In this document: positions 1 to 43,088 of the stretch, piece by piece
Layout: each line of letters begins with the position of its first letter
Numbering within the stretch: the stretch's first letter is position 1
Assembly (NCBI GenBank): GCA_013816855.1
Contig: JACDDT010000016.1
Coordinates: forward strand, 1-43,088
Direction of reading: 5' to 3'
Length of the DNA: 43,088 bases
From: Gemmatimonadaceae bacterium
GTDB lineage: Bacteria; Gemmatimonadota; Gemmatimonadetes; Gemmatimonadales; Gemmatimonadaceae
The notes under the pieces: model-generated
Databases searched by the model: none
What the model saw: the letters and a program-made list of their open reading frames with translations, nothing else
What the model was told of the DNA's origin: nothing
Made by a program: the position numbers and the translations under genes

Positions 1-467
1 GAAGGATGACGCGCGCGATACGGATTGATCCAGACGTGAAGCTCGAGCCCCCGCTTGTGTGATTCGGCAACAGCGAAGGCGAGGGGGTCCCAGTATGGTG
101 CGGGCGGCTTTCCCTGTTCGCCGGTGAGATACTCGGACCACGGCTCGAGCGATGATGCATACAACGCGTCCCCGGCCGGGCGAACTTGAAGAACGACGGC
201 GTTGAAGTGAAGCGAGGCGGAACGATCGAGGAGCGCGAGCAGCTCGTCCTTCTGGTGCTGGGTGGAGAGGCCGGGCTTCGACGGCCAATCAATATTCGAA
301 ACAGTCGCTACCCAGACGCCGCGGAATTCCCTCGGAACTGCTGGGGGAGGAGTGAAGCGATCGGCGGAGGTGAGCGGGGACTGCGGAGCGGCCGACGTCG
401 CGATTGACAGCACGGCGATGGCGACGAGTGATTGCAGGCGAATGAATGGCTTGAGACTGGAGCGCAT
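1..467 (-). CDS. GHL10-family (DUF187) glycoside hydrolase-like protein, N-terminal part
   Basis: The gene starts at the ATG at 467 and runs off the left edge, so only the first 155 codons are visible. A hydrophobic signal peptide covers about residues 1-27. Then comes the family hallmark EFRGVWVATVSNIDWPSK, followed by FNAVVLQVRPAGDALY, a LEPWSEYLTG segment and HVWINPYRAR. These match the start of the (beta/alpha)8 barrel of the GHL10/DUF187 family (YngK-like proteins), which are exported and thought to act on polysaccharides. An AGGAG ribosome site overlaps the stop codon of the upstream gene, 12 bases away, so the two are co-transcribed. The substrate cannot be told from the visible part. 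Family assignment is confident; enzymatic activity is inference. Confidence 0.85.
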   Translation of the reverse strand, partial: MRSSLKPFIRLQSLVAIAVLSIATSAAPQSPLTSADRFTPPPAVPREFRGVWVATVSNIDWPSKPGLSTQHQKDELLALLDRSASLHFNAVVLQVRPAGDALYASSLEPWSEYLTGEQGKPPAPYWDPLAFAVAESHKRGLELHVWINPYRARHP

Positions 468-479
468 ATTGTTGAACTC

Positions 480-1193
480 CTATGTGGCTGGTAGACGAGC
501 GAGCAACGAGTCACCGGAAACGCGGATTTCCACCATTCGTCTAACGGATGCAAGGCGCCACCCAATGAAACTTGCAAGCATCGCGCGGTACTCTGCATCT
601 CGCGCATTCCGGATAATCGTGCGCGCAGTTACTACTCGTGTCACGGAGTCTTTCCAGCCGTTCATTTCAGGCGAGACCTCACGCTCGCTGTATGCCCGAA
701 AACGGTCCGACACCGGCCGAAAGACTTGCGCGTATCCCTCCATACTCGTGAGCGCGTTGTCAGCAGTTGCGACATAGCTCGCGATGAGGAGGCGAAGCGA
801 CGGATCGCGAATCAGTGCGCCCTCACCACTCTGCGCGAGCGCACGGGCGGTCCCCAGCGTTATTGTCGGCCTGGTAGACTGAAACCAGGGCAAGTCAGTC
901 AGCTTATCCAACGTATCGCGGGCGATTGGCTTGCCGCTCCGCATCATTTTGAGGATCTCGGTTGCGGCGGCGGCACCCTTGTTGTTCTCGGCGATGATGG
1001 AATCGAGACTGACCTTCGTCGTCGTCAGATCGGCGCGCATCTGGGAGATGTATGCAAGCTCGTGCTTTCGATCGAGTCGCTCACCCCACCAAGCAGTGGC
1101 CAGCAGCGCGAGCAGTACACCGACGAAGGTGATCGCAAGCTCACGCAGCAGTGTTCTCCAATCGGTGACGACGGGACGCGACATTCTTATCAT
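480..1193 (-). CDS. membrane-anchored protein of unknown function
   Basis: This is a 237-residue protein that I do not recognise firmly. It begins with a short basic stretch, then one transmembrane segment at about residues 17-34 (ELAITFVGVLLALLATAWW), followed by a helical, mostly hydrophilic domain of about 200 residues. The topology, with LLRELAITFVGV before the membrane helix, resembles small proteins annotated DUF6090-like; that is a weak resemblance. A second ATG three codons downstream (1184) is an alternative start. It lies 12 bases upstream of the GHL10 gene and 85 bases downstream of the DUF4230 gene, all on the same strand, so it is probably part of a four-gene unit. No catalytic motif is visible. 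Confidence 0.7.
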   Translation of the reverse strand: MIRMSRPVVTDWRTLLRELAITFVGVLLALLATAWWGERLDRKHELAYISQMRADLTTTKVSLDSIIAENNKGAAAATEILKMMRSGKPIARDTLDKLTDLPWFQSTRPTITLGTARALAQSGEGALIRDPSLRLLIASYVATADNALTSMEGYAQVFRPVSDRFRAYSEREVSPEMNGWKDSVTRVVTARTIIRNARDAEYRAMLASFIGWRLASVRRMVEIRVSGDSLLARLPAT

Positions 1194-1278
1194 CGGCCTA
1201 CCAGATGGCGAAGAGGTTCCACGTGAGCTCTGTCAGCTCTTCGTCGGCGACATTCTTTCCGGTTGATTCTGGGCTGCT

Positions 1279-1938
1279 TCAACCGGGTGGAGCGGGCGCT
1301 GGCGCGCCTCGAATCGTAACATCAACTGTGTAGCCGTCTTTCGCGAGCAATGTTTTCAGCAGTGTCACCGCGCTCTCATTCGCGTGGCGCAGAAGCGCGA
1401 GAGTATTACCGGCCGCAACGAGCTGCGCTTTTGCCTGACGCTGGATTGCGTCGCGGTCCTCGGGCTTGAACGGATTCCATAAGCCGCCGCGCTCGTCGTA
1501 GGTGTGCATGTCGAGGATCTCAACGCCGATGAGCTGGGCCGAGGGAATCCGGATTGTGATCTTCTTCGCGCGGTCGTCGATATTCACGTCCGGATTGTTG
1601 GCGAGGTCGATTCCTGCGAGCAGCTTTCCCGTAATGACGATGAGCGAGCGCTTCGTCGATCCGTACCACGTGTTCTCGTAAACGACCACATCACGCACCG
1701 TCGCTTCGCTCGAAACGAGCTTCGCCACCGCCCGCATCTGCTCGATGACGACGTCGTGTGTGACGCGCGTCTCATTCTTCCCCAAGAAATTGGGGACGAT
1801 GCGGCTGGTGCAGTACCCGAACGCGATTAGCGCGAGGAGTCCGAGTAATGCAAAGGCCAAAGCGCCGGATAGAATTGGGCGGGTTTTATTCGGGGCGGGC
1901 GGAATGTTCGGCGTTTCCTGTGTCGAAGGAGTCGTCAT
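1279..1938 (-). CDS. DUF4230 domain-containing membrane-anchored protein
   Basis: This is a 219-residue protein starting at the ATG at 1938; that ATG forms an ATGA overlap with the stop of the upstream LEA14-like gene, which decides the start over longer in-frame options. A proline-rich cytoplasmic tail (about residues 1-20) is followed by one transmembrane helix (about 22-43) and then an extracytoplasmic domain with the DUF4230 pattern, including VITGKLLAGIDL and a conserved IDDRAKKITIRIPSA-type beta segment. The family has no assigned biochemical role. Coupling to an LEA14-like lipoprotein suggests both act in the periplasm, but this is inference. A proline/alanine-rich tail ends the protein. 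Confidence 0.8.
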   Translation of the reverse strand: MTTPSTQETPNIPPAPNKTRPILSGALAFALLGLLALIAFGYCTSRIVPNFLGKNETRVTHDVVIEQMRAVAKLVSSEATVRDVVVYENTWYGSTKRSLIVITGKLLAGIDLANNPDVNIDDRAKKITIRIPSAQLIGVEILDMHTYDERGGLWNPFKPEDRDAIQRQAKAQLVAAGNTLALLRHANESAVTLLKTLLAKDGYTVDVTIRGAPAPAPPG

Positions 1939-2417
1939 GATCTCGGCTTTAGCGGGGCGAACCGGCCCTTTGCATCGAGCGGGATGTCGTGCGCGCCGAC
2001 GGGAGTGTTGGCGGTGATCTTTCCAACGATTCGGTAATTCACCTCGCCAGCGGCGAGCGCTCCACCCCCGGCGCGGGTCATCTCGTTCCACGAGACATCG
2101 AGGGGAAGGACGATACTCGTGGAATCGCGCGCCCCGACGGTTACCGAATCGTTCGACTGTCCCTCGCCCACCACGATAGTATCGTCAACTATCAGCTTGT
2201 ACTCGGTGTGAGTCGCAGAGAGTGCGAAGCGATTCGGGTTGCGCACGCCCAGCTGGATGAAGAGAGTGCTTCCCGTCAAACTCAGCGACCCCATTCGCAC
2301 TCCCTCAAACTTCACAACGGGGGCGGTAAAGACCTCCTTCGCGATCTGCGAGCAGGCGGCGAGCGCCAGCGCCGAGCCAAGAACAACGAAAATGCGACGA
2401 AGGAAGCGGGGGTTCAT
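1935..2417 (-). CDS. LEA14-like (WHy domain) lipoprotein
   Basis: This is a 160-residue protein with a signal peptide ending in the lipobox LAAC (Cys at about residue 22), so it should be membrane anchored. The mature part has the LEA type 2/WHy beta-sandwich pattern: VKFEGVRMGSLSLTGSTLF, then LGVRNPNRFALS (the typical NPN segment), an internal velocity of alternating beta strands, and VNYRIVGKITANTPVG near the end. WHy proteins in plants are linked to desiccation tolerance; in bacteria their role is not known. It is the first gene of a minus-strand group and shares four bases (ATGA) with the DUF4230 gene. It is divergent from the aldolase gene at 2534. Confidence 0.8.
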   Translation of the reverse strand: MNPRFLRRIFVVLGSALALAACSQIAKEVFTAPVVKFEGVRMGSLSLTGSTLFIQLGVRNPNRFALSATHTEYKLIVDDTIVVGEGQSNDSVTVGARDSTSIVLPLDVSWNEMTRAGGGALAAGEVNYRIVGKITANTPVGAHDIPLDAKGRFAPLKPRS

Positions 2418-2533
2418 CCCACCGAATATACGGATTCGGAACTGCTCCGTACTTCACGGGCGTGCATATCGCTCATATTTCACTTCGGCGGGCCGCGCCC
2501 GGCACAGACCCTTCAAAATGGTATAGGACCACC

Positions 2534-3193
2534 GTGACCGACGTGCATGACAGCAGCTCCGCTCCACTCGAGCTGCTTCGCAAATACAAGATCAACGCGA
2601 TCGTCACCATCGACGACGCCAAGGATGCCGTCCCCATCGCGCGGGCGCTCGGCGAAGCTGGGATCCATTCGTTGGAAATCACGATGCGGACGCCGGCCGC
2701 GCTCAAGGCGATCGAGCGCGTCGCGGCCGAATGTCCCTGGCTCACCGTCGGCGCTGGAACTGTCCTCACTCCCGAAGCGGCGCGCGGCGTTCGCGACGCC
2801 GGCGGAAAGTTCTGCATCGCCCCCGGTCTCAATCCGGCAATGGTGGAGTGGTGCCTCTCCAACTCGATGGCGGTTTTCCCCGGCGTCGCCACCGGAACCG
2901 AGATGGAAGCGGCAGTCAGGCTCGGCCTTTCCGTTCTGAAAGTCTGGCCGGTCGAGCCACTCGGGGGCGTTCCCTATCTGAGGATTCTCGGTGGTCCGTT
3001 CCGAATGATCGAATGGATTCCGTCAGGTGGGCTTGGCCTCGAGCATCTCCAGAGTTATCTGGAGTACGACAAGGTCGTCGCCTGCGGATGCGTGTGGTTC
3101 GCGCCACCAGAAGTCGTCAAAGCGCAGAAGTTCGATCTCGTCCGGGATGCCGCGCATAAAGCGGTGACGATCGCCGACTCTATCGGACGGTAA
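2534..3193 (+). CDS. eda: KDPG/KHG aldolase (2-dehydro-3-deoxy-phosphogluconate aldolase)
   Basis: This class I aldolase cleaves 2-keto-3-deoxy-6-phosphogluconate (or 4-hydroxy-2-oxoglutarate) to pyruvate and glyceraldehyde-3-phosphate (or glyoxylate). The GTG at 2534 gives 219 residues, close to the family length; an in-frame GTG at 2462 would add 24 unrelated residues. Family landmarks are LEITMRTPAAL (catalytic Glu), VGAGTVLTPE, FCIAPGLNP, FPGVATGTE and LKVWPVE, which holds the Schiff-base Lys. E. coli has KFFPAE at that place. The distal phosphate loop reads VACGCVWFAP instead of the usual IGGSWLVP, so substrate preference may differ. There is no edd (dehydratase) gene beside it, so a role in the Entner-Doudoroff path is not shown by context. 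Confidence 0.9.
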   Translation: MTDVHDSSSAPLELLRKYKINAIVTIDDAKDAVPIARALGEAGIHSLEITMRTPAALKAIERVAAECPWLTVGAGTVLTPEAARGVRDAGGKFCIAPGLNPAMVEWCLSNSMAVFPGVATGTEMEAAVRLGLSVLKVWPVEPLGGVPYLRILGGPFRMIEWIPSGGLGLEHLQSYLEYDKVVACGCVWFAPPEVVKAQKFDLVRDAAHKAVTIADSIGR

Positions 3194-3229
3194 ACTCCTT
3201 CCATGTTGGTCGTTTACGGTCTCGCATTT

Positions 3230-6172
3230 TCAGAACGCGAGATGATTCCAGTTCGCTATCGCATTCAGCGCCAGCGCAAAGCTCCCCTGCGATTCCCACC
3301 GCCACAGCGGCCGGATTCCGAACATCACGAGGTGACCGCTTCCGACTGGCGCGTCAACGACCGCAGGTTTTCCGTTGAGCTCGTCACCGCCGGCCAGGAG
3401 GCCTGAGACGAGAAGAGAGTCCGCCGTTTTGTGAAATTGCAGAATAACCTTTGCGCGGTTCCGCTCAAATTGAGCGCCGATAGCCGGGTCGCGGCCCTCT
3501 ACGCCAATCGTGTCGCGCGCTGCAACAGTGAAGATCGGCGCCTGGTTGAAGTACACAGGAAAACTCGAGCTCTCGTATCCATATAGAATCGGGCTGAGCG
3601 ACGCGCCTGGCGCGGGCTGCGCTCGAACGATGGAGCCGCGCACGTTGAGCTTCGTCGGCGAGAACAAGCCGACAGTGGTGTTGAAGCCAAGCGTAATCGG
3701 GAGCACGCTCGAGTTTCCGCTGGTGAGAAGAAGACCGCCGCGCTCGACGAAGCGTCTGAGCGCAGCACCGCCGTCGAGTCCCATTCCGGGGCGGATGTCG
3801 TCGGTCTGGTCCCAGAGGTCGAGGTTAGGCGTCAGCGCCGACTTCTTCCACGGGATCGGTGGTCCGATCATCGGCCTGCCGTTGAGGAGTGCGTTCGGCG
3901 ATCCGCTGACGTGCGGAAAGACAATGACGTCGAATTTGTCGAGCTTGGCCGGCGTGCGCAGCGATTGATCCGAGATGTATGTGTATGGCACCCCCATCTG
4001 GTCGAACGCGTAGCGCACCCATCCCTCGTTCTGCGTCTCGAGCCACGAATGCATCAGCGCGATGCGTGGAACGCGAATGGAGTGCTGGCGCGCGGTGACG
4101 TTGCCGCCGGCTGCGATGCCGCGCAAGCCGAGCGATTTCACGGCTCCGCGAATGGCATCGTTTGGGGCGGCGATGATGTACGTACCGGCGGAGTACATCG
4201 CACCGCCGACGCGGAAGGATTCATCGGCGACACTGACGGCGCCCGGCGCGATCTTCCACGGCAACATCGCCGATCTCCAGTCGCCGAGGTGGCGGATGAG
4301 GAGCGAACCGCCCCCGTCGCCGCTGATCTCGCCTTCTATGCGCGCATTGGATGTGAGCAGGCGCATCGGCTTCGCGAGAACCGTCGAATCCGAGATCTTG
4401 AGAGTGGTGACGTGGCGGAGCTCGTCGAGCGTCCAGCCGGTGTCGTCGTATGGGGGCGGATCGTCGATCTTGAAACGCTGGATGGCGAGAAGGGTGCGCG
4501 GCGTCGCGGCGTATGGCTGGTCGAGGCGGACGATCCAGTCGCCGGCGTGAACGGCGACCGCCGATTCGTTGGAGGTCCTGACGAGCGGTGTCGAGGGAGC
4601 GCGGCCCTTCACCGCCGAGTCGGTTGCGACCATCTTCGCGTTGGGATCGCTTGGCTCGCCGCGTCCGACGGTATCGGCGGCGGGGCGCAGCGCGACGGAA
4701 TCGACGCCACCCTTTCGCGCGGAAACGCCGGGTCCACGGAGAGTGAAATCGCTCGTCGCGACGCTCACTTCGGTACCCTGCGCGCGGAACAGATTCACCA
4801 GATCGGCCGCCTCAGCGGCGTGACGCTGGTCGCGAGGAATAACGAACGCGTACGGCGCGCTATTCTTGCCGCGCTGAATCATCCGCTCGCCCTTGGCGAC
4901 GAAATTGTCGAGGAACGTCTCCCGATGGTCGGCGGTGTACTTGAGAGCGATGAGCGCGCCCGACTGCTGGAAGTTGATGTTGCTGCGGATGCACCATCTG
5001 ATTCCGTTCACCGGCGGATTGGGCCGGTCCCAACGGCGCGAGGTGTCCGCTGCCTGGAGTCGGACCGTCGTACAGCCGGCGCCGCTCGATGTGTACGTCT
5101 CGTAAAAGCGGCCGATCGCATTATGGAGATTGGCGACGGACTGCAGCGTGTAGTTCGGCGCCCATCCATCGTAGAAGCCGTGCGTCCACACACCCGGCAG
5201 TCCTCGGCGGGTGAGCTCGGTGATCTCCTGATAGGCGAGGGTGTGCCACTCGTCGACGACGATCGGATCGTACTCGTCGTTGTACGGGCCGGTACCGGTG
5301 CTCGCGTAGAGAAAGGGAACCGATTCGTGCAAGTCGTGCACGACGGTGGGGTGCCAATACAGAAATCCGCGCAGGAAGTTCTTGGTCAGATTCTGGGAAA
5401 TCACCATTCCGTCACGGTTGTTATCGTGCGCGGTGTACTTGCCCCAATAGATGAGCGGGATGGAGTTCGACCCGAGCTTGAGCGCCGCGGATTCCTTAAC
5501 GATGTCCACCTCGCGGTCGCGGCCGTCCACCTCAGTCACCGGCGTGATCAGCGTGATGACGTTGGCGCGGATGTCTTTCACGAAATCCGATTCATCGACA
5601 GTGAGACGATAGGCGAGCTCCATCAGCATCTCGGGGCTGCCTGTTTCGGGAGAGTGAATGGATCCGCTCAGCCAGTAAACCGGTTTGGTGTCTTTTACTA
5701 GTCGAGCGCGATCGGTGGCAGAGAGTCCGCGCGGATCGGCGAGCCGCCCGAGTGCCACACGGTTCTGCTCGAGCCGCGCGATGTTGTCTTCGCTGGAAAT
5801 GGCGACGACGATCTGCTCTCGCCCTTCTTCGCTCTTCCCGAGTGAGAATCTCTTTACACGCGTGGGCGCGCCAGCGGCGAGGGCGTCGAAGTATTTGGTG
5901 AGCTCGGCGACATAGGAGAGCTTACCGAGTGTGCCTGGTACGTAGCCAAGGACTTTGAGTGGAGTGGCAACTGTCGCCGAGTAGGGAAGCGTGGAGACGA
6001 GCTCGGTGGTGAACTTCCAGTGGCCTGTGGCGTCGACCGGGGTCAGCAATTTGATCTGCGCGGAGTAGGCGGAGTCGATCGGCTGCTGGGCGGAAGCAGT
6101 GCGCGCGGATACTCCGCAGAAGAAGATAAAGGCGGCTGAGACGACTCTGAGAATTCTCATCTGTTTTGTCAT
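3230..6172 (-). CDS. secreted M14-type zinc carboxypeptidase-like protein with C-terminal GATase-like domain
   Basis: The ATG at 6172 shares one base with the stop of the MBL gene (TAATG), giving 980 residues; a second ATG at 6160 is also possible. A signal peptide ends near ASA-QQ (about residue 28). The peptidase M14 domain covers about residues 75-400: the zinc pair is in HSPETG (H173, E176), the third ligand is probably H282 in VHDLHES, the substrate Arg is in NNRDG, and a Glu in FYETYTSSG is the best candidate general base. A second region (about 690-900), with RIALMHSWLETQNEGW, FDVIVFPHVSG and FVERGGLLLTSG, has the fold pattern of class I glutamine-amidotransferase-like domains. Such proteins probably trim or scavenge extracellular peptides. 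Translational coupling to the MBL gene suggests joint expression. Confidence 0.85.
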   Translation of the reverse strand: MTKQMRILRVVSAAFIFFCGVSARTASAQQPIDSAYSAQIKLLTPVDATGHWKFTTELVSTLPYSATVATPLKVLGYVPGTLGKLSYVAELTKYFDALAAGAPTRVKRFSLGKSEEGREQIVVAISSEDNIARLEQNRVALGRLADPRGLSATDRARLVKDTKPVYWLSGSIHSPETGSPEMLMELAYRLTVDESDFVKDIRANVITLITPVTEVDGRDREVDIVKESAALKLGSNSIPLIYWGKYTAHDNNRDGMVISQNLTKNFLRGFLYWHPTVVHDLHESVPFLYASTGTGPYNDEYDPIVVDEWHTLAYQEITELTRRGLPGVWTHGFYDGWAPNYTLQSVANLHNAIGRFYETYTSSGAGCTTVRLQAADTSRRWDRPNPPVNGIRWCIRSNINFQQSGALIALKYTADHRETFLDNFVAKGERMIQRGKNSAPYAFVIPRDQRHAAEAADLVNLFRAQGTEVSVATSDFTLRGPGVSARKGGVDSVALRPAADTVGRGEPSDPNAKMVATDSAVKGRAPSTPLVRTSNESAVAVHAGDWIVRLDQPYAATPRTLLAIQRFKIDDPPPYDDTGWTLDELRHVTTLKISDSTVLAKPMRLLTSNARIEGEISGDGGGSLLIRHLGDWRSAMLPWKIAPGAVSVADESFRVGGAMYSAGTYIIAAPNDAIRGAVKSLGLRGIAAGGNVTARQHSIRVPRIALMHSWLETQNEGWVRYAFDQMGVPYTYISDQSLRTPAKLDKFDVIVFPHVSGSPNALLNGRPMIGPPIPWKKSALTPNLDLWDQTDDIRPGMGLDGGAALRRFVERGGLLLTSGNSSVLPITLGFNTTVGLFSPTKLNVRGSIVRAQPAPGASLSPILYGYESSSFPVYFNQAPIFTVAARDTIGVEGRDPAIGAQFERNRAKVILQFHKTADSLLVSGLLAGGDELNGKPAVVDAPVGSGHLVMFGIRPLWRWESQGSFALALNAIANWNHLAF

Positions 6173-7098
6173 TAGAAAATGTCGAGATCGTGCGCGGATG
6201 CGACTTTGCCTTTGTAAAACTTGTGCATTTCGGAGAGCATGCTCGCTTCGGTGTCGGTTGAATCGCCGAACCACATCTGGTGATACAGTATCAACAAACC
6301 GGGGCGGGCCTTCGTCGCAACGTTCGCCAGCTGTTGGGTCGAAGTGTGAAAGCTGCGGAGGTAGCTCCGCCAAGCGGTGTCGCTTTGCGCATATCCCTGC
6401 ACCGTGTACACCTCGTGGAGGAGCACGTCGCAGCCGTTGCAGGCGGATGAAATCGCGTCCGTCGGACTTGTGTCCCCGCTCACGACGATGGTGCGATCGT
6501 GAGTAACGAAACGATACCCGAAGGCGTACTTCCACGAACCGTGCGGAACAGGGAACGCTGTCACCGTAATGTTGGCATCCTTGTAAACAACTCCGGCCTT
6601 TATTTCGTGCGCGTTGATCACGCTGCCCGGTTTCGTGTTGCGCTCGAGGCCGTTGATGCGAATATCGTTGTCCTCTGCGTACGCCTCGGCGATGTGATGG
6701 ACCATCGCTGCTATTCCAGGCGGACCGTACACGTCTAGTGGAACTGTTCTATGAACTACCCACGGTGTGTACATCAGGTCGGGGAGACCTAGCGTGTGAT
6801 CGCTGTGATGATGCGTTATGAAAACCCGGCGGAGCTTTGGCGCCGCAAGTCCGTTGACGCCGAGACGGCTCGCCTGAATCGCGCGCCGCACCAGGCCCGG
6901 TCCGGCGTCTACTATATAGGAGGAGCCGTTCACGACGATCGCGACCGCTGCGCCAGACTTATTCGGGTTTGGGGAGGGGCCCCCGGTTCCGAGGAAAACG
7001 ATTTGTGTCTTCGTGGAGTCCGCTTTCACTTGCGCTGAGATTGGCTCGGAGAAAACGAGAGTGATGGCGGCCGCTGCGAGGAGAAGTCGTAACGTCAT
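6172..7098 (-). CDS. exported MBL-fold metallo-hydrolase (RNase Z-like subgroup)
   Basis: This is a 308-residue protein with a signal peptide (about residues 1-22, ending SAQ). The mature part opens with IVFLGTGGPSPNPNKSG and carries the metal motif THHHSDH (H96, H98, D100, H101), then VPHGSWKYAFGYRF and IVVSGDTSPTD (a later metal Asp), and H in LLHEVYT. This order matches the RNase Z/arylsulfatase-like branch of the metallo-beta-lactamase superfamily. An export signal argues against a tRNA 3'-processing role; a periplasmic hydrolase of ester or phosphodiester bonds is more likely. The substrate is not known. Its stop overlaps the start of the M14 peptidase gene by one base. Confidence 0.85.
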   Translation of the reverse strand: MTLRLLLAAAAITLVFSEPISAQVKADSTKTQIVFLGTGGPSPNPNKSGAAVAIVVNGSSYIVDAGPGLVRRAIQASRLGVNGLAAPKLRRVFITHHHSDHTLGLPDLMYTPWVVHRTVPLDVYGPPGIAAMVHHIAEAYAEDNDIRINGLERNTKPGSVINAHEIKAGVVYKDANITVTAFPVPHGSWKYAFGYRFVTHDRTIVVSGDTSPTDAISSACNGCDVLLHEVYTVQGYAQSDTAWRSYLRSFHTSTQQLANVATKARPGLLILYHQMWFGDSTDTEASMLSEMHKFYKGKVASAHDLDIF

Positions 7099-7303
7099 CT
7101 GTGTGAGCTCGAGTGGTGAGTAAGGACTGGGGTTTCCCGACCGCTTCGATGATGTTTGCGCCGGCTTTTCATTCGTTAAAAATGCAGCGCATCCGGCAGA
7201 GAGGCGAACAAATGTCCGTCTAGGCTATTTTGACGGGCAAAAATGGTCCGGTTCCTGCCTTCAGTTCTCACGTAATCGTCCCCGTTTCTAGAGGCATACG
7301 ACA

Positions 7304-8116
7304 ATGAAGAAGAATCTTTTACTGCTCTCATCCACAGCGCTGCTTTTTGGCTGCGCGTCCGCCGGATCCGTGTCCACGCAGGATGAAGTGCAGATAGGCG
7401 CGCAGGAAGCGCAGCAGGTCAACGCGCAGCTTCCCATGGTCAACGACGCGCAGATCAACAACTACGTGAACACGCTCGGCAACCGCATCGCGAGATTGAC
7501 CTCGCGCGGAAGCGAGCTGAACTGGCAGTTCCAGGTGGTGAATAGCAGCGACGTCAATGCGTTCGCGATACCGGGCGGATACATCTACGTCAATCGCGGC
7601 GTGATCGAGCGCGCGTCAAACATGAGCGAGCTCGCGGGAGTGCTAGGCCACGAGATTCAGCATGTGGTGAAGCGGCATACCGTGAAGCAGATGGCGCAGG
7701 CACAAAACGCCAATACCGGCGTCGGGATTCTTTGCGGGATCACGAGCGTTTGCAACAGCGGCGTCGCGCAGGCGGGGATCCAGGTCGCCGGCACTGCGGT
7801 GTTCGCCAAGTTCGGCAGAGGAGACGAAATCCAGGCGGACGAAGGCGGCTTTGACAACGTGCTTCGTGCGGGCATCGACCCACGCGGCATGTACACCTTC
7901 TTCCAGAAACTTCTCGCTGAACAGCAAAGTTCCGGCGGCGGCGGGACTGCGGGCTGGTTCTCCGATCACCCGGGAACGCAGGACCGGCTCGCCGACATTC
8001 AGAAGAAAATCACCCAGGCCGGCAAGCTGACTGGATTGCAGAGGGACGAATCGGCCTTCCAGACGATCAAGGCGAGAGTGAACAGAATGGGTCCGGCGCC
8101 CAGGCCACAGAGGTAG
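7304..8116 (+). CDS. M48-family metalloprotease lipoprotein
   Basis: This is a 270-residue protein with a lipobox LLFGC (Cys17), so it is probably anchored in the outer membrane facing the periplasm. The zinc site is HEIQH (H116, E117, H120) with the downstream ExxxD motif (E175 to D179 in DEIQADEGG). Also typical are NAFAIPGGYIYVNRG before the zinc motif and WFSDHPGTQDRLADI after it. E. coli relatives LoiP (YggG) and BepA (YfgC) degrade or help to fold envelope proteins. Start supported by AGAGG nine bases upstream. The gene is divergent from the MBL gene and is followed at once by the his promoter and leader: its TAG stop abuts the candidate -35 box. Confidence 0.9.
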   Translation: MKKNLLLLSSTALLFGCASAGSVSTQDEVQIGAQEAQQVNAQLPMVNDAQINNYVNTLGNRIARLTSRGSELNWQFQVVNSSDVNAFAIPGGYIYVNRGVIERASNMSELAGVLGHEIQHVVKRHTVKQMAQAQNANTGVGILCGITSVCNSGVAQAGIQVAGTAVFAKFGRGDEIQADEGGFDNVLRAGIDPRGMYTFFQKLLAEQQSSGGGGTAGWFSDHPGTQDRLADIQKKITQAGKLTGLQRDESAFQTIKARVNRMGPAPRPQR

Positions 8117-8145
8117 TTGACCCCGGTACGCCGAGCAACTAGGAT
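8117..8145 (+). promoter_or_regulatory. candidate sigma-70 promoter of the his operon
   Basis: TTGACC (8117-8122) and TAGGAT (8140-8145) are separated by exactly 17 bases. The -35 box touches the stop codon of the M48 gene. A start of transcription about seven bases after the -10 box would fall at 8152-8153, which is the ATG of the His-rich leader ORF. If so, the leader peptide is translated from a leaderless or nearly leaderless mRNA. The motif is seen; use as a promoter is inference. Confidence 0.5.
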
Positions 8146-8152
8146 TCTGACA

Positions 8153-8242
8153 ATGACGTTCTACGCGACTTTCCATGCGCATCGGCACCACGGCCTTCAC
8201 GGGTCGCGGGTCGCTCATGCGCGTAGACGCCATACTAGTTAA
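8153..8242 (+). CDS. histidine-rich leader peptide of the his operon (attenuator)
   Basis: This short ORF has 29 codons (ATG at 8153, TAA at 8240-8242). Seven of the 29 codons encode His: residues 8, 10, 12, 13, 16, 22 and 27. The core reads FHAHRHHGLH. It lies between the his promoter and the terminator in front of hisG, the position of hisL in enterobacteria, whose peptide has a run of seven His. The likely role is to sense charged tRNA-His: ribosomes stall at the His codons when histidine is scarce. AGGA at 8141-8144, eight bases before the ATG, could serve as a ribosome site if transcription begins further upstream. No similar proteins are expected from database searches, because leader peptides vary. 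Confidence 0.75.
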   Translation: MTFYATFHAHRHHGLHGSRVAHARRRHTS

Positions 8243-8301
8243 GTAGCTCGGCGTAGACTCTCTAAGCACCCGCGGCCCGTCCACTTCAGGACGGGCTTTT
8301 T
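8199..8301 (+). promoter_or_regulatory. his attenuator: antiterminator helix overlapping an intrinsic terminator
   Basis: Bases 8199-8211 (ACGGGTCGCGGGT) pair with 8268-8280 (ACCCGCGGCCCGT) in a 13-bp helix with a single G-U pair. Bases 8275-8282 (GCCCGTCC) pair with 8289-8296 (GGACGGGC) around a 6-base loop and are followed by five T: an intrinsic terminator 20 bases before hisG. The two structures share 8275-8280, so they exclude each other. A third helix, 8160-8167 with 8220-8227 (8 bp), would enclose 8199-8211 and hinder the antiterminator. A ribosome stalled at His codons 8-13 would mask 8160-8167 and so favour read-through. Base pairing is read directly; the switch is inference from known his/trp attenuators. 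Confidence 0.7.
8275..8301 (+). terminator. intrinsic terminator upstream of hisG
   Basis: An 8-bp GC-rich stem (GCCCGTCC/GGACGGGC) with an ACTTCA loop is followed by TTTTT. Because it lies between the his promoter and hisG, it must be conditional for the operon to be expressed, which supports attenuation. Confidence 0.8.
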
Positions 8302-8321
8302 CATTTCCATCCATTAATCAC

Positions 8322-9194
8322 ATGCTAAAAATCGCACTGCCCAATAAAGGACGACTGGCCGAAGACGCGCGCGAGCTGTTCGAGGAAGCGGGGCTTCCGG
8401 TTCGCACTCGCGGAGATCGCGCCCTCTCGGCTTCGCTCGGGTACGGCGGAGAATTCGAGGCTCTCTTCGTGCGCGCGCAGGACATTCCGGAATTCGTCGC
8501 TGACGGAGTGGCCGATGCCGGTGTCACGGGATGGGATCTCGTTTGTGAATCCGCGCGACCGGTCACATCGAGGCTGGACCTGGGGTTCGGCGAGTGCAGG
8601 CTCGTCGCGGCGGCGAAAGAGGAGAGCCACATCAGATCGCTCGAAGACATCCCGGCGGCTGCGCGCATCGCAACTTCATTTCAACGAATAACGCGCGAGT
8701 TCTTCGCGAAGAGATCGCAGGGAGTGGAAATCATTCCAATCTCCGGCGCAGCCGAGATCGCGCCATTGCTCGGCATCGCAGACATGATCGTCGATATCAC
8801 TTCTACCGGCTCGACGCTGAAGATGAACGGGTTGCGAGAGATTGGAACTCTTCTCACCTCACGCGCTCAGCTCATAACGCGAGCGGAAACAAAGCCGAGC
8901 GATGAAGTAAAAAATGAATCGCTGGATGCGCTCGCCACCGCTCTCGAATCCGTGATCCGCGCCCGGGGAACGCGCTATCTGATGGCGAACGTTCCGAAGT
9001 CGAAGCTCGACGAGGTTAAACAGATCCTGCCCGGCATCAACGGGCCGACGGTCATCGACATTTTGAACGGCGGTGACACGGTCGCGGTTCACGCAGTGGT
9101 AGACGCGGAAAAGGTTTACCGCGTCATCAAATCGCTGAAGGCGCTCGACGCGACCGGGATTCTCGTGACGCGCGTTGAGCGCCTAATGCCGTGA
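8322..9194 (+). CDS. hisG: ATP phosphoribosyltransferase, long form (histidine step 1)
   Basis: HisG condenses ATP with PRPP, the first and feedback-controlled step of histidine synthesis. At 290 residues this is the long, HisZ-independent form. It opens with LKIALPNKGRL; the PRPP loop is in DMIVDITSTGSTLKMNGL (about residues 160-175); and a C-terminal regulatory domain (from about residue 215, RYLMANVPKSKLDEVKQILPG and GPTVIDILNGGDTVAVHAV) binds histidine in known members. No purine-rich ribosome site precedes the ATG; the 20 bases between terminator and start are pyrimidine/AT-rich, so initiation may rely on an unstructured region. Its stop overlaps the hisD GTG by four bases. Confidence 0.95.
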   Translation: MLKIALPNKGRLAEDARELFEEAGLPVRTRGDRALSASLGYGGEFEALFVRAQDIPEFVADGVADAGVTGWDLVCESARPVTSRLDLGFGECRLVAAAKEESHIRSLEDIPAAARIATSFQRITREFFAKRSQGVEIIPISGAAEIAPLLGIADMIVDITSTGSTLKMNGLREIGTLLTSRAQLITRAETKPSDEVKNESLDALATALESVIRARGTRYLMANVPKSKLDEVKQILPGINGPTVIDILNGGDTVAVHAVVDAEKVYRVIKSLKALDATGILVTRVERLMP

Positions 9195-10501
9195 CCGAAG
9201 GCGCGCGATTGTTTCGATATTCAGGAACTCTCGGTTCGCTGTCGAAGGAGGATCGCGACTCGCTAGTGATGCGGGTGAAGGAAACGGACGCGCAGGTACG
9301 GGAAACGACTGCGGGTATTATCGGCCGCGTTCGCACACGCGGAGACGCTGCTCTTCGGGAGCTGGCGGTCGATTTTGACCGACAGAAACTGGCGAAGATC
9401 GAAGTTCCGGCATCCGCGGTGGGCAGTGCACTTCAGTGTCTCGATCCTGCACTCCGCTCTGCGCTCGAGCGCGCGGCGCGGAATATCGAAGCAGTGCACT
9501 CTGCGTCGCCTCCTATGAGTGTGGAGGTCGAGCCTGAGGCGGGTATCGTCGTCGGTCGGAGGCCCGATGCCCTCACCCGCGTCGGGGCTTATGCGCCCGG
9601 TGGTCGCGCGGCTTACGCGAGCAGTGTACTTATGTGCGCGATTCCCGCACGTGTGGCCGGTGTCGAAGAGATCGTTGTCTGCTCTCCGCCCGCGAAAAAC
9701 GGAGTTCCCTCCGCAATCGTTCTCGCTGCCTGTGCGATCGCGAAAGTCGACCGCGTGTTCTCTGTTGGTGGAGCGGGTGCGATCGCGGCGATGGCTTTCG
9801 GAACGGAAACCATTCCCGCGGTGAACAAGATCGTCGGGCCGGGCAACGCTTACGTCGCCGAAGCGAAGGCGCAGGTGAGCCGATTCGTCGGCATCGATTC
9901 ACCAGCGGGCCCGAGCGAGCTGCTGGTTATCTGCGATGAAAGCAGCGATCCCGACACTGTCGCGGCCGAAGTGCTCGCGCAGGCTGAGCACGACCCCGAC
10001 GCGTGCGTCGTCATCGTCGCGCTCTCGGAGTCATATGCGGACCGTGTAGCTTCTGCCGTTGCTGCAGCCATCGCGACAATCGAGCGCGCGTCCATTGCGC
10101 GCGATGCGTTGAAGGCGAACGGCGCTTTGCTCGTCGCGCGTGACGCGGCTGAAGCGCTCGAGTTCTCATCTGATTATGCGCCAGAGCATCTTTTGCTCGC
10201 GGCAGTGGACGCGCCGCGTCTGGCAGCCGTGGCCCGGAACTCCGGATGCGTCTTCATCGGCGAGAGCTCCTCGGTTGTATTCGGCGATTATATCAGCGGA
10301 GGGAATCACGTCCTCCCTACTGCGGGCGCGGCGCGCAGTTACTCCGGGCTCGGGCCCCTCGACTTCGTGCGGTGGACTTCTTATCAGAGAATTTCCCGCG
10401 ACGCAGCTGAAAGCCTCGCTCTCGATACCGCCCGCCTCGCCGAGGCAGAGGGTCTCGGCGCACACTCAGCCGCGGCCCGTCGTTGGTCGGAGGCACGATG
10501 A
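9191..10501 (+). CDS. hisD: histidinol dehydrogenase (histidine steps 9-10)
   Basis: HisD oxidises L-histidinol to L-histidine in two NAD-dependent steps. The start is a GTG overlapping the hisG stop (GTGA). At 436 residues it has the usual length. Visible signature segments are GGRAAYASSVLM, VDRVFSVGGAGAIAAMAFG, NKIVGPGNAYVAEAK, DSPAGPSELLV, and AEVLAQAEHDPDA, where Gln and His are zinc ligands. Further zinc ligands are the Asp in VVFGDYISGGNH and the His in AEGLGAHSAAAR; the catalytic His is in YAPEHL. All active-site residues I can identify are present. The second half of the last motif is followed by only a few residues, as in other HisD proteins. Confidence 0.95.
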   Translation: MTEGARLFRYSGTLGSLSKEDRDSLVMRVKETDAQVRETTAGIIGRVRTRGDAALRELAVDFDRQKLAKIEVPASAVGSALQCLDPALRSALERAARNIEAVHSASPPMSVEVEPEAGIVVGRRPDALTRVGAYAPGGRAAYASSVLMCAIPARVAGVEEIVVCSPPAKNGVPSAIVLAACAIAKVDRVFSVGGAGAIAAMAFGTETIPAVNKIVGPGNAYVAEAKAQVSRFVGIDSPAGPSELLVICDESSDPDTVAAEVLAQAEHDPDACVVIVALSESYADRVASAVAAAIATIERASIARDALKANGALLVARDAAEALEFSSDYAPEHLLLAAVDAPRLAAVARNSGCVFIGESSSVVFGDYISGGNHVLPTAGAARSYSGLGPLDFVRWTSYQRISRDAAESLALDTARLAEAEGLGAHSAAARRWSEAR

Positions 10502-11535
10502 TGATTCCAAAGGCGCGCAGCGGATACGACGGAATCACGATTTACTCTCCGAAGGTCGAGTCGTGGCGCATCGACTTGAGCGACAATACGAATCAGTGGG
10601 GCCCACCGCCTGCCGCGCGGCGCGCGCTAGACGCGTTGAGCGCGAACGAGTATGCGCGGTATCCACAGCCGTACTCGACCGACTTGAGAGCGCTGCTCGC
10701 CGAGTATGCCGGAGTGAAGCCGGAGATGATCGTCGTCGGATGCGGCTCGGACGACATCATCGACTGCACGATGAGAGCGTTCGCGGAGCCCGGTGAGGTG
10801 GTCTGCGCAATGGAACCGACGTTCGGTATGGTTCCGGTTTTCGCGAAGATGAACGGACTCCGGAGTGTCGGTGTTCCATTGAGCGAAGACGGCTCCGTTG
10901 ACAGCGCGCGTATTCTCGCTGTGCGTGGCGCGGTGACATACATATGCACCCCGAACAATCCCACAGGATGCGCGATTCCTTTTCGAACGGCCGCTGAGAT
11001 CGTTGAGGAAGCAGAAGGGCTCGTTATCGTTGACTGCGCTTATGCGGAGTTTGGCGGAGAAAGCATGACCGCTCTCGCGTCGAGCGGAAGAGCGGTCGTG
11101 ACACGCACGATGTCGAAGGCGTTCGGGCTGGCCGGGCTCAGAATCGGTTACGGAATTGCGTCGCCGCAGATCGTGCTCGCGATCGAGAAGGCTCGCGGTC
11201 CATACAAGGTCACCATCGCAGCGGAGGCCGCAGCGATGGCTGCGCTCAGCGAGGATCTGAAGTGGGTTCGATTGCGTGCGGATGAAGCAATCGCAAATCG
11301 AGAGAGATTCTCCAGTGAGCTCCGCGCGCTCGGCTATTCACCGCTGCCTTCATCGGCGAATTTTGTACTCGTCCCGGTCGGCGACTGCGACGCGACCATG
11401 GGAAAGCTTCGCGCGGCGGGCATCGCGGTGAGAGGATTTCACGCGGTCGAAGGAATCGGTGACGCGGTGCGAATAACCATCGGTCCCTGGGAAATGATGC
11501 AAGAATGTCTGGACGCTCTCGGTGCGGCTGCGTGA
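10498..11535 (+). CDS. hisC: histidinol-phosphate aminotransferase (histidine step 8)
   Basis: HisC is a PLP enzyme that converts imidazole-acetol phosphate and glutamate to histidinol phosphate and 2-oxoglutarate. The ATG at 10498 overlaps the hisD stop (ATGA); the next codon is also ATG, and a TTG at 10483 is less likely. The 345-residue product has LSDNTNQWGPPP for substrate binding, VVGCGSDDIID, CTPNNPTG, VDCAYAEFGG, and the PLP lysine in TMSKAFGLAGLRIGY, then the phosphate-binding Arg in AVRITIG. Members of this branch can overlap in activity with aromatic aminotransferases, but the operon context makes the His role secure. Confidence 0.95.
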   Translation: MMIPKARSGYDGITIYSPKVESWRIDLSDNTNQWGPPPAARRALDALSANEYARYPQPYSTDLRALLAEYAGVKPEMIVVGCGSDDIIDCTMRAFAEPGEVVCAMEPTFGMVPVFAKMNGLRSVGVPLSEDGSVDSARILAVRGAVTYICTPNNPTGCAIPFRTAAEIVEEAEGLVIVDCAYAEFGGESMTALASSGRAVVTRTMSKAFGLAGLRIGYGIASPQIVLAIEKARGPYKVTIAAEAAAMAALSEDLKWVRLRADEAIANRERFSSELRALGYSPLPSSANFVLVPVGDCDATMGKLRAAGIAVRGFHAVEGIGDAVRITIGPWEMMQECLDALGAAA

Positions 11536-12149
11536 CAACAATCGCGCTCCTCGATTACGGGACCGGGAATCTTCACTCGCTTGCCAAGGCAATGGCGCGC
11601 GTAGGCGAAGTTCGAATTGCCGATGACGTTTCGGACGCACTTTGCGCCGATATGCTCGTCCTTCCCGGAGTCGGAGCTTTCGGCCAGGCAGCGAGCGAGA
11701 CCGCTCCCTTCAGAGGAGAAATCAGATCGGCGCTTGCGGAAGGGCTGCCCTGCATAGGCGTTTGCCTCGGAATGCAGCTGCTGTTGGACTCGAGCGAGGA
11801 GAGCGCTGGCGAAGGCATTGGCCTCATCGGAGGCAGTGTGCGGCGGATAAGCGCGAAGCGCCTTCCGCAAATGGGATGGAATAGCGTCGATTGGGATTCT
11901 GTCGCCCGGCCTTCCCGTGCTTCGCTGCGGGTCCCGCGCCTCGAGGTCGCCTATTTCGCGAACAGCTTCGTCGCTTCACCGAGCGACGAGTCGAGTGTCG
12001 TCGCGTGGGCGACTCACGAAGGAGACCGCTTTCCTTCTGTAGTGCGCACCGCCAATACCGTCGGCATCCAGTTTCATCCGGAAAAAAGCTCGCGTGCGGG
12101 CGTCGACTTTCTCTGCGGCGTCGCCGAGGAGCTGCTGGCGTGCAGGTGA
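11532..12149 (+). CDS. hisH: imidazole glycerol phosphate synthase, glutaminase subunit
   Basis: HisH releases ammonia from glutamine and channels it to HisF. The GTG at 11532 overlaps the hisC stop (GTGA) and gives 205 residues beginning near TTIALLDYGTGNL, the normal N-terminus; longer in-frame starts lie inside hisC. The class I amidotransferase triad is present: Cys in GVCLGMQLL, and His and Glu in GIQFHPEKS. The oxyanion strand LPGVGAFGQ and PQMGWNSVDW are also typical. HisF is encoded three genes downstream in the same operon. Confidence 0.95.
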   Translation: MTTIALLDYGTGNLHSLAKAMARVGEVRIADDVSDALCADMLVLPGVGAFGQAASETAPFRGEIRSALAEGLPCIGVCLGMQLLLDSSEESAGEGIGLIGGSVRRISAKRLPQMGWNSVDWDSVARPSRASLRVPRLEVAYFANSFVASPSDESSVVAWATHEGDRFPSVVRTANTVGIQFHPEKSSRAGVDFLCGVAEELLACR

Positions 12150-12853
12150 TTCCGGCAATCGACATTCGCGAAGGCGCGTGCGTTCAACTCGTCGGCGGCT
12201 CGTACGACGACGAGCGCGTGCGCATTGCCGATCCGCTCGAGGCTGCTGCCAAGTGGGCGTCCGCCGGCTTCACCCGCCTGCACATCGTCGATCTCGACGC
12301 CGCGACGGGACGAGGAGAGAATCGGGATGTCATTAAAGACATAATCTCCTCGACGCGGATGACGGTTCAATGCGGCGGCGGCATTCGTGACTTCGATTCG
12401 ATCGAGGACGTTCTTTGCTTCGGCGCGTCGGCCGTAGTCCTCGGCACGCGCGCGCTGGAGAATCGGCCGTGGCTCGAGGAAGCGTCATCGCGCTTTGCCG
12501 GCGAGCTGATAATCGCTGCCGACGTGCGCGAGCGGAAAATCGTGACGCGTGGGTGGGAGCGCGAGCTGCCTGTAGATGCGATCGATACGATTCGGCAGCT
12601 CAATGACCTGCAGCTCGCCGGAGTTCTCGTTACCGCCGTTCACCGTGAGGGGCAGATGAAGGGCCCGGATCTCGCGCTTGTGCGGGACGTGGTCGGCGCG
12701 ACGACCCACGCAGTGCAGGCGTCGGGTGGAATCGGCAACATGATGGACCTGGAGGATCTCGAGTCAGCGGGCGCAGGCTCGGCGATTGTGGGGATGGCTT
12801 TGTACACGGGGGCGTTGGCTCCCGAAACAGTGAGCAAGGAGTATTCAAAGTGA
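12140..12853 (+). CDS. hisA: ProFAR isomerase (histidine step 4)
   Basis: HisA opens the ribose ring of ProFAR to give PRFAR in an Amadori rearrangement. I chose the GTG at 12140 (product starting MQVIPAIDIREG, 237 residues) because AGGAG lies eight bases upstream; this overlaps hisH by 10 bases. A GTG at 12146 would give the 4-base GTGA overlap seen at other junctions. The (beta/alpha)8 barrel landmarks are there: the catalytic Asp in PAIDI, HIVDLDAATG, VQCGGGIRD, LGTRALENRPW, the second Asp in IAADVRE, and the phosphate loops QASGGIGN and AIVGMALYTG. Confidence 0.93.
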   Translation: MQVIPAIDIREGACVQLVGGSYDDERVRIADPLEAAAKWASAGFTRLHIVDLDAATGRGENRDVIKDIISSTRMTVQCGGGIRDFDSIEDVLCFGASAVVLGTRALENRPWLEEASSRFAGELIIAADVRERKIVTRGWERELPVDAIDTIRQLNDLQLAGVLVTAVHREGQMKGPDLALVRDVVGATTHAVQASGGIGNMMDLEDLESAGAGSAIVGMALYTGALAPETVSKEYSK

Positions 12854-13386
12854 GCAGAGTGAGCAGAGAGACTACGGAGACATCAGTGAGGGTGTCGCTC
12901 GAGCCGGGAGATGGAAAAGCAAACATCGAAACCGGAAATCGATTTCTCGACCATATGATGACCGCGTTTGCGAAGTACTCCGGACTGGACACGGACATTT
13001 CGGCGCGAGGTGACCTCAAACATCATCTCATCGAAGATGTCGCACTGACTCTGGGAAAGTGTTTCAAGGAAATCGTGCCCAACGGAGCCGCGCGATATGG
13101 AACGAGCACGGTACCGATGGACGACGCACTCGTTCAGGCGAGCGTGGACATCGGTGGCCGGTCGTTTTATCAAGGAGATTTGCCGAGCCGGCTATACGAT
13201 CATTGGATGCGATCGTTTGCGGGTGAGGCTGGAGTAACGGTTCATATCATCGTGCTGCGCGGCAGCGACAGGCATCACATCGTCGAAGCGGCGTTCAAAG
13301 CGCTCGGCCTGGCCCTGCGCGACGCGCTCGTGGACACCGGCGCGATCTTTAGCACAAAGGGCCGGGTGTCGGTAACTGTCGAATGA
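12850..13386 (+). CDS. hisB: imidazoleglycerol-phosphate dehydratase (histidine step 6)
   Basis: HisB is a manganese enzyme that dehydrates IGP to imidazole-acetol phosphate. This is the monofunctional 178-residue form without the histidinol phosphatase domain found in enterobacteria. The GTG at 12850 overlaps the hisA stop (GTGA); a second GTG follows at 12859. NRFLDHMM and the second metal motif [16 protein letters not shown] are normal. The first metal motif reads [16 protein letters not shown]: it keeps HHxxED but lacks about three residues and the Asp pair found before it in most members (GDL..DDHHTVED). I take this as a known-looking short variant, still active, because the operon has no other candidate. 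Confidence 0.92.
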
Positions 13387-14144
13387 CCCTCTTGAAGCGA
13401 ATCATCGCCTGCCTCGATGTGGATGAAGGTAGGGTGGTTAAGGGTGTGGAGTTCGTCAATCTCACGAGTGTCGGCGATCCGGCGGCGATGGCGGAGCGAT
13501 ATGAAGCGGACGGCGCTGACGAGATCGTCTTCCTCGACGTGTCCGCGACACATTCGGGCCGCGCAACGCTGCTCGACGTTGTTTCGAGAACGGCGCAGCG
13601 CCTGTTCATTCCGCTGACAGTTGGCGGCGGTGTCCGCACTGTGTCCGATGTCGACCTCGTTCTGCGCGCAGGCGCGGACAAGGTCGCCGTAAATTCCGCT
13701 GCCGTGAGCAACCCGCTGCTTCTAACCGAAGCATCGGTGCGCTTTGGCGCTCAATGCATAGTGGCGAGCATCGATGCGCGGTCGCGCGAGGGCGGATGGG
13801 AAGTTTACGTCAACGGAGGAAGAGTGCCGACAGGACTGGATGCGATCGACTGGGCGAGGCGTTGCGCCGACCTCGGTGCGGGCGAGATTCTCATGACCAG
13901 TATCGACCGCGATGGAACGCGCTACGGATACGATCTCGATCTTGTCGCCCAAGTGTCGGAAGCGGTGAACGTTCCGGTAATTGCATCAGGCGGCGCCGGT
14001 AACGCGAAGCACATCTCCGAGGCTTTCACTAGTGGTGCCGATGCGGCCCTGCTCGCGGGAATACTTCACGACGGAACGACTGATCTCCTAACGCTGAAAG
14101 CGGAACTCCTCCGCGAAGGGCATACCGTGCGGAGAGCAGCATGA
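13383..14144 (+). CDS. hisF: imidazole glycerol phosphate synthase, cyclase subunit
   Basis: HisF uses ammonia from HisH to close the imidazole ring, giving IGP and AICAR. The ATG overlaps the hisB stop (ATGA) and the 253-residue length is standard. Landmarks are [16 protein letters not shown] (catalytic Asp in CLDV), [21 protein letters not shown], the phosphate loops and [26 protein letters not shown] (second catalytic Asp) and [12 protein letters not shown]. The substitution of the frequent KGxxF segment is conservative (KGVEFVNL). Confidence 0.95.
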
Positions 14145-14914
14145 GCGTGCACAACTACCTCGAAGCAGCGGCTGAAGTTGCGAGAGTCGCGGGAAAAGTT
14201 GCGCTTGGCTACTACGGCAAGAATCCCGAGCAGAAGATCAAGGCCGACGGAACGCAGGTGAGCGTTGCGGATCTCGAAGCGGAACGCACGGCGCGTGAGT
14301 GGATTGAGAAGCGATTTCCCGGCGATGGAATTGTCGGGGAGGAATTTCCGACGGTAAGAGAATCTGCCAAGCGGAGATGGATCATCGATCCCATCGACGG
14401 AACCTTCACCTTTTTGAGAGGAGTTCCGTTCTGGGGAACGATCGTAGCCGTCGCTGAAGGAGATGACGTTGTTGCGGGCGCTGTCTGCTGCTCGGCGCTC
14501 GGCGAGGAAATCAGCGCAGCGCCGGGGAGCGGCTGCTGGTTCAACGGGTCGAGATGTAAAGTGTCCGACACAGCCGATCTCTCAAAAGCCACGCTTCTCA
14601 CTACGGACTCGCGCTTCCTCGGCGATAGTTCCCGCCGGGAACGATGGACGGGTCTTCAGAATTCCGTCGGAGGAATGCGTACCTGGGGCGACTGTTACGG
14701 TTACATACTCGTCGCCACCGGGCGAGCGGACATCATGGTAGACAACACGGTATCAGCTTGGGATGCCGCGGCGCTGATGCCAATTATCACCGAGGCAGGC
14801 GGCGTGCTCACTGATTGGAAGGGAAATGCCACGCCTTTCGGCGGCGACGCGATCGCCACGAACGCCGCGCTCTCCGGTCAGGTACTAGAGATAATGAAAG
14901 GCGGCGCCTCTTGA
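14141..14914 (+). CDS. hisN: inositol-monophosphatase-family histidinol-phosphate phosphatase
   Basis: This protein most probably hydrolyses histidinol phosphate, step 8 to 9 of the pathway, because hisB lacks the phosphatase domain and no PHP-type HisK is present. It belongs to the inositol monophosphatase family, like HisN of actinobacteria. Mg-binding motifs are GEEFP (Glu), [10 protein letters not shown] (Asp, Asp) and [17 protein letters not shown] (last Asp). Length 257 residues. The ATG overlaps the hisF stop (ATGA), and its own stop overlaps the hisIE start. Family is certain; the specific substrate is inferred from position within the operon. Confidence 0.85.
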
Positions 14915-15546
14915 AGCCGAAACTCGATATCGACACGCTGCGGTTCGACGCGGAGCGGGGCACTGTGGTGGTCGTCGCTCAGGATTCGGTGACGGGGCGA
15001 GTGCTGATGGTTGCGTACGCTGACAGAGAAGCGCTCGAGATGACGATGCGAACAGGGGAGATGCACTATCGCTCGCGCACGCGCGGGCTTTGGCACAAGG
15101 GAGCGACGAGTGGAAATGTGCAGCGGGTCGTATCGCTTTCGGCTGACTGTGACGCCGACACCGTGCTCGCGCGCGTCGTACCCGCGGGACCTGCCTGCCA
15201 TTCGGGGGAGATCTCGTGCTTCGGTGCAGAGGCAGGGGCAAATGCGTTTTCGGATTTGAGTTCGGTGGTCTCGAGCCGGGCGCAGGCTGAAGCGACGGCG
15301 GGAGGCAAGCCGAGTTATACGCGTAAGCTGCTCGCGGACCGGAATCTGCGGCTCAAGAAGATCGGGGAGGAGGCCGCGGAGCTGGTCACTGCGTGCGCTG
15401 ACGAACACAAGCCAAGGGCCGTCGAGGAGGCCGCGGACTTGATCTATCACGTCGGTGTGGTGTTGGCTGGAGTCGGATCAGGGCTGGATGAGGTTGGGAC
15501 GGAACTCGTACGCCGTGCGGGGGTGGAATTGAGAGGCGAATCGTGA
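14911..15546 (+). CDS. hisI: bifunctional phosphoribosyl-AMP cyclohydrolase / phosphoribosyl-ATP pyrophosphatase
   Basis: HisIE catalyses steps 2 and 3. I choose the TTG at 14911, which overlaps the preceding stop (TTGA) as at the other junctions, giving 211 residues. The cyclohydrolase domain (about residues 8-110) has VLMVAYADREALEMT, YRSRTRGLWHKGATSGN, the metal segment SADCDADTVLARV and CHSGEISCF. The pyrophosphohydrolase domain (about 120-205) has SYTRKLLADRNLRLKKIGEEAAELV and EEAADLIYHVGVVL, with the acidic Mg-binding residues (EEAAE and the Asp in AADLIYH). It is the last his gene; 99 bases separate it from the next gene. Confidence 0.93.
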   Translation: MKPKLDIDTLRFDAERGTVVVVAQDSVTGRVLMVAYADREALEMTMRTGEMHYRSRTRGLWHKGATSGNVQRVVSLSADCDADTVLARVVPAGPACHSGEISCFGAEAGANAFSDLSSVVSSRAQAEATAGGKPSYTRKLLADRNLRLKKIGEEAAELVTACADEHKPRAVEEAADLIYHVGVVLAGVGSGLDEVGTELVRRAGVELRGES

Positions 15547-15645
15547 CGGATGCGGAATCGCGGTAGTCCACGCATCGGCACGGGTTTTCCCTGTAAGAGG
15601 GCGTCGGAAAAACTCCCAGCGACCAGACCTCCAGAGGAACGAACA

Positions 15646-16599
15646 ATGTCCAACAACTTTCGATCGATTTTGAAGCTCACTGCGCCATTGGCCGCAGCTG
15701 CCGCACTGATTGTTTCGGCTGCATGCGGAGATTCCACCGCGCCCGGGAACGGAACGCTCACCCTCCAGCTTACCGACGCGCCCTTCAGCTTTGACTCCGT
15801 TGCGCGCGCGGATCTTTGGATTGTACGCATCGATGCAAAGACCGCCTCGACCGATTCGGCCGATACCGAGGACGGGAAGAACGACGACACGAACGGCGCG
15901 AACTCGAACCCGGCGACGGGTTGGGTGACGGTTGCCACGCCTAATAAGGCTTTCAACCTTCTCGACCTCCAGAACGGAACAACCACGAACCTCGGTCAGC
16001 CGACGCTGCCGACGGGAACGTATCGCGGATTCCGGCTCATCCTGGATACGGACAAGTCGAGTATCACCCTGAAGAGCGGAAAAGTTCTAACGGGCACGAG
16101 CAATCCCGGCATCAAATTTCCGAGCGCTGCCCGTACTGGCGTCAAAATCGTGCTCGATAAGCCGATCGAAGTGACCACGAACGGGACTGTAATGGTCATC
16201 GACTTCGACCTCGGCAGGAGCTTCGTCATGCGGGGCAACACGATCTCGCAGAACGGACTTCTCTTCAAGCCGGTAATAAGGGCGACCGCCCGCGACATCA
16301 CCGGTGCAATCACTGGCACGGTGCGAGCGACGACGGCTACGGGTGCGGGAGTAGCGGACGCAACGGTTGATGTTCTCGTGAACGGCACCGCTGTTGGCGA
16401 TACCGTCTCCGCGAACCTCATCGAGTCAACCAAGACTGATGCGTCTGGGAACTTCACAGCCGCATTCCTGCCGGCCGGGATATACGCAGTGAGAGCGAGA
16501 CCGCCGGCAACGGCGACGACGCTTAAAGCGGCGATTCTTCAGGGAATCGCGGTGACGTCGGGGACGACTACCAGCTCGACGACGATCATCCTTCCGTAG
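15646..16599 (+). CDS. DUF4382 domain lipoprotein
   Basis: The ATG at 15646 has a good ribosome site (AGAGGAA). The 317-residue product has a signal peptide ending in VSAAC (Cys at about residue 28), so it is probably a lipoprotein. LTLQLTDAPFSFDSVARADLW marks the DUF4382 domain (about residues 36-185), which also has the pattern FNLLDLQNG..LPTGTYRGFRLIL. A second beta-sandwich of the carboxypeptidase-regulatory type (about 223-317: GAITGTVRATTATGAGVADATV, DASGNFTAAFLPAGIYAVRA) follows. A stretch rich in Asp, Asn and Thr (about 64-85) separates strands. Function not known; likely exposed on the envelope surface. A strong terminator follows. Confidence 0.85.
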   Translation: MSNNFRSILKLTAPLAAAAALIVSAACGDSTAPGNGTLTLQLTDAPFSFDSVARADLWIVRIDAKTASTDSADTEDGKNDDTNGANSNPATGWVTVATPNKAFNLLDLQNGTTTNLGQPTLPTGTYRGFRLILDTDKSSITLKSGKVLTGTSNPGIKFPSAARTGVKIVLDKPIEVTTNGTVMVIDFDLGRSFVMRGNTISQNGLLFKPVIRATARDITGAITGTVRATTATGAGVADATVDVLVNGTAVGDTVSANLIESTKTDASGNFTAAFLPAGIYAVRARPPATATTLKAAILQGIAVTSGTTTSSTTIILP

Positions 16600-16619
16600 A
16601 GAACGGCGAACGTAGTACC

Positions 16620-16672
16620 GCAAGCTAGGAGCTTTCAGCAGAACAGGCTGACGGCTCCTAGCTTGCTTTTTT
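16620..16672 (+). terminator. strong intrinsic terminator after the DUF4382 gene
   Basis: A perfect 13-bp stem, GCAAGCTAGGAGC (16620-16632) with GCTCCTAGCTTGC (16654-16666), is followed by six T. The loop contains a further 5-bp pairing (TCAGC with GCTGA). Confidence 0.9.
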
Positions 16673-16792
16673 ATTTCAGCAGTTAGGCAACTCTCCGCCT
16701 TGACTGGAGCGACCCGCGGGTGAGTGTTTAGATGACCCCCAGTTGCGCCACGTTCTCCACCGGCGCGTTACGCCCCTCAGCGAGCAGTACCG

Positions 16793-18283
16793 ATGTGGCA
16801 GCCGAAGTTTGCGCACACTCTCAAGAAGAGCACATTCCTCTCCGGAATGAATTGCGAGCGTCGGATGTGGTGGGAGATTCACGACAAGGGCTGCGAAGAG
16901 ATGAGAATCGATCTCACGACGCAGCTGCTCTTCGATCAAGGCAATGAAGTAGGCGAGCTCGCGCGCGGGCAGTTTCCCGGCGGGCTCCTCATTCGCAGGG
17001 ACAAGGGAAATTTCGTCTCGAGCTTCGCGAACAGCCGGGCCGCGATAGCGGATCGAAATGTCAGCGTCATCTACGAAGCGGGCTTCGTCGCGCTCGATAC
17101 GATGATCTTCGCCGACATTCTCGTTCGGGGGCCTGACGGGTTCACGCTCATCGAAGTGAAGCAGGGGACATCGGCTACCGCGGAGCACAGGTACGATCTC
17201 GCTCTTCAGGCGGTAATCATGCGTGAGGCGGGTGTCCCGATCACCCGCTTCGAGCTGATGCACCTCAATCGCGAATGCCGGTATCCGGACCTCAGCAACC
17301 TCTTCGTCCGCGACGACCTCACGAAGGAAGTCGAGGAGCTGATTCCCGCTGTCGAGCTCGCGCTCGATCATCTTCTTCCGGTCGCGAAGCGCAATAACGT
17401 TCCCCTCGCACAGCTCGGAGCGAGGTGCACCGCGCCGAGGGAGTGCGCATTCATCGCGCGCTGCTGGCCGACGGTAGATGCAGATCACATCCGTTACCTC
17501 TATCGCCTGAACAAGGACAAAGCGGTGAGCTTCGAGAAGGCGGGAGTCTCACGCATTCAAGATCTCCCCGACGACCTAATGCTGGGTGCAGTTCCCGCCC
17601 GGCAGCGCCGCTGTCTGCGCGAGGGAGAAATTTTTGTCGAGAAGGAAGCGCTGGTGGGCGCGCTTCTCAACATCGTCCATCCGGTCGCGCACATCGATTT
17701 TGAGACGGTGATGTTCGCAATTCCGCGGTGGAACGGATGCAGGCCTTACGACAACATTCCGGTGCAGATGAGCGCGCATGTGGTGGATGCTGACGGCAAC
17801 GCGACCCACCATTCGTGGATTGCGCAGGACTCCGGCGATCCGCGCCTCGCCATCGGCCCGGCGATCGTAAAGGCATGCGATGGTGTGAGCACGGTCACGG
17901 CGTATAACGCGAGCTTCGAGAAGCGGTGCATCGAGCTCGTGGCGGACGCGTGTCCCGAGATTGCGCCGAGGCTTCGTGAGATCGCAGAGGGAATCGTGGA
18001 CTTGCTGCCGATGGTGCGCGACAACCTCTATCACAGGGAGTTCCGCGGATCGTTCAGTTTGAAACGGGTGCTGCCCGCCCTCGTTCCGGAAATGACTTAC
18101 GAAGGACTCGAGATCTCAGAGGGACAAACGGCGAGCGCGCAGCTGATGGCGATGCTCTATCGGCAGAACACGATGAGCACCGAAGAGCGCACCAAAATGG
18201 AACATGCGCTGCTCGCTTATTGTGAGCGGGATACCGAAGCGATGATTGCGTTGACTTCAAAACTCAGGCAACTCGCGCAGTAG
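16793..18283 (+). CDS. DUF2779 protein: Cas4/RecB-like nuclease fused to DEDD-type exonuclease domain
   Basis: This 496-residue protein has two nuclease-like parts. The N-terminal part (about residues 1-230) looks like a PD-(D/E)XK domain of the Cas4/RecB kind: MNCERRMWWEIH gives a first Cys, FADILVRGPDGFTLIEVKQG gives the D..ExK core, and CTAPRECAFIARCW supplies three further Cys, as in Cas4 and AddB iron-sulphur nucleases. The C-terminal part (from about residue 295) is the DUF2779 RNase H-like fold: HIDFETVMF (DxE), TAYNASFEKRCIE, and LLAYCERDTEAM (last acidic residues). The family is widespread and uncharacterised; DNA end processing is a reasonable guess. It stands alone between terminators, with no CRISPR array nearby. 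Ribosome site weak. Confidence 0.85.
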   Translation: MWQPKFAHTLKKSTFLSGMNCERRMWWEIHDKGCEEMRIDLTTQLLFDQGNEVGELARGQFPGGLLIRRDKGNFVSSFANSRAAIADRNVSVIYEAGFVALDTMIFADILVRGPDGFTLIEVKQGTSATAEHRYDLALQAVIMREAGVPITRFELMHLNRECRYPDLSNLFVRDDLTKEVEELIPAVELALDHLLPVAKRNNVPLAQLGARCTAPRECAFIARCWPTVDADHIRYLYRLNKDKAVSFEKAGVSRIQDLPDDLMLGAVPARQRRCLREGEIFVEKEALVGALLNIVHPVAHIDFETVMFAIPRWNGCRPYDNIPVQMSAHVVDADGNATHHSWIAQDSGDPRLAIGPAIVKACDGVSTVTAYNASFEKRCIELVADACPEIAPRLREIAEGIVDLLPMVRDNLYHREFRGSFSLKRVLPALVPEMTYEGLEISEGQTASAQLMAMLYRQNTMSTEERTKMEHALLAYCERDTEAMIALTSKLRQLAQ

Positions 18284-18288
18284 CTGCT

Positions 18289-18313
18289 AGCTCAGCTTCT
18301 TCTTAGCTGAGCT
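18289..18313. terminator. hairpin at a convergent gene junction
   Basis: AGCTCAGCT (18289-18297) and AGCTGAGCT (18305-18313) form a perfect 9-bp stem with a 7-base loop. It spans the end of the aldo/keto reductase gene and lies just after the DUF2779 stop. There is no long T tract on either strand, so it is a possible but not certain bidirectional terminator. Confidence 0.45.
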
Positions 18314-19175
18314 CTTCGAGGTCCTGTTGCGAGAGCTCCACTGCCGCGGCCGCAACATTCTCTTTCAGATGCGCGACTTTCGAAGTTCCGGGAATCGGAA
18401 GGATCACCGGTGAACGGCGGAGAAGCCAGGCGAGCGCGAGCTGCATTTTGGTCGCGCCGAGCTTCGTCGCCACGCTTTCGATCTTCTTCTCCTGCGCTGC
18501 AGCATTCTTTACGCGAAGCCCGGCGCCGAGCGGGTACCACGGAATGAAAGCGATCTTTTCTTCCTGGCAGTAATCCACGACATCTTCCCACTCGCGATCG
18601 GCGATGTTGTAGCGGTTTTGCACGGAAACGATGGGAACGATCTTGCGCGCGGCTTTGATGTCTTTGACGCCGACTTCGGACAGCCCGACGTGCCGCACCT
18701 TTCCTTCCGAGATGAATTCAGCGAGAAGGGCGAACTGATCCTCAGCGGGATATTTGTCGTCGATCCGGTGCAGCTGCCACAGATCGATGCGCTCGACCTT
18801 GAGCTTACGCAGGCTTCCCTCAAGCTGCTCTCGGAGACGCGCGGGATTGCAGTCGAGGCGCCAGTCGTCGGGCCCGGGTCGCGTGAACCCCCCTTTTGTC
18901 CCGATGACGAGTCCATCGGGGTATGGGTGAAGCGCTTTGGCGATCAGCTCTTCCGAGACGTCGGGGCCGTAAGAGTCAGCGGTGTCGATGAAGTTTACGC
19001 CAAGCTCGACGGTGCGGCGAAGCGTACGTATGCACTCATCGGGATCCGCCGGCGGGCCGAAGGTGCCCTCGCCGGTGATTCGCATCGCGCCGTAGCCAAT
19101 GCGATTCACGGTTAAGTCGCCGAGTGCGACGCTGCCTGATGCCGCGGCAGGCGGGAGAGAGTGGGTATTCGTCAT
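18303..19175 (-). CDS. aldo/keto reductase
   Basis: This is a 290-residue NADPH-dependent oxidoreductase of the AKR superfamily. The catalytic tetrad is visible: Asp in NFIDTADSYG, Tyr in the same segment (SYG), Lys in VIGTKGGF and His in LWQLHRID. The cofactor loop is in ILPIPGTSKVAHLKEN near the C-terminus. The closest named relatives by look are bacterial YajO/AKR13-like proteins that reduce small aldehydes or ketones. The true substrate is unknown. An N-terminal extension of about 15 residues is not conserved. Its start lies 21 bases from the palindromic element at 19197-19397. Confidence 0.9.
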   Translation of the reverse strand: MTNTHSLPPAAASGSVALGDLTVNRIGYGAMRITGEGTFGPPADPDECIRTLRRTVELGVNFIDTADSYGPDVSEELIAKALHPYPDGLVIGTKGGFTRPGPDDWRLDCNPARLREQLEGSLRKLKVERIDLWQLHRIDDKYPAEDQFALLAEFISEGKVRHVGLSEVGVKDIKAARKIVPIVSVQNRYNIADREWEDVVDYCQEEKIAFIPWYPLGAGLRVKNAAAQEKKIESVATKLGATKMQLALAWLLRRSPVILPIPGTSKVAHLKENVAAAAVELSQQDLEELS

Positions 19176-19196
19176 TCAAGCAATTGTTTGGGTGCG

Positions 19197-19397
19197 GACT
19201 GCAACCGAGAGATACACGGGTGAGAGGTGACGGTAGCGTAGTCGGGAGTTGCTAGGTCTTACTACATTCCAGCCCTCGTAGCCAACTCACAACTAGTTAT
19301 GAGAAGCCATCAGGGGCCGTTCGAAATCGTCGTACTCTAGCACCTGGAGTCTATGCAACTCTGACGACTCCCACCCGTGTCCCTCTCGGTTGCAGTC
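19197..19397. repeat. imperfect palindrome of about 200 bp (MITE-like or structured RNA)
   Basis: The left end (19197-19226) and the reverse complement of the right end (19368-19397) agree at 27 of 30 positions; the outer 15 bases, GACTGCAACCGAGAG, are identical. Further in, GAGTTGC..TAG occurs near 19246, again inverted near 19350, and a third copy in inverse orientation near 19290 (TAGCCAACTC). The element fills most of the gap between the cardiolipin-synthase-like gene and the aldo/keto reductase gene. I see no clear target-site duplication and no ORF inside. It may be a MITE, or a long hairpin in the transcript. Confidence 0.6.
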
Positions 19398-19408
19398 GCA
19401 GCTCCAGC

Positions 19409-20707
19409 TCACAGAACTCGCCATATCAAATGACAAGCGCGCTCAAACAAGCGATCCTTGAACCCGCGAGTCTTGAACGTCGCAAGCTCGATCTCGAGCG
19501 AGTACTTGAGGTCCTCGACGAAGATTCGCTCCATCTCCGCAGCGACCGGGGCGTCGAACACTACGAGATTCGATTCCTCGTTGAACGAGATCGAGCGATT
19601 GTCCGCATTCATGCTTCCGCACGACGACCAGAGTCCATCGACGACGATCGTTTTAGCGTGCATCATCACCGGCTGGTACTCGTAAATGCGAACGCCGGCG
19701 GCGAGAAGGTTCTCATATCGCGCCCGGCCCGCGTACCACGTGCTTTTCACATCGCTGGCTTTGCTCACCGTCAGGATACGCACATCGACACCGCGCTTCG
19801 CTGCCGCGCAGAGGAGATTCCGAAACGAGTGGTCGGGAACGAAGTATGAGTTGCTGAGATAGAGCCGCGTGCGCGCGGCGGCGATGGAGAGCGCGAAGAA
19901 TCTCTCCGCCGACGTGCTTCCGATCGTCGGTGACGCATGCAGAAGTCCGGCGAGCGCGCCATCGCTGCCGGTGTCGCGGCCTTCATCCGGGAAAAACACA
20001 TCGCCTGTGAGCAGGTGTCCCGTCGTCTCGGCCCAGCAGACGATGAACGTCGCCTGGAGTTGCCTGACGGCGGAACCCGTGAAGCGGACATTGCTGTCGC
20101 GCCACTGGTCTTTCGTCCTTCCGTCCCCGTACCACTTGTCATCGACCCCGAAGCCGCCGGTGTATCCGATTGTCCCGTCGATGACGATGACGCGGATGTG
20201 AGCGCGATGCTGAACTTTTTGCATCGAGCGCCAGCTGAACGGCCTGAACTTTTCGCAGTGCACGCCTGCCGACCGGAGCGTCTCAAAGTACTCTTTCTTC
20301 AGCGACGTGCCGAATGAATCGTATAGGAAATGGATCTGAACTCCGGCGCGCGCGCGCTCGAGGAGTATCTCCTGGAGATCGTCCGCCATTCTGCCCTTGT
20401 TGCAGTAGTAGAGCTGAAGCGTGATGCTTGACTTCGCGGAGCGGAGATCGCTCCAGAGGCGCGAGTAGGTCTGATCTCCATTTATGTACAGCTCGACTTC
20501 GTGCCCGCGCGTCATCGGGGTGCGCGTGAGAAGCTGCATTACATCGGCGAAAGAGGGGTCTTCGATCGCAGGGCAGTTCTTGTGCGATTCGTCCGAGAGG
20601 ACATCGCGGATGGGAGTGCCGCGAACGACATCCAGCACTCCAATGAGAACGATCACCGTTAGTAAAACGGCGACGAGAACAATCCCGACGTAGAAAAGTA
20701 TGCTCAA
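19409..20707 (-). CDS. cardiolipin synthase-like phospholipase D protein
   Basis: This is a 432-residue protein with one N-terminal transmembrane segment (about residues 3-25) and two PLD domains. The second HKD motif is complete: HAKTIVVD (H350, K352, D357), followed by GSMNADNRS. The first reads HIRVIVID (H170, R172, D177), so the usual Lys is Arg; GYTGGFGVDDKW follows as expected. Cardiolipin synthases join two phosphatidylglycerols (or PG and PE) at the inner membrane. Whether the Arg form is fully active is uncertain. It lies 54 bases downstream of the L,D-transpeptidase gene on the same strand, so both may be expressed together as envelope genes. Confidence 0.87.
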   Translation of the reverse strand: MSILFYVGIVLVAVLLTVIVLIGVLDVVRGTPIRDVLSDESHKNCPAIEDPSFADVMQLLTRTPMTRGHEVELYINGDQTYSRLWSDLRSAKSSITLQLYYCNKGRMADDLQEILLERARAGVQIHFLYDSFGTSLKKEYFETLRSAGVHCEKFRPFSWRSMQKVQHRAHIRVIVIDGTIGYTGGFGVDDKWYGDGRTKDQWRDSNVRFTGSAVRQLQATFIVCWAETTGHLLTGDVFFPDEGRDTGSDGALAGLLHASPTIGSTSAERFFALSIAAARTRLYLSNSYFVPDHSFRNLLCAAAKRGVDVRILTVSKASDVKSTWYAGRARYENLLAAGVRIYEYQPVMMHAKTIVVDGLWSSCGSMNADNRSISFNEESNLVVFDAPVAAEMERIFVEDLKYSLEIELATFKTRGFKDRLFERACHLIWRVL

Positions 20708-20761
20708 CTAATCCTCACCGATTCCAGTCGGGAAATATTCAGCGACGCAGCGCGTTGCGAG

Positions 20762-22471
20762 TTATTTCGCGGCCGCGATTCTTCGCAAAGCCTGAATCGC
20801 CGCAGTAGTTTGCGCGCTCGGCGCCGCCGCCTTCCACGTCGCGGCGACAAGTGGGTCATCGCGATCGTAAAGATCGTTTCCGAACCAGAGCTGCCCGTCG
20901 CGCATGTACGTCGTGAAATACGTGATGTAAACGGGAAGCTTCTTCGGAAGTCTCACGCCGTGATCGTCCTTCCCCTGTTCTTCAGTGTGAACCTGGTCGA
21001 TCGGCCAACCGAGAACCCACGACGCCAATTCATCCGGCTTCTCGACCCGGATGCAGCCGTGACTGAAAGCGCGAATGTCCTTGTTGAACAGCTCGTGGTT
21101 CGGGGTGTCGTGGAGATAGATGTTGTAGTCGTTCGGGAAGAGAAACTTCACGAGCCCGAGCGCGTTCTTCCCGCCCGGACGCTGACGAATTCTCGTCTTC
21201 CCGCCTTCCTGGTACGTCTCCATGTTCTCGGCGGCGAGAAAACCCGGGCCCTTCGGGAAAATTTCTTTCGCGGCAATGTCCGGCGTGACGTTCCAATACG
21301 GGCGGAAGACGATGGTCTCCATCGAATCGGAAAAGACAGGAGTCGCCTTGTCCTCATAATCCTTTCCGACGATGACTTTCATCTCGAGCGGCGCCTTCCC
21401 TGTGTCGTGCGCTTCGAGCCTGAACTCTGGAACGTTCACGTAGATGTATCGCGTTCCGAGCGAGCGCGGCAGCCAGCGCATGCGCTCCAGGTTGGCGGCG
21501 ATCTGCCCCATGCGATAAGTCGTCGGCAGGTTGAGCGCTGCGAATGTCGGCGCGTCGAGCATGCTGTCGACCGCTAGTCCATGACGCACCTGCCACTGTG
21601 CGAGAGTGGCAGCGAGCCCGCGATCGAAACTAGATCCGTCCACTCCAGCAGTTGAATCGTGTGGCGCGACCATACCTTCGGCAGCGAGACGGGCGCGAAG
21701 CGCAGTGATGCGTGCGGGATTGTCGGCGCCGCCCGGCTTTACGGCTTTGCCCGCCGGCACGGGTGACCATCCGCCCTTTGCTGCGAGGGTGCGGAATTGA
21801 TACAACGAGTGCGTCAGTCCGGCGTAGTCTGAATCTGCCGGGCGCATCGTCGCAATGGATTTGTCTAGCGCATCGATGCGGAGTCCGCGGACAAGAGCGC
21901 TGTCCACGTTCTCTTCTTCAGGATCGATGTGCCAACTCTGAGACATCTGCTTTGGGTCCACCTGCCCGGTGAGGTAGTCTTCGCCGAGCTGCGAGTACGC
22001 GCTGGTGAGAGTGACATCGGCTTCCGCGAGCTGATCCGCTGTCGAGTGCGCAGACTGTTTCACGGTCGCCACCGACTGTGCGAGTGCACCGATTGGATAA
22101 TTGTCGATGCGAAGGGCGTCGTTCTCGGCGTTTAGAATCGCGTTCATCAAGGCGAGCGGCCGCGTTTTGTGGAGGCCGTTGGGGGTGAGCCAGAGCGCGT
22201 TGCCGCCGTAAATTTTGTAAAGGCGCTGCGTATGTCCCCACACATCGGCGTCGATTTGCGCGGGGCGGCCGCCGGCCAGTCGTTTCTGGATCGCTGCTTC
22301 GATGTCGGCAGCCGGCACGCCGTTTACGGAAGTGAGCTTGTCGGGAGCCCAGCTTGGACCGAATCCGGACGCGCTGCCCTTTGCGTCAGAACTGCCTTTG
22401 CTGCATGCGGAAAAGAGTGCGACGGCAGTAGCCGCGGCGATGTAGAGAACCGTTCGGGGGGAGGATCGCAT
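20762..22471 (-). CDS. L,D-transpeptidase (YcbB/LdtD type) lipoprotein
   Basis: This 569-residue protein probably forms 3-3 cross-links in peptidoglycan. The lipobox is LFSAC (Cys at about residue 23). A scaffold region (about 60-280) of the YcbB type is followed by a peptidoglycan-binding segment (about 275-315, LAATLAQWQVRHGL) and the YkuD catalytic domain (about 340-530). The active-site motif is in YLHDTPNHELFNKDIRAFSH, continued by GCIRVEKP: His, then SHGC with the nucleophile Cys. RYIYVNVPEFRLEAHD and PYWNVTPDIAAKEIFPK are typical of the YcbB branch. No missing catalytic residue was seen. The start ATG at 22471 lies about 150 bases from the divergent crp-like gene. Confidence 0.92.
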   Translation of the reverse strand: MRSSPRTVLYIAAATAVALFSACSKGSSDAKGSASGFGPSWAPDKLTSVNGVPAADIEAAIQKRLAGGRPAQIDADVWGHTQRLYKIYGGNALWLTPNGLHKTRPLALMNAILNAENDALRIDNYPIGALAQSVATVKQSAHSTADQLAEADVTLTSAYSQLGEDYLTGQVDPKQMSQSWHIDPEEENVDSALVRGLRIDALDKSIATMRPADSDYAGLTHSLYQFRTLAAKGGWSPVPAGKAVKPGGADNPARITALRARLAAEGMVAPHDSTAGVDGSSFDRGLAATLAQWQVRHGLAVDSMLDAPTFAALNLPTTYRMGQIAANLERMRWLPRSLGTRYIYVNVPEFRLEAHDTGKAPLEMKVIVGKDYEDKATPVFSDSMETIVFRPYWNVTPDIAAKEIFPKGPGFLAAENMETYQEGGKTRIRQRPGGKNALGLVKFLFPNDYNIYLHDTPNHELFNKDIRAFSHGCIRVEKPDELASWVLGWPIDQVHTEEQGKDDHGVRLPKKLPVYITYFTTYMRDGQLWFGNDLYDRDDPLVAATWKAAAPSAQTTAAIQALRRIAAAK

Positions 22472-22622
22472 TTACCTGTACGTTGAGCCGCGCGAGCGGC
22501 GTTTGGTTCGCTTTATGGCGAAATGCGGGCCAGTCTGCTCTCCGCGAGCTGTCCCTCGAGCGCTACTCCGAAGCAGGCCTCGGCCCTAACGGCCGTCCGC
22601 CGCCAGGTCTCGTCATACCGCG

Positions 22623-23483
22623 ATGGCAGGCGAGCAATTCACTGTCGGCGGATTGCGCCCCGGCTCGGCGAGCTTGACCAAGAAATCCTTGTTGATTGAA
22701 TTGACCAGGATACTTTACAGCCTTGCCGCGCACCGCGGCGATTCGACAACGGATAGTTCTTTGACAACGAGCGCAGCACCCCAGAGTCCGACCATTCCCG
22801 AGTTAAACCGCCTCATCGTGCGGCTACCGCCGGACGAACGCACCGCGTTCGAAGGATGCCTCGAAACTATTCCTCTCAAAGTGAAAGACCTCCTCTTTGA
22901 GCCCGATCAACCCCACGACTACGTGTACTTCCCTCACAACGGGGTCATATCGCTCGTTACCGTTCTCCGCGACGGCGATTTGATCGAGGCGATGACGGTG
23001 GGGAAAGAAGGATTCGCCGGCCTCGCAATCTTTCACGGAGCGAACAGCTCGGCGTGCCGCGGAATTTGTCAGGTTAGCGGATACGTGAGCCGGATCACGG
23101 TGCAGGATTTCCGTCGCTGCATGGACCTCGCACCGGAGATGAAACGACTTCTCCACCGCTACGCGCAGTACGTGTTCGAGACCGTGTCACAATCCGCAGC
23201 CTGTAACCGGCTCCACGTCATCGAGCAGCGCTGCGCCCGATGGCTGCTGATGACTCACGACCGCGTTGGCCGCGACGACTTTGATCTGACGCAGGAGTTT
23301 CTTGCCGAGATGCTCGCAGTGCGCCGCCCGGGGGTGACTGTCGCAATTGGAATCCTGGTGAGCAGGGGGCTGATCGGACACGGCCGCGGAACGATTCGTA
23401 TAATCGATCGCGCCGGTCTCGAGCAAGCTTCCTGCGAGTGTTACAACACAGTCAAAAAGCGCGAAGCGATTCTACTACAGTAA
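22623..23483 (+). CDS. Crp/Fnr-family transcriptional regulator
   Basis: This protein has a cyclic-nucleotide-binding-like domain and a helix-turn-helix. From the ATG at 22623 it has 286 residues, but the first 55 or so are not family-like, so a later start (in the region of residue 40-57, before IPELNRLIVRLPPDER) is quite possible. The sensory beta-barrel covers about residues 75-190 (LLFEPDQPHDYVYFPHNGVIS is a family hallmark of a group with no cAMP-binding Arg signature). The DNA-binding part is at about 215-270 (DDFDLTQEFLAEMLAVRR, then GVTVAIGILVSRGLI). It is divergent from the L,D-transpeptidase gene. The effector is unknown. Confidence 0.85.
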   Translation: MAGEQFTVGGLRPGSASLTKKSLLIELTRILYSLAAHRGDSTTDSSLTTSAAPQSPTIPELNRLIVRLPPDERTAFEGCLETIPLKVKDLLFEPDQPHDYVYFPHNGVISLVTVLRDGDLIEAMTVGKEGFAGLAIFHGANSSACRGICQVSGYVSRITVQDFRRCMDLAPEMKRLLHRYAQYVFETVSQSAACNRLHVIEQRCARWLLMTHDRVGRDDFDLTQEFLAEMLAVRRPGVTVAIGILVSRGLIGHGRGTIRIIDRAGLEQASCECYNTVKKREAILLQ

Positions 23484-23528
23484 GAGTATGGTCTTGCCCA
23501 GGCCTGCCGGGTTTGCACAGCTTGAAGC

Positions 23529-24800
23529 GTGACGGAAGACCAATTCATGAGCGGAAGCATGGCTCCGCGTAAAGTCAGCATCAGTACGGGCGACGTGATC
23601 CGCATCCTCGCTCTAACGACGGCTGCCTTCCTCGTGCTGCGCGTGGTGTGGGTCGCCCACCCCGTTTTCTTTTTGCTCTTCCTCGGCGTTCTTTTCGGCT
23701 TGCCGCTTTCCTCCGCCGCGGACCGATTTGAAAAGCGCGGTATACGCCGTGGAATCACCGTCTCTGCGATCCTCGTTTTGTTCATTGGGCTGTTGACGGC
23801 AGGCGGAATTTTCATGGCGCCCATTCTTCGCTCGCAATCGACGGAGCTCAAAGAGCGGATGCCGGAAGCGATGGACAAAATCGACGCGTGGCTGGGTGTT
23901 CACGGCAATGGATTAGCCGCGCTCCTTCTCACGCCTGGCGTAGCGACCGACAGCCTTCAGGTCGCGGCTTCCGATTCTGCCGCCGATTCGCTCTCGACAC
24001 CGCCTGTGGTTGCACCGGCCGCGCCCACCGTCAGCACGTCATCGTCCACCAACGCCGTTCAACCCATTGACCGTGCCGCTCGAGAGAGAGTGGTGGTGAA
24101 GGGAAGCAACTTGCGGCGCGAGATCACGCATCAGCTCACCAGCGCGCAGCACTCCTTTCTCGGGATAATGCGGTCGACCTTCGCGCTCGGTGGCGGTCTG
24201 CTGCTGGTTCTATTCGTCGCTGCGTACATCGGCGCCGATCCCGAGCTGTATCGCGGCCTTTTATTGGAGTTCGTTCCCACGGAGAAGCGGCCGCACGCAG
24301 CGCTAACGCTGCGCAGAGTCGGAGACACATTGCGCGCGTGGCTGACGATGCAGCTTATCGCGATGATCGCCATCGGCGGAGTGACGACGATTTTCCTTTT
24401 TGCGATCCACGTTAAAGCGGCACTGCCGCTCGGAATCCTGGCCGGGTTGCTCAAATTCATTCCTATTATCGGATCGATCGTCGCTGCGGTTCCGGCAATG
24501 GCCATGGGGTTCATCGACTCGCCGCATAAAGCGCTGGTAATACTGGTGGGTTACGTCGTCATCCAGCTCGTCGAGAATCATCTTCTCGTGCCCGTTCTCA
24601 TGAAAGCGGGAGTGGATATTCCGCCCGCCCTAACGCTCGGGATTCAGGCGCTGATGTCGGTGCTGTTCGGATTTCTGGGATTGCTTCTCGCCGTTCCCGT
24701 TCTCGCGGGGATCATGACCATCTTCCGGACTATCAACGCAGCGGAGATGCGTGCCCTTTCGCGCGACGTTTCTGTTTCCGCTGTGCCGCCTCCGCTTTAG
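23529..24800 (+). CDS. AI-2E family (TqsA/YdiK-like, PF01594) permease
   Basis: This 423-residue membrane protein has about eight transmembrane helices. Start GTG at 23529; an ATG at 23547 is an alternative. The family pattern is clear in the C-terminal half: LKFIPIIGSIVAAVPA, VENHLLVPVLMKAGVDIPPALTLG, FGFLGLLLAVPV. A Ser/Thr/Pro/Ala-rich insert (about residues 140-185) lies in the large loop after the third helix, longer than in the family. Members include the AI-2 exporter TqsA and Na+/H+-related transporters, so substrate is not predictable. Its last 68 bases overlap the 3' end of the MarR gene on the other strand. Confidence 0.88.
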   Translation: MTEDQFMSGSMAPRKVSISTGDVIRILALTTAAFLVLRVVWVAHPVFFLLFLGVLFGLPLSSAADRFEKRGIRRGITVSAILVLFIGLLTAGGIFMAPILRSQSTELKERMPEAMDKIDAWLGVHGNGLAALLLTPGVATDSLQVAASDSAADSLSTPPVVAPAAPTVSTSSSTNAVQPIDRAARERVVVKGSNLRREITHQLTSAQHSFLGIMRSTFALGGGLLLVLFVAAYIGADPELYRGLLLEFVPTEKRPHAALTLRRVGDTLRAWLTMQLIAMIAIGGVTTIFLFAIHVKAALPLGILAGLLKFIPIIGSIVAAVPAMAMGFIDSPHKALVILVGYVVIQLVENHLLVPVLMKAGVDIPPALTLGIQALMSVLFGFLGLLLAVPVLAGIMTIFRTINAAEMRALSRDVSVSAVPPPL

Positions 24801-25275
24801 AGGGCTCGAAGAGCATCGTCGGCGGGACGTCGGCGAACCCGGAGGCCTTGCACCATTCCTCGAGGCAACCGGCAAGGGAGCGCTGGCTTGCAGGTGTCAG
24901 CTCCGTGAATCCGTCGATGAGCTCCTGCTGAATCGTGCGCGGCGAGTGACGCACAATCTCGCGGCCACCTTCGGTTAGGGTAAGGACTTTGCGGCGACGA
25001 TCGTCTGCTGCGGTGTCGCGCGTGACGAGGCCGGAATCCACGAGGCGTCCAACGACTTCGCTCACGCTACTGTTCGTGGTGAGGGTGAGCGCGACGAGAT
25101 CCTTGATCGAGATTCCCGGCGATTGCGCCAGTGTCTGAAGAACAAAGAGCTGCGCGGAGCTCACGCCGTATCTCGTTTCGACGGCGTGAGTGTACCCCCG
25201 CCCTGCGCGCACGATTCGGCGGAGACCGTCAAGAGCCCGGGTAAGGTCGGGGGAACGGCGACGTCGGTGGGGCAT
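24733..25275 (-). CDS. MarR-family transcriptional regulator
   Basis: This is a 180-residue winged-helix regulator. The MarR fold spans about residues 10-150: YGVSSAQLFVLQTLAQSPGISIKDLV, then TTNSSVSEVVGRLVDSGLVTR (recognition helix and approach to the wing) and DDRRRKVLTLTEGG, the diagnostic DxR wing. The C-terminal 30 residues are Lys/Arg-rich and lie in the stretch that overlaps the permease gene antisense. A perfect 16-bp palindrome (25293-25308) lies 17 bases upstream and may be its operator. The ligand is unknown; MarR proteins commonly control a neighbouring efflux gene, here perhaps the permease. Confidence 0.9.
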   Translation of the reverse strand: MPHRRRRSPDLTRALDGLRRIVRAGRGYTHAVETRYGVSSAQLFVLQTLAQSPGISIKDLVALTLTTNSSVSEVVGRLVDSGLVTRDTAADDRRRKVLTLTEGGREIVRHSPRTIQQELIDGFTELTPASQRSLAGCLEEWCKASGFADVPPTMLFEPSKAEAAQRKQKRRAKGHASPLR

Positions 25276-25292
25276 TGTGCACTGATTTTACT

Positions 25293-25308
25293 TCCGGCGG
25301 GCGCCGGA
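25293..25308. promoter_or_regulatory. perfect palindrome upstream of the MarR gene
   Basis: TCCGGCG and CGCCGGA flank GG in a perfect 7-bp-arm inverted repeat. Located 17 bases before the MarR ATG, it is a candidate operator for autoregulation. It could also be an accidental GC-rich hairpin. Confidence 0.35.
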
Positions 25309-25442
25309 GGGTAGAACGGAACATCCGCGATAGAGGGGGTACGTCTTGAAGCGGCAATAGCGTCGGACGCCTGCGACCGGATATTTTGCTGTGACCCCCC
25401 AATCGACGATCTAGCGCTCGCGCGCTGTAACGAGGAGAAGAA

Positions 25443-25883
25443 ATGTTCTTAGGAAAAATCGGAAAGGTTCTGCCGTTTGTGCTGCTGCTTGCGCCTGCGG
25501 CAGCCCAGGCGAAGCCCAAGTGGAAAACTGTGTTCGCCGGAAGCGATCTCACCGTGGCTATGGACACGGCAGCCGTAACGGCAAACGCGGATGGCTCCTA
25601 CTCGGTGTGGACGCGCTGGGATTATAAAAGAGCGCGCGTTCTCGAGAACAAGAAATCGTACACGCGCCTCGTCGAGAAGGCGGAGCTCAAGTGCTCGCCG
25701 ATCGTGATGAAGCGCGTGAACACCGCGCTCTACGACCGTGCTGGGACTGTAGTGATGGACCCGGAAGAGCTCGGCGCCTCCGAAGTACGTCTGATGTCCT
25801 GGGATCCGCCGAAAAAGAACTCCGACGGCGAGAAGGTCTGGGCGGCCGTGTGCAGGAACATCGCAGCGCGCAAGAAGAAGTAG
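25443..25883 (+). CDS. small secreted protein resembling surface-adhesin E family
   Basis: This is a 146-residue protein with a clear signal peptide (about residues 1-23, ending AQA-KP) and a good ribosome site (GAGGAG). The mature part has the layout WKTVFAGSDLTVAMDTAAV, SVWTRWDYKRAR, AELKCSPIVMKRVNTALYD, which resembles the small 'surface-adhesin E' (PF16747-like) beta proteins, including two conserved Cys (near residues 80 and 137) that could form a disulphide. The similarity is by eye only. A Lys-rich tail ends the protein. A terminator follows. Role unknown. Confidence 0.7.
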   Translation: MFLGKIGKVLPFVLLLAPAAAQAKPKWKTVFAGSDLTVAMDTAAVTANADGSYSVWTRWDYKRARVLENKKSYTRLVEKAELKCSPIVMKRVNTALYDRAGTVVMDPEELGASEVRLMSWDPPKKNSDGEKVWAAVCRNIAARKKK

Positions 25884-25916
25884 CCCGATTCTGTTAAAGG
25901 GAGCCTTTAGACGGCC

Positions 25917-25949
25917 AAAAAAACCCCGCCCCCAAAAGGCGGGTTTTTT
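25917..25949 (+). terminator. intrinsic terminator after the small secreted protein
   Basis: CCCGCC (25925-25930) pairs with GGCGGG (25938-25943) around CCCAAAA and is followed by six T; the A-run before the stem extends pairing with the T tract. Confidence 0.9.
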
Positions 25950-25970
25950 GCGTTTTTATGCCAAACATTC

Positions 25971-25986
25971 TGGCAAACCCCTTGCT
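25971..25986 (+). promoter_or_regulatory. sigma-54-type (-24/-12) promoter element before tonB
   Basis: TGGCAAACCCCTTGCT matches the RpoN consensus TGGCACR-N4-TTGCW at all constrained positions except one (A for C), with the required 10-base spacing between GG and GC, and is preceded by a pyrimidine. The predicted start of transcription is about 25 bases before the tonB ATG. No enhancer site or bEBP gene was identified in the window. Confidence 0.45.
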
Positions 25987-26020
25987 CTATAGAAGGCCAT
26001 GAGACGCACCCGGGGGGTCA

Positions 26021-26821
26021 ATGCTTAACCTGTTGATGGAATCCAAGCGGACGAAAAAGAGGTCTTTTTCAGGGACGCTTTTCAGTATCGTGCTTCACTC
26101 GGCGATTCTGTTTTTGGCGGTTTACGCGACTGCCCACGCGGGCGGAGTAAAACGCGAAAAAACGAAGGCTGAAAAAGTCTCGTTCGTCGAGATTAAAAAG
26201 AAGGAGCCGCCTCCGCCGGAGGAGAAGAAGCCTGACCCGCCGAAGCCGAAGATCAAAAAGGTAGAAGTGCCAAAGGTGCCGAAGGTGGTAAATGTTCCGC
26301 GCCTCCCGAAGGAAGTGCCTGTGGCACCGCCGAAGGGTTTCCAGGTGCTGACTGCGCCCGTCAACGTCCCGGTGAACATTCCGAAAATTGATCTTTCGGC
26401 GAAAGTGACCGACCCTGCGGACTTCACCGGCAAGGGAGTCGCCGGCGGTACTTCGAAGGGAGTCGCCGGAGGAACTGGCGGCGAGAATTCCACTGGCAAG
26501 GTCGCCGGCGAAGATATGAACAAGGTCTTCAAGGAGTTCGAAGTGGAGACGCCGGCCGCAAAAATCGGCGGTCCCAGCCCGGTTTATCCGGACGCGCTCC
26601 GCTCTTCGGGCATCGAGGGCGAAGTGATGGTGCAGTTCGTCGTCAACGAGAACGGCCGCTACGAGCCGGGCACTCTGAAAGTTCTCGACTCGAGTAATTC
26701 GGCGTTCGTCGCGTCGGTAAAGGCAGCGCTTCCGCAAATGAGATTCTCTGCCGCGAGGGTAGGTGGGCAGAAAGTTCAGCAGCTGGTGCAGTTGCCTTTC
26801 GAATTCCATTTGAACAGGTAA
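26021..26821 (+). CDS. TonB-family energy transducer
   Basis: This 266-residue protein links the proton-motive force to outer-membrane receptors. Residues about 1-18 are cytoplasmic and basic, 19-40 form the membrane anchor, about 60-105 are Pro/Lys/Glu-rich (periplasm-spanning), a Gly-rich repeat with two copies of GVAGGT follows, and the C-terminal TonB domain (about 190-266) contains PVYPDALRSSGIEGEVMVQFVV and ends QLPFEFHLNR. GGGGGG provides a ribosome site five bases upstream. There is no exbB/exbD beside it, so it must share a motor encoded elsewhere. It may serve the SusC receptor at 35560, but this is inference. Confidence 0.9.
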   Translation: MLNLLMESKRTKKRSFSGTLFSIVLHSAILFLAVYATAHAGGVKREKTKAEKVSFVEIKKKEPPPPEEKKPDPPKPKIKKVEVPKVPKVVNVPRLPKEVPVAPPKGFQVLTAPVNVPVNIPKIDLSAKVTDPADFTGKGVAGGTSKGVAGGTGGENSTGKVAGEDMNKVFKEFEVETPAAKIGGPSPVYPDALRSSGIEGEVMVQFVVNENGRYEPGTLKVLDSSNSAFVASVKAALPQMRFSAARVGGQKVQQLVQLPFEFHLNR

Positions 26822-26838
26822 GCGCAAAAACGAAAAGA

Positions 26839-26866
26839 GCCGCCTCCTCATGGGGGTGGCTTTTTT
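26839..26866. terminator. terminator between convergent tonB and ankyrin genes
   Basis: GCCGCCTCC (26839-26847) pairs with GGGGGTGGC (26852-26860) with two G-U pairs and a 4-base loop, then six T on the plus strand. On the minus strand the hairpin is followed by a shorter T-rich run, so it can work for both genes. Confidence 0.8.
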
Positions 26867-26873
26867 GCGCGCG

Positions 26874-27524
26874 TTATTTCAGCGTGTTGAGATAATCGGC
26901 AAGATCACCGTGGCCGCGCTCGGCGGCGATGTCCGCAGGGGTTTTCCCGTCTTTCATCCGCGCGGATGGAGAGGCCCGATACTGAATGAGAAGGTCACAA
27001 AGGCGCCGGTTCCCGCGAGACGCCGCGATGTGGAGCGGAGTGTGCCCCTCCGCGGTCGCGAGGCCCGCATCGGCGCCCGCAATCAGCATCCGCAGAATCA
27101 GCTCCTCGTCACCGCGGCCGGCGATGGCGGCGTGGAGCGGTGTATTCGCGGTTGTATTTCCCGAAATGGTTTTGAGGTCGGCTCCCGCCTCCATGAGCCG
27201 ACGAGCCGCGTCAGTTTTTCCGAAGAACGCTGCTAGGTGCAGCGGTGTCCACCCATCCGAGGTTTGCCGCGTGACTTCGGGGTCGGATGAGAGGAGCTCG
27301 TCGAGGCGTTCCGTTCTTCCGGTCGCGGCGGCCTCGAAGACGTCGAGCTCCGTCCTCGGCGCGATGTAGTCGGCTATCTCGTTCTGGCCGTGGTACATCG
27401 CCGTGAGGACGGGACTGGCAGGGTCCTCCCTCGAGTCAAGCGCCGTGGCGTCAGTGGCGAGGAGATTTTTCACCGCCGCGACGTCGCCATTCTTAATTGC
27501 ATCGATCAAAGCACGACTTGGCAT
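26874..27524 (-). CDS. ankyrin-repeat protein
   Basis: The ATG at 27524 with GGGGG upstream gives 216 residues; an in-frame extension to 27629 would overlap the divergent promoter region and has no family content. The protein is built of about six ankyrin repeats: ALIDAIKNGDVAAVKNLLATD, DVFEAAATGRTERLDELLSSD, GWTPLHLAAFFGKTDAARRL, NTPLHAAIAGRGDEELILRM, GHTPLHIAASRGNRRLCDLL and GKTPADIAAERGHGDLADYL. There is no signal peptide, so it is cytoplasmic and probably a protein-binding scaffold. Partner unknown. It is divergent from the TolB-like gene with an 82-base gap. Confidence 0.9.
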   Translation of the reverse strand: MPSRALIDAIKNGDVAAVKNLLATDATALDSREDPASPVLTAMYHGQNEIADYIAPRTELDVFEAAATGRTERLDELLSSDPEVTRQTSDGWTPLHLAAFFGKTDAARRLMEAGADLKTISGNTTANTPLHAAIAGRGDEELILRMLIAGADAGLATAEGHTPLHIAASRGNRRLCDLLIQYRASPSARMKDGKTPADIAAERGHGDLADYLNTLK

Positions 27525-27606
27525 TTGCGCCCCCTGTGAAACGACACTAATAATGTAAGTGTAAGGTCTCCTCCCGCTTCGACGCCCCAACACCCGAGAG
27601 CAAAAC

Positions 27607-29235
27607 GTGATTTCCAACAGCTTCCGCATCGTCGCATGCGCCGCGCTTTGCGCCGCCGCCGTTTCTCAATCAGCCGCAGCGCAAACGAGGAACCCGGCCA
27701 AGAAAACATCCTCCTCGGCGCCCGTCACCAAAACGCTGACAGTCGTGGTGCTGCCGGTGGATTCCGCGCCTGGAGACTCCGTCCGCGCGATTGTCCAGCG
27801 GGATTTGGAGAATGGGAACCGCGTTACTCCTGCGTTCGTCGATCCAATGACCGCACTCTCCGCAGCGCCGTTCGGCCGAGACAGCGTGGACGTTCTTCTC
27901 CTCGCTACCGCGAAGGCGCAGAGCATCGTGAGAATTACGCGACACGCTCCCGGATTTCATGCATCTATTTACGATGCGAAGACGGGACTCGTAAAGCAGA
28001 GCGGTGATTTCCCCTTTCCCCTGGTTTCCGAGATCCGGGCGCAGGCTATCCGGGACTCTCTGGCGCAGGATCTCGCCGCGAAAACCGCAGCGACGATCGG
28101 CCGTCTCGCGAGCGACAGCATCACCCGCGATTCGCTTCTGCGAGTGAATGCGGGATCGTCGAAGAAAAGAATGAACGGTAAGGAGCGTGCGGCGGCCAAC
28201 GCAAACAAGGCGCAGCGCGACTTAATGGTTAAAGCCATCGAAGCCAGGCGTGACACCATTTTTCTCGCCGCACGGCGCGACACGATCGTCCGCGACTCGA
28301 TGCTGCCCGTGTTGATCGCCGCCGATTCCGCCGCGCACTTTCGCGGAACGCGCGCATTCCGTCTCGCGGTCCACGCCATGAGCGACCAAATCGAAGACTG
28401 GCTCACCGGCACGCACGGAATCGCGGCGACGAGAATCGCCTACGTCTCCGGCAAAAACCTCCACGTCGTGGACAGCGATGGCGCGGTGGACGAAGTGATC
28501 AAGACTCCGGGGGCCCCGATGTCGCCGTCCTGGCATCCTGCCGCGAAGTCGATCGTCTATTCCGATTTTACCGACAGCGGCACTCAGATCGGCGAAGTCG
28601 ATCTCTCTAATGGAGCCGTGCACCTCGTCGCGGCGACGCCGCGTGGCTTGAACATCACTCCGGTCTATTCTCCGGACGGACGGTATCTCGTCTATGGCGC
28701 TGGTGGAGAGCGGCCAGCCGATCTCGTGATGTATGAAGTGGGGAGCACGCTGCCACCGAAACCGCTCAGCGTGGGAAAGTACGAGAACAGCTCGCCGAGC
28801 TTCAGCCCCGATGGATCGAGGATGGTGTTCATGTCGCCGAGGCCCGCGTTGACGCCGCAGATCTTCGTGATGAATGCCGACGGAACGAAAGTGAAGCTTC
28901 TCACTCCCTTCGTGAAGGGAAAACGCAGCTATCGCACCGGTCCTGATTGGTCGCCGACGGGCGATGCCGTGGCGTACGAGCAGCAGAATGGCGACTTCCA
29001 GGTGTGGATGATCAACATCAAGTCGGGGAAAATGACCCAGCTCACGAAGTACAAGGAGAACGAGGATCCTTCGTGGGCGCCTGACGGACGTCACATGGCG
29101 ATTACTTCGACGCGCGGCGGCGGGACACGCGACATATGGGTGCTAGACACGAAGACTGGAAAATTCCGACAGCTGACCCATGTTGACGGCGCGCGGCTCG
29201 CGTCATGGTCGCCGACGCTGCACTTAGTTCCGTAG
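27607..29235 (+). CDS. TolB-like beta-propeller (PD40) periplasmic protein
   Basis: This is a 542-residue protein with a GTG start and a signal peptide (about residues 1-25, ending AAA-QT). The first part (about 40-265) has a fold like the TolB N-terminal domain but with a helical, charged insert (about 165-235). The second part (about 275-535) is a six-bladed WD40/PD40 propeller with repeats such as PVYSPDGRYLVYG, PSFSPDGSRMVFMS, PDWSPTGDAVAYE and PSWAPDGRHMAITS. TolB connects Pal and the Tol membrane complex, but no tol/pal genes adjoin and a TonB gene follows, so it may be a paralogue with another role. Confidence 0.82.
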   Translation: MISNSFRIVACAALCAAAVSQSAAAQTRNPAKKTSSSAPVTKTLTVVVLPVDSAPGDSVRAIVQRDLENGNRVTPAFVDPMTALSAAPFGRDSVDVLLLATAKAQSIVRITRHAPGFHASIYDAKTGLVKQSGDFPFPLVSEIRAQAIRDSLAQDLAAKTAATIGRLASDSITRDSLLRVNAGSSKKRMNGKERAAANANKAQRDLMVKAIEARRDTIFLAARRDTIVRDSMLPVLIAADSAAHFRGTRAFRLAVHAMSDQIEDWLTGTHGIAATRIAYVSGKNLHVVDSDGAVDEVIKTPGAPMSPSWHPAAKSIVYSDFTDSGTQIGEVDLSNGAVHLVAATPRGLNITPVYSPDGRYLVYGAGGERPADLVMYEVGSTLPPKPLSVGKYENSSPSFSPDGSRMVFMSPRPALTPQIFVMNADGTKVKLLTPFVKGKRSYRTGPDWSPTGDAVAYEQQNGDFQVWMINIKSGKMTQLTKYKENEDPSWAPDGRHMAITSTRGGGTRDIWVLDTKTGKFRQLTHVDGARLASWSPTLHLVP

Positions 29236-29390
29236 GGTGTCACTCGGCAAAGTCCGTGACGGGTGCTTTGGCGGCGTAATCGTTTCTTAATAATCCGCTC
29301 ACCGTCATTTCACGAACTGTTCATCGGTTCGAAAGTGACTTCGATCTCTCTCCGGCGTAACTCTGATGAGGGCACTCATTCGGAGGAACG

Positions 29391-30086
29391 ATGCAGAGAA
29401 TCGCGCTGTTGGAATCAGAGAAGCACGCTGGAAAACCGGGCGCAGGCTCGGCGGCGAGCATAGCGCTTCACGTTCTCGTGCTCGCGTTCGCCGTCGCCGT
29501 TACATCACACGCGGGCGTCGGCAACACACGTGAGCAGGCAGTCTACATTCCTCTTCCTCGCTGGAAGCCTGAAGTGCGAATGGTTTCGCAACCGGTCATG
29601 AAGCGTGCGTTGAATCCATCACCTCGTGTACCGGCCATCTCTGTCGCGGTTCCCACATTGATTCCTTCGATCATCCCGGCTCCAACCATTCCGGAGGCCG
29701 TTCCCACCGCGATCGGAACCACTACGATCTCTATTCCGGGAGCGCAGTCTGGAACCGACACCACCGCTGCCACCGTCCTCGGCGGCGCGCCTTTCGCGGC
29801 GGACGAAGTCGATGTTGCCGCGTCGGCGCTGCCCGGTCAACGTGGGCCGGCGTATCCGGAAGCTCCTCGCGCGATCGGGCTGGAAGGCAGGGTAGTTGCG
29901 CGTTTCATCATCGGTAAGAAGGGAAGGGTAGAGGCCGATCCGACAATTGTCTCCGCTACCGACTATCAATTTGCGAGCGCAGTGAAACGGTACCTCGCGA
30001 CGGCGCGCTACCGGCCCGCCACGAAAAACGGCGAGCCGGTGCGGCAGCTCGCCGAGCAGGAGTTCGATTTTACGGTGCGCCACTAA
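29391..30086 (+). CDS. TonB-family protein (second copy)
   Basis: This 231-residue protein has a good GGAGGAACG ribosome site. It has a short cytoplasmic start, a membrane anchor (about residues 20-42), a Pro/Ile-rich linker (about 70-125) that lacks the Lys-Pro/Glu-Pro repeats of the first TonB, and a C-terminal TonB domain (about 140-231) with PAYPEAPRAIGLEGRVVARFII. It is unlike the first copy in linker composition, which suggests service to a different receptor set. It lies 155 bases after the TolB-like gene on the same strand. Confidence 0.85.
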   Translation: MQRIALLESEKHAGKPGAGSAASIALHVLVLAFAVAVTSHAGVGNTREQAVYIPLPRWKPEVRMVSQPVMKRALNPSPRVPAISVAVPTLIPSIIPAPTIPEAVPTAIGTTTISIPGAQSGTDTTAATVLGGAPFAADEVDVAASALPGQRGPAYPEAPRAIGLEGRVVARFIIGKKGRVEADPTIVSATDYQFASAVKRYLATARYRPATKNGEPVRQLAEQEFDFTVRH

Positions 30087-30332
30087 GAGCCGGCACTCGA
30101 ACAACCCCGGGGAGCGTTAACCGAACGGGATGCGAGCTGTCTGAAGGATAGTTCCCGAATGTTGGCAACTACTCTGGGACCGTTATATCGGGCAATCTGG
30201 AACGGCATTCGAACGGTCTCGGAGTTGTTCCGAGCTCTCAGATCTGTGCCTCCGAGAACCCGCATCCCGTTTAGTTGCAGTTTCCGCGTTCCACGATCGG
30301 AGTAGCGTCCCCCGCACCTCCGCGCCATATAT
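30087..30332 (+). other. 246-base intergenic region with inverted repeats
   Basis: It contains a perfect 11-bp long-range inverted repeat, AACGGGATGCG (30124-30134) with CGCATCCCGTT (30261-30271), and inside it a 6-bp hairpin CTCGGA-GTTGT-TCCGAG (30218-30234) and a 5-bp TAGTT/AACTA pair. No ORF and no T tract are seen. It may hold a structured 5' leader or small RNA for the acyltransferase gene; the evidence is only base pairing. Confidence 0.3.
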
Positions 30333-31574
30333 ATGGTAGTGACTGCCATAAGTACCGAACCGCACTCAACCGTCTCCGAGCTTCCGCCCCAGCGTGAGCG
30401 GCTACTTTCGCTCGACGTGTTCCGTGGAATCACCATCGCCGGAATGCTTCTCGTCAACAATCCGGGAACTTGGAGCGCGATCTATCCGCCGCTCGAGCAC
30501 GCGGAGTGGAACGGATGGACGCCGACGGATCTCATTTTCCCGTTCTTTCTCTTCATTGTCGGCATCACCACTTATCTCTCGATCACTTCACGTCGCGCGC
30601 ACGGCGCGGACGACAGCGCGATCATCAAGCAGATTATCCGCCGCGGGCTGATCATCTACGCGCTCGGGTTTCTAATGTCGCTGAGTCCCGGATACCAGTG
30701 GGGCGCGATTGACGGAATGCCGCATCCGTCGGCGTGGGACAGAATCCTTGTGCGCTGGGAGCACGTCCGCATAATGGGAGTTCTCGCGCGCATCGGAATC
30801 GTGTATATCCTCGCTGCGCTTATCTGCTACAAGACGACGATCAAGCAGCAGGTGATTATCATCGCCTGCATCCTCTATGGCTATTGGGCCGCGATGACAC
30901 TGCTGCCGGTGCCCGGGACGGGCGGCACGCTCGGCGCGCATCTCATCGGCACTCACGACCAGAATCTCGCTGCATGGCTGGACAGGAAGATCCTCGGACC
31001 CAATCACATCTGGGTGGGCGGGGTGACGTTCGACCCTGAAGGTCCGATGTCCACGATTCCGGCGATCGCAACGGCAATGCTGGGATACCTCTGCGGCAGG
31101 TGGCTCGGGACAGCGCGGCAGCTTCTAGAAAAAATGTCCGGTCTGTTCGCAGTGGGCTCGATCGGGATGATGCTCGGGCTCATGTGGAGCTGGTCGTTCC
31201 CGATCAACAAGAGTTTGTGGACGAGCTCCTACGTTCTGTTCACAGCCGGGATGGCGTGCGTGGTGCTCGCCACGTGTATGTGGATCATTGACTACAAGAA
31301 CGTGAGAGGGTGGACCAAGCCGTGGGTCGTGTTCGGCGTTAACCCGATCGTCGCGTTTGTCGGGTCGGGGATGTTCGCGCGCCTCATTTACACGCTCTGG
31401 ACGGTGAATTACGAGGGGAAGACAGTTCCGCTGCAGAAGGTGTTGTACGAAAGGGGATTTCACTCGTGGCTTCCCGACCGGCTCGCATCGTTCGCCTTCG
31501 CGTTGGCGTTTCTGTTTTTTTGGTATCTGATACTCGCCTGGCTCTATAAGAAAAAAATCTTCCTCAAGGTTTAA
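30333..31574 (+). CDS. HGSNAT/DUF5009-like membrane acyltransferase
   Basis: This 413-residue protein with about ten transmembrane helices resembles heparan-alpha-glucosaminide N-acetyltransferase and the bacterial DUF5009/YeiB-like family. The conserved N-terminal block is LSLDVFRGITIAGMLLVNNPG, then the catalytic-type His in LEHAEWNGWTPTDLIFPFFLFIVG. The C-terminal half ends with WTKPWVVFGVNPIVAFV and a last helix WYLILAWLYKKKIF. Relatives transfer acetyl groups from cytoplasmic acetyl-CoA across the membrane to amino sugars. It is convergent with nagB and belongs to the amino-sugar region. An alternative GTG start lies at 30339. Confidence 0.85.
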   Translation: MVVTAISTEPHSTVSELPPQRERLLSLDVFRGITIAGMLLVNNPGTWSAIYPPLEHAEWNGWTPTDLIFPFFLFIVGITTYLSITSRRAHGADDSAIIKQIIRRGLIIYALGFLMSLSPGYQWGAIDGMPHPSAWDRILVRWEHVRIMGVLARIGIVYILAALICYKTTIKQQVIIIACILYGYWAAMTLLPVPGTGGTLGAHLIGTHDQNLAAWLDRKILGPNHIWVGGVTFDPEGPMSTIPAIATAMLGYLCGRWLGTARQLLEKMSGLFAVGSIGMMLGLMWSWSFPINKSLWTSSYVLFTAGMACVVLATCMWIIDYKNVRGWTKPWVVFGVNPIVAFVGSGMFARLIYTLWTVNYEGKTVPLQKVLYERGFHSWLPDRLASFAFALAFLFFWYLILAWLYKKKIFLKV

Positions 31575-31585
31575 CGGCTCTACGA

Positions 31586-31613
31586 ACGATCGCAGCTACC
31601 TCGATGCGATCGT
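31586..31613. terminator. hairpin between convergent genes
   Basis: ACGATCGCA (31586-31594) and TGCGATCGT (31605-31613) form a perfect 9-bp stem with a 10-base loop in the 47-base gap between the acyltransferase and the nagB-like gene. There is no T tract, so termination is not proven. Confidence 0.4.
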
Positions 31614-31621
31614 CGTTGCGG

Positions 31622-33496
31622 TTATCCGATTGCGCTCGTCGGAACTATCTCGCGCTCGACCGGCTCGCCGGCTTTGCGTACGACGTACGCCTCCATCGCG
31701 AAATACTCGGGCAAGCCAAGCTGGTCAACGCGTTTTGCCGTTCCGCGATTCCGTTCCTGGACTCGCTGCCAGAACTCGCGGTCGTCCTGACCCGGAAATG
31801 GCGCGCGGTCCTTCTGCGATTGGTGCTTGAAGATCGCGAGCGTCTTGCAGCGCAGCTCGTCCTCCGACAGCGGCACCAGCACGTCAGCCTCCGCGATTTC
31901 CCACTCCTGCCACGCGCCACGATAGAGCCACATCTCCGGCTGCTCACCCTTGTACAGGGCGAGCGCAGCTTGAATCGCCTCGAGGCACATCCGGTGCGTG
32001 CCGTGAGGGTCCGATAAATCTCCCGCCACAAAAACGATGTCGGGCTGATGCTCTTCGATCAGTTTCAGCGTGATGCGAATGTCTTCTTCGCCGATGGGAT
32101 CTTTGCGGACTTTCCCCGTTTGATAAAACGGGAGATTCAGAAAACGCGCCTGCGAGCGGTCCATTCCGAACGTCTCGATCCCGCTAACCGCCTCGGCTTC
32201 GCGAATCGACTGCTTCATGATCAGCACGTCGTCTGTGTCCATCTCGCCAACCGACTTTGAATCGAGAAAACCTTCGACTTTCGCGACAATGCCACGTGCC
32301 TTGTCGTCACCCAGATCGAAATCGCGGTTGAAGCGGCGGAGAAAGTCCACGTAACGACGCACTTCGTGGTCGAAGACCGCAATGTTGCCGGAGGTCTGAT
32401 ACGCAACGACGATATCGTTCTTGTTCTGGTGAATCTTGTTGAGCATCCCGCCCATAGAGATGACGTCATCGTCGGGGTGCGGAGAAAACACGATCACTCT
32501 CTTTCCGCTCGGCAGCTTGCTCTTGCCTCGAATCTTCGAGATAAGCGCGTTGAACACTTCGCCGTTGAGCGGTCCGGCCGACCCATACCGTGCGAGCAGC
32601 GAGCTAAGGTGATGCTCGCGATAGTCGAGAGAGTCGAGCTTGAGCACAGACTTCCGGGTTCGCTCGCTGAGCCAGATGACGGCGCGAATCTCCATCTCGC
32701 GATTCCAATGCACTTCGCCGAGCACCCACGGGGTTTGAATGCGGGTGAGATTTGCTGCTGCCGCAGGGTCAAGATAAAAAACGGCGTGCGAATGCTTCTG
32801 GAGGTACGTCGCGGCCACGTCGGGATCGGGTTCGCCCTCGACGGCGCGCAGCACGATCGCCGACTTATGCTCGCCGGTAGCGACGAGGGCGATCTCGCGC
32901 GCTTCCATGATCGTGCCGACTCCCATCGTGATCGCTTCCTGCGGGACGTTATCCTCGCCGAAGAAATCGGCCGCTGCATCCCTTCGCGTGACGGTGTCGA
33001 GCGCGATGCGCCGGGTACGCGATTCCATTCCCGAGCCCGGCTCGTTGAAGCCGATGTGTCCGGTCTTACCGATGCCGAGGAGCTGCAGGTCGATCCCGCC
33101 TGCGTTCTTTATTGCTGCTTCATACGCGGCACACTCGGCGTCTACTCTCTCGCGCGCAATGTCCCCGCGCGGAACGTGGATGTTCTCCGGCTTGATGTTG
33201 ATGAAGTCGAAGAGATTCTCCCGCATGTAGCGGTGGTAGCTGTGAATGCTTTCCGGGTCCATCGGGTAGTACTCGTCGAGATTGAACGTCACCACATCGG
33301 AGAAGTCGAGCTTCTCCTCTTTGTGCATGCGGATCAGCTCGCGGTAAATGCCGATCGGAGTGCTCCCGGTGGCGAGGCCGAGCACAGCGCGTGATCCCGC
33401 CCTGCGGCGCTCGTTTATGATCTCGGATATGCGGCGGGCGATGGTGCGCGCGATCTCGTCGTACTCGACGATGACGACTTTGACGTGCTCGGTCAT
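31622..33496 (-). CDS. nagB: glucosamine-6-phosphate deaminase / PIG-L deacetylase fusion
   Basis: This 624-residue protein has two domains. Residues about 1-265 are NagB-like: LGLATGSTPIGIY, FNLDEYYPM (D74) and LLGIGKTGHIGFNEPGS (H147, E152). E. coli Asp141 is Thr145 here. Residues about 330-610 are an LmbE/PIG-L deacetylase: VIVFSPHPDDDVISMGG and the second zinc pair in DPHGTHRMC. The fusion could take GlcNAc-6-phosphate or a related sugar through deacetylation and then deamination to fructose-6-phosphate and ammonia, but the activity of neither domain is proven. Such fusions occur in Bacteroidetes. Its start overlaps the NagZ-like gene stop (ATGA). Confidence 0.88.
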   Translation of the reverse strand: MTEHVKVVIVEYDEIARTIARRISEIINERRRAGSRAVLGLATGSTPIGIYRELIRMHKEEKLDFSDVVTFNLDEYYPMDPESIHSYHRYMRENLFDFINIKPENIHVPRGDIARERVDAECAAYEAAIKNAGGIDLQLLGIGKTGHIGFNEPGSGMESRTRRIALDTVTRRDAAADFFGEDNVPQEAITMGVGTIMEAREIALVATGEHKSAIVLRAVEGEPDPDVAATYLQKHSHAVFYLDPAAAANLTRIQTPWVLGEVHWNREMEIRAVIWLSERTRKSVLKLDSLDYREHHLSSLLARYGSAGPLNGEVFNALISKIRGKSKLPSGKRVIVFSPHPDDDVISMGGMLNKIHQNKNDIVVAYQTSGNIAVFDHEVRRYVDFLRRFNRDFDLGDDKARGIVAKVEGFLDSKSVGEMDTDDVLIMKQSIREAEAVSGIETFGMDRSQARFLNLPFYQTGKVRKDPIGEEDIRITLKLIEEHQPDIVFVAGDLSDPHGTHRMCLEAIQAALALYKGEQPEMWLYRGAWQEWEIAEADVLVPLSEDELRCKTLAIFKHQSQKDRAPFPGQDDREFWQRVQERNRGTAKRVDQLGLPEYFAMEAYVVRKAGEPVEREIVPTSAIG

Positions 33497-35355
33497 CTTA
33501 CTGCCCTCACCAGTCCGTCTCCGAATTTAAGAAGTGGGGGGATCGATACCGGTAATTTGCCGGCGATTGCCGTTCGCCCGAGGAGTGCTGCCGCGCCCGC
33601 GCGCTGCGAGACCGGAGCTCCGCCCCAGGCGAAGAGATACGTAGAGACGGAGGGAAACGCGCTCACGAGGTAAGGGCTTCCGAAGGCGATGAAGATGACC
33701 GGCTTCGCTTGAGCGGCGAGCCCGTTGATCACCGCGGCGAACGAAGTATCGGCCGCGATCGATCCGACATATTCTACCGGCGAGACATAGACGGAAACCA
33801 GGACGAGGTCAAACGAGTCGGCGGCCACGCGCAGTTTGTCGAGCTCCGTCGAGGATGTCCGCGAATCCACCCGCATCGATCGGAGGCCAGGAAAAGCGTT
33901 CTCGAGGATTGGATCGAATGTCGTTCCAGCGGTGAGATCTGTCGGCAAGGCGAAGGTGAGGGAAAGGATCCGTTGCTTTCCGCCCGAAGAAACCGGAATG
34001 AGGCTCTGCCGGTCGAGACCAAGCGTGATTGAACGCGCGGCAACTTCGTCGGCGACTTTCTGATGAGCGGGGACGTTCACTATGCTGTCCACGGCGGCAA
34101 CGCTTACCATGCGGCCGTCGATGAGCCCAGCACGGGCCTTCACGGTGAGAAGACGCCGAACGGATGCGTCAATCCGGCTTTCGGACAAGCGTCCACTCTT
34201 CACCGCCTCGAGTACCGTCTCGATGGCGAGGGGAACGCTTCTCGGCATGAGGAGAATGTCATTTCCCGCTTCAATCGCGCGGATGAGAGGCTCGGTCGCG
34301 CCGTACCGCTTGGCGATCCCGCCCATCGTCATCGCGTCGGTGATGAGCAAGCCGCGGAATCCCATCTCACCGCGAAGGATGTCGTTCATGAACAAGGGCG
34401 AAAGCGTGGCCGGCGCCGCATCGGATCCTTCTGTACCGACCTCGGCGATGTGCGCAGTCATGATGGCATCGATTCCATTGGTGACCGCCGAGCGGAAAGG
34501 AGGCAGGTCCACGGAATCGAGATGCGCGCGGGAGGCTCTGATGGTGGGAAGGGCGAGATGGGAGTTGACGTCCGTGTCACCATGCCCCGGATAGTGTTTC
34601 GCGGTTGTCATCACGCCGGTGGAGCGAGCGCCTTTTATGAATTCGTCGGCGAGCTCCGAAACGAGAGACGCGCTCTCCCCGAACGAGCGAGTGTTGATGA
34701 CCGGGTTGAGCGGATTCGCATTCACATCGAGCACCGGACCAAATACGAGATGCACGCCGACGGCGCGTGCCTCGGTGCCGGTGATCTGCCCCATCTGGAA
34801 CGCGAGCTCCGGCGAGCGAGCAGCCCCAACCGCCATCACCGGAGGGAAGGCGGTGCCGCCTCCTTGAGGGAGCAGCGACGGCAGCGCGTAGATCCCTGAC
34901 ATTCTGAATCCCGGGCCATTCTCAAAATCGGATGCGACGAGCAGTGGAATGCGCGCGTGACTCTGAAGCTCGTTGAGCTTTACGGCGTAGCTCAGCGGCT
35001 CTCCGATGGAGATTACGACCCCGCCCACCTCGTCGTCGGTAACCCATTTCCGGACTTGCTCGAATTCCGGTGAGCCGACGGCGGCGTATTCTCCACCGAC
35101 CCAGGGCATGATCAACTGTCCGACTTTCTGACGCAGGGTGAGCGACGCGAGCGTACGGTCCACCCAGTCGCTGCCGCGCGGGCTCAGAGCCATCTTCGCG
35201 CCAGGTCGGGCGCTGCCGAGCGGAGAGTTGTTCCCGTAAACGGGGGGTCTGGCCGCGGCGACCGTCAGTCTGTTTACCGGGGAGCAGGCGCATGCCAGAG
35301 CCGCGACGAACGTGATTGCCGAAGCGCGGCGGCCATTCATTAAAGAGACTTTCAT
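33493..35355 (-). CDS. nagZ: GH3 beta-N-acetylhexosaminidase (NagZ-like) lipoprotein
   Basis: From the ATG at 35355 (a later ATG at 35340 is possible) it has 620 residues. An N-terminal lipobox (ALACAC) indicates export and anchoring, unlike the cytoplasmic NagZ of E. coli. The GH3 barrel (about residues 60-400) has QLIMPWVGGEY, LLVASDFENGPGFRM, the NagZ loop KHYPGHGDTDVNSH with the Asp/His general acid dyad, and ITDAMTMGGI with the nucleophile Asp. A C-terminal alpha/beta domain (about 410-610) follows. It removes terminal GlcNAc from chito-oligomers or muropeptides. The stop overlaps nagB (ATGA), so both are one unit. Confidence 0.9.
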   Translation of the reverse strand: MKVSLMNGRRASAITFVAALACACSPVNRLTVAAARPPVYGNNSPLGSARPGAKMALSPRGSDWVDRTLASLTLRQKVGQLIMPWVGGEYAAVGSPEFEQVRKWVTDDEVGGVVISIGEPLSYAVKLNELQSHARIPLLVASDFENGPGFRMSGIYALPSLLPQGGGTAFPPVMAVGAARSPELAFQMGQITGTEARAVGVHLVFGPVLDVNANPLNPVINTRSFGESASLVSELADEFIKGARSTGVMTTAKHYPGHGDTDVNSHLALPTIRASRAHLDSVDLPPFRSAVTNGIDAIMTAHIAEVGTEGSDAAPATLSPLFMNDILRGEMGFRGLLITDAMTMGGIAKRYGATEPLIRAIEAGNDILLMPRSVPLAIETVLEAVKSGRLSESRIDASVRRLLTVKARAGLIDGRMVSVAAVDSIVNVPAHQKVADEVAARSITLGLDRQSLIPVSSGGKQRILSLTFALPTDLTAGTTFDPILENAFPGLRSMRVDSRTSSTELDKLRVAADSFDLVLVSVYVSPVEYVGSIAADTSFAAVINGLAAQAKPVIFIAFGSPYLVSAFPSVSTYLFAWGGAPVSQRAGAAALLGRTAIAGKLPVSIPPLLKFGDGLVRAVR

Positions 35356-35469
35356 TTCCCGCTCAAGGTCGTTCGCGCCGCGGACCTTTGTCAACGGTTG
35401 GCGATACTCCAGACGGACGTACCAAGTTGCGGCAAGGGTCAACACGAGCTTCGCCGCCCAACATAATGA

Positions 35470-35498
35470 TTGACGGTTTCGCTACCGGGAAATATGAT
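35470..35498 (+). promoter_or_regulatory. sigma-70 promoter of the susCD operon
   Basis: TTGACG (35470-35475), a 17-base spacer and TATGAT (35493-35498) give a near-consensus promoter, with a start at about 35505 and a 55-base leader. This differs from the TTTG/TAnnTTTG promoters of Bacteroidetes. No clear ribosome site precedes the ATG at 35560. Confidence 0.65.
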
Positions 35499-35559
35499 AG
35501 TGCCCACCGGTAACCCGCAGGTTCGCTATCGGTATCCCCAACTACCCGGTACAAGTGCT

Positions 35560-38500
35560 ATGAAAAGAAAAGTACTTATGGTGTTAATGGCCGTCGTGCT
35601 TGCTGCGACTCCTGCTTTCGCCCAGCAAAAGACGGTCACGGGAAAAGTGACCGACGACGCCGGGGCTCCGCTGCCGGCCGTCTCCGTCACCGTCAAGGGG
35701 ACGACAATCCGAACGGCCACGAACGACGCCGGCAACTTTTCGATTCCGGCGACACCGGGCCAGGTGCTCGAGTTCCGCCGCATCGGGACGAATCCAACGG
35801 AGCGGGGGGTAGGCCTGGGAAGCGTGATAAACGTGGTACTTAGGAGATCGGCTGTCGCACTTAATTCCGTCGTCGTTACGGCGCTAGGCCAAACAGCTAC
35901 CGCGCGCGAACTCGGTACGGCACAGCAGACGGTAACGGGGGCCGCGGTCGCCGAGACCCAGCGCGAGAATTTCATCAACGCCCTTCAGGGCCGAGTGGCG
36001 GGCCTGCAGGTTACCAGCTCCTCGGGCGTGCCGGGCGCTTCTTCCTCGATCACCATCCGGGGGATTAGCTCGATCAGTGGAAGCAATCAGCCACTGATGA
36101 TCCTCGACGGTCTGCCGATGGACAACAAGACGCTCAACACCGGCGTGCTCGCGTCCGACGCTCCGGGCTCCAATCTCGCGTTCAGTAATCGCGGAGTGGA
36201 CTTCACAAACAGAGCGGCAGATATCAATCCGGACGACATCGAGACAATCCAAGTATTAAAAGGGCCGGAAGCGGCGGCACTCTACGGAATCGACGCGGCC
36301 AATGGCGCGCTCGTCATAACGTCCAAGCGCGGAAAAGTGGGGGGCGGCTTCACCTACAACAACAGTTACCGGATCGAGCATACGGGAGCCCGCCCGGTAA
36401 CACAGCGAACATATGGCCCGAGCAGCGCGAGCGGATCGACCTTCCTTTATTTCGGAGCTCCTTACGCGGACGGGACGACATTCTACGACAACGTAGATGG
36501 TTTCTTCAGATCTGCTCTTACCCAGAAGCACAATCTTTCCTTCAACGGCGCGACGCCGGACAACAAGATCAACTACCGGTTGTCCACCGGCATCACCAGG
36601 CAGAACGGAGTCATTCCCGGGGCTGACTACCACCGGGTGAACCTCACCGGCGCTTCCCAAGGACAGGCTACCAAATGGCTGCGGGCCGACCTGTCCATGA
36701 TCTATTCGTACGAGACGAACAACCAGACATTCAAGGGAGCCGGTGGTCCGCTCCTCGGCTTGCTCGTGTGGCCGGCGACCGATCAGGCAAAGGACTTCCT
36801 GAGCATTGCCGGAACGCGACGCCGGCTCACTAACCTCGGGCAGGCTTCGGAAGTCGACAATCCGTATTTCAACATCTCGAGGAACAAAATCAATTCCCGC
36901 AACAGCCGCCTCATCACCAATCTCGGACTCACCGTCGCGCCCTGGTCGTGGGGAAGTCTCAAGACCATCCTCGGCACCGACGGCTACACAAATCAGAACC
37001 TGGTGCTGCGTCACCCCGAGAGCGCGTTTTCAGGCAACAACAATGGAATTATGGATGTCGCTGACGACATCACGCGGAACCTGAACGCGCAGACGGTACT
37101 TAGCCTGAACAGCCACCAGATTTCGCGAAGACTTTCCATAAGTGGGCTGCTCGGCAATGCCGTCTCGGACACCAAGTCGATCGTAGATGCTCAACAAGGG
37201 GTGGATTTCCTCGACCCGAATTTCGTTTCCATCAACAACGCGAAAACCAGGTCTGCGCGCGCCACCACTGCCCAGCGCCGTCTCCTCAGCGCCTTCGGTC
37301 AGGCGACGCTCGACTTCCATCACTACCTCTACGTTAACGTCACCGGCCGCAACGACTGGACCTCCACCATCCCGCAGGGCGCGAACTCGTTTTTCTATCC
37401 TTCCTACTCCACGAGCTTCATTTTTTCGGACGCGTTCCCGAGCATCGGACGTCTTATGACGGGGAAGCTCAGGCTGGCATACGCCGAAGTCGGAAAGGAC
37501 GCCAGGCCGTATGCTTATCGGCCGGCGCTCGAGAGCAAGACGACCTCGAATTCCGGATACGGTTACGGCTTCACCGGGCCGAACCCGAATCTCAAGCCGG
37601 AGTTCGCCAGGTCGTACGAGTTCGGCACGGAGACGGGCTTCCTCAACGACCGGCTCGGGGTCGACGTCACGCTTTACCGCAAGCAGACGAAGGACCAGAT
37701 CGTCAACGACATCAGAGGGAGCTACGCGACCGGCTACATCCTATTCAACCTCAACGGCGCCGTAACGCGCAACTCGGGCGTGGAGATCAGCCTGCGCGGC
37801 ACTCCCGTCCTAACGCGGAATTTCTCGTGGGACTTCATCGCTAATTATGACCACGCCAGAGGGCGTGTCCTCGAGTTGCCGCACGCGCTCCCGGAATCCT
37901 ACGTTTCGGATACGTGGCTCTACGCGAACGTGCGAAACGGCACTGCTCCCGGACTCTCCACGCTCTCTCTGACGGGTTTGTACTATCTGAGGGATACCGT
38001 CAGCGGCAGGCACGAGATCCTGATCAATCCTGCGACTGGTCTTCCGCTCAAATCGAGCGTTTTCATCGACCGGGGCTATGACCGGCAGCCGAAGTACACC
38101 ATCGGGCTGACGAACACCCTGAAGTACAAGAAGGTTTCTCTCAACTTTCTGCTCGACATGCGGAGAGGTGGCGACATTTTTAACGCCACGGAGCACTTCC
38201 TGACCACCAAGGGCCTCGCCACCAGCACCGTCGACAGATTTACCCCGCGAGTAATCAAGGGGGTGCTGAGGGACGGCAAGGAGAACACTTCCAACCCGAC
38301 CTACAACACGATCGTGGTGATTCCCGCCTCTCAGACGACTTACTACACGAGCCTGAGCGAAGAGCTGTTCATTGAGAAGAACATCAATTGGGTAAGACTC
38401 AAGGACATCACGGTCAGCTACGCTCTTCCCCGGAGTTTCATGAAAGACGGGAGCGTATTCGTCACCGGCACGGACCTGTTTCTGAAAACCAATTACACAG

Positions 38501-38622
38501 GGCTGGACCCGATCGTAAACGGTAACACCGCGGCGGTCGGGGGATCGGGTGCCGTCGGCATCGATTTAGGCAACTTCCCCATTCCCCGCGGTTTCAACTT
38601 CGGCCTTAAGGTGGGCTTCTGA
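35560..38622 (+). CDS. susC: SusC/RagA-family TonB-dependent outer-membrane receptor
   Basis: The ATG at 35560 (not an upstream GTG-type start within the promoter) gives 1020 residues. A signal peptide (about 1-22, AFA-QQ) is followed by a carboxypeptidase-regulatory domain (about 25-105: GKVTDDAGAPLPAVSVTVKGT), the plug (about 110-250: LQGRVAGLQVTSSSGVPGAS, IRGISSISGSNQPLMILDG, IETIQVLKGPEAAALYG, ANGALVITSKRGK), and a beta-barrel ending in FNFGLKVGF with the terminal aromatic. It should form a complex with the SusD protein two bases downstream and import oligosaccharides or peptides. Substrate not shown by sequence; its neighbourhood (NagZ, NagB) favours amino sugars. Confidence 0.9.
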   Translation: MKRKVLMVLMAVVLAATPAFAQQKTVTGKVTDDAGAPLPAVSVTVKGTTIRTATNDAGNFSIPATPGQVLEFRRIGTNPTERGVGLGSVINVVLRRSAVALNSVVVTALGQTATARELGTAQQTVTGAAVAETQRENFINALQGRVAGLQVTSSSGVPGASSSITIRGISSISGSNQPLMILDGLPMDNKTLNTGVLASDAPGSNLAFSNRGVDFTNRAADINPDDIETIQVLKGPEAAALYGIDAANGALVITSKRGKVGGGFTYNNSYRIEHTGARPVTQRTYGPSSASGSTFLYFGAPYADGTTFYDNVDGFFRSALTQKHNLSFNGATPDNKINYRLSTGITRQNGVIPGADYHRVNLTGASQGQATKWLRADLSMIYSYETNNQTFKGAGGPLLGLLVWPATDQAKDFLSIAGTRRRLTNLGQASEVDNPYFNISRNKINSRNSRLITNLGLTVAPWSWGSLKTILGTDGYTNQNLVLRHPESAFSGNNNGIMDVADDITRNLNAQTVLSLNSHQISRRLSISGLLGNAVSDTKSIVDAQQGVDFLDPNFVSINNAKTRSARATTAQRRLLSAFGQATLDFHHYLYVNVTGRNDWTSTIPQGANSFFYPSYSTSFIFSDAFPSIGRLMTGKLRLAYAEVGKDARPYAYRPALESKTTSNSGYGYGFTGPNPNLKPEFARSYEFGTETGFLNDRLGVDVTLYRKQTKDQIVNDIRGSYATGYILFNLNGAVTRNSGVEISLRGTPVLTRNFSWDFIANYDHARGRVLELPHALPESYVSDTWLYANVRNGTAPGLSTLSLTGLYYLRDTVSGRHEILINPATGLPLKSSVFIDRGYDRQPKYTIGLTNTLKYKKVSLNFLLDMRRGGDIFNATEHFLTTKGLATSTVDRFTPRVIKGVLRDGKENTSNPTYNTIVVIPASQTTYYTSLSEELFIEKNINWVRLKDITVSYALPRSFMKDGSVFVTGTDLFLKTNYTGLDPIVNGNTAAVGGSGAVGIDLGNFPIPRGFNFGLKVGF

Positions 38623-38624
38623 AA

Positions 38625-40220
38625 ATGAAAAGAACCATCTCCGCCGCCCTTCTTGCAGGCGCTTTGATTCTGCCAGCGGGGTGCAGCGACTATCTGGATG
38701 TGAACACCAACCCGAACGCTCCCGAAGTCGTTGCGGCCAACGTGTACCTTCCGCCGATGCTGCATTGGCTGGCCACCTCGCCGCAGTTCGACGGCCGTTA
38801 CTCCGGCCATTACACGCAGGAGTGGATTTCAACGTCCGGCACAGCCAATGGCATCACGGGGCTGACCATTCAGCAGTCCTGGGGCCGGCACGGCTACGAC
38901 CCGGGCAACGACAATGGAGCCCAGCAGTGGAGAGATGTCTACTGGACTTTTGGGCAGAATCTCGTTGACATGAACGCGAAGGCACAAGCGGAGCAGCGCT
39001 GGGATCTTCTTGGTGTCGGACTCATTCTGAAAGCGTGGGGCTGGCAGGCTCTCACCGATCTGCATGGCGAGATCATCGTCAAGCAAGCCATCGACGCAAC
39101 GAGGTTCAGCTTCGATTACGACTCGCAGGAGTACGCGTACAAGGAAGTGAAGACGCTCCTGGACAGCGCCATAGTGCTCCTTCAGAGAACCGATGGAGCG
39201 GTGGACAAGAATTACCTTTCCAAGGGAGACGCGATTTACGCGGGCGACCGGGTGAAGTGGCTGAGGTTCGCCTACGGTTTTCGCGCGCTTCACCTGAATC
39301 ATTATTCCAACAAGGCGGTGTACAACCCCGCGGCCGTCATCGCTGACGTGGACCAGTCGTTTACGGGCAATGCGGACGATGCGCTCCTGCAGTACCCCTC
39401 AACCCAACCCAACGACGACAGGAACTTTTACGGTCCGACGAGAGCCAACATGCCGCTCTATCGCCAGACGCAATTTTCCGTGAACCTCATGAACGGCACC
39501 CAGTTCGGAGGCATCGTCGATCCGCGGATGAGCCGGATGCTGTCGATCGACTCGGCTAGAACGACGTACATAGGGCTCGACCCGAACGTACTGGGCTTTG
39601 GGACGATTCCTGCTCCGCAGCAACCGCGCAACCTGTGGGGGTACGTGGGAAGCGGAGGCGCGGGTCAGCCGAGCAAGTACCTCTTCGCCGATAAAACGAA
39701 GATGCCGATCATGACCTACGCGCAGCTGCAGTTCATCAAGGCGGAAGCAGCTTACAGGTCGGGGAATGTTTCTTTGGCGAAAACGGCTTATGTCAACGGA
39801 ATCTCCTCGCACATCGATTTCGTGAACGCGCGAAATCTCGATGACGGGCAGACCCCGACGCAGATCACGTCGGCGGAGAAGGCGGCGTTCCTCGCTTCGA
39901 CGCCGATCGTCCCCGCGACGGTGACGCTGTCGCACATCATGTCGCAGAAGTACATCGCGCAGTGGGGATGGGGACATAACGAATTGTGGATGGACATGCG
40001 GCGGTACCACTATACCGATTTGGATCCGGTGAGCGGGACTCAGGTGTTCCGCGGTTTTGCCATTCCCAATACGCTGTATCCAGACAATGCGGGGAAGACG
40101 GCGCAGCGCATCAGGCCGCGGTACAATTCCGAGTACGTGTGGAACATTCCGGCGCTGAGCGTGATTGGCGGACTCAAGCTGGACTACCACACCGTGCCAA
40201 TGTGGATCACTCTACCGTAA
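38625..40220 (+). CDS. susD: SusD/RagB-family lipoprotein
   Basis: This 531-residue protein begins with a lipobox LILPAGC (Cys at about residue 20) and the family start SDYLDVNTNPNAP. Tetratricopeptide-like helices typical of SusD are spread over the protein, with late hallmarks AQLQFIKAEAAYRSG, ISQKY-type IMSQKYIAQWG and LWMDMRRYHYTDLD. It is the surface lid of the SusCD complex and binds the ligand before uptake. Only two bases separate it from susC, and the DUF4397 gene starts seven bases after its stop. The division appears to be the 'SusD-like 2' group, often coupled to SusC in non-starch loci. Confidence 0.9.
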   Translation: MKRTISAALLAGALILPAGCSDYLDVNTNPNAPEVVAANVYLPPMLHWLATSPQFDGRYSGHYTQEWISTSGTANGITGLTIQQSWGRHGYDPGNDNGAQQWRDVYWTFGQNLVDMNAKAQAEQRWDLLGVGLILKAWGWQALTDLHGEIIVKQAIDATRFSFDYDSQEYAYKEVKTLLDSAIVLLQRTDGAVDKNYLSKGDAIYAGDRVKWLRFAYGFRALHLNHYSNKAVYNPAAVIADVDQSFTGNADDALLQYPSTQPNDDRNFYGPTRANMPLYRQTQFSVNLMNGTQFGGIVDPRMSRMLSIDSARTTYIGLDPNVLGFGTIPAPQQPRNLWGYVGSGGAGQPSKYLFADKTKMPIMTYAQLQFIKAEAAYRSGNVSLAKTAYVNGISSHIDFVNARNLDDGQTPTQITSAEKAAFLASTPIVPATVTLSHIMSQKYIAQWGWGHNELWMDMRRYHYTDLDPVSGTQVFRGFAIPNTLYPDNAGKTAQRIRPRYNSEYVWNIPALSVIGGLKLDYHTVPMWITLP

Positions 40221-40227
40221 TCCGGAC

Positions 40228-40998
40228 ATGAATACCTATCGAATCGCACTGGCGCTCCTATGCACCGCCGCAGTATCGGCTTGCGGGGACAACGCAGTTC
40301 AGAAGATCACATCTCAAGTTCCGGGCGCGAACGTCAAGTTCTACAATCTTGGCGTAGGCTCACCCGACGTGAATTTTTACGCCAACACCACGAAGGTGAC
40401 GGCCTCGGCCTCGAGCTCCGGAACCGAAGCCACCACGGGAGTTGCTTACGGCAAGCAGTCATCGGGCGGCTTTTATACGGGTATAGTGCCGGGTTCATAC
40501 ACGCTGGCAGGAAAGATCGCGGCGGCGACGGACAAGGATCTGGCGATCTCTACCATCGCTACCACCCTCGCCGACGGCAAGTACTACTCGTACTTCCAAA
40601 GCGGCTTCTATAACACGACGGCCAAGACTGTCGAATCCTTCCTCGTCGAAGATCCTTTTATCTCGGGGTTCGATTTCACCGTCGCATACGTGCGGTTCGT
40701 GAACGCCAGCCCCAATTCGCAGCCGATGATTCTCTATGCGAAGCAGACGACAACGCTCGTGGAGGTGCCGCTTGGCGCCGCGGTCGCCTACAAGTCGGCC
40801 GGGGCGTTCACCGCTCTGCCGAGTGGGGTTTACGACTTAGGAACGCGGGCAGTCGGCTCATCCACGAACCTCATTTCGTCGACCAAGGAGACGTTCTTTG
40901 CGGGAGGGGTGTACACGGTCGTCGCATACGGTGACATGACGGTCACCAGCACCACGAGTGCAGCTCGGCCCCAGCTGATCAGCACGTTAAACCGCTAG
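40228..40998 (+). CDS. DUF4397 domain lipoprotein
   Basis: This 256-residue protein has a lipobox VSAC (Cys at about residue 19). Two repeats of a beta-sandwich DUF4397 domain follow: ANVKFYNLGVGSPDVNFYAN.. and VAYVRFVNASPNSQPMILYAKQ.., each with the pattern LPSGVYDL or VPGSYTLAG, about 20 residues before the next strand. The position right behind susD (seven bases) means it is probably a third subunit of the uptake system, on the cell surface. Surface glycan-binding proteins occupy the same position in many loci, so a glycan-binding role is a fair hypothesis, not shown. Confidence 0.82.
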   Translation: MNTYRIALALLCTAAVSACGDNAVQKITSQVPGANVKFYNLGVGSPDVNFYANTTKVTASASSSGTEATTGVAYGKQSSGGFYTGIVPGSYTLAGKIAAATDKDLAISTIATTLADGKYYSYFQSGFYNTTAKTVESFLVEDPFISGFDFTVAYVRFVNASPNSQPMILYAKQTTTLVEVPLGAAVAYKSAGAFTALPSGVYDLGTRAVGSSTNLISSTKETFFAGGVYTVVAYGDMTVTSTTSAARPQLISTLNR

Positions 40999-41011
40999 AG
41001 CGCGGCGGCAG

Positions 41012-41044
41012 AAAAAAAGCCCGGCCAATGGCCGGGCTTTTTTT
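41012..41044. terminator. bidirectional terminator after the susCD operon
   Basis: GCCCGGCC and GGCCGGGC form a perfect 8-bp stem with an AAT loop, with seven A before and seven T after, so it functions on both strands. It separates the susCD operon from the convergent plug-domain gene. Confidence 0.92.
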
Positions 41045-42465
41045 CACTTCGACCATATCACGATGCTGCCGCACGCGTCCATTCGGGAAAATTCGCGGAA
41101 CTGCGGGGGTGTGTTGACCTCGGTGTAGACTTCGATCGAGGCGATCTTGTCCGGTCTGATCCAGTCGTCGAGATCGTCCGCGGTGAAGGGAAGGAACCGG
41201 CCGTCTACGAAAATGGTCGGCAAACACGCGCCAAGCGGGTTGTTCTGCAGGATCTGATTGTTGAACCCATCGGCGTCGCGCTGGACGTGGAAGCCCGGCA
41301 GGTGGCGAAAAATATCCGATGTGAGCGTAGCGCTCTGGATAGCGATGTGGGCGGAGTCGAGGTAGCGGCCGGCCCCGGTCCGGGCGCGCTGCTGAAAGCC
41401 GTTGCGATCGCGAACGAAAAGCGGACGGTTGGCACTAACCCTGATCGTCTCGAGGATCGCCTTGAGCGTCGAGAGCGAAGTGCGAATCGGCGCGGCACCC
41501 GGCACCACGTTGACAGCCACGCGCTCGGGATAGTAGCCGATGGCGCGAATCTCGAGCATGCGGGTTCCAGCGGGCGCGTCCGAGAGCGTCCATTCGCCTC
41601 GCTCATTAGTCCGCGTCTGCGAGCCGCCAACGATCCCGACCTGCGCCGCCGCAAGGGGTTTCCCGGCGGCAGCGCTCGTCACCCTCCCGCTCAGGCGGCC
41701 ATTGCCGGTGCGCACTCTTCGGGCGGTCGTTATGGTGTCCGCTTTCACGATCGTGTCACGGAGCGAGACCGGCGCGAGATACAGCTCGCGTCTCACCACG
41801 GCGCCAGGCGAAAGTTCGAGAGCGACGATATCAGTGCTGTCCGCCCCGCGCGAGGCGGTGACGGTCATGGTGCCTGAACCGGGAACGTTGCAGAGAGCGA
41901 ACCACCCGTTCTCTCCCGTCGTAGCGACGAGGCGCGGGGCGCGGGGGACGACGCCGTTCCGGGTGAAGGAAATCTCGAGCCACTCGCCGGTCACCTCTAC
42001 CGCGGCGGCAGGCGCCAGATCCCCCGCGTCACGCACGACGCCGACGACGACGGCGGAAGAATCTGTTGCCGGATGCGCGCCGCAGACGGCATCCCGGATT
42101 CTCGCCGGCGATGGCGTCGCCAAATCCGCGCGAATGCTCCGAGAGCCTTCCACGATTAATTCCCGTATCACCGGCTCGACGCCCAACGAGTCAAGGAGCG
42201 GGTGGAAGAAGCCGATGTTGTAGCGGCCATCCGGCACGCCGGCTAGCGTGAAACGTCCGAGGGAGTCGGAAATAGCGGTGCGGCCGAAGCGAGGAGAGCC
42301 GGCGGAGGAAACGAGCTGAACTTCCGCGCCGGCAAGTGGGCTGTGCGCGATACTGTCCCGCACTACACCGGTCACCGTCGCGCCAACCGGAGCCGTCGGG
42401 CCCGGCACCTGCGCTGCGGCGAGGCGCGCTAACAGGGGGAAAATGAGAATTGGCGCGATCCGCAT
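41044..42465 (-). CDS. carboxypeptidase-regulatory repeat protein with TonB plug but no barrel
   Basis: The ATG at 42465 (GGAG seven bases upstream) gives 473 residues with a signal peptide (about 1-18, AAA-Q). Three carboxypeptidase-regulatory-like beta domains follow at about residues 25-110, 130-230 and 258-345 (GVVRDSIAHSPLAGAEVQLV, GEVTG-type VTGEWLEISFT, LSGRVTSAAAGKPLAAAQV). The last part (about 370-473) is a TonB plug-like domain: SDIFRHLPGFHVQ, LPTIFVDGRFL and KIASIEVYTEVNTPPQF, but the chain stops there; there is no beta-barrel. Similar proteins occur in Gemmatimonadota. Possibly it is a periplasmic or surface partner of a receptor. Confidence 0.8.
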   Translation of the reverse strand: MRIAPILIFPLLARLAAAQVPGPTAPVGATVTGVVRDSIAHSPLAGAEVQLVSSAGSPRFGRTAISDSLGRFTLAGVPDGRYNIGFFHPLLDSLGVEPVIRELIVEGSRSIRADLATPSPARIRDAVCGAHPATDSSAVVVGVVRDAGDLAPAAAVEVTGEWLEISFTRNGVVPRAPRLVATTGENGWFALCNVPGSGTMTVTASRGADSTDIVALELSPGAVVRRELYLAPVSLRDTIVKADTITTARRVRTGNGRLSGRVTSAAAGKPLAAAQVGIVGGSQTRTNERGEWTLSDAPAGTRMLEIRAIGYYPERVAVNVVPGAAPIRTSLSTLKAILETIRVSANRPLFVRDRNGFQQRARTGAGRYLDSAHIAIQSATLTSDIFRHLPGFHVQRDADGFNNQILQNNPLGACLPTIFVDGRFLPFTADDLDDWIRPDKIASIEVYTEVNTPPQFREFSRMDACGSIVIWSK

Positions 42466-42683
42466 GCGCTGCTCCACGTTCGATTGCCGCCGAGAATATA
42501 TGATTTGATTTTCGTTCGGGCGAGAGTGAAGCGCGCCTTCTAGGAATCCATTCCGGGACTCGTCTAGTGGTGATTCGGCTTCGCAAGCAATCTCGCCAGC
42601 ATCTCCGGCATCGCGTGGAGCGGGAGGAGACGAGGTCCCACTCGCGCATGGATTATTTTTTTGAATCCGGGAGAGCGCGGCGG

Positions 42684-43088
42684 TTACTGCTTCGATTCCC
42701 AATCCGTCAGTGGCGCCCCGCTAGCTGCGCGCTGGGCTGCATCGGCCACCGCTCTCCGGAGTGGTGCCTGCCTCTGATTGGCCGACGTTGGATTCACCCG
42801 GTTCGTGAGCAGGATCACATAAAGCTGCTTTTCGGGATCCACCCAAATGGACGTACCAGTGTATCCGGTGTGGCCGAAGCTACGCGGCGAGAAATAATGA
42901 CCGGCGCTGGAATTCGCCGAAGGAGTGTCCCAGCCGAGGCCCCTGCTCGATTCCTTACCCTGTCGTGCGGTCCAGCGCGCGATCGTGGACGGCTTGAGAA
43001 GGCGGACGCCGTCATATTCGCCGCCATTGAGAAGCATCTGCGCGAAGACGCTGAGGTCGCGCGCGCTGGAGAAGAGTCCGGCGTGGCC
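42684..43088 (-). CDS. beta-lactamase-family serine hydrolase, C-terminal part
   Basis: The last 134 codons of a gene that begins beyond the right edge. Visible motifs are GHAGLFSSARDLSVFAQMLL, typical of class C beta-lactamase/D-alanyl-esterase proteins, then RGLGWD, and FGHTGYTGTSIW, where HTG takes the role of the KTG box. The catalytic Ser-x-x-Lys lies outside the window. The protein may be an esterase or D-Ala carboxypeptidase-like enzyme. In Bacteroidetes the same domain is often fused or adjacent to GH3 NagZ, which supports a muropeptide-linked role here. It is probably exported; the signal is not visible. Confidence 0.85.
   Translation of the reverse strand, partial: GHAGLFSSARDLSVFAQMLLNGGEYDGVRLLKPSTIARWTARQGKESSRGLGWDTPSANSSAGHYFSPRSFGHTGYTGTSIWVDPEKQLYVILLTNRVNPTSANQRQAPLRRAVADAAQRAASGAPLTDWESKQ

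Follow-up and report, generated by a model that had tools for sequence, protein, structure and literature searches.

The window, a stretch of 43,088 nucleotides (contig JACDDT010000016.1) from a Gemmatimonadaceae bacterium, carries a histidine operon on its plus strand, in which a profile search recognized hisG, hisD, hisC, hisA, hisB, hisF, hisN and hisIE in that order (Table 1). The matches for hisC, hisA, hisB and hisN all score below the NCBI curated cut-offs, and since the hisA profile match begins at residue 86 of the listed open reading frame, the true start of this gene is probably further inside. A further ORF of 214 amino acids lies between hisC and hisA (11505-12149). Upstream of hisG and on the same strand, a gene for an M48-type protease ends at nucleotide 8116, its best match being far under the equivalog cut-off. 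A clear Shine-Dalgarno (SD) sequence is absent from the 20 nt before hisG (8302-8321), and among the 162 loci described below SD-like motifs precede hisG in just 29.

Table 1. Features of the attenuator region and histidine operon in the window
Feature	Position	Strand	Basis
-35 hexamer TTGACC	8117..8122	+	promoter scan; TTGAC in place in relatives
-10 hexamer TAGGAT	8140..8145	+	promoter scan; TANNNT in place in relatives
his leader peptide ORF, 29 codons + TAA, 7 His codons	8153..8242	+	direct reading; relatives
Leader hairpin 5' arm (His-codon segment), enclosing the antiterminator arm in the no-ribosome fold	8172..8182	+	folding
Antiterminator 5' arm, within leader ORF (codons 16-20)	8199..8211	+	complementarity; permutation test
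Leader hairpin 3' arm	8217..8227	+	folding
Antiterminator 3' arm, 6 nt common to terminator	8268..8280	+	complementarity; permutation test
Intrinsic terminator stem-loop, 8-bp stem	8275..8296	+	hairpin scan; conserved pairs
Terminator T run (T5)	8297..8301	+	direct reading
hisG, ATP phosphoribosyltransferase with C-terminal domain	8322..9194	+	TIGR00070 (E 8.1e-64), TIGR03455
hisD	9191..10501	+	TIGR00069
hisC-like aminotransferase	10483..11535	+	TIGR01141, 266.7 bits, under cut-off 276.55
hisA	11891..12853	+	TIGR00007, 223.6 bits, under cut-off 228.95
hisB (dehydratase)	12850..13386	+	NF002114, 169.1 bits, under cut-off 189
hisF	13383..14144	+	TIGR00735
hisN-like phosphatase	14141..14914	+	TIGR02067, 265.2 bits, under cut-off 275.15
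hisIE	14815..15546	+	NF002747, 190.4 bits, over cut-off 187

An earlier note on this DNA had read the interval before hisG as a classical his attenuator, made up of a sigma-70-like promoter, a 29-codon leader ORF with seven histidines, a 13-bp antiterminator and an 8-bp terminator with a T5 run that share six bases and end 20 nt before hisG. All of these parts could be read directly. The promoter hexamers, TTGACC and TAGGAT, are separated by a 17-nt spacer and match the consensus at 9/12 positions; this is the one promoter found in 7900-8500, against 0.1 expected in shuffles. The leader ORF runs from the ATG at 8153 to a TAA stop (8240-8242) and encodes the peptide MTFYATFHAHRHHGLHGSRVAHARRRHTS, with histidine at positions 8, 10, 12, 13, 16, 22 and 27. 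Upstream of this ATG the frame stays open as far as a TTG at 8117, so the choice of start relies on the promoter and on relatives, not on the window alone. The 13-nt antiterminator comprises 12 Watson-Crick pairs and one G-U pair, and bases 8275-8280 of its 3' arm are common to the terminator stem (8275-8282/8289-8296). The terminator scan found one hairpin against 0.5 in shuffles, so that the hairpin by itself is no proof; it is conservation that supplies it. Folding of 8140-8310 is more stable than that of any of 200 dinucleotide shuffles (z -3.73). The window also contains a 14-nt inverted repeat (8127-8140/8242-8255, 13/14 complementary) joining the promoter spacer to the region past the leader stop, where 60 dinucleotide shuffles never gave more than 11 complementary positions; it would fall partly outside a leaderless transcript.

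For comparison, regions upstream of hisG were taken from the genus, family and phylum of the window and from 80 named loci, which gave 162 distinct loci after exact duplicates had been collapsed. Matches to hisG were found in 107 genomes of the family and 210 of the phylum, and the subset examined consists of automatically selected loci and 80 chosen stretches; six loci with less than 200 nt upstream were left out, as were L010 and L012. Many genomes of the phylum carry a divergent HisG, and ten such loci were sampled (L165, L166, L196-L203). Most of the named Gemmatimonadota records in the set are metagenome-assembled genomes.

The search of related genomes for a His-rich ORF upstream of hisG, which the earlier note had proposed, gave a clear answer: a leader with at least four His in 12 codons lies ahead of hisG in 152/162 distinct loci, spread over Gemmatimonadota, Myxococcaceae and Eisenbacteria. 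With the leader capped at 80 amino acids the count is 151/162, against 3/162 on the reverse strand, 21/3240 mononucleotide shuffles and 21/2011 windows drawn at random from the 80 named loci, and on these figures its position upstream of hisG is not a chance occurrence. By group, the leader is present in Myxococcaceae (19/19), Eisenbacteria (4/4), order-level relatives with the same HisG type (4/4), families f4 (5/5), f5 (14/17) and f7/f8 (3/3), same-family genomes with divergent HisG (2/2), and the remaining Gemmatimonadaceae and named Gemmatimonadota, including four otherwise-titled records (101/103). One of the two misses in the last group, L126, reads HHHAHAHH and then runs into Ns in the assembly. 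The leader is not universal among the sampled hisG loci: it was not detected in 10/162, among them the representatives of f9 (0/1), f6 (0/1), f2 with divergent HisG (0/1) and f11 (0/2). Five of the ten divergent-HisG loci (L165, L166, L197, L198 and L199, with HisG 32-40% identical) have a His-rich leader, accompanied by a different terminator sequence or by none that was detected; the leader could either have been kept after gene replacement or have evolved anew.

Aligned upstream of the leaders are TTGAC, a spacer of 17-18 nt, TANNNT, a few bases and the start codon. A strict promoter test was passed by 103/152 leaders and by 87/3040 shuffles, and in 98 of these 103 the gap between the end of the -10 element and the start codon is 5-10 nt; the 49 leaders that failed include all 19 from Myxococcaceae. 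TANNNT ends 3-12 nt before the assigned start in 111/152 leaders versus 6.2% of shuffles, these distances being approximate because starts were set by rule (the nearest ATG, else the nearest GTG or TTG, before the His cluster). Outside Myxococcaceae and Eisenbacteria, TTGAC is in place in 110/129 leaders, TANNNT in 109/129 and both in 95/129. Both are placed in 2/4 Eisenbacteria. In Myxococcaceae TANNNT is in place in 0/19, though TTGAC is in 10/19, and in several a start codon lies 36-38 nt past TTGAC. The leaderless reading is therefore limited to loci outside these two groups, and for Myxococcaceae it is possible but unsupported.

In the window the -10 hexamer ends 7 nt ahead of the leader ATG, which places the predicted transcript start at about 8152-8153, so that the leader mRNA would itself be leaderless; we consider this geometry likely. 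Other genes of this lineage appear to share it. Across 13 genomes, a promoter of this kind is followed at 5-8 nt by ATG 115 times and by GTA 40 times. The ORFs that begin at the nine other promoter-ATG matches in the genome of the window (L204-L212) are all 108 amino acids or longer, and seven of them have a Pfam family (IMPDH, phosphoribosyltransferase, DnaA, PTS EIIA, MarR, pseudouridine synthase and ArsR). In two relatives, 11 of 20 such matches were inspected and one, L216, opens just 7 codons. Leaderless mRNAs, including those of the dnaA, IMP dehydrogenase and tRNA pseudouridine synthase genes, seem to be common in the Gemmatimonadaceae lineage to which the window belongs.

The earlier note had also suggested looking for co-variation in the two helices, and both were found to co-vary. 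A usable antiterminator pair was obtained from 116 of the 162 loci, yielding 101 unique arm pairs. Across all 101, an arm pairs more strongly with its own partner than with permuted partners (-23.13 versus -20.67 kcal/mol, 0/10000), and the same holds for the 58 pairs less than 75% identical (-22.86 versus -20.35 kcal/mol, 0/10000). Ungapped column-by-column co-variation of the antiterminator is nearly flat, which we attribute to bulges that shift the register, and for this reason the whole-arm permutation test was used instead. When the leaders are resampled synonymously, the real antiterminator comes out as only modestly stronger (mean z -1.4; 45/141 leaders at 5/100 or better), a conservative control since the arm lies in sequence that the peptide already constrains. 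Between the first His codon of the cluster and the arm the median distance is 30 nt (101 leaders). A hairpin followed by a T run occurs upstream of hisG in 143/162 loci and in 141/152 of those with a leader, leaving 11/152 in which the scan detected no intrinsic terminator. Immediately beyond the CCCGTC/GACGGG core, two terminator pairs are canonical in 114/116 and 115/116 loci, with swaps between G-C and A-T; the next two pairs are canonical in just 77/116 and 66/116.

The behaviour of the switch was modelled with the leading edge of the ribosome set 12 nt beyond its A-site codon and with pairing forbidden for all RNA upstream of that edge. For the window, placing the ribosome at codons 8-12 on a transcript cut short of the 3' arm of the terminator gives an antiterminator probability of 0.85-0.99; this falls to 0.19 with the ribosome at codon 13 and to zero from codon 14 on. 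On the full transcript without a ribosome the terminator has a probability of 0.999, and it is still favoured (0.90-0.94) with the ribosome at codons 8-12. On the cut transcript without a ribosome the antiterminator wins anyway (0.98). These last two equilibrium results oppose a purely thermodynamic switch, and the decision would therefore have to rest on timing, that is, on the order of folding and the position of the ribosome. Among the relatives, the terminator reaches at least 0.8 on the full-length transcript in 98/101, and the antiterminator reaches at least 0.5 on the cut transcript with a stalled ribosome in 90/101.

An additional 8-bp helix (8160-8167/8220-8227) had been proposed in the earlier note to sequester the antiterminator arm. 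The complementarity is present in the window, but it does not hold up as a conserved element: its energy is -4.7 to -7.3 kcal/mol in L002, L004 and L005, the nearest relatives examined for it, versus -15.3 in the window, and across 54 non-redundant leaders the segments before the His codons and after the arm barely beat permuted ones (131/5000). This helix may be restricted to the window alone. Minimum-energy folds of the window instead pair 8172-8182 with 8217-8227. This leader hairpin, with similar pairing in L001, L002, L004 and L005, is kept as a local feature; as a general protector of the arm it was rejected, co-variation between the His segment and the post-arm segment being absent from the wide set (3006/5000). 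The segment downstream of the antiterminator arm fits it no better than permuted segments do (4873/5000). Before the partner of the arm emerges, median pairing of the arm in the relatives is 0.72 whether or not a ribosome is stalled, and a conserved sequestering hairpin therefore finds no support in these data.

Taken together, the leader in 152/162 loci, the swaps in the terminator and the co-variation of the antiterminator support what the earlier note had concluded, and we are highly confident that the element is a classical ribosome-mediated transcription attenuator of the his operon which senses charged tRNA-His. The start of the leader transcript, leader translation, the response to histidine and termination itself are predictions from sequence. 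According to the proposed mechanism, transcription would start at or a few bases from the leader ATG, and a ribosome would load on the 5' end as it emerges. When charged tRNA-His is scarce the ribosome would stall at the first His codons (8-12), leaving free the 5' arm of the antiterminator, which starts about 25 nt past the stall; this arm could then pair with its 3' partner, block the terminator and allow RNA polymerase to continue into hisG. When histidine is plentiful the ribosome would cover the arm, the leader would fold on itself, and the terminator would form and end transcription near 8301. Such a switch probably turns the his genes on only when histidine is short.

The same attenuator might instead be preceded by an ordinary 5' untranslated region, with AGGA (8141-8144) as its SD sequence on a transcript from further upstream, for example by read-through from the protease gene. 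AGGA does lie 8 nt ahead of the ATG in the window, and the 14-nt inverted repeat noted above would matter only in a transcript that contains nucleotide 8127. At the site of AGGA, however, relatives have TAGCCT, TACGCT, TAGCTT or another TANNNT, which is a -10 element and not an SD, and whereas SD-like motifs precede the start in 9/152 leaders, TTGAC lies in the right interval (-45 to -22 of the assigned start) in 122/152. We therefore regard an untranslated region of this kind as unlikely, and AGGA is best read as a part of the -10 element.

The remaining alternatives concern what the leader does rather than where its transcript begins. A stalled ribosome might govern Rho access or the initiation of hisG translation in place of an intrinsic terminator, and the 11 leader loci in which no such terminator was detected indicate that other outputs may exist in some relatives; yet the window and the great majority of leader loci have the hairpin and T run, and the terminator co-varies, so for this element we give that explanation very little weight. 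Least probable of all is an independent function for the product of the His-rich ORF as a small metal-binding protein, with the terminator belonging to that ORF. Runs such as HHHHAHH could bind metal on general chemical grounds. Against this, the ORF is fixed upstream of hisG even where HisG is divergent (L165, L166 and L197-L199), and the conservation of the peptide tracks RNA pairing. The motif [TSAP]GR[GD], as in GPTGRG, follows the His run in 74/152 leaders, and the antiterminator 5' arm begins at it in 53 of the 56 motif-bearing leaders with an arm pair, so that peptide conservation at this point appears to serve the pairing of the RNA.

If the reading as a leaderless his attenuator is extended beyond the window, this would be the usual his control of Gemmatimonadota with this type of HisG, the ribosome loading at nucleotide 1 and so coupling leader translation to RNA polymerase from the first base on, in the absence of an SD. 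Under this reading the operon, together with its attenuator, would also have been passed between Gemmatimonadota, Myxococcaceae and Eisenbacteria. To this whole proposition we assign roughly an even chance. In a quick, unrooted tree of 81 HisG rows the Myxococcaceae are placed among the Gemmatimonadota, and their HisG is 61-66% identical to that of the window, comparable to many Gemmatimonadaceae. With rows sampled by similarity to the window, this is compatible with a possible transfer, in either direction, of the operon together with its attenuator. Two records, titled Comamonas sp. KCTC 72670 (L072) and Candidatus Kuenenia stuttgartiensis (L057), are probably mislabelled or contaminated, since their HisG proteins group in the tree with those of Myxococcaceae and of Gemmatimonadaceae.

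A separate element, the palindrome TGTGAA-N4-TTCACA, was found with at most one mismatch in 53/162 hisG upstream regions (43 of them perfect; for example L006, L024, L055, L100, L113 and L135) and with at most two mismatches in 54/162 versus 15/3240 shuffles. In 45 rows it begins 69-215 nt upstream of the leader ORF, and beyond it lies a divergent gene of the cupredoxin (plastocyanin/azurin) family in all four loci checked. The best match in the window has 4 mismatches. The palindrome resembles a Rex or CRP/FNR operator.

Were this interpretation correct, classical His-sensing attenuation would extend to the phylum Gemmatimonadota, for which we found no earlier report in openly licensed papers, and it would suggest how histidine supply controls the his genes of bacteria that are represented mainly by metagenome assemblies. 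It would also open to testing the general idea that loading and stalling of a ribosome on a leaderless mRNA can be rapid enough to guide RNA polymerase. As a marker for small leader ORFs, the combination of promoter, start codon, His run and an arm about 30 nt past the first His codon could be of use. We found neither a leaderless his attenuator nor, for Gemmatimonadota or Myxococcota, a his attenuator of any kind in the openly licensed literature; some of these taxa may already be listed by Lopatovskaya et al. 2010 or Vitreschak et al. 2004. At the gathering threshold, neither the window nor 8 relatives matched any Rfam family, His_leader (RF00514) included, and the window matched no T-box family. 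Three permissive matches in the leader (cut-off E 10; E 0.48-7.4), none of them His_leader, were judged to be due to chance.

In E. coli, hisL is preceded by an SD and encodes seven consecutive His. Unlike it, the leader in the window appears to be leaderless and its His codons are interspersed (HAHRHH). The title of one study names polycysteine leaderless ORFs in mycobacteria. Attenuators ahead of hisG are known from gammaproteobacteria and His leaders from Firmicutes (PMC9413887, PMC4833913), and a 2016 paper from the Lyubetsky group, with reference to work from 2010, lists gammaproteobacteria under hisG and species of Clostridium and Bacillus under hisZ (PMC4833913). As in the window, the attenuator of E. 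coli and Salmonella is described as having His codons in a short leader ORF and mutually exclusive antiterminator and terminator, directly upstream of hisG (PMC9413887). The His leaders of Firmicutes (the Bacillus cereus group and others) similarly combine terminator, antiterminator and leader peptide, with 3-5 consecutive His codons (PMC9413887), but belong to a different phylum. The same paper gives a consensus for the operator of HisR/TrpR-type repressors.

Two further comparable systems come from other phyla. In Sinorhizobium meliloti, an alphaproteobacterium, the RNA of the trpL attenuator is reported to begin with the ATG of the leader ORF (PMC7298713), as we propose here, but it senses Trp. 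In the actinobacterium Streptomyces lividans, leuL, trpL, ilvL, metL and thrL are reported to be leaderless, with a -10 of TAnnnT as in the window; unlike the window, several lack a clear intrinsic terminator, and a His leader is not among the eight leaders given in the accessible portion of that report (PMC8079986). An earlier survey, as far as its available text goes, found no RNA structure ahead of actinobacterial histidine operons (PMC1262725). The type of switch and leaderless Trp, Leu and Ilv leaders are already known, and what is apparently new in the window is their probable union in a leaderless his attenuator.
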